From Strongyloides papillosus (lineage: Eukaryota > Nematoda > Chromadorea > Rhabditida > Strongyloididae): DNA of 64,000 bases. Position numbers and translations under genes: made by a program. A model generated the notes under the pieces. That model saw nothing but the letters and a program-made list of their open reading frames with translations. It did not search any database and was not told the DNA's origin. The stretch lies in NCBI GenBank assembly GCA_005656395.1, contig SRSI01000014.1:558001-622000 (forward strand), read 5' to 3'. Positions 1 to 64,000 of this stretch are shown here, piece after piece (within the stretch, counting starts at the first letter, position 1; every line of letters starts with the position of its first letter).

Positions 1-3000
1 GAAGCCAATTTCGTGTAAAATTGTAAACGTTTTAGCAAAAATCATTCTTTTACACAATCTACTAATAACAATAACTTTAGAAGTTTAAAAACTTCATTAC
101 AATAGTGACGAAAAGTAATAATTAATTAACCACAAAAAGAATGAATTATTAAAAATTATATTTTAGTATTTGTTTATATTTCAAATTAATATAATTGAAA
201 ATTATTTTTTACTATAGACAAAAATGCATATTATTTTATAACTTTGCTTAAGTTTGACTTTTCAAGATGATCTTTAAAGATATTATAAAAAAAATTTGAA
301 CTTTCAGATGAATTTAAATTTATAAAAAAATGTAATTTATAATAATTCAAGCTAGTAAAACTTATCAACAAAATTATTCTGATATGTTAAAAATGCTTTT
401 TATAAAAAATTCATAATTTTATGTAAAATAGATTTTTAATCTAATATTTTGAAATGTATTGTAAGAAAAAAATTAAGTTTTAAAATAAAAACAGTATTTA
501 CAAAAATAAAAATAGCGAGTTATTTTAGTAATTCTTAAATTAATATTTTAATTTTCATAAGCGAAATATTCGTGATGAAATTAGTCAAAAAGATTTGAAT
601 TTAATTATGTGAGACAAATTTGATACATTTTATACAAGTCCGTAGCTTATTATTTTGTGAGTAGAAAACTTAAATAAGTTATTTTATTATGAATATAATT
701 CTATTGATTTTTTTTCTATTTAATTATTTTAATTTATAAATGTAATTTATTAAGATTGTTATTTTTATGATTTAATTAACTTTAAAATACATTTTTATCA
801 ATAGTATTAATTGTTAATATACTATATTAATTTAAATTTGTTTTTATTACACATCTTTTACTAAACTATTTGACATTGTTATAGGTTTATAGCTCTATTC
901 CAATACACATTACCTTTAAACTTTTAAAATATCAAAATTTTTTCTCTTAGTTATGTAAGATTTTGATAATATAATTCAATAAAACAAATCTAAGAACTTT
1001 TCTAACAATCAAGTTCCCAATCGCTTGTTCATGATACAATCAATTATCAACAATGATTTTTTGAATAAATAGTTGAAAGTCACTGATGATAAAATTGATC
1101 AAGATAAATTTTAAGGAAGTCATGAATATTCTAGGGAAGCATTTAAGGAATTTTTTGACACTTTGTAACACTTAAAATCTTATAATGTACTAAATTTTTA
1201 TCACCAGTTGTGCATTGTAGAAAAGATTTTAATTTTTGAAAACCAAAAAATAACACTTCAAACTTAGTTTGACAAAAAATGAATATATTTTTAGTATATT
1301 AAGTTATAAAATTTTATTAGAAGCAAAACAAATTGCTACTGATCTATTCTCATATGGCAGTTTTCTACTTGAAAATGGAGGAGAGTATTATGCTAGAAAT
1401 TCTAAATTATCTGTATTACACTTTTCAAACATCTTTTCATATTCTTATAGTGTAATTTTTCTTTGATTAAAGGTTTGTTGTAATACCGAATACTTATGAA
1501 TCATTAATCCTTGTTTGACTTGATAATCCGTTATTATGTATTTACTTTTTGAAAAGATATAGGGAAAGATTGTAATGCACTAGTTATTTTTATTGATGAG
1601 GATGTTATTAGTAAATTATAGAACTTTTATTGAGGTATCTAACAAATTTTTCACTGTTATTAAATTTTATATCACAAAAGTGCAAAAAATATTTAAAAAT
1701 TATGATAAACATTTATGATCAACATTTAGAATGTTTGGTACTTTTAATCAAACAATGTTAAAGTTACTTGATAATAATACTTTAAATTAAAATGTGGCTT
1801 TATAGTGTCCAATATTTTCATGATTTTTTAAGGACGTACGAATTTGCACATTAGAGCTATTCAAACCTGGGTACAAAACTATTTTACTTTTTGAAATACA
1901 CAAAGAGTGTACGATAAAAGTTTAGATGAACTTATTGAACTACAAATTCAAATTTTAAAAGTTATGAAAAGTTATACTAATTGCATAAATAATTATGTAA
2001 TATTTCTAAATATTATTTTGAAGGAAAAATAAAGTTGATTTATGTGTGTGAAAAATTATAATTAGAGCAATTATAGAGATTGATAGCTCCGCTTGACATG
2101 ATATTTTCAAAGTTGTTTAAAAAAATATTTATAAGATAAAATATAAAAGAAGCTCTATATTAATCACTTTTACGAAGATTTAACTATAAATATTTTAAAT
2201 TAGGATAATTTATCCTTAAGTTAATGGATAAATGACTATTCTGCTTATTTTTATTAATTCGTTGTCTTTTATAATTTATTTTAATCATTAAATATTTTTT
2301 ACAAATGAGTTTTTTTTTAAATCGCTAAAATATCTACTATGCTTTTCGTAGTTACTAGTTATTCATGATAATCCACAAAACACAGATGAAATCGTTAATC
2401 CTGAACACGAATATGTTAGAAATACTTTCATAATATTTGACATTAAAAAAGTGAATAATACTTACTCAAAAATTTTTGATAAAAAAGTTTTTTCATGAAT
2501 AAAAATTTTATAGTCAATCGATAAAAAATTTATTAAATTCATGATTTCATTTATACTTTTTGTTAACAAATTATTCTCTATATTAACTAAACTTAAATAC
2601 AAATTTGAATTTATTGAAAATGATATTTTTATCACAAAAATTATTTAAACAGAGAACTTTTATCTGTTATTTCGATAATTCTCAAGACTAATTTTGTATA
2701 ATTAATTTAAGAAATGATTTATTTTATATTAACTCATTTTACAAAAATTTCTATCACTAGTTATTATTTCTATTGCAAATTATATGTTTTATATATTTGA
2801 CAAAGAACAATTCACTTGTAGTATCTTAATGATTATGTTTTTATTAGATAAATCATTGAAATCTTTTTGCCAAATAAAAATATCTAAATATTATTATAAG
2901 GACAATATAGCTTTATTTTTCAGTAATAATACTTTTGTTCATTACAACGTCACTAGTTTAATTTATTAATTCTACAGCATGTATTTCATTAAATAACTGT

Positions 3001-3560
3001 TCGTTTTCAAATTTTTTTAAAAGTAAATAAAAATAATTTTTTTAAAACTAAGGAAGGCAATTTTACATTAAAAATATTTCTATAAGATGATTAGATATTA
3101 AATTTTTTGAAAATTAATTAAATAATTAAGATAGGTTTGATAAGGTATTACGAAGTTATTTCATTAAAAAGTAAAGAATTGGAAAATCATTATTGTCTAC
3201 AATTATTATATTATAATTTTTTATATGTTCTTAGTCTACATTATTAATAGAATATTTTTGACGTTAATTCTTAAAAAATAAAATGATATATAATATAACA
3301 ATTAAACAAATTTATTTTTATATAGTTACATTCACAATGTGTACTATTCAAGTTAAAATTTCTAAATAATTTTCAATTTTTGGTGATGGAAAATTAATTA
3401 CACATTTATCTATCATCAAAAATCAAATTTAATAATGTGTTTTTTGTGCCAGTAAAAATTAGTAGAACAATAAATATTGATTTACTTTACATTAAGCAAT
3501 CTTATTGAAGTGAAAAGGCAGAAATATTAAAAACGTTATTTTCTTGCATTAAAAAGCAAT
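1..3560. repeat. Degenerate direct duplication, copy A
   Basis: This block aligns by eye, in the same order and orientation, with 57001-57360 and 61060-63999. Matching landmarks include the opening segment (1-110 with 57001-57090), 440-480 with 57145-57185, 1009-1120 with 61502-61620, and 2784-2900 with 63207-63320. Between about 660 and 720 the second copy carries some 3.7 kb of extra DNA. The copies have diverged by many substitutions and indels. Copy A holds coding relics (separate entry) but no intact gene. Confidence 0.7.
1009..2035 (+). pseudogene. Coding relic in duplication copy A, family unknown
   Basis: Several stretches read like protein but are broken by stops and frame changes. 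One near 1090-1260 gives segments such as DQDKF, FKEFFDTL and LNFYHQLCIVEKILIFE. One at 1842-2000 gives VYDKSLDELIELQIQILKVM followed by KSYTNCINNYV. The same positions in copy B (61502-62480) give clearly related peptides, for example DQDKFFGS, FKKFLDTL and an open stretch beginning NFYGGVKNKFFIVVEFDI. Conservation of peptide sequence between two decayed copies suggests a real ancestral gene. I do not recognise the family. The open stretch at 1269-1466 lies inside this relic and is probably not the original frame throughout. Confidence 0.35.
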
Positions 3561-5228
3561 ATATTTAATCCAATTCTTATATCACAAACGTTAATGTTGA
3601 AAATACAATTTAAAGATGTTTAAATATTTTAATAGTTTAATGCACTGTGTTATCTATATTTCTAATAAGTCAAGTATTCCTTTATATTTAAGTAAAATCT
3701 TATATTTTTAAAATTATATTCACAAATGGAAAACATTATACTTATAGAAAATAAGTATTAATTTTAATTTGTTTTCAAATTACAAAATAACACATATCTA
3801 CTGCAGTTCTATTACATTCACATTTACTTTTTGATTGTATTACGGATATATTAATAAAATATTCATTTTGTTGAGTGTGCTTTGATTAACTTTCAAGAAA
3901 TGTTAATGTTTACATGCATCATAAATTACTCTGCATTCGAGAATTCTCTTTGAAAAATCAATAAACCATTTTCATGGGAAATTTAAGTTGAAAAATATTT
4001 TTTAATGTTAACTAACTTGGTAATGCTCACTTATATTCTATTTTTACAGTTTATATGTACATTAATCAATTTTAACATTTAAGTAATATTATGCAATTTT
4101 ATACTTACTCCTTAACTACATTTCATAAGACTATGAAATTCGAATGTAATAATAACAGAGAGTAAAATATTATAAGTGTAAAGATAATATTTGATTGGCG
4201 TTTATTACTAACTATAATAGCTAATAGTGGCCACCTTAAATTTTACAATTACAATAGAAACATAGATATATTAAAACTTACTTATACAATGTAAACTATT
4301 CGTTAAGCAATGAAATAATATTACAGGGTATAAGACTTATATAGTATAAAAAACGATGACATAAGAATATTAGTAAAAAATCAAAGATTACAATTAATAT
4401 ATATTCTTATTAGAGTATTGTCTCTTAGTATGGCAATTTTAATTTGTTTTTTAAAAAAATTAATTATAAAACTGCTATAAATAAAGTTTCAGTACTAACT
4501 TTTTCCTAGAACAATAAGTCGTTATAAATGTATGAGATTGTAATACACGACAAAGTGGTAATCAGATTTTTCATCTTGTTTGATTAAATAGTATCACGTC
4601 GTAACATAACTTTACTTATATATCATAAATATCATTTACTAGAAAATTTACTTTAATCAATGTGATATCAGATTTGCTTAAATTATTTGTTTTTTAGAAA
4701 ATAAAATTTTCTTTGCCATTTTTTTTATAGTTCTTTTGCATTTAAGGATGTAACATTTTATATTTCCTATCGCTTCTGCTTTAATCTAACTTAGAAAAAT
4801 ATTTTTCTTTAGTAAAAATGCAAATTTAGTATAAATTTTATACTATATTAAATTATAAATTTCACATTTTTATCATTATTATATCTTTGTCTTTTGATAT
4901 TTATTATATTCATTTATTTTAATTATAGATATTAAGAGACAAATAAATTAAATTTACTCTTTATAAAAAAGATTTTTTAAATCATGATTATTAATTTTAA
5001 TATAAATTATAAAATTCATTATCTTCGAAGAACTGATAATAATTTAATTGGGTTGTCGCAAAAATTCTGTCGTTTTTTATAGTCCTTTTTAATCACCAAA
5101 AAAATATAATTACAATCGATATAAAATAAGGCTACTATAATAATTAGACAATACCACTTCCGAACTTTATAATTCGCAAAATCAAAATTTCTCATACTAT
5201 CTATGCTACATTGTTTTTTGCTAAACAT
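3561..5228. other. AT-rich DNA, nothing recognised
   Basis: Long A/T runs and short open stretches only. The small minus-strand open frame at 5019-5228 is rich in Ile, Tyr, Lys and Asn and shows no motif. Confidence 0.6.
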
Positions 5229-5229
5229 A

Positions 5230-5488
5230 GATGTGGTCAGAAGTCATTCACGACACTGTATTTTCAAAGAGCTCCAACTAAGACAGATGACAACTGATGC
5301 TTTTAAAAATTTATGTGTAACATTGAGAGAAGATGTTGTAGATGTTGGAACTATGTAACAATCGTTCTCAAAGTTTCAAGAAAGAGAAATGAATCTTGCA
5401 TGTGAAGCATGCATTTGTACGGCATCAGCTTCCAATGAAGATTTTTTGAAATTCTATCAGTTCCAAACTACTTTTAATGACCTTTAAT
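5230..5488 (+). pseudogene. Coding relic upstream of the LTR-like segment
   Basis: The frame starting at 5230 reads for about 85 codons with a single in-frame TAA near 5356 and has a normal amino-acid mix, unlike the surrounding low-complexity DNA. Segments include MTTDAFKNLCVTLREDVVDVG and EREMNLACEACICTASASNE, ending in a TAA at about 5488. The Cys/Ala-rich helical look recalls the C-terminal helical repeats of M1 aminopeptidases, but this is only an impression. It lies directly before an LTR-like segment, with another coding-like fragment on the far side, so the two may be halves of one disrupted gene. Confidence 0.35.
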
Positions 5489-5556
5489 GTAAAATGCTAT
5501 TAAAATTAGACAAAAAAAATACTAAAAAAAATACGAAATTTGAAAAATGACAAAAA

Positions 5557-5857
5557 TGTTGTCCTTCAATATGACGACATGTGACATTGAAGACCCAAAA
5601 AAATCCGGATAAGAGAAGTTATGAATTTCTCTCGTCGAAATAGTATAGAAATTTTAAACGAAATAATGATGGGACAAACAGACCCGCCCAGTGGGATATA
5701 AAAGGGAGAAGACTAGCAATATTAGTCAGTGGTGACTGGAAGGATGAAAAACTAACTTGCAATATTATAAATTGTATCTTTTTGTTTTCTTATAATAAAA
5801 TATTTCTCTTATTCTTATTGTTATTTATTTTCAACCGCTACACTATAACGTCGTACA
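5557..5857 (+). repeat. LTR-like or promoter-like segment (possible solo LTR)
   Basis: This 300-bp stretch is richer in GC than its flanks. It contains, in the order expected of U3-R-U5, a strong TATA motif (GGGATATAAAAGGGAG near 5694), an initiator-like TCAGTGG about 30 bp later, and an AATAAA signal at about 5795. TG...CA ends are available (TGTTG at 5557 with TACA at 5857, or TGTGAC at 5580 with CTACA at 5842), but no convincing target-site duplication is visible for either choice. It is unrelated in sequence to the LTRs at 10912 and 21791. It could be an old solo LTR or a captured promoter. Confidence 0.4.
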
Positions 5858-5910
5858 CAAAATACTCTCCAGATGTTTCTCTATTTAATCACTACTTACT
5901 TCTATCTCTA

Positions 5911-6036
5911 GATAGTTTCTAAGATGGTAGATGCTTCAGTAAAGTTGACAAGGCAAATATTGGTTTTTTTGGAACTTCCTTCAAAAAAGATGGAAAATTC
6001 ATTACATCTGGATTCGATAAAGTGGCTACTAAATGA
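5911..6036 (+). pseudogene. Coding relic downstream of the LTR-like segment
   Basis: The frame from 5911 reads DSF, a stop, then about 36 codons containing CFSKVDKANIGFFGTSF and DGKFITSGFDKVATK before a TGA at 6034-6036. Composition is protein-like. No family is recognised. Its position suggests it may belong with the fragment at 5230-5488. Confidence 0.3.
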
Positions 6037-6763
6037 AGACTAGTTGTAGATTATATTCGATAATATATTGTAAGTTAGATATATTTCTTATTAAAATTAT
6101 AGCGTTCTAAAATTTCTGTAAAAAAAACAACAGAACTTTTCCGACAACTTAATATATAGAAGAATCAATAATCAGGTTCTAGTTAAAATTTTATTCTTGG
6201 AGACCAACCCTTTAAAGAAATAAGATTAATCTAGTGGTATAAAGCAATGTAAATATGAAATAAAATGATATTATGATAATTATTATTTAATTCAACATAT
6301 ATATACTTATAGCTAATATATTCAAATATTATAAGAATATTCAAAATTCTCATTCTCTTCATTTTCGTGTTTTTACTTGTTTTAATTAATCAAACGTTTA
6401 AATACTATTTTTTGTTTGTAGAAAATATAACAACTATGGTTTTTTCTATAGGAAATTTATTTAAATAAATATTTATACTTTATTCATAAACATTTAACAA
6501 AATAAAACATTTATATCACCATAATTTTTTATTGTAAAATATGCCTTTTAATTTGTTTTAAAAGTTTCTTCAAGTCAACTAAACTTTTTAATACCACCTA
6601 AAAAAAAGTTATAATTTTTTTTTCTATTTATAATGAAAGATTTAAATATTTATACTATATTTCTAGTACAAATAGCAATAATGTATATAGTCAGGAAATT
6701 TCAAAATTTATCATGTCAATTGTCTTATATTTTGATTGAATAAAAAGATTTTACTCAATCAAT
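6037..6763. other. AT-rich DNA upstream of the astacin gene
   Basis: No gene seen. Immediate upstream sequence of the astacin start is AT-rich; no clear promoter element can be singled out. Confidence 0.5.
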
Positions 6764-8235
6764 ATGCTAAAAACTCTCGCTATTTTTCTTTGCATTATTC
6801 TTTTTTCGCAAATTCAACCGGTATGTTTATATTTTTTATAAATTAATATAGAATTTTAAGTGGCCAGTATTCGGTGGAAAAAATTTTTTTGCTGATGACC
6901 AAAATGGTAAAAGTGTAACAAAAAGTGCTTTGAAAACTCTAGATGAACTTTTACGCAGAATTAAAGGATTTTACTCAATTATAAATAAACCTTTAGACTA
7001 CTTTAAAGAAGGCAAGATAAACACCACTAGTAAGACTTTCAGAGACAATGATGTTATCGAAAATTCCGGTCTTTTCGATGGTGATATAAAGCTTTCAAAA
7101 AAGCAAGCAGAATATTTAATTGACACTGTTGCCGATGTAGCCGAAGAGTTAGGCGCTAATGTATCCGATGTTATTGGCGATTCAGAAACTAGAGAAAAGA
7201 GAAAAATAGATACAAGATTTGATTATGAGTGGGAGCTTACAATTCCATATATTATTAATGCCGGTGTTGATAAGAATTTAGTTAGAGAGGCTTTGAAAAA
7301 ACTTGAAAGTGAAACATGTCTCAGAATTCAAGAACATAAAGTTTTCTCACGAGGTGAAGCCGGTCTAAAATACTTTCCTGGTGATGGATGTTATAGTAGT
7401 CTTGGTAGACAATCTCTTAATGAATTACAAGAAATAAGTATTGGTCCTGGTTGTAATTTTATTCCAACTATTCAACACGAAACTATGCATGTACTTGGAT
7501 TCACTCATGAACAATCAAGAGCAGATAGAGATAAATATTTACAAATTCTTATAAACAATGTTAAAGACTTTGCAATAGAAAATTTCCTGAAATTACAATT
7601 AACAGATGCCTTAGATTATGGTTTACCATATGATTATGGATCTGCAATGAATTATAATTCATATTCATTTAGTAAAAATGGTGAACCTACGATGTTGCCA
7701 TATAACCCACTATATCAAATGACAATGGGTTCTAAGTCAGAAGCTACTTTTTTGAACATCATGGTGTTAAATCTCTATTACTGCGAGGATATTTGTTTAA
7801 ATAGAATTTCTTGTAAAAATAATGGATATCAAAATCCCAACTCTTAGAGCGTTGTAAGTGCATTAAAGGTTTTACCGGTGACAATTGCTCTAAAATCGAA
7901 AGAAATAGTCTATGCGAAAATCAAGAATTATTTGCTGATGGTACTCGAAAACTTTTATATGTAGACGGAGAAAACGATTGTGTTTACCACATAAAATCTA
8001 ATAGAAATAGAAAAATTTTTATGTTAAAACAACATCTATATATTCTAGTCATCCGCATAGTTGTCGCGCTGATAACAAACTTGAGGTCAAGTTTCAATCA
8101 AACAAAACCACGAGCGGAGGATTTCTTTGTAAAAAAGCGACTCAACAGTCTATGTCAGAAAACGATCATGTAATGATACGTTTTACAAGTACACAATTTG
8201 ATAATTTTGCTGAAATATATTACAAAATACAATAG
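6764..8235 (+). pseudogene. Astacin-like zinc metalloprotease (M12A), frameshifted after the catalytic domain
   Basis: Exon 1 (6764-6820) encodes a signal peptide, MLKTLAIFLCIILFSQIQP. A GT...AG intron at 6821-6851 (31 nt, ends ATAG) keeps the frame into exon 2, which is open from 6852 to a TAG at 7845. The propeptide ends near EKRK, then the catalytic domain begins. The zinc site HETMHVLGFTHEQSR lies at 7476-7520 (HExxHxxGFxHE plus SRxDRD). The Met-turn SAMNY is at 7641-7655, with Asn where most family members have His; the Tyr ligand is kept. After the stop, an EGF-like Cys pattern continues in a second frame from 7841 and the rest of a CUB-like domain in a third frame from 8035 to TAG 8233-8235. 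The order signal-pro-astacin-EGF-CUB is usual for nematode astacins, expanded in Strongyloides and linked to tissue migration. It is either a young pseudogene truncated after the catalytic domain, or an intact gene with two assembly indels. Confidence 0.85.
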
Positions 8236-8519
8236 AAATAAAATTCGACAGAAATGTCACTGTCATCTAACTTATTAGTTGATTAATTAATAAACTAATA
8301 ACAAAAATTGATATAATTTATAAAAAAAATCTTTATATTGTTGTTAGATGATAATTTTAATAAATATTCTAATTATTGTTTTATAAATAGCATCATATTT
8401 TTTTAATAAATTATGTCTCATGCAAGAATCTAACAAAGACTAATAAAATAACATTTAAAAAACGTTGTAACAGAAAAAATTTATTAAAATTTTAAAATAA
8501 GGTTGTTTTATTGGTCCTC
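8236..8519. other. AT-rich spacer after the astacin
   Basis: No coding signal. An AATAAA (about 8237) directly follows the last astacin stop and could be its poly(A) signal. Confidence 0.4.
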
Positions 8520-8559
8520 GTGACCTCTAGTTATTTAAATTGCAAATTTATTTCACACC

Positions 8560-8817
8560 AAAAACCTTAATTACAATAATAATAGTAATAATAATAAAGA
8601 CATTAAATTACTTCCTACTTCTCGTGGAGGTTTATCTAATATTAGTACGTTAGTAAACAACTTAACACTAAAGCCTAAAATTATAAATTTTAGTACAAGT
8701 TAAAAACCATCCTCATGATGACATAAGATTTGATACATTATATGCCCCTATTCTTGATGACACATTTACAGCCAACGTGGCGAGCACGTTTTACTCAAAC
8801 AAAGGTTTTAGTTATTG
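8560..8817 (+). pseudogene. Coding relic, family unknown
   Basis: Two protein-like stretches follow each other in different frames. The first is Asn-rich then LPTSRGGLSNISTLVNNL (about 8560-8700). The second is HPHDDIRFDTLYAPILDD followed by FTANVASTFYSNKGFSY and a TGA at about 8817. The composition differs from the AT-rich flanks. An intron or a frameshift near 8700 would join them. I do not recognise the family. It may be the 3' end of a dead neighbour of the astacin. Confidence 0.3.
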
Positions 8818-9480
8818 ACTACTTTTTATATATCACAATCAAAACACAATTTTCTAAAATTTAGTAACAGTTGTTTTATGAACTAAGTTTACTTTATAAT
8901 GAAAAAAAGCATGATACAAAATATGTTTCGGAGTTTTTATCAAAAATTAATAATATTTTTTAGTAATATAAAATAAAAACTATTTATTTAAAAATTTTAT
9001 TATTGATTCACTAATATTTCTGATAACCATAAACTTTATTTAAATCGTAATTTTATTTGATATAAAGGTTCATTGTATGATGAAGAAATGTTATAAAAAT
9101 CAGTCAAATATGATTTCTTTGTTATTATTAAACATATTTAAATATAGTAAATTTCTTTTTACTTATTAGAAAGTCTTTAATATCCATCTATGAATAAAAC
9201 TAAATCATAATCTTAAAATGAATATTGTAAATACATTTTTCTTGAATAATTGGATTTCAAAAAATTAACTACTTGTTTAATGTTAACTAATACATTTTTT
9301 TAAATATAAAAACAAAAAGGTTAATCAAATAGACCTGAATATTTTTAAATAAGTGATAATATCTGCACACAATTCATATAATTCAAAGCATTTAATGAAT
9401 TGATATACAACTATTCCTTTATATGCTGTAAGATTTTATCTATATTAAAAAAAGTATGTAAAATTTGTTTTCTTTTCAAT
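8818..9480. other. AT-rich DNA, nothing recognised
   Basis: Only homopolymer-rich AT sequence. Confidence 0.5.
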
Positions 9481-9806
9481 TCTCTTTTCTAATACCCTGT
9501 AATGTCACCAATTATCATAACAAACAATATTCTTCCTAATATTTCTGCAAGAAAGTGTCAATCCATTTTCAAATCTGATACAGAAGAATATTTTTTTCTT
9601 CATTGTATATTCAACTTTGTTTTAATTTTGTAGAGTTCTTTAATTATTATAGAAGTGTTTTTATAATGTAATTCACAATCAATTTTTGTTACATTTAAAA
9701 ATCTATAAATATAAGCATGAATTATATTATTATTAGCATTTAACAGGGATGAAGTAACAGTGCCCCACCAATTTTTATTCTTTTCCAAAATACATTTCAC
9801 ATGATA
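9481..9806 (-). pseudogene. Minus-strand coding relic, family uncertain
   Basis: Two protein-like minus-strand stretches adjoin. The upstream one (9800-9600) has 66 codons and includes CILEKNKNWWGTVTSSLL. The downstream one (about 9606-9490) includes HFLAEILGRILFVMIIGDI, with a TGA where a Trp codon would fit just before it. The second vaguely resembles the fourth membrane segment of Cys-loop ion channels, but this is not secure. There is at least one stop, so I call it a relic. Confidence 0.25.
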
Positions 9807-10907
9807 TTTTATATTATTTTTATAATGTTATGTTGGTTTTTGACTTCGACATAGTTCCTCAAAAGCAATTAAGACATTTTAACGTCCTTGATTTAAGCTT
9901 TAATATTATTTAGTTTTTTTACTAGTGTTCAAAAAATATTCATCTTTTTTTAATCAATAATGTAAACATTTTGAAAAAGATTGAGAAATATAATTAAATC
10001 ACAATTTCTTTTATCAGAATACATTTGATTTAGGTTCTTTTAATGTTAAATCAAACATAGCATTAATTTAAAACTTTGAGTATCAACTATTTATAATAAT
10101 TAAATAGATAAATAGTATAAAAATTTTCTTAGATTAAATAATTTTTTGATGTCAATAAATTATCATTCTCTGACAAAATTTAATTTGTTGATTGATATAA
10201 TGTCCATATGTAGAAAAAAGTAATAATACATAATAAATACTAGATAATTTTCTATTAAACTCTTTTATTATCAATTTCATATTCTAGTAGTTTCCTATAA
10301 ATAACACTTTTAAATTAAATTCGTATATTTTTTAAAATATAAAATATATTCGAGGAAACTACATTTTCACGTGATATTGATTAATAACATAAGTTTCATT
10401 TAATGTTTACCCATTTTGCTTTACCATTTGTATACAAATTCCCATATATAGATAGAAATATTTTATTGATTTTTCCATGTAAATATGAAAAACATTCATT
10501 AGTTAAATTAATAATTTTCCCTAAAAATTTAGTTTTACTCTCGTAGAATATTTGTAAATAATTAGCATAACTTATAGTACTTATATTTTGTATTTAATCA
10601 AAATATCTAAACGTTTTTTATTTATAAGCATTTTCTATATGATTTTGAAATTTTTGTACAATCGTTTACATAACCTGGACACATTTTTGAAACTATTCTA
10701 GAAAAATAACAATTTTTAAATTTACAGATTCATTCAGTTCTTGAGAATTAAAAATTTCTTTCATAGGATCAATTTTTCTTCTAAAATATTTTATGGTATT
10801 TTTTGTATTGATTAAAATTTTTAAAATTTTTCTAAAAATCCACTTCGAAATGATCATAAGTGAATTTATTGTATATAATCATAAAGAAAGATTCTTAAGC
10901 AACTATA
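9807..10907. other. AT-rich DNA up to the retrotransposon
   Basis: Nothing recognised. Ends with the ATTT (10908-10911) that serves as the left target-site duplication. Confidence 0.5.
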
Positions 10908-10911
10908 ATTT

Positions 10912-11068
10912 TGTTGCCCACCCAGAGGGTGTGGCAGAAAGAAGGAAGAGATATTATAAATAAAATAATATTCTGTTAGTTAGTTGTTAGTTATGTTATA
11001 TTAATCAGTTGTCGTATTATTAAATAAATATTTTAAATAACCTACCTCTGCATCATGGGGCCATTACA
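10912..11068 (+). repeat. 5' LTR (157 bp)
   Basis: TG...CA ends. It differs from the 3' LTR by one substitution (GGCAGAAAG against GGCTGAAAG) and one 1-nt length change in the TATATA region (GATATTATAAATA against GATATATATAAATA). The TATAAATAAAATAA block may combine a TATA box with poly(A) signals. Confidence 0.95.
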
Positions 11069-11086
11069 TGGAGGTTCCACAAGATC
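11069..11086 (+). other. Primer-binding site
   Basis: TGGAGGTTCCACAAGATC begins at the first base after the LTR and starts with the TGG expected to pair with a tRNA CCA end. I cannot name the tRNA. Confidence 0.7.
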
Positions 11087-11103
11087 CAACCGTTAGGTTG
11101 GAT
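11084..11103 (+). other. Hairpin next to the primer-binding site
   Basis: ATCCAACC-GTTA-GGTTGGAT is a perfect 8-bp stem with a 4-nt loop overlapping the end of the primer-binding site. A role in priming, dimerisation or packaging is inference. Confidence 0.5.
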
Positions 11104-11787
11104 TCGGTGGGTTAAAATACGTTTTTTAAGGAATATTCCTGTTATGAACATTCATATATAGATATAGATTGTAAGTTATATTAATAGGAAATAAGTTCTT
11201 AAAAGAAAATTGATCCAAAACGAAAAATGTTTGAGAGAGGTGATTAATTATCATAGATTAAGGATCAATCAGTTAAATTACTTGTTGTAAAGTATAAGAA
11301 TGCTATAAAATCACGTAGGCATTGTAACATAACTTAATTTAATGATGAATAGATTTTCGTAGTAATAAGTAGTAACTAATAGTAGTTATTTAATCTATTC
11401 AAATGGCACCATTAATTAATAGATTTAGTAGGCGTATTAAGATAGTAGAAGGAGGTAAATAAACGACAACACATAAAAGATAAGAATTTATAAAAATTAA
11501 ACCTCACTCTCTCAACTTCTGATTTGAAGGTAGTTATATATATAATTATCTTTATTAGAATTGTTAATGTACTAGTTGAATTAACATTGAACTTTCTGAA
11601 TTGAAGTTAGCTGTTACAACTAACTTCATCGAATTGATAATTTGTTTAATCAAGTTAGTACTGATTCCTTTGAATTGTCAATCGTATCCGATTTGACTAC
11701 TGATTTTGCCAATTCAATTTTGGACTGGTAATTGATTTCTTGACTTTAGTTAATTTCTTGGAGGTTAACTTATTGAATAAGTCAGTA
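11104..11787 (+). other. Retrotransposon 5' untranslated leader
   Basis: About 680 nt between the primer-binding site and the first gag ATG. No long open frame. Short AACTTC/GAATTG-type repeats occur at 11575-11720. Likely carries packaging signals, but none can be identified by eye. Confidence 0.5.
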
Positions 11788-13062
11788 ATGGCTAATCAAC
11801 CTGCTCCCTTCGCTTTTCAACAAGGCGAAGAGACCGTCGAAATCTTTCTTGGTGCTTACGAAGCAGCCAAAAAGAGATGGGCTGATCAGCAAAAGGCTCT
11901 TTCACGGAGACCTAATATACTGCAACTTATAGGACAGCTTTAGTCAATAAACAGACTGAAGAGCTCCGAAGAATGTTAAGCTTCTATAACATAAGTGAAC
12001 GAACCACTTATGATGTACCCTACGAATGGAAGACACCACTGTTAACCCGAGGTTAGAGGGCATAACAAAAGTGGTTTGCAAGTATCTTCATGAAAGTAAG
12101 AACTACAAACCATTCCTTAAGGAGTGATGTCGACTTCTATAATTAGAAGACTGATGTCATGAACACCATAAAGATTTTGGTAGTAGACGAGGAAGGATTT
12201 AAGATGGCGGATGTACTTTGTATGTCCATGCTTAATATCTTCATACCGAGGGAAAGTGAGATTCATCTCTATCTCCAGAAGGCTCTTAGAAGTAGGGTAG
12301 ATAGGGATGGGAAACTCCGTAATGGACTTTTAATTACTGACTTGTTTGATGAGATCTGGCAAGAGCTCAGAAATTCACAGGTTAGTAAGAAAGTACAAGT
12401 CCTTGCGAAGCCTCCTACCTGGAAGTATGGGGTAGATACCCTTATGAAGTTTAATATTCGTTATTTTGGATACCTGAGACAAAGATTGGGTGTTCAGAAT
12501 GTCAGTGCTCATCTTGATCAGAATGTAGCCTTAAGAAAGGAGTATTACTTGAATTATCAAGATCTTATTCCCATGGCTATTAGGAAAGAGGTCAGATATG
12601 ATGTAACTGCTGATACAGCATGGGATGATTTTATAGCTCTGCATTTGAATGCTGAATCTACTCTTAAGATCCTTGAGGATCAAGAGACGAAGCAGAAGAG
12701 AGCTACTGAAAAGGTCAAAACCAAAGTCGAAAGGAAATAATAATTTTCCTAAGAGTAACAACTTTAAAAAGTTTAAAAAGAGGTTTAATAATAAGCGAAA
12801 AGTTGTTAATCATGGAAATCAGTCAGAGAATAATAATAGTAGAAACTATAATAATAGTAATGCTACTAACCATTATAATAAAAATTATAATAATAATAAC
12901 AAACCACCAGGTGGAAATGGTTATAAAAATAATAAATATCCCAAAAAGGGAAATTCCTATCAAAAATATAATAACCAAGGAAAACCGGGCATCAAGAAGC
13001 CACAGGTTAATTCCATCGACGTCGATAGTATAACAAATAATGTTTTTCAAAGGGTAAAAGAC
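11788..13062 (+). pseudogene. gag-like region, interrupted
   Basis: The first ATG (11788) opens a 51-codon frame (MANQPAPFAFQQGEE...) that stops at 11941. Protein-like sequence continues in another frame from about 11919 and runs to 12740 with three in-frame stops at 12054, 12063 and 12144; the part from 12159 is a clean 193-codon frame. A third frame overlaps from 12649 and continues as a very basic Lys/Asn/Gly-rich tail. Position after the leader, a helical capsid-like middle and a basic tail identify it as gag. The tail has no CCHC zinc knuckle, so nucleic-acid binding would rest on charge alone. The breaks could be decay or assembly errors. Programmed +1 shifting at the 12649-12740 overlap is possible but unproven. 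Confidence 0.7.
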
Positions 13063-18647
<5,585 letters not shown>

Positions 18648-18748
18648 TTGAAAAAAAAGAAAACAACACAAAATATATATAAAAAAGTTTTTATTATGAA
18701 TTAGCAAAACCAAAAAATAAAAAAAATAATAAAAGGAATTAATGAGGA
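18648..18748. terminator. Convergent 3' ends of pol and the antisense gene
   Basis: Only about 100 bp separate the pol stop (18647) from the stop of the minus-strand frame (18749). Both strands carry AATAAA-type poly(A) signals here (plus strand near 18716; minus strand near 18691-18686). Confidence 0.5.
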
Positions 18749-19907
18749 TTATTCATCCGCGGTCTTCGGATTCTTGGATGATAAGGCCTTCATTTCTTCT
18801 TTTATTGTAGAAGGAAGCTCAGTTGAGCATATTTTGGTGAGAATATTCTCATTTCTATAGTAAATCTTAGCAGAATAATGGAAACGTGGATTCTGTTTTC
18901 TTGCTTTTTTTGCCCTTCCTACATCGGCAAAATAAGTGTTGTTATTTTCGTGATCAGGAACTATTGAGAGTTCTCTGATGAAGATTTTCTTAAAGGAGAA
19001 TTGTAACACTTGCATCCTTGCTTATTCATGCAGATCACTGCTTGCAGGGTTTTCATGTTGGGAATTAATTTCTATAAGTTCTTGAAGACTTCACAGCTAT
19101 CTGTCAGAAGTATTTTCAATTTTGTTACCCCCATAAATAGTTCTTTCCAATTGACATTAATGGATCCTTTGAAATCTTCTAAGCCCAAAAATTTCAGCTT
19201 AGGAGGAAGACTTCCACTAATGGCGCCTCCACGATAGACTATTAATAACTCTTTCCAATTTGGAATCTTCATTGAAGGAAAAGAGGCACCAAGAGGAATT
19301 TGAAGCACAACACCATTAAAATGGTTTGGTGGATCTTCACTATAGATCTTGAGTAGAGAATTGGTTTTGGAGACAACTCCATAATTGATATACTTTGGTA
19401 CACCATGTTGAGAATGAGCGGATGGAGTAATTTGATCTCTCCATTTGTCCATTTTGTCAGCTTTGACAAGACGATTGTAAATCCCGAATGATTTCGACGA
19501 CATTAGACAACAATAGGATATGTTCTTAGATGGCATGCGACCTAATGCCCCTAACAACATAAAAGATTCTAATGATCTATTGTTGGTTTCTAATTGTCGA
19601 GCGAATTCTTCGATAGGACATGGTGCTTCTCTCTTTTTGCTTCCTTTTCCGACGGAGGGTACTATGGATAATTGTAATATAAGTATCTTTTTAACTTACC
19701 TTTTGGAGGATCATCAGGTTTTGTATCACCAATATCAGTTGGTTTAGTAATATCTCTGCTATTATCATCTAGCAAGCTTTCGTCGTTAGGATTAATATCT
19801 TTAATCATCGTTAGAATGGCGAGAACGAAGAAATAGTCGGGATTAAATAAGCCACTATCTTGAAGGGGGGATAGCAGGCACGAAAAATTCGATAGTAAAT
19901 CAAGATA
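18749..19907 (-). CDS. Antisense spliced gene B inside the retrotransposon, unknown function
   Basis: Reading the minus strand, an exon begins after a TCCAG acceptor (first base 19907) and is open to a GTAAGT donor (exon end 19700). A 38-nt intron (19699-19662, ends CCATAG) restores the same frame, which then runs to a TAG at 19072. Protein-like sequence without the intron would be interrupted. The first in-frame ATG is at 19808, but clearly protein-like sequence upstream suggests an earlier exon. The product (roughly 265 codons) has an acidic/Pro linker, a basic GKGSKKR patch and then a globular-looking region with GVVLQIPLGASFPSMKIPNW. A further 88-codon frame (19015-18749), Lys-rich with a KKARK patch, follows in another frame and probably belongs to it through an intron or a frameshift. 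No signal peptide or membrane segment. I do not recognise the family. Confidence 0.65.
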
Positions 19908-20948
19908 CTGGATTATTTAATGACCATAATTGTTAAGTTCTGTTCAATAAACGGATTGTAAAACTTAGTTTGAAGAAAGAATTCTGGTTTATGGAGATTA
20001 ATTTGTTAGTTGTAAAAGGAATTTAATATGAATTGTTGTTATTTTATTAAAGCAGAATTGTTAATTGCTGTAGGATGAAAAGAAATGTTTGATGTATCAA
20101 AGATCAAATGCCAGAATAAGTTTCAAATTGTTATTCAAGACTATTATTATTAAGAGTATAATTGGTTATTATTATGATTTTATGCTAAGATGGAAGAATA
20201 TTCACATTTTATATCAAATATCAATTGATGTTGCAATTTATATCAAAAATCTGGAACATTCACATACTAATGGAACTCAAGAAACATCTATTTCAATTTT
20301 TACTTTGTCAGAACAGTGAGAAGACGTTTCAACTACAATCAGGCAACTATTAACGTATGGATGGTATGAAATGGTAAACAGAGAAGATTTAATTACACTA
20401 TACATGGATTCAACGTAACTTTAACAAGAAAATATTTTACTGCTATTCAAATATATTATGTTCAAATTATTTATTAAAATCTGTTACAAGTAGTTTTCAA
20501 AACCGTAAACCATTTTGTGAGATATTTTGTGAAGAAACATAGCAAGATGTATTTACAAGACATATTTATGGTTTTACTATATTAATTCTTCAATTCATAG
20601 TGCTTATGGAAATAATTACATATTGTTACTGGAGAATTCTGCATAAAGTTGTCGAAGATTCTATCATTCATAATGTTCAATTTTCAAATCCGTTAACAGC
20701 TTAATAAAAGAATGCTGCAGTTGAAAGGAAGAAACATTCTATAAAAGTACAAGAGATTTCAATATTAATACAAACAAAGGATTTTATTATAATTATATCT
20801 TTATTAAGTAAAGAATGATAAAACAAGAAGTGAAATAATGACATTTCATTAAGTGAAATGTTCAAAATGAAAAAAAAGCCCCTTTAGGAGGGAGTCAATA
20901 AAACGTAAAGAGATGAGATAAAATTATGGATATTAGAAAATTTTTAAG
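19908..20948 (-). other. Region between the two antisense genes
   Basis: No long frame on either strand. The minus strand has several short protein-like frames that could be exons, including one near 20421-20280 (MYSVIKSSLFTISYHPYVNS...) and one near 20670-20585 (MNDRIFDNFMQNS...), with usable acceptors nearby (CATCCTACAG near 20068, CAACTGCAG near 20715). Minus-strand AATAAA signals at about 20804 and 20784 could end gene A. The plus-strand frame at 20089-20319 looks like a shadow. Confidence 0.35.
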
Positions 20949-21599
20949 TCATACAATCCTGTCGAATGGTATTGATGCAATACCGATGTTCGGTGGAATT
21001 GATGTTCTCGAGTTGGAACTCCTACTGCTAGAACCACCATAGATGTTTTGAAGGAAGTATTGATTCTCTTCATCCTCCCCATTGTTTGATTTGAATAAAT
21101 CCATGTTCTTAATTTTTGCAGCGATAAAAGTTATTGCAAGGAGAAGACAGAATAAGGCAATGAGGCCCAATAAATAAACGGCGGCCCTCATGATCTCTTG
21201 AAGAAGAGTCCCTAAGGGGAATGAGAAGGCATGCTGTGAAATTGTGCAATTCATATCCAAGAATGCTTGACAATTAAGTGAACACCATTCAGAGTCCATC
21301 GTTATGCTATAAGAATAAAAAAAGATAATATTAAATAAAGGAATTCAGTAGATAAAACTTACATTAGTTGAACACTGGTGATATTAAAAAAATACTCCGT
21401 AGTAGTTAATGACTATTGTAAGAAAAGTCAAATGGTAGTTTTATTTTTTTTGCTGCTCTTAAATACTTGTGATTTTGCAATAATTGTTTTTTATCGATAA
21501 AAGAAAAACACAGTAAAACAATTGTCATCTGTAAAAAAAGAATATAAAAGAAAAGATAATACGATTTACCAATGTAAAAGAATTTTTTTTTACAATCAT
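20949..21599 (-). CDS. Antisense spliced gene A: small membrane protein next to the 3' LTR
   Basis: On the minus strand an ATG at 21599 opens a 30-nt exon (to 21570). A 41-nt intron (21569-21529, GTAAAT to TTTTTTTACAG) joins it in frame to a hydrophobic exon, together a signal peptide ending about LMTIVLLCFSFID. A later exon ends at 21363 before GTAAGT, and a 56-nt intron (21362-21307, ends TTCTTATAG) joins it in frame to the last exon, open to the stop at 20949. That exon has a short Cys-containing ectodomain (WCSLNC, MNCT with an N-glycosylation site), a strong membrane span (YLLGLIALFCLLLAITFIAA) and a 60-residue Ser/Asn-rich tail. How the signal exon connects to the ectodomain is unclear: the frame from 21528 stops at 21406, but a weak GTATTT donor with the acceptor at about 21383 would give a continuous frame. 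No family recognised; it resembles a viral accessory or envelope-stub protein only in layout. Confidence 0.6.
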
Positions 21600-21781
21600 G
21601 GGAAAGAATGGACAAAATGTTAAAATCAAATGATAAAAGGTTAACACAGACAATTTAGTGAAACATGATAAAAAAAAATATCGATAACAAGTACTAAGGT
21701 ATTATCAGTAATACCTGTGGTTAAAAGAACTTTGAAATAAAGGAATAAGGAAATACTCTTAAAGGAAATTACAATTTCCTT
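21600..21781. other. 3' non-coding part of the retrotransposon
   Basis: AT-rich, no gene. If gene A has its own promoter it should lie here or in the 3' LTR on the minus strand; no element can be singled out by eye. Confidence 0.4.
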
Positions 21782-21790
21782 AAAGGGGGA
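21782..21790 (+). other. Polypurine tract
   Basis: AAAGGGGGA lies immediately before the 3' LTR, the expected primer site for plus-strand DNA synthesis. Confidence 0.85.
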
Positions 21791-21948
21791 TGTTGCCCAC
21801 CCAGAGGGTGTGGCTGAAAGAAGGAAGAGATATATATAAATAAAATAATATTCTGTTAGTTAGTTGTTAGTTATGTTATATTAATCAGTTGTCGTATTAT
21901 TAAATAAATATTTTAAATAACCTACCTCTGCATCATGGGGCCATTACA
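21791..21948 (+). repeat. 3' LTR (158 bp)
   Basis: Matches the 5' LTR except for one substitution and one 1-nt indel, which points to a recent insertion. Followed by the ATTT target duplication at 21949-21952. Confidence 0.95.
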
Positions 21949-21952
21949 ATTT

Positions 21953-24900
21953 AGTTAAAAGTTTGCAAACATTAAATGCATTATAATTGAAGATTATTCT
22001 ATTTAAATTATAATATCCCATAATATATATTAATAGATATGCTTATAAAATTGATTATATGCTTCTGTTGTATATTTGTAAGATAAATAAAATAACCTGT
22101 TGGTAACATTATCTAATGATATGTATAATTTCATAATTTTTTTAAACTCATATAATGATTTATAGATTTTTTTATTGTTGTAACTTTTTGACCTTGTATA
22201 TGTTTTAAATCTTTGAAAGAATCAAACTTCTCCAACAAGAATCTATCATATGATTTATGGAATATGGTACATCTTTTGATTTTATTGTCAAACAAATTCA
22301 TTTTTATTAGAAAGGTATTCAAATAGTTATCATAATAGTAAAGTAAGATATTTTCATTACAACATTTATTCTATTTATGATATAATTCTGAAAAAATCAA
22401 CGTTTTTTAAACATGTTGTTTATAATTATCATAGTGTGATAATTCAATATATAAATATCGTACGTGTTAACATACACTTAATTTGAAATATAAATTTCAT
22501 TCTATCGTTACTTTTATACAATTATTGTATTTTACTGTGCTTTAAGTTTAAGACCAGTTTAGATAAATTTTAACCAATTGCATATTTTTTGATAATTGAA
22601 ACACGTTTCTTGAGAAATTTTAGCGATTTTAAATGTGAAAGGCGGTCAAAAATCTAATAACTGCTTTTTTTACGCTTAAGCAATGTCTTCAAATAACATA
22701 AAACCACATAAAAATATCAGCTTCATATTTCCACTTTGTGCGTTTTGTTGCTTCTGAAAATTTTCGACCATGATTGCATATTTCAAAAATTACTTTATGA
22801 AACTATGTATATTAAATATCATTCTACCCAATTTTTTACGTATTTTCTATGTATCAATATGCACTTTGAATACCACGTGTTCGCTAATTAAAAATCATTA
22901 TTATTAATTACACAGTACATATATATTTAAAAAATTATTCAAATTACTAAATCTATATTCTTAATTCAATACGTGGAAAATTGTTGGGAATTTCTGTGTA
23001 AACATCTTCAAAACACGATTATACATAAGAGTAAGTAAAAAAGTATACCTAAAAAATAAAAATTTAAATAAATTGTTTTATATTTGAAAGCGGCGTCTTT
23101 CATCTATATTACCATAAAATGTTACAGAGTTTCCATTTGTGATAATAGAATAGACGATAAAGAAATATGATTAAAGATATTTAAAGTTAGTAATGTGTTA
23201 AATAAAAATAATAATAAGGAAGAAGACGAATAGTAAAATAGATTGGGAATAGGAGAAATTTACCATTTTGTATTTAGAAAAGTTAACAATAAACATTATA
23301 GTATTAAATACAGTGTCACACTTACCTTAACAAGCTTTCTATATGCTTGATGTACATGAACTTTTATCCCTTATATAATGAACAAATAATTTACTATATA
23401 ATAAAAGTTATATGTAAGGTGAATAAAATCACTAATATAATTTACATGTACAGTAAAAATCAAAAATGATTTGTGTGCAATTTTTTAGAACTTAATATAC
23501 ATTGTAGACTTAGATTCAAACTTATACCGTTTTTTAAAGCTTGAACTAAAAAAAGAGCAAATGGATCGTTCAAGCAGTTTCTTCAACACCATGATATCCC
23601 AAAAATTATGATATTTTAAACTACACCATAAAACAGTTACCAACGATTTAATTAATAATACCTTAGGAGTAAGAAATTAATCAATTGCATGATAAGTAAA
23701 AAATGTAGTAAAGTATCCTTTCAAAAAAAGGTTATTACTCCTCTCAAGAAAACGATCAAAAATGAGACTTGAAAAAACTTCAGCTGAATATTACATTTTT
23801 TTAAAATTAAGCTTTAAGCTTTTATAACAATGAAGCTTCTTTCAATCTATAAAACTGTAGTGTTAGAATTTTAAAAAGATAAATTTATCCTTCTGATATT
23901 AATAGTCCTTCCTACTTTTTTGTTCTATCAAAAGTACTTGTTCTTTATACTAACCTTTAGTTCATTCAAACTAGAAATTATGAATTCCTAATTAGTTAAT
24001 AAGAATTTGAAATGACAAAAACTGGATATATTCGAAATTCCACCCTTAGAGTTTTGTGAGTGATATGTTTGTTTTTAAGATTATTTTATGTGAAGAGAAG
24101 TGTTTCAATTACAGCCTAGTTTCTATTGTTATTGTTTGTGACTTTTGAAAAAAGTTTCTAAGTCATTTTAAGATATTCATAAGCAGGGAAAACAATCTAT
24201 TATGATGTTCTACCCATATATTAATAAATATAAGATTTAAATTTATTATTGACAAATGGCTATTAATAATGATTGAAAAAGTACATCAAATTAAGCAATT
24301 TTTTTTCTATAATTCATATCGCTGACATATTCTTTCTCCTTCTTTCCAAACTATCGTTGTAAAATCTTAGAAACAATTATCTAAATTAAAAGTTATTTCA
24401 AAACTTATTAAAAACTTACTTTTTTATGAAAATATAAATGCATATGTTGGAAATATTAAAGATATTATATTTTCTGAAAAAAATCAAAAAATACTGTGTG
24501 TTACCAATGAAAAACATAGTGTAATATTAAACAATTGACTTAGTGGAAGAAAATAATCATTCAATGAGAGGTTATTTTTTCATTGATTTAGTGAATTGCA
24601 TTGCATAATTTTGCCACGTATTTTTTAAAAATGAATTACAATATTACGTCAAATAAACGTGATAAAGAAGATTTCTTATTTGAAAATTACCATTCAATAA
24701 ATTTAAGGTTTCTTTTATCTTTAAACTACGGCTTAGTGCTAAAACTGGTAATTTAAGTATAAATTTATATAAACATTAAAATAATACCATGTTAAATGTT
24801 TACTATTTTCAAAAAGTATAACTATAATATTCTAAACTTTATTTAGTAAAAAAATTCCTAGCACAAGATCTTTTTTAAAAAAATCGGAAAATTTAATGCA

Positions 24901-27900
24901 TACTTTCTATAAAAAACTTAAAAAATCATGTAGAATTTATGAATTTAAAATTGTTCTTTTTGTCGATTGCAACTTTTTAAAACTTGAGTACATTAGAAAC
25001 TAAAAATTAAAAAATTCTGAATTTTAATACATGGAATAAATTTAACTAAATTGTATTCAGAAATCTGTAATCTTATTGGAGTTCTTACAAAATTATTGAA
25101 ATTAATTAAATTGCATGAATAACTATATTTATTTAAGTTGTATAATTGGGTAATACTCTTAATACTTCATATTTTTGTATTTTTATAAAATTTTAAAATA
25201 AATATATTTATACTATTTTCGTTATTGCAGCCTTTTTTGATTTTTAATTAATGCCAAATAATAATATTATTGATAACAAAGGAAATGTTTCGAAGTTAAG
25301 GATATAAAAAAAGAGATTGAATAAGTATACCATTTGTATTATTAATAACATTTTATAGCAGAAACTGTATTAAATTTTTTCATTTTATTTTTAATTTCAT
25401 CTTGGTTAACGAAAATATTTATTTGGCTTTATCTAACCAGGCAACGGTCATGTATCTACGTGGCTTTATTTAGCCTTTCAGCTCATTTTACTTGGAATTT
25501 TTCAAGTAAAAGCTGTAACTTTTTTTAGTTTAAAACTTGATTAATTAAAAATCAATTTCTACAACTTTATATTTCCATACTATTCCGAAGTTAAACTTTT
25601 CAAATGATTTACAAAACATCGTATCTTATCTATTTTCAAATAACGTTATTTATATTCATAACTATGCTCTAAGAAGTGAAAAAATTTTTTATCCTAGTTA
25701 AAAATAAATTAACTAATCAAAGTTTAAAATTTATAAAAATCATTTTTTTTTCTCAAGTTCGTAAAAACACATTTTTGGCGATTTGCTTATAAAAAAAAGT
25801 TATGTTCAAAAAATGTTATGAGGAAGACAATTTCTGTTTCTTTTTTTCTTATAAGTTTAATAATTATGAAACACTTACTTACATCAAGAATTTTTTTAAT
25901 GCTAGTAAAAAATCAAGATTAAAAACAACATTTCTAAACAAAACAATGTATATTCTAAATAAGAATCAAACATATTATCAATATAAAAACAAATGTCAAT
26001 ATTTTTATTTTTAATAAATGATAGTGGTTTTCAAATTGCTAATCAGCTCAAAATGCAAGTAATTTTGCATATTCCGGAAGACTTAATAAAATATAATAAA
26101 CAATATTACTGAAAACACTGTATTAGCTTCATTACAAATCTCAAATCTTATAAACTGCAATAATTTTAGTGGTAAAATTAGTTTAGTTTAAGTACTTTTC
26201 AGGAACAATTTAATATATTTTAAAAATATTTGAATGTCTTTATAGAAAATTTGATTAATGTGCTTACTAAAAATTAATACTTTTGATTTAATTATTAAAT
26301 TGAATAATAAAAAAATTAAACAGTAATTTAAATTAATTTATAGTGCATGTTAGCAGGAAAAATTCAGTGCCATATTAGTCAGATGTTATTTATAATTTAA
26401 GCTACAACTTTAAGTGAATTTGGTTGTTAAATTGATACAAAAAAAAACTAAATAAGTTAAGTAAAACAATCAAAATTAAATATGAAACCTGATTTTTTGA
26501 TTTACTACAAACTATTGATTATTAATCATTACATAAGTTATTAGAGAAATAGCTTTAGTATCATTCTTAATTATATGTAGATATTATTTTTTTAAACAAA
26601 ATAGTTGTTTTTAAACAGTGTATATATTTAAAGACTTGGATTATTTCTAGCAAATATCATTAGTGATTTTTTGATGTTGATTTTCATTTTGAATAAATAA
26701 AATAATCAATATTATTTTTACTTTACAACAATGTTCAAACAATTCGTATTTTTTCAGTTATTCTTATAGCAAGAGATATTAGTTATATATAACCTTCTTA
26801 ATAGCTGATAAAATATTTCTTGTTTCAACATTTTTTTTTTATAAATAAATGTTGAGAAAAAACTTTCACTTCACAATTGTTTAATAGTTGCTTTAAATGA
26901 TAAGTTTAATGTGAAAATAATTTTTTAAAATAATTAAAAGTTGTAATGAGTTTGAAATATTAAAATAAATTATTTTCTTTCGACTTATAAAAAAGTTTTT
27001 TGCATTCGAAGGGCTATTATATGTGCATAATCTAATAAGGTAATTAAAATGTACATTTTTTATAAATTGTGGTGTATAGTAATGTGGTAATAAGTTTAAT
27101 ACAGTATTTGTATTTAAAATATAATTTAACACAATGATGGAAAAGATTACTTAAAAACAGTATAGCAACGACATTTTTACGAGATTTTTTTATATGAATA
27201 TAATTTAATATGAATAAAAATAATAAATTTGCTTTCAGTTGAGAAAACAAAATGTTTAGACAACTGAAATTTAGAGAATACAAATAATAATAGGAGATGG
27301 TGAACATTAGTCCATCGCAAAAATTTATGTCGCACGAGGCAATAACGTGCGAAATTTATAAAGTAAAAAAGTAATTTTTTTATAAACATTGAAATAGAAA
27401 TATCTATATAATTAAATAATTATATAAGTATTTATGAATAAAAAAAAATAATTTGTAAAAATGTTTTTATTTATCCTTATACGGGGGCTAGATTACGGCA
27501 GTGCCAGTCAAAAAGAGGCCACAGGTCATGCCTTATCAATAAATGGATAAAAATAATGTGCTTTTTCCAAAAAACCATAGAAATTCACTTAAAAACACAA
27601 ATACTGCACAAAAAAATTACTACAAATGATTCAAAATATATTTATTTACTATTCTTCATTCTTAAGATACCTCTTATCCTAAAAAAATCGCGCTAAATAA
27701 CAACTTTTAGCTGAACTGTTAATCAAATACCTTTGAAATTTGTTTATTGTAAAAATTACGCGGCAAAAATTAAGTAGCGGCGCGATTGGCTATATAGCCA
27801 TTAGACTAATGTCCCTATTCTCAAAAATAGTATATAAATTATTAATTACTAGTTCATAATAAAAAATTTAGGCTTGCAACAATAAAACCATAGTAAAATT

Positions 27901-28009
27901 ATCAGTAATATAATATTTTAATCAAAATTATGGCAATTATAAAAATTATATAAGCTTATTTTAACTTACGGAATATTAGTTCAAAATAATTTCCGTTAGT
28001 AACAATTTA
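21953..28009. other. Six kilobases of AT-rich DNA, no gene recognised
   Basis: No frame shows a recognisable motif. The minus-strand frame at 22131-22322 has a balanced, charged composition and might be a relic. The overlapping minus-strand frames at 26893-27389 are low complexity (Phe, Tyr, Ile, Leu). GC-richer patches at 25430-25500, 27482-27530 and 27775-27815 do not fold into a tRNA and are unexplained. Confidence 0.5.
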
Positions 28010-29735
28010 TACAGTGTAGTTTATATAAGTCACTTCAGGTGTTCGCATACATAACTGTGCTAATTCTTAAAATATAAATTTAAAATTATAGTAATTTTGT
28101 TGCCAAGATACATATAATTATTGCTTCGAGAGTCCATAAGGATATTTGGACTTTTGGCAAAGTCGTAGCTCTTTAAAATTTAGAAGTATTTTTTAATGTT
28201 TAACAAATGTATTTTTTTTTAATAAAAAAAATTTTTAATGACTGTTGTTGCTTATAAAAAGTGACTTATTTCTACATATTCTAGAAATATCATAGACATA
28301 GAAGTTTAACAATTATGATCAATTCTTAAAAATAAAAAAACTAAAAATTTCTAAAAAAAATTTGAATTTTTTAAATAATAAAATTAAAATCAAGTAATTT
28401 CTAACAATACGCTATGATTATTCTGATAGAGTAAATAAATTTCTATCGATTGAGTATAGTATCATTAATAACAATTGATGTTGAAGATAGTTATGATTTG
28501 TCAAATATTGCCAATGTCATGCTTTTGGTAACAAAGAAATTATAATCATTGTATTTTTTAACTTTATGGTGCTGAATATCATTGTTATAATTACTTACAC
28601 ATGTTAGATAGCATAATATTACTTATTAATTTTATATTGTCCAAGAAACTGTAATATCTTCTAATACTCAAAATTATTAAAAAAAAATAATTTTTCAATA
28701 TTTTTACAGTATTTACTACGATTTTATACTATTTTGCATAGCTACCACCCTATATTAACATTGTTACGTATCTTTTTATATTAGATATTTAAAATAATTT
28801 TAATATTCCCTATGCTTGAAATACGAAAATTTAATAATCAAAAACAAGGATAAGAATATGAATTATTTCGATGATATAACATAATCGATATCAAAAAATG
28901 AAATAAAAACGTCAAACTGGGAGATACAAAATTCAACCACTTTGAAAAAAACAGGTTGAATTTATACACACTGTATCTAAATTCAACCGCCGGTTGAATC
29001 TATACATATTGTGTTTAAATTCAAACGCCGGTTGGATTTTACGTAAAATCCAACCTTTTTTTGTAGTTGAGAGGTTGAATTTTATGTGTATATATTCAAC
29101 CTGGTGGTTGAATTTTACTGTATAGATTCAACCTCTCAACATTTTGTGATAAAGCTTGTGCTATGCCATTCTTGTCCAGCACTGTCGTAGTCTAACCCTC
29201 ACAAAAAGGGATTTGAGAGAGCCGTCTATGAATTTATACATAAAACTCAAACGGCGGTTGAACTTTACCCATTTAAATTCAACCATCTAGAAGAAAAATT
29301 AACTATGGAGTGTATAAATTCAACCGGCGGTTGAATCTATACATATTATGACTAAATTCAACCGACGGTTGAATATATACATATTATTACTAAATTCAAC
29401 CGACGGTTGAATTTAAATAACCCCCTTCTATATCCATAGTATTTTAGAAATAAATAGAAGATAAGGTGCTTTTTTATAATTAAAACAGTCATAATATTGC
29501 CTTTCCACATCACAAATATACGTTTATTTAAATTTACCACATGTACTAAAATTTTGATAATAATAACTCCGCCTGGAATGTAGATTTCTTTATAGGACCC
29601 ATAGCAAATAATGATATGTATTTGTAGCTTGACTAAAAAACTACTATAATATCACATTTGTTTTTCAAGAATGAAAAAAGTTATTAATGTGGATATCTGA
29701 AGAGTCTTACGTGGGCTACTTTGTATAATCTTTTA
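28010..29735. mobile_element. Degenerate foldback (long inverted repeat) element
   Basis: The left end (28030-28060, TTCAGGTGTTCGCATACATAACT) and an inner part (28420-28510, CTGATAGAGTAAATAAATTTCTATCGA and the GTTATGATTTGTC that follows) are decayed versions of the arm of the foldback at 58625-60075. The right end (about 29565-29735: ACTCCGCC ... GATATCTGAAGAGTCTTACG ... GGGCTAC) looks like an inverted end of the same family. The palindromic satellite lies between the arms. Exact ends cannot be fixed by eye. Confidence 0.4.
28930..29412. repeat. Palindromic satellite with 38-bp period
   Basis: Repeated copies of the 19-bp palindrome ATTCAACCGNCGGTTGAAT stand at 28981, 29318, 29356 and 29394, with variants at 29019, 29094, 29125 and 29245. 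The best-preserved neighbours start exactly 38 bp apart (28981 to 29019; 29318 to 29356 to 29394), joined by CTATACATATT-type spacers. A perfect 26-bp palindrome, GGTTGGATTTTAC plus its complement, spans 29030-29055. The array is split by unrelated sequence at about 29141-29240. Confidence 0.85.
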
Positions 29736-30025
29736 AGAAAATAATTGAATGTTATTCTTTATATATTTTACTGTATTTAATTATTATTAACATGACTTAA
29801 ATTTATTGAGAAAAGTAAAAATATATATTGAAATTATTTAGTAAGTTAAAATTTTTATATATAAGATCTCATTAACATGGTCATTAATTTAACTAAACAT
29901 TGCAATCCAAAAAGAGATCTTAAAAAATATAGACTAAATTGTTATTTATTTGAGAATGGATTTCAATCAATAAAATGTTTTATTTGAATAATAATGACAT
30001 TTTACATCTAAAACATTTTATTATA
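29736..30025. other. AT-rich spacer
   Basis: Nothing recognised. Confidence 0.5.
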
Positions 30026-30928
30026 CAGGGTGGGCCAAAAGTCACGACACAGTTGAAATAAAACACTTTATAACTTTTTTTGTAGGTGACATATTTTTAT
30101 GGTATTATACGCATTTTGTAGAGAATTTGTTAGAGAATAATATATTACAAGATCGTTCTCAAGAATGAACTTAAAAAAAAGTTTTTTAATTTCTTAATAT
30201 TTTACATTTAAAAAAAGTATTTCTTAATTTTTTTTTCAATTTAAACTTATTTTTAAGTTTAAAACACATGGATACAATTCGTAATAGGTCAATATTTCAC
30301 GCAATTATGTATGAAAAATGTAATCTTTTAAATGATCACCATTTAATTTCTTGCACAAGCTTGTTCATTATAAAACATTACATATTACTCTTATTAAATT
30401 GTTTTATTTAACTCTTTGAAATGATTTACAACACTTAATAATGCATGTCTTGACGAAGCTTGGGTCACATTGTAATAGGTTTTGAATAATTTTTGAGTTG
30501 TAACAATTAAATACTTGTTGATGTAGCAATCACGAACTATTTTTGTCCGTTCTTCAGTAGAATATTTTCTTAAAGAGGTAACAACGATAAAAAATATTTG
30601 AAGTATATTAAGGAAATTAATGTTGTATAAACAAAATATTTTATGAAGAAAAATGTTTTTAACTAACATTTTAAGCATCTATCCTTTATTTTTTAATTAA
30701 TTGAAATATTATAAGATGTACTTTATAAACAAAAATACAAACATTTTTATTTAATTTAATACAACTTTTCGTAAAGATTATTCTTGAGAACGATCTTGTG
30801 ATATATTATTCTATAAATCATCCTCTACAATATGCGTATAATATCATTTAAATATGTCAACTACAAAAAAAGTTATAACATTTATAATGTGTTCCATCCA
30901 ACTGTGACATGACTTTTGGCCCACCCTG
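30026..30928. mobile_element. TA-flanked transposon with CAGGGTGGGCCAAAAGT ends and transposase remnant
   Basis: Inverted ends CAGGGTGGGCCAAAAGTCA (30026) and its complement at 30928 are flanked by TA on both sides, as in Tc1/mariner-type insertions. The inverted similarity continues inward for more than 100 bp (TTATAACTTTTTTTGTAG..., AAGATCGTTCTCAAGAA). At 903 bp, with only an N-terminal transposase piece, it is a non-autonomous deletion derivative. It shares its tips with the element at 58625-60075. Confidence 0.8.
30394..30570 (-). pseudogene. Transposase helix-turn-helix remnant
   Basis: Within the minus-strand frame 30678-30394, the last 55 or so residues read YSTEERTKIVRDCYINKYL followed by TTQKLFKTYYNVTQASSRH and ALLSVVNHFKELNKTI before the stop. 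This is the layout of the DUF4817-type DNA-binding HTH found at the start of some mariner-like transposases (STEER...TQ..F...Y.V...PSR.....VV..F...G). The catalytic domain is absent. Residues upstream of YSTEER (30678-30571) are low complexity and probably not part of it. Confidence 0.6.
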
Positions 30929-33900
30929 TATTATATTTTCATTTGATAATTCAATTGGTTTTAGATGTGATATCACGAAATCACCTTCTTAAAGTGAAAT
31001 TTATGAAAATCAGTAAATTATTGGAAAATTTTTTTATACAGCAAAAGTTTTACTTTAATTTTAACGAGCATAAAGAAAAAGCTCATAATATAAATTCATA
31101 ATAATATGCATATTTACGCGAATTTATATTTAAGAGAGAAATTTAGTTACGTTTAGATCTTAATTTCATTTATGCAAAAAAATTTATAACTTTTTAATGT
31201 TAATTTTTAAATGTAATTTTTTTAATTTATTAAGAAATGTGTGTTTTCAGATAAGTATAATATCGTAAAAATTATTAATTTAGAACATTATATTAACAAA
31301 ACTGTCTGATATAACTCGCAATAAAGTAGTAAAAAATAGTAAGTATACACTGATAAACACAATTTATATTCTTTAATTGAGAAATAAAAGTTTCATAGAA
31401 TTCTTTATCACAAAAAAAATTTATTATATAAAATTGTCTACAAAAAAACTAAAAAAGATGTTTTCTTCAAAAAAACATTTAGTCTAATCTTATTAAAAAG
31501 CTTGAAGTGGGTGTAGCTCCTTAAATTGAATAAATTACATATTTTGTAATTTACTACATAATTTGAAAGATGGTAAAAAACGAACTGATAAATTACAAGT
31601 TAAATATTTCTTATTTTATTTTTAGATTAAATGAATAATTTCTTTTTTTCAACGTGGAACAGTGTACGAATATTTATATGTACTCAAAACATCACATTAT
31701 AATATTATGAGTGAAAAATAAATAATATATTGTAATTTTGAATGTAATTTTATATATGCGTGTGGTAAATTTTTGGATAACACCACTTAAAAAATTTATA
31801 TTACTAATGCTATAATAGTAATCAAACATAATTTCTTGGCAACGTAAAGTATTTTTAATATCTAATAACTTGTTTCTTAAATATTTCTTTATTAATTTGC
31901 TTTTTCCAAACATCTATTGGTTTCGTAAATACAACATGAATATATATTCATTGATTTGTTATTATTCTTTATAATAAGAAAAAGTATCTGATAAAAAAGT
32001 AAATTTCTGTAGATAAAATTTTTAGATTTTAATGAAATTTCTTGTATTTTTTCAAACTTTTAGAAATTTTTAAGAATGTAAATGAATTCCAAGAACTACT
32101 ATTTTTTAATGTAATAAAAACTTAATTATGATTATTTATAAGAACATATTTGTTATTATAAGTTCTATTTATCACATAATCAATAATTAAATTAGTCTTA
32201 CTACTGAAGGAACCTTTTTTAACAAAAAGTAAATGTACGACAAAACTCTAAACAATTATATTTTGAAAATAAATGTTAAGAAATTAACTTAAAAATTAAA
32301 AAGTGATTTTAATTTAAAATATTATAATGTTTTATAAATGCAATTTATTTTATAACTATTTAACAATGTATATAAGCAGTGACAAATATAACATAAGTAT
32401 TAATGTAAATCAATAAAGCCAAAGTTGAATTTTGTTATAAAGATAAAATCTTATAAATAGCATTAGAATTTAAAAAAATTAATTTTAATGCTTTAAAAAC
32501 AGAAAATTGTTTTTCTCATCCTGGCCGCACTTTAAAAATGATAATTTATGACTATTACCATTTTAAAAACATTTTTAAATCAACATATATAAATTTCACA
32601 TTTATATAAACTTTATATAATCAATATGCGCAGTTATTATTAGAAAAAATGAAATCACAATTATGTAGAATTTATCAAAAAGTTGAACCTTACAAAGTAT
32701 GATAACAAAAATCATTGGAGAAGAGATACCAACATTTTATATTTAAATTATTGTAGTGATAAATTGTTTCTTAAAATTTTTCTATACTCTATAAATACTT
32801 TATACAAATTGAACTTTTATTTTAATTATAACATTTTATTTTAACTTCTTTATTTTTGTATAATTTCAAAAGTTTAATTTATATTGTTTAAAGTTTTAGA
32901 TTTCAGAGATTATTTTTATTTAAATTATTGTTTCAATTCTTATATTCTAACAACAAAAATTACTATTAAAAATTTACCGAAGTTGTGTATTTTAAACAAT
33001 GTTTACAATGTGGTTTTGTATATTGCGACACATAGCTTTGTCTTACTAAAAAGTTAAAGTAGATTTCAGATCTCTATTTTGTGGCAACAGTTTAATACCA
33101 GAAGCGAATTCAAAAAGATACGTGTTTTTTATTTTTTAAAAATTTAGAATCTCTTTAGACAAAAAATTAAAATAATTTTTCAAAGTACGCAATTAAATTG
33201 TCTTAAAAATAAAATACTAGTATTAAAAGCTAAATATTTTGCGAATGATGTTATTGAAAATAGCGTAGCATTAAATTATAAAGCAGGCTTTTTTTGTATA
33301 AATTATTTATTTTTAGAATTTTTTAAAGTGATTAATCATTTATCAAAAATACAGAAGAAAATAAATCTCAACTATAATGCTATCGCTTCATTTATTATAT
33401 AAGTAAAGTTATTTTAATCAGACAAATATTACAATGCACTTATCAAATTACATAATTGCATATAAATTACTTTTTTACGAACACCATCCATGTTTTTCTT
33501 TAACAATTAAATGTGAAATTATCAGCATAAGAACAATTTCAATTTTTCCCTTGAAATACTTTTATATAAATAAGAGTAGAAAATTATTTAATTTTTAAGG
33601 CGCTATTTTTAATAAATGAAGTGATTATATAGTGATCAAGGTTTATTTTTTGTTTCGTCAAAATTTCATATACGAATCAAAGTATTCTAATGAAACAAAA
33701 GTTTAAATAATTTCTTTGCGTTAATCATTAACTAAACTTCTTGCTAATAATAAATAATTCTTATGTTCATAATCATGAAAATTTATGAAAGCCAACGCAT
33801 TTGAAAATATAAAGTTCCTTGTATAAAATTTAAAAGATTATGAAGATTCAAAATATACAAAATTAAAATTGTAGAATGAACAATAACATAAATATTAAAA

Positions 33901-35225
33901 TGTGTATTGCCAAGATTCAATATTTGATATTAATTTCTACTTTCAAATTGCATAAAACAAATATTATGACTTTTTCGCATATTTTGTTTAGCTGATTATT
34001 TTAAATACAGCGGTGGTAAAAAGAATTTTGTAAACCACAGTTAATCATTTGGAAATCAAATTAATAAACCAGAATTTGTTTAAATTTAGTATAATCTAAG
34101 TAATGCAATCATGGAAATTTTCTGTCTAATACTGAATAAAAACATATAAATCATTAGTTAAAAGATAAGAAAAAAAATAAACACTTCTATTAAAAATTTT
34201 AATAATAATAAAAGAAATGCAGAAGAATCGTCAAAAAATGATTTTCAACATCATAAAATGAACAGTAGAAAGTTCAAAAATTGATGAAGAGAATAATTAT
34301 TTGAATTTTATTCATAATGAATATTATTGAGGTATTTATAGCCTTTTAAATCTAATATAATTAAGGGTTTAAAAGACTTTTTAAATTAGGTTTCAAATTT
34401 GCAACATTTTTGTTTCAAATGGGGAATACACTTATTATTCAACATATAAATCTAAATATTTATAAAACAAAGAAAAAATTTAAATGCAGTAGGAGTAAAC
34501 GAAGTAATTACAGCAATTTAAAAAAGTTATATCTTTTTAAATGTCAATTTTTTAAAATAATCCTATATTAATATGAAATCTTAAAATCTCACTTAAAAAT
34601 GTTCTTAAGATGTGTGAAAAAAGATTTATTTATAACAAAATTCTAAACGGTTGTATGATTTCTCCTTTTTTCAAAAAATTTTCAGATTTGTTAAACTTTC
34701 AAAAGTATGTGATTTTTTCTAAACATAATAACTTTTGATGAAATTATACACATCTAGTAAACTGAATTTTTTTCAGCAACTTTTTTTAGAATTCTTCATT
34801 AAACATCTATTATAAGTAAAGTTAGATATAAGATATGCTTTATAATGAACATTTTCAACAATTCGCAAATTAATAAGTTTTTAAAAATATCCATATTTGT
34901 GATAATGAAGAGCAAAAAACATTTAAACATATAAAATATTATTAATTAGATATTGTAGTTGTATATTTACTCTTTAGTTTCTATTAAATAATAAAAAAGA
35001 TTTATTTTTATTATGGAAAAATAAGTAATATTTAATCTTTATAACTTTATCTAAAATTAATATTTAATAATTAATCTTGAACTATGTTGTAAAAATAATT
35101 TTCCATGTCTTATTGACTTAATATTAAAAATAAAATAATAGGTTTTGATAAAGATACACTTTTTCAAATGTTTACGATAACATCGTTAACACTTTGCAGA
35201 TAATTTAGTGTATGATCTCATTGTA
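30929..35225. other. AT-rich DNA, nothing recognised
   Basis: More than 4 kb with no protein-like frame of note. Frames at 30916-31101 and 31692-31913 are of low complexity. Confidence 0.5.
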
Positions 35226-36116
35226 CGGGATGTCTCGAAAGATACGTGATTTTATTGAGTATCAAAACTTTGATTATAATCTATACATTTTTGATACTAT
35301 ATCCATATGACAACCTCACTTATTTTTTACGATATACTTCAAAATCGTTTTTAAATCTTAATTTTTAAGAAAGTTATATAGATTTATGTGAGTACCATTT
35401 TTTCTATACTTTTTTATTAAAGAATTAAACATAACTTTTTTAAATGATATTTTTTCTATAATATTACTCTTATTTGACAGTCTAATTTTTTATAAAGTAT
35501 AGAAAAAACATTACTAGAGATCAATCATAAGTAGAGTTATATATATTTGTGTAGTAAGCATTTTTCTATAATTTATTAACAATAATAAGTCGAGAAATTT
35601 AAGCATTAATAAAACCATAACAAATACATACTAATAATCATTTAAACTTATAAAATATCATAATTAACAATACCATTTAACTACTTGATTTCATTTTTTA
35701 GTAAAATATTCTTAAAATTTAGATTATATCTTTTTTTATTATGAACAAAAGCACACAATGCTTGATATTTAATAACTTTACTTACTATTGAGTTTTAACA
35801 AAAAATCTCTATATTTTTTTTAAGAAAAAAGTTAGGATATCAAATGACTATAATATTTTAAAGAAATATCAAAAAGTAAAAAATTGCTATAGTTTTTGTT
35901 CAGACAAAATTTTATTCTTTTACAAAAAGTTACTGGAAAAAATTAAATTCATATAAATCTTTATAACTTCATTTAAACATAAGATTTAAGAACGATCTTG
36001 AAGTATATTGTGGAAAACAAGTGAGACGATCAAATGCATATAATATCATAAAATTCTAAAAGTTTTAATAAAGTTTTTGATATTCAATTAGATTGAGTAT
36101 CTTTTGAGACACCATG
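35226..36116. mobile_element. Foldback element with GGGATGTCTCGAAAGATAC ends
   Basis: The left end (CGGGATGTCTCGAAAGATAC, preceded by TA) is matched in inverse by GTATCTTTTGAGACACCATG at 36097-36116. The inverted similarity runs inward for about 190 bp, for example ATATACTTCAAAATCGTTTTTAAATC on the left against ATATACTTCAAGATCGTTCTTAAATC read inverted on the right. No coding capacity is seen. It is an old miniature or foldback element of roughly 890 bp. Confidence 0.6.
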
Positions 36117-39100
36117 GATGTTGTAACATTTAATTCTTTAAATTCATTAATTTTTTTCTTTAATTTGATGTGTTTTAAAATTAAAATCTAGCAATATCTT
36201 ACAAACCAGTTAAAAGTTTTATTTAAATCTTTAAATAGTTGTTTATCGAAGCTTCATTTTTTGTCTGATTAAATTTATAGAAAATTAGAATTAAGATCAG
36301 AAAAAGGAATACCTTTCAGAGTTGTTTGAAATCAGAAATCATTCAAAGCTGTAATAATATAACCTATCTAAATTATTTTTAATCATACTGTTTCCTTCAT
36401 GTCTATCATAAATTATTGCAATGGTATTTAATGTAAATGCTTTATTAAGTTAAATATATTTTACATTATAAAATATTGATACTTTTTATAAGGACAAAGT
36501 GTACATTATTTCAATTCAGAGGCGGTATCAGACGTGATACCACCATATCAATACATTTTGCAATGAATCAAAATTAAAAATTGCTCATTTTTTTACATTC
36601 GTTTAAATACACTATTGTAATAAATAATTCAATTTTTATTTATCTTTAATAATTCAACTGTAGACCCATTTTTGCAAATTACGTCTATGTCGTAGTGTCT
36701 GATTATCAAATTTTAATAAACTGCCGAAAGCCCTTTCTTAAGATGTCTTTGTTTAATCTTTCAACGCATTCTACTATAATATTTTTATTATAAAGAATAA
36801 TCACTACTTGTTGGTCAATAACTTGACTAGATATTAATCATACCAATATTTTTTACTTTTCATCTTTATTGCTGAATCGTACATTTCAAGTAAGTTATTA
36901 AACAAAAAGTTTTAGTAATTTTAAAGAAAGTTATTTATGTCATAATTGTACAAAAATGTTATAAAAATAAAACATTTTAAAAAAATGATTTGGCCAATTA
37001 TGATCTTAATTTTGTGAGACTCATTTTTTTCTAAAGTTAGAAAAAACTCATCTTTGGCCATTTACTCATAAAAATTAGTTTAATTTGAAAAGATTTATAA
37101 GGAAGAAAATTTTTTTATATTATTTTTATTATAGACTTTATCTATTAAAAGATACCGTGTTATTTTAAGATTTCTTTAAGAATATAATATCTACCCTTGT
37201 ATTAAAATGCAAATTAATGCCTTTTTTATTGTTTTAAGTTATTATTTCTTAATTGAACTTTATCTATTTTATAATATTATTGGAATAAAAAAATTTTAAA
37301 ACTAAATATTATAAAATTTACAACGTAAAAATGTTAACTACATTTAAAACTAAAAACTGTTTTTATAAATGAAAATTATGTGGTCATGAATAATATAGCA
37401 GACTTATGTCATGTTAATGATCAAATACTTTATATTATTTTTAATCACAGAGTGCATATAAATACCGTATTAATTGCATAAAAATTCTCATAATTTTTAT
37501 TAAAGTGTATGGATTTTATAACATTAATGTATACACAGTAAAAATAAAGTACATTTTATTTTATAAATTGAGACAAAATTTTTATAATAATGAATATACA
37601 TTATTTCCAAATACTAATGATAAAAAATGTTGATTTTTGTAGAAAATAATTTAAGTAAAATTCATAGTTGGAGGAAAATCTTATAAAATAGGATTTAAAG
37701 TACCAGTAAGACATTTTTAAAGTACTATTAATTTTTTTATAATAGATTTAAATGACTTTTCAAAAATAAACATTTTAAATTGAATAAATTGTTTTTTCTT
37801 TAACGAAAACTTTATATTATTTATCAATAGTATTTGTGCTAAATAATCATCTTGAAATTAATTCACAATATTTCAAATTAAGATGATATTTTATATTTAC
37901 TCTAATTTTATTGTTCTTAAGATATTAGGAAGTATCACCTTGTATTATTCATCATGACTTACATTCTTAATTACCTTATGTAATTTATTATAATAATTTT
38001 ATTGAAAAGAAATCAAACTAACTTATTAGAAATTATTAAACAGTCAAACAATAATAATTTTAGAACTAAAATTTATTTTTATAACTTTTGACATGATATA
38101 AGGCACATCTTAAAATAACATACATTTTTTGATAAAAAATAACAATGCTATTTTTAAATCTCATAATATTTAATAGTTATTTATTTTAGCATTAGATTTT
38201 ATGCTATTGATAGTAAGGATAGGAAAAGTTTTTGAGTTAATAATGAAAATACTTATATTTTAAAATAACTTCAATAGTACTTATTAATTTTATTCTGAAA
38301 TTTCTAGAGGTGTGATATCAAACAAAATGTTTAATTATTACTAAGTTATAAAGAATTATTAATAAATTAATTACGCAAAGCCTCAAATCTTGATTTTCCT
38401 TCTTTTCTACTATCTTAATGTTTTTATACCCTTAAATAGACAAATTTAGCATTTTTTCAGAATATTGTGCAATGTTATTAATTTCTTAAATATTAATGAC
38501 ATACTGAATTGTCGTGTTTTTTAATTTTATTTGTAATTACATTATTTTTAAATTCTTCTATTTTACTTATAATGTTTATTTTTTTATCAGAAAAAGATTT
38601 CTAAATAGTCACATTTTATATTCAGAAATTAAAAAAATTAGAAGTTATTTTACAATTCAATTTGAATATAATATTAATACATATTTATCTCTTACTATCT
38701 TTAATCATTTAAAACTATCTACAACATACAACTGTGTCTAAAAGGGACTAGGAATAAATAAAATAAAGCATTATTATATAATAATAATATTAGTAAATAA
38801 AATAAAAATGTAAAAACAATTTAAATATAACTAAATAATTAACATAGAAAGCAACCTACTTTTGAATATTTATTTAAGTCTCTTAGTTGCCTTACAATAA
38901 CGCAAAATTATAATACATCTTTAATCAACATTCTATTTATTTAAAAAATACATACAACTAAATTATTACAATATAAAAATTGATAAAATATTATTAAAAA
39001 TTTACTTTATTATTCAATTTTTTACCATTCTGTCATTGATTAATAAAATTAGTTATTGAAAAAAAACTAATTAATAAGATTTGAGACTTTAAAAACTAGT

Positions 39101-40969
39101 AATTATAAAAATATCTTTAAGCCAATTAGATATTTATAAGGATACAGTTACTTAATATAGTGTAAATCATAATTTTTCTTTTATCACATAAAAAAAATAG
39201 CTTTCGAACAACTAACAAAAATAAAACTACAAAAAATGTGTAATATACGAAATTTATAAACAAATTCAGTGATAATAGTTTAAATCTCGATGATGGTGTA
39301 ATCTGTTTGCAATTCTATGGCAGAAATTCTTCTCTATAACTTTTTATAATCCATAAAAATTTGTTAAGTTAAGAAGTATTGCAATAAAATCAATAATTTA
39401 TTTCTCTTGAATTGATTAATAGAAGAAGGTTAATATTATTTTTTAAGAATTCAAAATGTGATGTGTTGAAATAATATTTAAAATTGAACAATTCAAGTTA
39501 TGTTATTTCGTTTCGTTTTTTACCTTCACTAAACCTATTTCTTATTAGCTTTCATACGTTAAAACATTAGAATTTTTTTTGCAAGATTAAATTCAGGGAT
39601 CAGTGTTAGTAGTAAGTATTTTGATTGAATTGATTGATTCTGTAACTAAAAAAATTTTTATTATCGAGATAAATAATCTTATGTTAACTTTTATGAAGTT
39701 TATTTAAAAAGATATTTTTGTTTTGTTAATATAATTTGATTTTGAACTATGTTTTAGAAGTCTATTTATATTATTCAGCTTCCGTTATTCTTTTAACACC
39801 AACTTTTTATTTTCTTATTCAATATTTAACATAATTTTTTAATGAAATTAGATTATTTCTAACATTAAGCATAATTTAAATTAAACTTCAGATTTTAAAG
39901 CATTTATGACTTTACACAATAAAAACCTAAAAAATGTTATGTATATGATATTGTAATTTCATAAAACAAAGTATAAATTATCAAAGCACAAAAAAAGTAA
40001 TTAATTATATAGTATTTTTTACCTATCATTTGCAAAAGTTAAATTTTTAATATATAAAATAAAATCTGGCGTCTAGACCCCTAAAATTACATACAATAAG
40101 TAAATGAATAATTAGAAAATTAAAGCATAAAGATTTCATAAAATGCGCACAACTGAAAAATTCCGGGTATATAAAATCTTTGTTTGTAGCCTGGGGTGTA
40201 AACTCTAGGTAATATCGTTTATATTATACGTACGATGTATATGGAATACAACTCAAAAAAATTATTTATACATAAAAATATAATTTTTAGTAAATAATTA
40301 TAAAAATATTGAATAATGTTTCTGAAAAGTGTTGAAAATCTTTCTATAATTTATGCAAAATTTCTGAAAAGTAGTATTTGAAATAAGATATTCTTTTGAA
40401 CTACTTTTCATGCATTGTTAGTAAAAATTTTTATTGGTAGTTAGCTCTCTATAATTAAATATATTAATACAATAATAACAATGATTACAATGTGAGAAAA
40501 ATGATTACATACAAAAATGTCAGAAATGTAAGGAATGATTATTTCAAAACAATTCTACTAATTTATACTAAATTTTCTTGGGAATATGTCACTGTTAATA
40601 TACCAAAAACAAATTTTTGATATTCACGATAAGTTTCAAAACCATATTGTGTTTCTCAATCTACAGAAAAACGACATAATGCTATCATTTTAACTATTTT
40701 ATATCTTCACTGAGATTCATTCATTAATTAAATTTGAAAATTAATTAAATATACTACTTATTATCATAATACAAAATTAGTTGACTTTAAAAAAATAAAT
40801 AAAAAAATAACAAAAAGATAAATGTAATACAGTTACAATTTAAAAATAATTTCTATTACATATTTGAGTTTAGTAAAACCATATCAAAAAGTTAAGAGAT
40901 TTTTTAATTTTTGCTTATGTTTAGAATAGAAGATAAGTTGTATTTTTTTAAAAACCTAAAATGTTATAA
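36117..40969. other. AT-rich DNA with one minus-strand coding trace
   Basis: On the minus strand at about 36833-36703 there is a protein-like stretch containing IIVECVERLNKDILRKGFRQ, ended by a stop; it may be a transposase scrap but is not identified. A short hairpin, GGTATCAGACGTGATACC, lies near 36524. The frame at 38514-38741 is low complexity. Nothing else is recognised. Confidence 0.35.
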
Positions 40970-41270
40970 CTAAATGTATTTATATATTTTTCATACATTA
41001 ATTGACATGTTACCAACTGCTTAATAAATCTCTTTCAATCTCAAAATCTCTCTTTATTTGGCTATTATTTTTTATTTTATTTGATTCCATGCCTTATAAG
41101 TGGGAAGCACCAGGAGAAAAAATTTTATTTTTGATATTTTAAGGTCTTCGGAAAACAAAACATGTTTTTTCAATCTTTTAGCAAATGAACAATTGTCTTC
41201 CAGGATTTTCATGTTATGAATAAATATATTTTACATACATTAATTGACATATTAACAATTACTTAAATGC
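40970..41270 (+). pseudogene. Two fragments of a repeated small membrane-protein sequence
   Basis: Two adjacent fragments read YIFHTLIDMLPTA (then stops, then ISFNLKISLYLAIIFYFI) and FQDFHVMNKYILHTLIDILT. Both match the minus-strand frame at 52495-52247, which reads QDFHVMIKCLFYTLIDMLPT then ALQISLNVKIFFYLLFILYI. Three related pieces at two loci indicate a repeated family, either gene or mobile element. It is hydrophobic, with likely membrane segments. No identity is recognised. Confidence 0.4.
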
Positions 41271-41949
41271 CATGATTACCATATTTAATACTAATTATTA
41301 GTTTAATTGAAAAATATTTTCTCAGAGTAGTATTCCAATTATTAAAACAAGAACTCTTAATTATTAAATTAACCTTATTACAATGACGACGTGCCATAAG
41401 TTATTTGCCAAAATATTTATATGTATTTTTTAAACCTGTTGAAGCAATTAGACCACATCAATAAATTGTCATGTCATATTCTATACCTTTCAGAATTCAT
41501 TTATTTTCTCTTAACTTTAACATAGATTCAGTAGAAATTGCTTTATTATTTTTCTTGATTGTTTTATTATAGTATCTTAAAATTATAGTACTAGATGACT
41601 ACTAAACAGTTTTTAACACCATTGCCAATGAATATGTTCTATTAACAATACTTTTAGCAAGTGCTTTGCCTTCATGTGTTTCGCTAATATTTAAATACGC
41701 ATCATGGACATGTCTTTTTATCCATTTTAAAATTGTAGCACTTTTTAGCTTTAGTCTTTTTAACTGCACTAATAGAAAGATAATTGTGATATTCAGAAAC
41801 CTTATTCAATTAAATGTAACTTTTAAGTAGTGATTCTACTTATGTCTAATTACCAAATTCTATATTTGAAAATAAAATACGTAAAAATAGCTTTTTTATC
41901 TATATTTTTTACAGTAGATTAAATATGTATCAGTACCACATTTTGATTC
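41271..41949. other. AT-rich DNA, nothing recognised
   Basis: No coding signal seen. Confidence 0.4.
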
Positions 41950-42880
41950 ACGTAGTCTACCATTTTGAATTTTTTTCGGCTCACTTACTCATGCACCTGA
42001 AGTAACTGCCATCAAGATTACCAACATTTACCCAAACAATCAATGTCACTTCTCCTATCATTTACAATATATTTTAATAATAAATCAATATTCCACGATA
42101 GCACATCGCATGTTTCTTTTAAATTCTCTTGACGTTTAGAAGAATCTACTACAGCTAAAGATATCAGCAATTCTATATTGTTGTTAATACTGTCTTTAAT
42201 TTTGCTATAGAGTAAAAATTTTAGATGGCCTAAACACAAATTAAATTTCAAGACAAAATGCAATTATTGTATAGTGACAAAATATGCATTATAATAGATT
42301 TTTTATTTAAAAATAGAAATATACATCCATTACTCATCACTTTTTTAACAATGAATATTTTTAACAGATCTTCATGATGTACCAGTTCATTTTCAATGCC
42401 AATTGTAGGATCCGCCTACGATAAATAGTATAAATATTAAGTAATATTAACTAAATACGCAATCTTAAAAATCATAAAGTTTAAAATATCACTATATAAT
42501 TATTTTTACAATATCTTTACCTTATCTTTGGATAGTAAATAAATATTTTATATTAATTTTACAACGACTAGTTAAGTCAATTATGAAACCTTTTGGTGGT
42601 ACACATCTATAAAATGACGTTTTACAAGATTCCTGAACTTTTTGATAATGTAGTTTATTTTTCAATTTTTTTACAGCAGATTTTTTATTAGGCGTTATAA
42701 GGGAGGAAGGATTTTTTTCAGAAGTATAGCTATTTGCTTTGAAGTGTCTATGAAGTTGAGTGACACATTTTATCATGTGAGCAAAAGATTAGGGAGAGCA
42801 TTTTCTTTTCACTCCTTTACTAAAAAATTTCTTACATGCCATGCAATCATTACTGTTGTTGATAAGTTTTTGTACATATG
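41950..42880 (-). pseudogene. Minus-strand coding relics, possibly transposase
   Basis: Three protein-like pieces occur on the minus strand. The piece at about 42860-42780 reads NDCMACKKFFSKGVKRKCSP. The piece at 42776-42522 (HMIKC...QLHRH, then a Lys-rich stretch) could complete a zinc finger after a frame change. The piece at 42263-42018 contains VVDSSKRQENLKETCDVLSW and runs, after a frame change, into NVGNLDGSYFRCMSK. A zinc finger followed by these would fit a DNA transposon, but no family can be named. Confidence 0.3.
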
Positions 42881-43049
42881 ACCTTATTTTGGTATAGTTG
42901 TCTTTGAAGCATTAAAATTGTGCGTTCATTTGTAAAATGTTTTTGTTGTGAGTGCATAAAAATTTTTTAATAAATTATTGTTTTTTTGTTGGTATTATGA
43001 TTTTACCTAGAGTGTTGTCGATGAGAGAAGAACCTAAATTCATTTTTAT

Positions 43050-44176
43050 CCCTTAAGGTACCAACACATTTTTTATAACCTGAAACCCTAGCATCTCAAA
43101 AATTGCGACTATGCATAATAACATATTTTTATAGCCCGTAGTACCGACATTTCAAAAAATGTGACTCTGAATAAAAATATAAATGTTAGTTAAAAAATCT
43201 TTAAATAAAAAAATTATCGTTTTTAAATATTATAACATAAAAGACATATTGACTTATTGTGATTCTTGCCGTAATTTCTAGCACAATAACTGCAAGAAGT
43301 AACCGTTTTATATTTTCGTATAAATGTACTAAAGCATTGTTCGCAAGTTGCTCTTTTTTTTACATTCAAATTTGATATATTTTTTGATGATACTACAGGA
43401 TTGATATTCTCATAATTTTTATTATCCATAAATTCCTGTTTTCGATGTTTTTTACTTGTTTGTAATGTTTTTTTTGTTTCTAAACGATAAAATGCCGACG
43501 GAAGCATTGTAAATAACTGTCAAAGACAAATACTAATAAATTCTTTAAATTCATTTAAAGTCAACTTTTCTGAAATATTTTTTTCTGACATACATTCATT
43601 TGTGTGCTCCACAATTTTTTCTTACATTGATAACGGGAAAAAGTGAAAAAATGAATCTATGTTACTTTGGACATTTTCAACAATACTTTCATCAAATCCC
43701 ACTTTGTCAATCTTATTCACAGAACGTCTTTTTTTGTAATAAGTACATCACTCTTGGTTGGTGATGTTGGTTCATCATCATCTTCTTCTTTTATATTTTT
43801 TATAATTTTTATCTTTTTTTCTCATTCCTAATTCAATATTACTTGATGAATCGTTGCTTGAGATTGGCATTGGTGAAAGATCTGTTTCATCTTCGACATA
43901 GACGACAGCTTCATTTGATTCAGACATATTAGCAAAATATGACAATGTTTAAAATCAACAAACAAAAAAATTTTATTTTTTATCATATATTTCTTTCGTT
44001 AAATATCATTTTTGAACTTCTTATTGGCACAATATTGATGATATTAACTTTTTTAGTCTTATAGAGGAACATTGCATTACATTTATATTGATCACTACAA
44101 TTTCTAAAAAATTAACACCGTACTAATGAAACAAAATTTATATGTCTCGTTTTTTGAGATTTTGGGAACATAAGGG
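43050..44176. mobile_element. piggyBac-type deletion derivative
   Basis: The ends CCCTTAAGGTACC (43050) and GGGAACATAAGGG (to 44176) are imperfect inverted repeats. A second conserved inner block is ATCTCAAAAATTGCGAC on the left against ATCTCAAAAAACGAGAC read inverted on the right. TTAT flanks both sides (43046-43049 and 44177-44180). piggyBac elements normally duplicate TTAA, so TTAT is a variant or a later mutation. The interior carries the transposase remnant listed next. It is 1127 bp long, so non-autonomous. Confidence 0.65.
43223..43927 (-). pseudogene. piggyBac-like transposase remnant (internally deleted)
   Basis: From an ATG at 43927 the minus strand encodes an acidic Ser-rich start (MSESNEAVVYVEDETDLSP), typical of piggyBac N-termini. 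After frame changes come DSFFHFFP, EKIVEHTNECM and LNEFKEFISICL, the usual lead-in to the DDE domain. This leads almost directly into the C-terminal frame 43507-43223. That ends in a cysteine-rich zinc module: CEQC, CSYC and a closing ICLLC. The whole catalytic centre between these parts is missing, and stops interrupt the N-terminal part. It is known of the family that the C-terminal Cys-rich domain binds transposon ends. Confidence 0.6.
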
Positions 44177-44383
44177 TTATTGATACTCTTTGGTGGATTA
44201 ATGGTAATTTTTATGTTCAATTAGAGAATTAAATTATCTGACGAATTATTTAGAAGGCTTTGAATAAAAATTTTTTATTTGTTGGCAACTGTCAGAGGTC
44301 TCTATACGAACACCTGTGATTATGGTATTCTAGAACGTCCCTCCAATTAACTATCTTTAATATATTTTTATATTGTCATTATA

Positions 44384-46903
44384 TTATATTCTATAATAAA
44401 TTTCTGCTAACAACAACTGATTTACAAAAGTCCAATTGAGGGCCTGAAACAAAGAATAACTGCGGTAGAATTCGTTGATAGGTCTAATATCCAGAAATTT
44501 GAAAGATAATTTTGATTTAAAGTTACTTTCTTTAGTATTTGCTTGAATATTACATGGTTTTGCAGTAACAGTATTGATTTGCTCTGGAAAAAAAGTAATT
44601 TTGTTTTTTATGCAATCTACTATCATTCTTATTTTGTATGTCTTAATAAGAAATTAAAATCTTGATAGTTATTGTTTTTGATTAACAAACGTGTAATATT
44701 GTCATTGTTGCCCTGAAGTTGAAGATTGTAATAACCTTTTGAAGTTGAGTAAAGCTTCGAAGTTCCGCTAATTTAGCTACATGATGCTATTATCTGATTT
44801 TGTATATGCCCACTGAAGATATGTATATTATGGTTTTAACATCATTTAAATATGTCATTCTTAATTTAAATAAAAACATTATCTTACCTGCATTATTTAT
44901 TGTTCATATTGAGGTTTCACAAAGATCTTGTGGTATGTAGAAAATGAACAATTTTTTCTACAACTTTCAGGTCACAAATACGTGGAACTCCCGCTATCAA
45001 TATTAAATAATATTAAAATAATTTTTTTTATCTTAAAAACAATCATTAATCTTATTTACGTCAATTATAAAGAACGTTAATGAAAAAATTTAAATGCTTT
45101 CACAGGTATTAATTTAACTTACAATAAAATAACAGCTTTTAAATTAATGAGACATGATTAATTAACAAAATTTTAATATACCATTCCTAAAACGAAATAT
45201 TTCATCATTTTGGTTACAATATTTTGTACTATTTACGATATTGAAAGCTGTGAGAATGTACACGCCCATTGGATGTGTGTATATAATACTTTAATATCAT
45301 TAAATATATCATTTTTAATTTAAATAAAGACTTTGCCTTACCTGGATTACTTATTGTTTACGATGCTTGCTGTAAATTTTCTTAAACTTTCTTTGAAAAT
45401 GCTTATAAAGTAGTTCTCCACCAATAGAAAATTTACTGGTATACTTTTTATGAATCTTAATTTAATAAGAAGAAAATTTCTTAAAATAACACCATTTGTT
45501 TGTCAGGTGTATATCATTCACAGATTTGCAATTTTCATTTTTTATTTTTGGAGTTATTGCAGAATTAAAATTTGATTATTTTTGGATTTTACATAGTTTG
45601 TTATAGTGACCATTTGAGAGATCCAATTTGTATGAATTTCCATTGGTAAGTTCTGGAAATTAATTTTCGTATCATAAACATTAATTCGTTCGTGGCTTTA
45701 AAATTTGAAATGAATTATTTTTAGCCCTCCAACTCTTCTATTGATTATGTACGCAAAAGATAATCAAGTTGTCTAAAATCTCGAAGATTTTGTAAACGTC
45801 TAACAAGAGAATCTCGATAGAGTGGGCCAATTGTTTTGTAATTTGCAATAGGATAGAAGCTTTTAAAATATCTTTTAGTTGCTTAAATTTCTCTTTCAAA
45901 CAAATTAAACTTACGCGCATCAATATTGAATGGTCTAAGTTTCAGTGTCGTTTCAGCAGCTAATATTAAATGATTCTATCTTATTTGTGGAAATTTTATC
46001 AGACTGATAGTTGTAATAAGCTTTTAAAAAGAAGCCCAAGGAATCTTGAATATCTTTAAAAATCGCAACTGTTAATTTTGATATGAGTTTGAATTTTACC
46101 TTAAAGTATTCACGAATACATCAAAGTCTTTAATAGCATATGTAAAAAGATCTATGAAATTATCGAAATCTGCAATTTTCCTATAGATTTCCAAATTTGT
46201 CAACATATGGCTTCATTTTTGTACCGGGTGGCCGGCCAATTTCTCCCTGTGACAATACTTTGTTAACATGTTTTCCGTTTAGGAGTACTTTTTTGTGTCA
46301 GTAATAATTTTTCTCTACAAATATTTGATATGTTAAAGAATTTTAAAATTATTTTAATATAAAAATATGTGATCTTAAAAAACAAATATAATTATGTCTT
46401 AGATTTTACAAAAAATTACTGCAAATTTTTACTGGATTTAAAAATTAAATTTTTAAATATTTGGAATGATGAGTACGAAATTTTTCACTGAAGGAAGAAA
46501 TTGGCCGGCCACCCGGCAATTTAGTAGTACCGATATGATTATTGTAGATAGAATTTTCTTGAACGGCAACGTCATTATTATTTCATAGAGTAACATCACC
46601 TCTTAGAGAATTTTTTAGTTGACAGGCTATTTCCTGAGTTAGAGAAATCATTACACGCTTGTTGAAAAGATTGTTCAACAAATTTTTTATCTTCTTTATC
46701 AACTTCGCAATGCTTCGCACATATGATGTTGTAAATAAGATTATTTTGTTTGATAGTAGACAAGATGCAATTTTAGGCTTGATTCTATTATTTGAAAGAC
46801 AAAAATGAACGCAATTGTTTTGAAAAAAAATTTTCAGATTATAAGTAGACAGAAATTCAGTATCGTTTATGAAAAAAATTTCTTTTTTTTTCCAAGTTAT
46901 CAC
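44384..46903 (-). pseudogene. Multi-fragment dead gene, family unknown
   Basis: A series of protein-like minus-strand fragments lies in consistent order. From upstream: ICAKHCEVDKEDKKFVEQSF (about 46750-46600); NLEIYRKIADFDNFIDLFTY (about 46210-46100, ending at a GTAAAA donor-like site); RPFNIDARKFNLFERE, a stop, then FKSFYPIANYKTIGPLYRDS and LVRRLQNLRDFRQLDYLLRT (about 45930-45740); HERINVYDTKINFQNLPMEI (about 45690-45570); YSTSKGYYNLQLQGNNDN (about 44750-44680); and a frame at 44626-44384. Stops and frame changes interrupt it. The element at 46224-46516 lies between the first and second fragments. It may be a secreted or nematode-specific protein, but I do not recognise it. Confidence 0.4.
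46224..46516. mobile_element. Miniature element with GC-rich 21-bp perfect inverted ends
   Basis: CCGGGTGGCCGGCCAATTTCT at the left is matched perfectly in inverse at 46496-46516. The tips are strikingly GC-rich in this genome. The 293-bp element has no coding capacity. The left flank is TA but the right flank is CA, so no target duplication is evident. It sits inside the dead gene at 44384-46903. Confidence 0.75.
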
Positions 46904-49088
46904 ATTCCTTTCCAGTAAAAATTATGGTTTTAGGAGATTTGGTAAAGATTAAAAAGTTTTGAAATGCTGAGTAAAAGTATTGATTTGAGAGAAATCTTAT
47001 AAAATCGTGAAGAATTGAATTTGTTTTGATTTTTTCTAATCGTAATCTTTGAACAAAAACAAACAGTTAAAGACATACGAGTTTATGATAAAACTTTACA
47101 CAGAGTAAAAATTTAGTTAGTCTAAAAGTCGATCTAAGTTCAAAAATAAAATACGAACACTATTTAATAAAAAGATATGTATAGTAATTAGCTTCATATT
47201 AAAAATAGAGATTGTATTTTTACTAATATAACCTGTAAATTTTATTGTATTGGTTCGAAACTATAAAAAGAACAATTAATTAAGCATAAAATGTATTAAT
47301 TAACTGTTTAAAAATTATTTTAACCTGTAAATGATATAACATTCATAATTAACCCTCGTTTGACATTTGAATCATTCCATGGCTAAACAATTGTTGTAAG
47401 ATCGTTATTTAATTAGCTTATAAATTAAATTTATTGATAATCCTTTTACCTTTTCTATTACTTTCATACAAAAATAACTTGCTTATTTTGCGTAATTTAT
47501 ACCTTAAGTATTAAAATTTCTTTATTAACACTATTGGTCTAAATTTTTTATAGCTGAAGAATATGTCTTAACATTATAGCAGCAATTGTAAAATTAGTAG
47601 AGTTCATAATATTTACATGTTCATTATTATTCAAAAAAATTTTATTTTTAAATTTTAAACACCAATCTTTACAACTTCTAATATCCAGTCCACCAATTTT
47701 TACTGTTTTTTATGTTATTTGAATTTGTTACTGTATTCATAAATAAGTTCTTTTCAGTAATTATATTACTTTTTATAATTTTACATTCTTCTTTTCTCTT
47801 TCTCATAATGAGTTTGAACTTAATTTTATTAAATATAGTCTACAAAAAAATCAAATGTCCAGAATATATAGAATAATACTATCTAGAATTTAGTCCTATA
47901 CATTTTAATTACACATTTTCTAGATTATAAAATATCTAGAAATTATTGCCATTTAAATAATTTACCTTATGTTGTGGATATTAAATTTTTCCATTGTTTT
48001 ACTATTTCAAAAATTTATATAATACAACCTATTCTAAAAAAGAGTTAAAATTAATTAGTTCTATTGAGATCTGTTTGTTAGAGTTTTATTTTTCTTTATC
48101 TGATTTCTTCTCATAAAAATCTAAAATTTATATCCAGAAAATAACAAAAAGTAAATTAAGTTTACATTAAATTTTTATTTCAACGTCATTTATTTAAAAA
48201 TTTTTTTTAGGAAAAATAAGGAATTTTAAAAATACTAAACTTACACTTCAACTGTATTATCTTTAAAAGTCTAAGATAAATTAAAAAAATCATGCGATTT
48301 TTAAATTAGATTTTGACTACCAATTTTATGTAATATTTACTAAAAAGTAGTTATAGAGATGCTAAAATATTAAATTTACATTTTGACTGTTGTATCTTAA
48401 AAAAATTTTCTTAAAATATATTATTTTTTATGTAATGAAATAAAAGTAATCGTATCTGATTTTTGCAAATTAGGAATTCTGCATATTCTTCTTTAATTAA
48501 AACAAATGCGAATTATCTCTTAAAATGATATTGTATAAGATTGTAGCATAAAAATCTTTTATAATGTACAGAAAAATTTTGATTATAAATTTGTTCAAAT
48601 TATAAGTATTTAAATTTTTTAAATATTTTATTCATTGTGTTGAATTCTCTAGTTTTGGTACAACTCGTTTTTCTATCAACTCTGATATAACAACAATATT
48701 AAAATGATTAAAAAGAAACGAATAATAAGTGTAAGATATTAAAAATGGTATAAATAAAACTCAAATTTTAAGATTTTCTCTTAATATTCTATCTAGAATG
48801 CCTATGATATCATTAGTAAGCGTAAATAAATTTATAATAATAATTTTTAAGTTGATTCTAACAACAACTAAGCCTTTTCCGATGATAAAGCTCAATATTG
48901 TATTATGGAAAGAAGCCATTGCAATCCATACCATTTTTTATAATACCACCTTCTTATTATTTCTTTTAGCATTTTTCTTTGTGTTACGTACATTTTACTG
49001 TATTTTTTAATCTTTTTTAAGTAAATCTGTTGAAGATCATTTCAAAGGGATAAACTCTGGAATAATTGCAATATAAATAATATCTATA
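46904..49088. other. AT-rich DNA, nothing recognised
   Basis: The plus-strand frame at 48798-49010 is hydrophobic (FLLFLLAFFFVL) and preceded by AT-rich DNA. It could be a membrane-protein scrap but there is no support beyond length. Confidence 0.4.
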
Positions 49089-49090
49089 TA

Positions 49091-49801
49091 CGAGGGTCAT
49101 TCAATAAGTAAAGAGACAAAAGATCATAACTCAAAAATTTATTATCGTATAAATCCCAAATTTAAATCATTTTTCGACATAATTCCCTGCTACATTTATA
49201 CACTTGTCCGATCTTTCCATGAACTTTCTATTGACAACGGCAAAAAAATTTTTACCTTGAGATCTTAGCCATTTTTTCCTTTACCTCTTCATTATTGTTA
49301 AATCTAACTCAACGTTAAGAATCTTTGAGAAGCCTAAACGAAATAAAAATCTGATTGTTCACGATCTGGACTGTACTGTGAATGTGACAAGATCTTTCAA
49401 TCAAGCCTTTTCGCATCTTTTTTTACGATAGTTCTGTTTACTCTGAATTAGGGAATGAACTGTGCTTCACCTTTACCACATTTTTTCAGAAATTTGCACC
49501 ATACATAAAGTTTCTACCATATTTCTTAAGCATCCGGAATTATATTTCGGAAGGTTCAACCTTTTATGAGACATGAAATCTTATTACAACACGTTGTTTT
49601 TCCAAATTACAGTTTTCAAGTGGATATATCATCATTATATAGTTAAATATAGTTTATTTATAGCAAAAAATTTTAATTGCAAACTATGTAAAAATGAAAA
49701 AAAAACAGTTCTTATTTTATGATTTATTTCTTACCATCGTTTTTATTTTGCTATTTTTTTACCTACGATGATTTGTCCCTTTACTTATTGAATGACCCTC
49801 G
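49091..49801. mobile_element. mariner deletion derivative
   Basis: Inverted ends CGAGGGTCATTCAATAAGTA (49091) and the complementary TACTTATTGAATGACCCTCG (to 49801), roughly 27 bp with one or two mismatches, are flanked by TA on both sides (49089-49090, 49802-49803). These tips are of the type seen in mariner elements. The 711-bp body carries the two ends of a transposase gene without its middle. Confidence 0.85.
49178..49640 (-). pseudogene. mariner transposase remnant: N- and C-terminal parts
   Basis: On the minus strand, KQRVVIRFHV and MLKKYGRNFMYG (about 49610-49500) match the start of mariner transposases (R.VIRF...). Then, after a deletion, come HSQYSPDREQSDFYF (about 49395-49350), which corresponds to the third catalytic block (H.PYSPDL.PSDFHLF), and KWLRSQGKNFF...RSDKCINVAGNYVEK (about 49285-49180), the usual C-terminus. 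Stops and frame changes are present, and the first two catalytic Asp blocks are missing. Confidence 0.7.
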
Positions 49802-49803
49802 TA

Positions 49804-50796
49804 CTTTAATTTTATTTTTATTAGATCATAAGCCTCTTTATTTTTATAGTAATATTTATTAATCCAACTAATTAAATTACAATTACCTGACAGATTTTAA
49901 CTAAAAATCTTTGTTACAAATTATCTTCAAATACAATTAATTTTTAATGATTTAGTTATAAATTTGAATAGTAATATTCAAATTATTTTCTATCATTACA
50001 TTTTATAATTCATAAATTAGTATTCCCTATAAAGTTTAGTACACATAGAAAGCACGTTTTGCCGCATAAAGCTCTTTTATTGAGATAATATTATCTTTAG
50101 ATTTTAGGTGGAACAAGCTAGCTAAACTAATGTTGAATGCTTCACAAATATAGCCATACTCCATATCAAAGGCATCTGTTTTTATTATAATATAATCTAT
50201 TATATAATCTTGCATTAAATTTTTACTAAATTATCACTACCTTTTTAAAAATTATTATGAAGTTTTTAGTATCAACTCACAAATGTTGATTTACTTTTTT
50301 GTTTCTTATAAATTTTACTAGAAACCTAGAACTTAACATATAATTAGTACAAATCATATATTTCTATTGACTTACAATGAACATAGCTTTTTTTAATAAT
50401 GGTCTAACTTTATCTCTGAAAATATGCCTTTAATTATAACTTGACATATTTTCATTTAATTTACTAAGATGATTTATTAACTTATTTTTTATATTCTTTA
50501 ATTAAATAGTGTCCAGAAAAAAATAGAAATGTAATGAGATGCTAGTCAACGTCTTATTCACTTTCTTTTTAAGAATATTTATCGAGGAAAAAAAACTCAT
50601 CAGTTTGTCATGACGAAATTTGTCGCATGCAAAATTGGTCATTATTTCTACCAAATTTGTGGTATATTGTTGATATTTTTGAAAACTTTTGAAATTAAAA
50701 TAATTGCCGCGCGTTAACTATTATTATCGTAACATATGTCATTTGGTTAGTTTACCTCTGGTTATTTATCCATTTCTCTTTAGTGTTAATATAATA
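49804..50796. other. AT-rich DNA; possible downstream part of the DIRS-like relic
   Basis: On the minus strand at about 50710-50560 a stretch with NYFNFKSFQKY and FACDKFRHDKLMSFF looks protein-like and lies directly downstream of the RT relic, so it may be its decayed continuation. Nothing else is recognised. Confidence 0.3.
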
Positions 50797-51720
50797 ACTT
50801 AAGAACTCACCTTTCTAAGCAACTTTTCATTATCTAAACTAAAATCAAAAGAATCCAACGTATTTCTAACTTCATTACAATTTTTTTCTAAACTAGTTAT
50901 AGTATTATTAATTAAAATAAAATCGTCGTGATATCACACTACCATTATTCCTTTTTTTTCTAGCAGTGCTACAAGACTCGTCAATGCCATATTAGATAGA
51001 TATTGTGAATTTAAGAAGATCTATGGATAATTGTTAAATCGTGAAGTAATTCTTATCTATTAGAAAAGCAAATTAAGATAAGATTGGTTTTTTTAGCAAT
51101 AAAATAGTAATACGCCAAACTTATATATATTTTTGCGAAAAAGCAATTAAATGTTAATATATCTACTATTGTTTTGACCGTATGACAATAGAAATGTGGT
51201 GGATAAAATAATTGTTTATTCAGTGAGATCATATCATGTATTAATCGTACTTTTCTATTAGTACAAAGAATATCGTATAATCGAAAAATTATTATGGCTT
51301 CATTTTCTCTAATTTTTCTTAACGTACTAAGATTTACTAACTTTAATACCTCACTTAATCTTACATCAATAAGTTTGAAATTTATATGTATCATTTTAAT
51401 TCTCATCTATCTCTATTTGAAATATCGTAACTATTCACAATATAAAGAATCTCATTGCTTCTAATCGATATCCATTTGTCATAAAAGTCTTCAAGCGTCA
51501 GAAAATTATACTCTCAATTTTTCATCTACTACTCTGAATTGTGCATCTAAGGAACTTATGGTTTTTGAGCTGTTACCGTCATTTGTCTGTCATTAACCTT
51601 TGTTTCATAAATTTGGTAGTTTTTCACAAACAACTTGTTTGGTTGGTTCTTGTTAATTTAAAATGATGTCTTTTGGAAAATTCCAGTACACTGATTCGCA
51701 TCGAAAAATATCAGTTGTTT
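50797..51720 (-). pseudogene. Reverse transcriptase relic of a DIRS-like retroelement
   Basis: On the minus strand a run of RT landmarks appears in order. FYDKWISIRSNEILYIVNSY (about 51485-51430) fits the W..I..N..IL.IV..GY lead-in common in DIRS-type RTs. The frame 51406-51053 contains VRLIHDMISLNKQLF, then TVKTIVDILTFNCFFAKI, the fingers region with the D..LN and F.KIDIS-type blocks (the catalytic Asp is Tyr here). FNNYP..IFLN (about 51035) fits the LPFGL..AP..F block. Then VV-stop-YHDDFIL (about 50945-50915) is the catalytic DD box. Frame changes and stops show it is dead. DIRS-type assignment rests on these motifs; a Ty3-related origin is the alternative. No tyrosine recombinase is visible. 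Confidence 0.5.
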
Positions 51721-52246
51721 TTTTTTAACTTTGAAGATAGTCTCCAGGAGCTTTATAGTATACATGTGCTTCCTCTTAATATAGAAATATTTCTCGCTGC
51801 ATAATAAAATTTTATATTAAGAATTGATAATCTTGTATAATTACATGAGCTTTATATGTATCTTTGATGTCTATATGCAACGTCAAGCATTTTTAATATT
51901 TACCAGATAGAATCGTAATCACTTACTCTACAGTAACAGTCATATTGTTGTTTCTTTTTTATCGGTAGTCATTTTATTACGCACATTTGCATCAATGTAT
52001 GTGGCTTTCGAGACAGACACCTTTAATACAAGAAAATCAAATTGATAATTTTTAATTAGATATTTCGATATTTTTAACTTTACAAAAATATTGGCACACT
52101 ATTCTCTTAAGGATTTTTTGTGTGTTTTAAACAGTTCTTAAAATTGCCAATTTTCATCAACTTGAGGTCTTTCAATCCTAAGTTGTAATCTCTCATGCTC
52201 ACTAGAATTAACTTGAAAATTTTTATTGTAACAAAAATGTTTTACT
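51721..52246. other. AT-rich DNA, nothing firm
   Basis: May include upstream remains of the retroelement relic, but no motif is readable. Confidence 0.35.
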
Positions 52247-52495
52247 TTAGAAATGACTGTTATCAGCAATTAAAAATTTTTTAATTAATTTATGTCGAAG
52301 AAATTTTAAAAATCGAATAATATAAAGAATAAAGAGCAAATAGAAGAAAATTTTCACGTTGAGAGAGATTTGTAAAGCAGTTGGTAACATGTCAATTAAT
52401 GTATAAAAAAGACATTTAATCATAACATGAAAGTCTTGATAATAATACATAATTAATAAGATAAGGTAAATTTTTTGTATATTTTTAAACTTCAA
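52247..52495 (-). pseudogene. Fragment of the repeated membrane-protein sequence
   Basis: The 82-codon frame contains QDFHVMIKCLFYTLIDMLPT and ALQISLNVKIFFYLLFILYI, matching two fragments at 40970-41270 on the other strand. Similarity begins and ends within the frame, so this is probably a piece of something larger. It has one or two likely membrane segments. Family unknown. Confidence 0.4.
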
Positions 52496-53164
52496 AATTA
52501 TTGTGTTGTAACTGCAAAAAAAACTGTAAAAGTTTCCATACTTTATTTTAATTCTTTTATCAGTTATTATTTTTGCTATTTTCTTGAATATGACATACTT
52601 GTAAACTCCGAAAAGATAAGAGTCAAAGAAACACTAAGAGAAACATGGGGATACAACTAGCATGCACAAAACATAAATGTACATACTTTATATATATTTT
52701 ATCGGATGCCATAAATATACTTTAACAGACATCTTGCTTTGTAATTTTTATATAAGTAAACATATCACCAAAAAGGGATTAAATAAATGACTATAAACAA
52801 GAAATTTTTGATGATTACCATCATTTATCTGTATTACCATATCATAATTGATTGCCTTAACCCAAAATTACTAAAAAATGATATTTAAGGGGTTTTTCAT
52901 AGAGGATAAGGAATATTATTGAAAATATACATTGTGAAAAATTAAGTTAATTATTATTAATTGTAAGTATGTTGTTGTTAATTATATTTAATATTCTTAA
53001 TAGGTGGTAAAGACCAAATAAAAATTTTACTCTAGTTAAAAATAAAAAAATATTTAAAAAATGTGTTAAAATATTATTACAAAGTATAGATTATAGGAAA
53101 ATTTAAAAGATGTGAAAGATGTAATTATTTGTAATTATTATTTAATAAGTAAAATAATTTATTA
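52496..53164. other. AT-rich DNA, nothing recognised
   Basis: No coding signal beyond a 61-codon frame (52475-52660) with no motif. Confidence 0.4.
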
Positions 53165-53643
53165 TTAAAAAACTTTCGTTTTCTCTTGAAATTTTTCTGG
53201 TAGTTGATAATTTTGTTTTTCCTGTTTAAGATGCCTGGTTTCATAACAATTATACCCACGCCTACCGTCGCCTTTATCAACAGACAAAACACAATCGTTT
53301 GAAAAAATATCTAATTCTTTGACTTTAATTATTTTATTACATACATGTTTGATTGAAACAAAAGCAACTTTTAAATTAATTAATTTTTTTTCCGTTTATT
53401 TTACTTACCACGCGATAAACAATAAATGCCGACAGCTTTTACTCGGTGTGGATAGTTATTACATGGTGCTTTTAATTCTTCAAAATGTTTTCCCGGTTGT
53501 TGATAATTTATTACTTTTATTTCAACTTCATCGCTTCCACAACTACAGTGCGTGAATATATCAATAACATAGTTGCATGTAAGGGCCGATAAAAAATATT
53601 TGGATATTGAAATAATTATAAATAATGTTATAAAAACTTTCAT
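53165..53643 (-). CDS. Small secreted cysteine-rich protein, two exons
   Basis: Exon 1 (53643-53409) begins MKVFITLFIIISISKYFLSA, a typical signal peptide, followed by a Cys-rich segment (LTCNYV, THCSCG, APCNNY, IYCLSR). It ends at a GTAAGT donor (53408). An 86-nt intron (53408-53323) ends in AATTAAAG, and the phase-1 join keeps the frame into exon 2 (53322-53165), which adds two more Cys (NDC, YNC), a Gly/Arg turn (GDGRRG) and a charged tail before TAA. About 130 residues with seven Cys in the mature protein. AATAAA overlaps the region just after the stop. The AAAG acceptor is less usual than the TTTCAG-type consensus. No frameshift or stop, so this looks like the only intact single-copy host gene in the window. 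Family not recognised; extracellular or secreted location inferred from the signal peptide. Confidence 0.7.
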
Positions 53644-54489
53644 TTTTTAATATTTTATAACATTTTGAAAATTAAATTCCCTTAAATAGTAAAATTACCA
53701 TCCAAAATAATTGGAAAATAAATATTTTGATTCTAAAGAATCAAAGAACAACAAATATGATTAAAAAAAATATTGATATCTTTTTACTGTAGATTAAAAA
53801 AGCTTCAACATTATAAAAATTAAATTTTTATTAAAAAAGTAAAATTTAAAAGATTTTATTTAGTATCAAAACGTAAGAAAAATAAACAAACAATTAATTG
53901 CAATATATGATTATGCTTTTGTTCAACTAATATGCAACCATGTATAAGTTTGAAACAAAAAGTGAATTATAAACATACAAAAATTAAATTAATATGTGTT
54001 TAGCATTTAAACGTTCGGGACTAGAAGATAGCCTGCATAATAGATTAAAATTGAGATCAAATAAGTGAAATAAGTTTAAGTAGTTTATTAAAAATCTACA
54101 TTTTACCCCCTCTTTTTTTAAATTGAAGATTGGTTTTTAAAGCAATCAGTTTACGGTTTGTAGAACCTTCACATTTATTTTAAATTTATAGCACTCTAAA
54201 ACTTCGTTGACTTTATCATACACGTTATCGAATTTGGCACAAAAATAATTTAACTATTTTGATCATTAGTAATTGCTATTAAAATAATATATATTATTAT
54301 TTATTTCTTATCAAATTTAATCATGAAAAATTAAATCTAAAAAAAATTCATTTTTTCATTCTATTTCTTTCTAGTCTTCTTAAAATAATAAACATATTAA
54401 AATGGTTCCATATAGTAAACAAAAATATAATATGTCCATCCAAAGCTTTTTAAATATTTGTATACATAATTTTAAATATTCTTGGAGTA
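53644..54489. other. AT-rich DNA, nothing recognised
   Basis: Immediate upstream region of the cysteine-rich gene. No clear promoter motif. Confidence 0.4.
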
Positions 54490-56505
54490 TACATGTATTA
54501 GCTAACTATTTTGTAGCCAAGAAATATAGCGTTATTATTCTACAGGCTCAAAATTAAATTTAAATTCTGATCAAAAGTTATAAATTTTCAAAATTTCTGT
54601 GCATTTTTCAAATTCAAATTAATGTAACTTTTTTATTAGAAAAGATGTTTTATGATCGTTGCCGATTACAAAAGAGCAGCTTATATCTATTTTTAAAATA
54701 TTATGAACGTAGAAACTCAAAAACTATTTTGAATTTTCTGGTATAAAAAATAACCATAAATTTTTTTGATATTTTAATTATTTTTAAAGATAATATTTCG
54801 ATAAGATAATTTTTGAAAATACGCTCTTACTATTCTTATAGGGTAAATAAATATATATCGAATGAGTATAACAACATTTACTACAATTAAATTTGAAAAA
54901 AGTTATGATTAGTTAAATATTGACTATTTTCATAATATTTCTAGCAATTAGAGAAAGTGTGCAAATTTATTTAATTTTTTACCATTAATAATGTTTATTA
55001 ACAAAAATATTAACGATATTATCATATTTTTTATTATTAACTTTTCGTATTTCAAACAAAGAGGGGTATGAAAATGGAATTAAATATACGATACTTTAAA
55101 ATGATAGGTAATAATGTTTCTTTAGAGTAATAGCTATGCAAAATAGTATGATGCGGTAGCAAATAATGTAAAAATATTGAAACAATTACTTTTTAAAAAG
55201 TTTGGGTAATAAAAGATATTGCAGTTTATTGGACAATATATGAACAAATGAGTAATATTACGTTAATTAACACATGTAAGTAATTATAATAATATTCATT
55301 TCGATATTTTTTTAATGTTGGAAATACAACTATTATGTTTTTAAAAGTATGATAATGGTGATCTTAGACAAATTTTTAATTTCCTTAAAAATCAAGTATA
55401 ATTAATGATATTATGACAGTTGCATGAGTACCTATTTTCTGAATTAAAATGTTATAAAAACTTCTTGAAAAATAACTCATAAAAATTTTTAAAAAAATTC
55501 ACAATTTTTTTGTTAAAGAATCACTTAAAATTGTTAGACGTATATGTTCGTGATATCTTAAGAATAGATAGAAAAGAAGTTACTTCTTTATAATAAAGTA
55601 AAATTTTATAGAAGTTTTATTGGTGCGCATATACAAAATAGTAGAAAACTTTTATTAGCAACAAATAAGAGTTTAAAAATAGTGGCTACTCAAATTTTTA
55701 TATTTTTTAAAATCTCATTGATATTTACTTACTATTATATAAATATTACTATTTCTAATATCTCCTTACACACGTTTCCAGAACTTTCTAAACACGTTAC
55801 TAGAACTAAAACAAGATTAACTTTTGAATAAAAAAAATAATTTTAAGTAAACTCAAAACTAGATAAATAAAATTTAGATGGCACATAACAGTTATATATT
55901 CATTTTCTCGATGAAAATTAGATTGCGTTACAAGAAGAGTTTTATTTTTTACTCTTTACTATTTTACCATAAGCAATAATCATAAAAAAATCTTTTCATA
56001 TAAAAAGTCACACTAATTGAAATTTAAAAAGTGAACCTAAATTTTGAAAACCTGTAACATCGAATGGAATCCAGACTCCTTTATGAAACTTATAAAGCTA
56101 GAATAATATGTATCTTAGTTACAAATTGTTATAATATTAGATATTAGTTCAAGAATAAGTGGAATTGTATATACAAATATCTGGAAGGTCTTACGTGGAC
56201 CATTCTTTATAGTTATGATATTTTAGGAATATGTAAAAATGAACTTACTTTTTCATAATCACACGCAATCATAAAGATATCTTCCGATGTAAAAAAATTT
56301 CATTTATTTAAAATACAAAATTGTACGTTAGTTTCGAAGAATAATAACTCTGCACATAATCAAAATTTCTTATTACAATTTGCAAAACTCTAACGGTATG
56401 TATCTTGGCTACAAAATAGTTGTATTACCACATTTTCATTTTTAAATTAAGCAGAGTTATATATGTGAATATCTGAAAAGCCTTAAGCGGGCTACCTTAT
56501 ATATT
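54490..56505. mobile_element. Cluster of degenerate foldback-element copies
   Basis: The stretch 54600-54930 (for example TAATGTAACTTTTTTATTAGAAA, TCGTTGCCGATTACAAAAGAGCA, AATATATATCGAATGAGTATA) is a decayed version of the arm of the 58625-60075 foldback. Two successive inverted end-pieces with ...AATATCTGGAAGGTCTTACG... and ...GAATATCTGAAAAGCCTTAAG...GGGCTACC lie at about 56090-56215 and 56350-56505, resembling the one at 29565-29735. Boundaries cannot be drawn by eye. Confidence 0.4.
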
Positions 56506-57000
56506 AATATTTTAACATGTTTTTTTCTAACTATTGTTTAAATGTCAAATAAATTAAGTTTAAGTAAATTAGAAAATGATAAATTTTGTTTAGTAAAAGC
56601 AAATTAAAAACTACAAAAAACTGTACAATTTAAAAAAAAAATTATTTTTGGAGAAATTTGAAGATTTAATTGTTGAACATTCTTTCATAAACAACTTTGA
56701 ATAATAGAAAGGACAAATTTTGACAAATGTTGATGAAATATTAGAAAATGTCCCACCCATTCAAAAAATAAAATTTTATCCGAATTTTAAGAATATCATG
56801 TGACAGCAAAAATATTGTAAACGACACAAAATATCAGTTTGTCGTACAAATTTTGCTATGATTTTTATAAAAATTTGTCTATACGACATCTTGAAGTTAT
56901 ATAACTGTTATTTATTTTGATATTTTTATGATATTATGCTCACCTTAAAATTTAATTTGTTTTCTATAATAGATTTTAAAGTAAATTATTAAAAGTTTAT
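56506..57000. other. AT-rich DNA, nothing recognised
   Basis: No coding signal. Confidence 0.4.
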
Positions 57001-57360
57001 TTTGTGTAAAGTTGTAAGCGTTTTAACAATCATTCTTTATAAAAATCTGCTAACAAAATTAAGTTTAGAAATTTAAATATTTCAAAAAATAATAAAGAAA
57101 ACTAATATTATCAGAAAATAATTTCCGATCTAGTATTTTGAAATGTATTGTAGAAAACAAATTATGTTCTAAGATAAAAATAACATCATAGAAAGATGGC
57201 AACTTATTCTAATAAATTCTTAATTAAAACTCTAATCTTTATATGCAAAATAATTACGATGAAATCAGTCACTAGTTAAAGAAATTTATATCATATCAAA
57301 CGAGACAAAGTTACTACATTTTACATTGATATGAGTCTTTTTTGTGTGTTATCATATTTA
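57001..57360. repeat. Degenerate direct duplication, copy B, first part
   Basis: Corresponds to positions 1-660 with substitutions and small deletions (for example GTGTAAAGTTGTAAGCGTTTTA against GTGTAAAATTGTAAACGTTTTA, and GAAATGTATTGTAGAAAACAAATTA). Similarity ends where about 3.7 kb of other DNA begins. Confidence 0.6.
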
Positions 57361-58624
57361 TTTTAAAAATTTTCTTTATTTTACAAGAAAAAAACTTTTC
57401 TCACATAATGATTAATATTCAAAAATCTCAATTGTTATTATTACTTTTTATCATTTTTAAAATCAATATCACCAAGTCTTATAAAATGACGAATTAGTTT
57501 GTTGTTAATTTTTAGAATAATTTGTATCTCATAATCACTTATTTAAAATCGTATTCACATCTTGTTACTCCGTACATGGAATTTTATTAAACTCTTCAGT
57601 TTTTTTTATATCTTCTTCATCTATTATACATAGTTTTATTAAATTAGTTGCACTATACATAAACAAAAAAACTTAATTAAAAATTAAAAAAATGCCAAAC
57701 AAATTTTATTTCTTCAATTAATATCATTTATTCTAACTTAAGAATACTTAACTCAAATTTCTATTTTTAGTTAACCTAAAATATTAAAAAAGTATTATTA
57801 ACATACAAAGTGGGACAAAATAAATGAAAAAAATAATGCCTTTTTGAATTAAACAAAAATAGTAATTATTTCAAATAATTAAACATTTATTTATTCTTAA
57901 TAATGTAAGAATTTTATCTAATTTTGATTGTAAACTCTTTTCATATCTGTAAAGCATTTAGTTGTTTAGAATATAACAAATTTATATTTCTACACTTTAA
58001 AGATGTTATTGCTTTATATCTTACTATTTTTTATCGAAAATATAGTTTTTTATATCTCTCAAAAAAATATCGTGAATATAGATGTCAAATGACTAAACCA
58101 GATTTTTATCAAAATAAACAAAATTTTTACTAAAAGTTTCTAATTGGATAACTTGTAAATAGTGTTTAATTGCTATTTTGATTGAACAAAAAAACTCTAC
58201 TAAATAATCATAGTACCATTAATTTCAATTTGATTTGAAGGAAGTTATAAGTAGACAAATATTATTAATTTCATATTTTTTCAAAGTGTAAAATGCAAAT
58301 ATTATATCTCTAACATTAATGATACAGAATAATGTTATTAAAAGTACATTCTAATTTGCAAATTACTACATGTTTGTTTACATATGGTTAATAAAACAAT
58401 AATTTTTATCACCTGAATTACTGAAGAAATGATTTCATGAAAACTTTTATATAATTTAAAAGTATTTTTTACTTGTTTACATAATTATTATTTTATAAAA
58501 AAATTTCTTTGCATCTTCTTAGATTATTGCAAATTTAATTTTTTTGAATTGTTAATATTTGAAATGCAACATTTAGTAAATAAATTAATTTTGCAAAAAC
58601 TTTTGTAAGACCTAAAGAGATATA
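57361..58624. other. DNA inserted within duplication copy B, left of the foldback
   Basis: AT-rich, with a 69-codon frame at 57924-58133 that has no motif. It is absent at the matching place in copy A (near 660-720). Confidence 0.4.
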
Positions 58625-60075
58625 CAGAGTGGGCCAAAAGTAGCTCCCTAGGTATTCGCATATATAACTTCTCTTGTAGACTAGCTACAAAGATGGTATT
58701 ATAGTCATTTTGTAGCCCTTGATCTTGCATAAATTATATTTTAGTTTTATAACAAAATTTGTATTCTAGGCGGAGTTATGGGTATTCAAAATTAGGAATC
58801 ATTTTTGACATATATGAAATGTAACTTTTTTATATAGAAAGATATTTAAATGCTTGTTGCTGATTATGAAAGCCCAACTTGTTTTGTACTTAGTCCTAAA
58901 ATTTTATAAATTTTGAAGTTCGGCAACTATGTTTAATTTTTTGAAAAAGAAAAAAAATCACAATTTTTGTCAAAATTTTGATGTTTTTTTAAAATTAAGG
59001 AACGATGAGGTCAGTTTTAAAAGTATTTTATAAGTATTCTGATAGAGTAATCAAAGCTCTATCGAATGAGTATATGACCGTTTTGAGCGGTTGATTTTGA
59101 AAGAAGTTATGATTTGCCAAAGTTGACTTTTTGACACTTTCATTTGAAAATTAAAATACAAATAATACTTTCCCCGATCTTTATGGTATTCTAATAGCAA
59201 TAATAAAACTACTTATACATACTAGTTAACAGATTATTACTTATTTATTCATACATTGTCTAAACAACTGAAATATTTTTTATCACCCAAATTTTAAAAA
59301 AAAGTAATTTTTCCAATGTTTTTACGCGATTTACTATCATTTTATACTATTTTGTATATTTATTATCCTGTAAGAATAATTTTACGTGCTTTTTAAAATT
59401 ATCATATATTCAATCGTAATTCCATATCCTCTTATTTTTAAAAAATAAGCATCTAATGATCAATATAAGATAATATTTTTAATACTTTTTAAAAAAAACA
59501 TAATTCGTACCCGAAAAATTGAAAAAAATTGACATATTTTTCTTTTTTTACTAGAATTATTGTGTAAAATAGTCAATCTTTGAATATTCATAACTTTTTT
59601 TTAACTCAATAAAATTTAGTGGTACTATGCTTATTCGATAGAGCTTTGTTTACTCTATCAGAATACTTATAGAACATTTTTAAAACTTACCTCATCGTTC
59701 TTTAATTTTAAAAAAACATCGAAATTTTGACAAAAATTGTGATTTTTTTTCTTTTTCAAAAAATTAAACATAGTTACTGGACTTCAAAATTTAAAAACTT
59801 TTAGGACTAAGTACAAAACAAGTTGGGCTTTCATAATCAGCAACAAACATTTAAATATCTTTCTGTATAAAAAAGTTACATTTAAAATATGCCAAAAATG
59901 ACATCTAAATTTGAAGATCCATAACTCCGCCTAGAATCAAAATTTTGTTATAAAACTAAAATATAATTTATGCAAGATCAAGGGCTACAAAATGACTATA
60001 ATACCATCTTTGTAGCTAGTCTACAAGAGAAGTTATATATGCGAATACCTGGGGAGCTACTTTTGGCCCACCCTG
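58625..60075. mobile_element. Foldback transposon with long inverted arms and TA flanks
   Basis: The left arm starts CAGAGTGGGCCAAAAGTAGC (58625) and the right arm ends with its near-complement GCTACTTTTGGCCCACCCTG (60075); TA flanks both ends. The arms match at high identity for about 440 bp (to the CTGATAGAGTAA...AAGCTCTATCGAA block at about 59040-59066 and 59637-59663) and more weakly for another 80-100 bp. The loop of about 400-550 bp holds no gene. The tips match those of the 30026-30928 element, which carries a transposase HTH remnant, so that family probably mobilised it. It is the best-preserved foldback here. Confidence 0.85.
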
Positions 60076-61059
60076 TATATTAACCTCTTAATAAAAATAT
60101 AAATCGAAGATGTCAGTCAATAAATATAATTACAAGAATTTGTTATATTTTGAAATATTAATCTTCTACTATAGTTTTATCTTATGCCACTTATATTCAA
60201 ATACAAATTATACATCAAAAAACTAAATTTTACGTGTTATTTTTATGAGTTCTTAGAGTTTCCTATGATTTTGTTGGAGTACAATATGCTTAACTTCTTT
60301 ATGTTGTTTTATTATCATTTTATATTGCTTATTTCAAAATTGTTATTATAAATAAATAATATTTTTAATTGTTGAAACAACTTCTTCCTATTTGTATTTA
60401 CATGTGAATCAAAGAATCCTTCTTAGACAAATAGAATTTTTTATTAAGAAGAGTTGTAAAAACGGTTACATTGAAAAACGTAATTTAGTGTAATTTTAAC
60501 TGCTTTTGATGACTAGTTACATTATTAAAAAACATGCTGAAGATTATCAATAATGAACTTGATAAAAATTTTTAAAGGTGTTCATTTAATCTCACAGATA
60601 CAATAATAATTTATAAAAAAATAGATAATTATTTTTTTTAATTTACAATATTATACTCACTTTATTAATTTTTTTTTATAATTTTAATAGAGACTTCCCA
60701 TTTGATATCAGTCTTATTAATTTCTATAAATGAATATTTTTCCAGTACATAAATAGTTAAGAAAAAGTTTAAACATTAAGTTTTTTTCAATACATAATAT
60801 TTTTGCACACTCAATCTTATGTTACATTATATATAGGTAAACAACTAAAAACACCTTTAAGCACCATAAAACGTTCTTATTTATTTAGTCTATTGTACTA
60901 ACTCATATCATAAAACCTTATGCTTTCTTTGTTTTCATAACAATAGATGCCAAATATTTTAAAATTTAATTTAGACTTTTCTCTAAACGCTATTTTTTAG
61001 TTATAAAACTTTAAGAAATTTTTTAACTATTAGTACAATTATATTTAAATATTTTTAAA
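60076..61059. other. DNA inserted within duplication copy B, right of the foldback
   Basis: AT-rich, nothing recognised. Confidence 0.4.
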
Positions 61060-63999
61060 TGAACATGTAGCTTACTGAGATTGTTATTTTTATCATATAT
61101 TTTTATTAATAGTATTCATTGTTAATATAATTTATTTATTTAAATTTTCTAGATATTGCATATTTTTTAATGAACTAATTGGTGTTATTGTAGATTAATC
61201 GTGTAGAAATGAAAATAGTTTATTTAAGCAAAACAAATACAAAATAAATGTATAAATCAAGACTACTCTTAACACAATTTGTTCAATCTTATATACTCTT
61301 ATTTCTATACTTCTTTCCCATAACATCATTTTCTGATAAAATGTTATTGTTTTATCTTGATTGGATTTTGTTTATGCTTCTACAATCGTTTTCTTTCAAT
61401 ACATCTTATTCCTCCATTTTTTTAAAATATAATAATTATTTTTTTAGTTATATGACATTTTGAGAAAACATTACAACAAAATATATCTAGGGATTTAAAT
61501 AACAATCAAGTTCCTGAGCGCTTGTGCATGATAAATCAGCTTTAAACAATGATTTTTTAAATAAAATATTAAAGGTATTGATGGTAAACTCGATCAAGAT
61601 AAATTCTTTGGAAGTTAAAAATTTTTTAAGAAAACATTTAAGAAATTTCTTGACACTTTGTAACGCTCAAAATATGTTAAGTTAGTAAAGTTTTATCATA
61701 AGAGGTGTATTGTCAGAGAGAATCTAATTTTTGAAAAAGAATAACACTAAAAACTTTGCTTTACATTAAGAAATCTGTTTTTTAGTATAATAGGCTGTAA
61801 AATTTCATTATAAGCAAAACAAACTTTCCTTGATGTATCCTAATTGGTATTTTTCTACTTAAAAAGGAGGGGGAATGTTATACTAAAAAATCTAAATTTA
61901 CTATATTACTTTTTTCAAACGTCTTTTATATTCTCTTAGTGTATTTTCTTTATTGAATGAATGTTTTGTTAAAATTCTTATAACTAAAAACTATTTATTT
62001 TTATTAGACATAATTATCCTTTGTTAGTCATTTACTTTTTCAAAAAATATGCATAGGATTATAATGCATTGGAAATTCCTACTAAAGAGGATGCTATAAG
62101 TAAATTATAAAACTTTTATGGAGGTGTTAAAAATAAATTTTTCATAGTTGTTGAATTTGATATCATAAAAGTGCAAAAAATATTTGGAAACTATGATGAA
62201 CATTTATGTTCAACAATTAGAATTTTTGATGCTTTTAATAAAGAAAGGTTAATATTATTTGATGGTACATTTTAAAATGACTCTGTAGTTTTAAAGCATC
62301 TAATATTTTCATGATTTTATGAAAATAAAATAATTTACATCATTAAGTTATTCAAACCTAAGTATAAAATATTTTTATGTTTGTAAGATGCTTTAAAAAA
62401 TGTATAATAAAAGTTTCGAAGAACTTATTTAACTAAAAAATAAATTATTTAAAAATTATGGTAACTTATGGTGATTGCATAAATTAGTATCTAATAGCTA
62501 TAAATAGTTTTTTAGGAAAAAATAAAATTGATTTACGTATGAAAAATTATAGTTAGATCAATTATAGAGTTTAATAATTTCCCCTTGACATAATATATTC
62601 AAAGTTGGTACTGAGAATATTGATAAGATAAAAAATTTAAAAGACTTTATAGCTACTACTATTACGGAAGCTTGATTAATAAATATTCAAAAAAGAAAAT
62701 TTTGCTCTTAATTTTATAAATTAAGTAATTACTTAATTTCTTTCTGTTGCCTTTTATTGATTTTTTTAATCTTTAGATAGTTTTTAAATAACTTTTTTTT
62801 TGATAGTTATTGGTCATTCAGGATAAACTACAAAAATAAATGGAATTGTTCATTTTAAATATGAATATGTCAAAAATACTTTCAAGGTTTTTGATAATAA
62901 AAAAGTGAATAATAACTACTCAAAACTTATTTAATAAATAGTTTTTTAATAAATAAAATTTTTGTAGTTAATCGATAAAAAATATGTTGTAAAATATTAT
63001 TTTTATTTTAGAAATTTTAATATCAATTTGATTTTTTTAAAACCGATATTTTTACTATTAAAATAAATTTAAGCAAACAATTTTCGTCAGTTATTTGACA
63101 TTTCTTAAGACTACTTTTGTTGAATTAATTTAAAGAAATAAATTGTTTTGGATTAATTCGATTTATGATAATGTTTATCGTTAAATATTATTTATATGCT
63201 AACAATATATGTTTTATATTTTTGACAAAACACAATTCACTTGTAGCATCTTAACGATTGTGTTTCCATTAAATAAAATCATTGAAATATTTTTTCCAAA
63301 TAAAAATATCTAAATATTATTACAAAGACAATGTAAATTTACCTTCCAAAATTGAACTTTTGTTCACTATAACACATTTAGTTAAATTTATTGATCTTAA
63401 ATGTATATTTCAGTAAATTACTCTTTGTTTTCAAATTTTTCAAAAGTAAATTAAAATGACTTTTTTAAAATTGAGAAGAACAATTCTACATTAAAGATAT
63501 TTTTAAAAAATTATTAGATATTAGATTTTTTCAAAATTACTACGGTATTTAAGATAGATTTGGATTTGTTTCTTTAAATAATGCAGAAACGATAAATCTT
63601 TATTTTATATGATTATCATATCATACCTTTTTAATTTGTTCTTAGTCTAAACTACTAGCAAAAAGTTATTAACGTTAATTCCTAAAAAATAAAGTAATAT
63701 ATAATGTAACAATTAAAAAAATTTGCTTTTGTATAATTACTGCCATATAATTATTATTCAAATTAAAAATTTTAAATAATTCTAAATTTTTATTGTTGAA
63801 GGACCGATTACACAACTATCTAGTAATAAAAATCAAATTTTTTAATTGTATTTTCCTGTAGTAGTAAAAATTAGTAGAACAAAAAATATTGATTTGCTTT
63901 ATTTTAAACGATCATATTGAAATAAATAAACCAGAAAAATTGAAATTGTTATTTCCCCCATATTACATGAAAAGGCAATATATTAAGTTGATCTAAAAT
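61060..63999. repeat. Degenerate direct duplication, copy B, second part
   Basis: Corresponds in order to about 740-3560. Clear landmarks include ACAATCAAGTTCC...CGCTTG (61502), AATCATTGAAAT...CCAAATAAAAATATCTAAATATTATTA (63285-63330) and TATTGATTT...TTTAAACGATCATATTGAA (63890). It holds a coding relic related to that in copy A, at about 61502-62480. The similarity runs to the window edge. Confidence 0.65.
61570..62480 (+). pseudogene. Coding relic in duplication copy B, family unknown
   Basis: Protein-like pieces in the same order as copy A: KLDQDKFFGS, FKKFLDTL, a stretch beginning NFYGGVKNKFFIVVEFDI (about 62106) that stays open through YDEHLCSTIRIFDAFNKERL and ILFDGTF, and KSFEELI-like remains near 62410. 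Stops and frame changes interrupt it elsewhere. The open stretch of about 55 codons is the best-preserved part of either copy and would be the best query for identifying the family. Confidence 0.35.
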
Positions 64000-64000
64000 A

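What the first reader, a model, noticed from the sequence alone, without database searches (positions are those of the whole stretch)
18749..21599. Spliced genes on the antisense strand inside a retrotransposon
Seen: between pol and the polypurine tract, about 3.1 kb carries minus-strand coding sequence with at least three in-frame GT...AG introns (38 nt at 19699-19662, 41 nt at 21569-21529, 56 nt at 21362-21307). One product looks like a small signal-peptide plus membrane protein, the other like a larger soluble protein convergent with pol. Known: antisense genes exist in some retroviruses (HBZ of HTLV-1) and antisense ORFs are reported in some plant LTR elements. Inference: introns in the antisense direction escape removal when the sense genomic RNA is packaged, so an LTR element can carry a spliced accessory operon this way. 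Alternatives are capture of a host gene pair or insertion of another element in reverse.
Basis: partly seen in the sequence, partly recalled or inferred. Interest (0 to 1): 0.87.

Follow-up and report, generated by a model that had tools for sequence, protein, structure and literature searches.

The report
Backwards spliced genes in worm retrotransposons
A family of retrovirus-like jumping genes in a parasitic roundworm carries extra genes written on the opposite strand, one of them with a small intron, which may let the element keep an intron through its RNA copying cycle.

Summary
The finding is largely real. The window holds a Ty3/gypsy element (157/158-nt LTRs, 4-nt target duplication) in a Strongyloides genome, S. 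papillosus or a close sibling. Between pol and the 3' LTR, on the minus strand, lie two coding regions under purifying selection. asA is a ~360-400 aa protein (acidic start, basic motif, LRR-like core, Cys-rich tail; dN/dS 0.13-0.21 against independent copies). asB is a 116-aa membrane-type ORF (0.14). Of 26 asA loci examined, 20 sit convergently next to pol and 6 have no pol in the flank. asA lies inside the LTRs of two young elements with uninterrupted gag-pol. The 38-nt intron is supported: a 36-43 nt GTAAGT...YAG phase-1 intron occurs at the same place in 5 of 15 loci scanned, from four pol lineages (≤0.3% of shuffles each). Corrections: asA is broken here (stop plus frameshift); the 41- and 56-nt introns do not join asB into one product; C43 is the same insertion, not a second copy. 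No RNA data were available. Antisense accessory genes are known in plant and fungal elements and in HTLV. My searches found none in an animal LTR retrotransposon, nor a conserved intron in one. New variant of a known kind.

The parts
10912..11068 (+). 5' LTR (157 nt, TG...CA), preceded by target-site copy ATTT
   Evidence: matches the 3' LTR with one substitution and one indel; same 4-nt ATTT on both outer sides
11069..11087 (+). primer-binding-site-like sequence TGGAGGTTCCACAAGATCC
   Evidence: a near-identical sequence follows the 5' LTR in the C42 and C3 elements; the tRNA was not identified
12147..14883 (+). gag region, split into frames 12147-12740, 12649-13194 and 13372-14883 in this copy
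   Evidence: 10 of 36 scored relatives have an uninterrupted frame of 2,152-2,379 aa
14811..18647 (+). pol frame: protease, RT, RNase H, integrase, in Ty3/gypsy order
   Evidence: Pfam RVT_1, RT_RNaseH, rve, Integrase_H2C2, Asp_protease_2
19700..19808 (-). asA exon 1: acidic N-terminus (MIKDINPNDESLLDD...)
   Evidence: comparable acidic stretch in other families; poorly conserved in C9 (48% DNA identity)
19662..19699 (-). asA intron, 38 nt, GTAAGT...CATAG, phase 1
19072..19661 (-). asA exon 2: basic motif (GKGSKKR) and LRR-like core; frame ends at a stop in this copy
   Evidence: (dN/dS 0.14-0.21 against C9, C12:959k, C12:978k; 0.35 against C12:987k)
18749..19021 (-). asA C-terminal part, out of frame with exon 2 in this copy, continuous in several relatives
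   Evidence: dN/dS 0.13-0.15 against C9, C12:959k, C12:987k
20949..21299 (-). asB: 116-aa ORF with one strong hydrophobic segment
   Evidence: dN/dS 0.143 vs C9, 105 codons; hydropathy 2.86; codon-position changes 12/5/36; C9's copy has a 1-nt deletion near its start
21307..21362 (-). candidate leader intron of asB, 56 nt
   Evidence: weaker donor in C9
21529..21569 (-). candidate leader intron, 41 nt, identical in C9
21782..21790 (+). polypurine tract AAAGGGGGA
   Evidence: read by eye
21791..21948 (+). 3' LTR (158 nt), followed by target-site copy ATTT

Best explanation
A clade of Strongyloides Ty3/gypsy retrotransposons carries an accessory cassette on the antisense strand between pol and the 3' LTR. 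Its main gene, asA, encodes an acidic - basic (NLS-like) - LRR-like - Cys-rich protein. In several lineages its mRNA needs removal of a ~40-nt phase-1 intron. A second small gene encodes a membrane-type protein. Shown by sequence: position inside LTRs, conservation across families and two species, purifying selection, intron conservation, and exchange of the cassette between elements with nearly identical pol. Inferred: the genes are transcribed antisense from near the 3' LTR by host Pol II and spliced. The intron persists because the sense genomic RNA that is reverse-transcribed carries it in a form the spliceosome does not recognise. asA acts in the nucleus as a regulator of the element, working like HTLV HBZ or the Cer1 CERV protein (expression or export of genomic RNA), through protein contacts of its LRR-like core.
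Against: No RNA or protein data. Near-identical pairs show weak constraint: dN/dS 0.63 (L033/L034), 0.49 (L021/L023), and 0.57 and 1.30 (window/C43). Only 9 of 26 loci have one open frame over 85% or more of the asA profile, and these are the nine that made the profile. Ten of the 15 loci scanned show no such intron. asA is broken in the window, and is reduced to its ends in C14:216k although that element's gag-pol is uninterrupted. Elements with pol identity near 46-53% sampled (5: L054, L055, L056, L063, L064) show no asA. Foldseek gives no match at E <= 0.001; no Pfam hit reaches its cut-off for asA. Nuclear action rests only on a basic motif read by eye. The second model had mean pLDDT 54.
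Confidence: 0.6

Rival explanations
1. The cassette encodes real antisense proteins, but their job is particle egress or an envelope-like step, not nuclear regulation: small membrane-type proteins with short tails, one type ending in PPPYSV (a PPxY late-domain-like motif; motif name from recall), with asA as a partner.
For: asB is under purifying selection (0.143). The ORF ending PPPYSV is conserved between the C3 and C14 elements, dN/dS 0.223 over 83 codons. ORFs with hydrophobic segments occupy the same place in C42 and C12:946k.
Against: The ORFs of the asB, C42 and C3 types share no detectable similarity; hydrophobic frames are common by chance in AT-rich DNA; L037 has no PPPYSV ORF in the 1 kb listed.
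Confidence: 0.2
2. The antisense transcript itself is what matters (double-stranded RNA or small-RNA control); the protein-coding potential is residual.
For: Antisense promoters with possible non-coding roles are known (PMC7264820, part 2 of the text); in S. ratti, small RNAs antisense to gypsy elements are predicted (PMC9203780, passages).
Against: dN/dS of 0.13-0.21 and third-position bias in the antisense frames; 350-404 aa open frames.
Confidence: 0.1
3. Capture of a host gene pair in reverse, or insertion of another mobile element.
For: An LRR-like protein could come from a host gene; the presence of introns would fit a captured genomic piece.
Against: Of 26 asA loci, 20 sit next to pol in one fixed orientation; the other 6 have no pol within about 1.5 kb, and none of those 6 has a full open asA frame. 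Protein searches returned 8 proteins, all Strongyloides (candidates capped). No repeat of 40 nt or more other than the LTRs in window 8000-26000. An ancient capture cannot be excluded as the ultimate origin.
Confidence: 0.08
4. Open frames and splice-like sites by chance in AT-rich DNA.
For: The three GT...AG segments were chosen by eye; AT content of the 3' regions is 62-69%.
Against: Shuffle tests for frames and intron, family conservation, purifying selection.
Confidence: 0.02

Closest known systems
Antisense additional ORFs (aORF-3R) of plant Ty3/gypsy elements Grande, RIRE2, Retand, and fungal Boty
   Same: Extra ORF between pol and 3' LTR, antisense to gag-pol, in most copies, conserved like element proteins; Grande's product is nuclear and has its own promoter (PMC7264820, parts 1 and 2 of 3 read; PMC11963269, passages).
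   Different: Host is an animal; the protein has an LRR-like core without a Pfam match; a short phase-1 intron is conserved across lineages; a second membrane-type gene is present. The word 'intron' does not occur in the main text of PMC11963269.
HBZ of HTLV-1 and related antisense retroviral genes
   Same: Antisense gene at the 3' end of a reverse-transcribing element, spliced mRNA (recalled; PMC10186651 seen only in a search listing).
   Different: No bZIP or other Pfam match above cut-off; the intron lies inside the coding region next to the basic motif; no evidence on an LTR antisense promoter.
CERV of Cer1, a C. elegans Ty3/gypsy element
   Same: Nematode element of the same superfamily; accessory nuclear protein from a spliced mRNA, with a basic motif and Cys-rich loop; required for genomic-RNA export (PMC10309623, abstract and sections 9 and 15; PMC3315495, passages).
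   Different: CERV is sense-strand and shares its N-terminus with GAG, so Cer1 must leave some RNA unspliced; asA is antisense and avoids that conflict. No sequence comparison was made here.
Bdelloid rotifer LTR elements with captured ORF3
   Same: Animal LTR elements with an extra gene beyond pol, expressed from spliced messages (PMC5408684, passages).
   Different: The passages seen do not describe antisense ORF3 genes; the ORF3 types they name are env, DEDDy, GDSL, CC and TM.

Membership tests
Ty3/gypsy LTR retrotransposon (Metaviridae) | LTRs with TG...CA ends, short target duplication, PBS and PPT | tested here: met
   (PBS by position and conservation, PPT by eye)
Ty3/gypsy LTR retrotransposon (Metaviridae) | pol order protease - RT - RNase H - integrase | tested here: met
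Antisense aORF-3R class (Grande, RIRE2, Retand, Boty) | ORF antisense to gag-pol between pol and 3' LTR | tested here: met
Antisense aORF-3R class (Grande, RIRE2, Retand, Boty) | Present in most copies of a family and conserved like element proteins | tested here: inconclusive
   homologous and selected in the loci examined, but copies were found by searching with asA, many are decayed, and sampled elements with pol near 46-53% lack it
Antisense aORF-3R class (Grande, RIRE2, Retand, Boty) | Antisense transcription from its own promoter (shown for Grande) | not testable with these tools
   no RNA data held
Retand TRP28 (PF04195) antisense proteins | TRP28 domain | tested here: not met
   no PF04195 match among the asA proteins scanned at E <= 1 or E <= 10
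HBZ-type antisense retroviral gene | bZIP domain protein | tested here: not met
   no bZIP match among the proteins scanned
HBZ-type antisense retroviral gene | Antisense mRNA initiated in the 3' LTR and spliced | not testable with these tools
   splice sites present; transcripts not available
Leucine-rich-repeat protein (asA) | LRR solenoid fold | tested here: inconclusive
CERV (Cer1 export factor) | Sequence or fold relation to CERV H, M, G domains | not tested

The most novel reading that the evidence does not exclude
Animal LTR retrotransposons evolved an exchangeable two-gene antisense cassette (a spliced LRR-like regulator plus a membrane protein, in some families with a PPxY tail). Coding on the antisense strand removes the conflict between splicing accessory mRNAs and packaging unspliced genomic RNA, so an ordinary spliceosomal intron has been inherited through many rounds of reverse transcription. 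The cassette is swapped between elements with nearly identical pol.
Probability: 0.4. Interest if true: 0.85.

Novelty: new variant of a known kind. Interest (0 to 1): 0.72.

Why it matters
Retroelements that splice accessory mRNAs from the sense strand must export unspliced genomic RNA against host controls (Rev, CERV). Placing the spliced gene on the other strand avoids this. A conserved intron in an antisense element gene would be a natural record of that solution, and it can be tested directly with S. papillosus RNA-seq. It also offers a case for how accessory genes are gained, diversified and swapped between elements.

Tried and rejected
Host-gene capture as a recent event: not favoured, because no intact stand-alone homologue was seen among the 26 loci examined. 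F-box reading of the asA N-terminus, suggested by public names such as 'F-box' and 'FBD domain-containing' on P0001, P0005 and P0006: no Pfam F-box match in the 10 proteins scanned at E <= 10, so dropped. asA in deeper elements: none detected 3-3.5 kb downstream of pol in L054, L055, L056, L063 or L064. L056 and L063 have other antisense frames; L062 (downstream of a 68% pol) holds a different element. Reading C43 as a second independent copy was abandoned: same flanks (99.5-99.8%) and same TSD. The second model (window exon 2) had mean pLDDT 54 and was not searched. Literature: ten searches for an antisense or spliced antisense gene in nematode or other animal LTR elements. None was described in the listings or in the passages opened. 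PMC8220671 (annelid LTR elements) came up three times; its passages mention antisense ORFs only as background. Most listed papers were not opened, and subscription papers are not covered. Rfam and tRNA scans of the window found nothing.

Full report
WHAT THE WINDOW IS. The window is part of a 58.2-Mb genome held as G000. Its asA relatives match public proteins of Strongyloides papillosus: P0005 at 100% over 82% of L037, P0004 to L028 at 95%, P0001 to L023 at 94% over its main piece, P0003 to L021 at 91-96%. The published S. papillosus assembly is 61 Mb (PMC10676819, passages). I take the organism to be S. papillosus or a very close sibling.

THE ELEMENT. A Ty3/gypsy element runs from 10912 to 21948. 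Its LTRs are 157 and 158 nt with TG...CA ends and differ by one substitution and one indel. Both outer sides carry ATTT. A primer-binding-like sequence follows the 5' LTR. The pol frame 14811-18647 has protease, RT, RNase H and integrase in that order. The gag region of this copy is split into several frames, while 10 of 36 scored relatives have an uninterrupted frame of 2,152-2,379 aa (36 scored of 663 candidates). Outside Strongyloides the best pol matches among the 120 listed (of 331) are Caenorhabditis japonica at 32-33%.

THE ANTISENSE GENES. asA: acidic exon 1 (from ATG 19808), a 38-nt intron, then exon 2 with a basic motif and an LRR-like core. In this copy the frame stops at 19072, and the C-terminal part is out of frame, so the protein is broken; in C12:987k, C42, C3, C35 and others it is one open frame. 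Over 26 loci, 9 have one open frame covering at least 85% of the asA profile; these are the same nine from which the profile was made. C43 and C9 have frame changes of their own. asB: a 116-aa ORF from ATG 21299 with one strong hydrophobic segment; C9's copy has a 1-nt deletion near the start.

FAMILY EVIDENCE. tblastn of asA exon 2 on the own genome gave 37 matches, from 100% down to 25% identity; a more distant query gave 32. I examined the 30 loci cut out, which are 26 distinct places; further matches were not examined. Of the 26, 20 have pol next to asA in convergent orientation, 6 have no pol in the 1.5-kb flank, and none has another arrangement. Two young elements with uninterrupted gag-pol frames were bounded: C42 (149-nt identical LTRs, TSD ATTT) and C3 (identical LTRs of about 99 nt, TSD TTAC); asA lies inside both. 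Three of the six loci without pol (C12:978k, C55, C6:1331k) have a match to the end of the 5' LTR and primer site beside asA, suggesting deletion derivatives. A homologue at 58% exists in S. venezuelensis. Distances of asA and of the integrase end correlate (Mantel r 0.71, 0 of 5000 permutations, n=10). Absence: L054, L055, L056, L063 and L064, downstream of pol frames at 46-53%, show no asA by tblastn or profile.

SELECTION. Between the window and the independent copies C9, C12:959k and C12:978k, asA exon 2 has dN/dS 0.144, 0.190 and 0.214; against the recombinant C12:987k it is 0.345. The asA C-terminus has 0.150 (C9), 0.127 (C12:959k) and 0.150 (C12:987k). asB vs C9 has 0.143. Pol C-terminus has 0.125 (C9), 0.236 (C12:959k, 64 codons) and 0.108 (C12:987k). 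Changes fall on third positions: asB 12/5/36, asA exon 2 13/11/34, C-terminus 8/8/24. Against this, near-identical pairs have 0.63 (L033/L034), 0.49 (L021/L023), and 0.57 and 1.30 (window/C43). I read that as decay after insertion, but weaker constraint than on pol is also possible (integrase end of L033/L034: 0.17). Pairs window/C6 and window/C55, L034/L037 and L037/L038 were saturated at synonymous sites and gave no ratio; L020/L024 gave 0.27 at dS 1.84.

THE INTRON. A mechanical scan of 15 loci found a GTAAGT...YAG intron opening onto the main asA frame in five: window 38 nt, C42 (L021) 36, C14:492k (L029) 36, C12:946k (L020) 43, C14:205k (L024) 41. All five are phase 1 and upstream of a basic motif. 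L021 and L029 belong to one pol lineage, so four lineages are represented (tree). In 1000 shuffles of each junction, phase-1 introns of this kind arose 0, 2, 1, 0 and 3 times. In C9 and C43 it is 37 nt. Ten of 15 showed none: in L034, L037 and L038 the acidic start and the basic motif lie in one open frame, L018 and L026 gave only other candidates, and L022, L023, L025, L027 and L032 gave nothing. C12:987k has lost the donor. The public S. papillosus model P0003 is joined as this junction predicts. That annotation drew on RNA-seq and other evidence (PMC10676819 passage), but I saw no reads.

CASSETTE EXCHANGE. L034 and L037 are 95-99% identical in DNA to the end of pol and then 51-69% over asA, with integrase dS 0.07 against saturated asA synonymous sites (pS 0.756). 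C9 vs window also changes after pol. C12:987k vs window breaks inside asA. So the antisense region seems to be swapped between elements, as template switching could do (inference); very fast divergence is the alternative.

SECOND GENE. Elsewhere the place of asB is taken by other ORFs with hydrophobic segments: C42 (L058:629-1027), C12:946k (L020:513-743), and a type ending PPPYSV in C3, C59 and C14:216k. The last type has dN/dS 0.223 over 83 codons, C3 vs C14. The asB, C42 and C3 types share no detectable similarity.

MECHANISM, STEP BY STEP. Shown: gene position, conservation, selection, intron. Inferred: antisense transcription and splicing; persistence of the intron because the sense RNA shows only its complement; nuclear action of asA; asB at a membrane. 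The nearest working parallel is CERV of Cer1, a spliced nuclear factor needed for genomic RNA export (PMC10309623). The difference is that CERV is made from the sense strand and must leave some RNA unspliced.

KNOWN OR NEW. Antisense ORFs in this position are known from plants and fungi with unknown function (PMC7264820, PMC11963269). Ten searches did not show one in an animal LTR retrotransposon, nor one with a conserved intron, in what I saw of their results. Hence: new variant of a known kind.

Noticed in passing
window 10912-21948 and G000:C43 about 268350-279400: The C43 copy shares insertion site and TSD with the window copy. Flanks are 99.5-99.8% identical and C43's own LTRs identical, yet internal DNA is only 96.6-98.9% identical: possible in-place gene conversion or cDNA recombination.
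   Followed up: partly
L061 (G000:C14:216400-219900): An element with an uninterrupted gag-pol frame has asA reduced to its two ends, but keeps the ORF ending PPPYSV.
   Followed up: partly
L012, L014, L016 (C12:978k, C55, C6:1331k): asA beside a match to the 5' LTR end and primer site, without pol in the flank: probable deletion derivatives that kept part of the antisense gene.
   Followed up: partly
L056 (C56) and L063 (C27): More distant elements (pol about 50% and 47%) have unrelated antisense frames downstream of pol: an acidic 149-aa frame and a 93-aa frame with a hydrophobic segment.
   Followed up: no
L034, L037, L058, L020 and window asB: Five of 11 antisense start codons shown lie 5-35 nt after a pyrimidine-rich acceptor-like site, as in trans-spliced or leader-spliced nematode mRNAs (read by eye).
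   Followed up: no
window 6852-7847 (+): 331-aa open frame with an astacin-type HExxHxxGFxHE motif (motif recognised from recall), outside the element.
   Followed up: no
window 13080-13194 (+): A signal-peptide-like hydrophobic stretch inside the split gag region (by eye).
   Followed up: no
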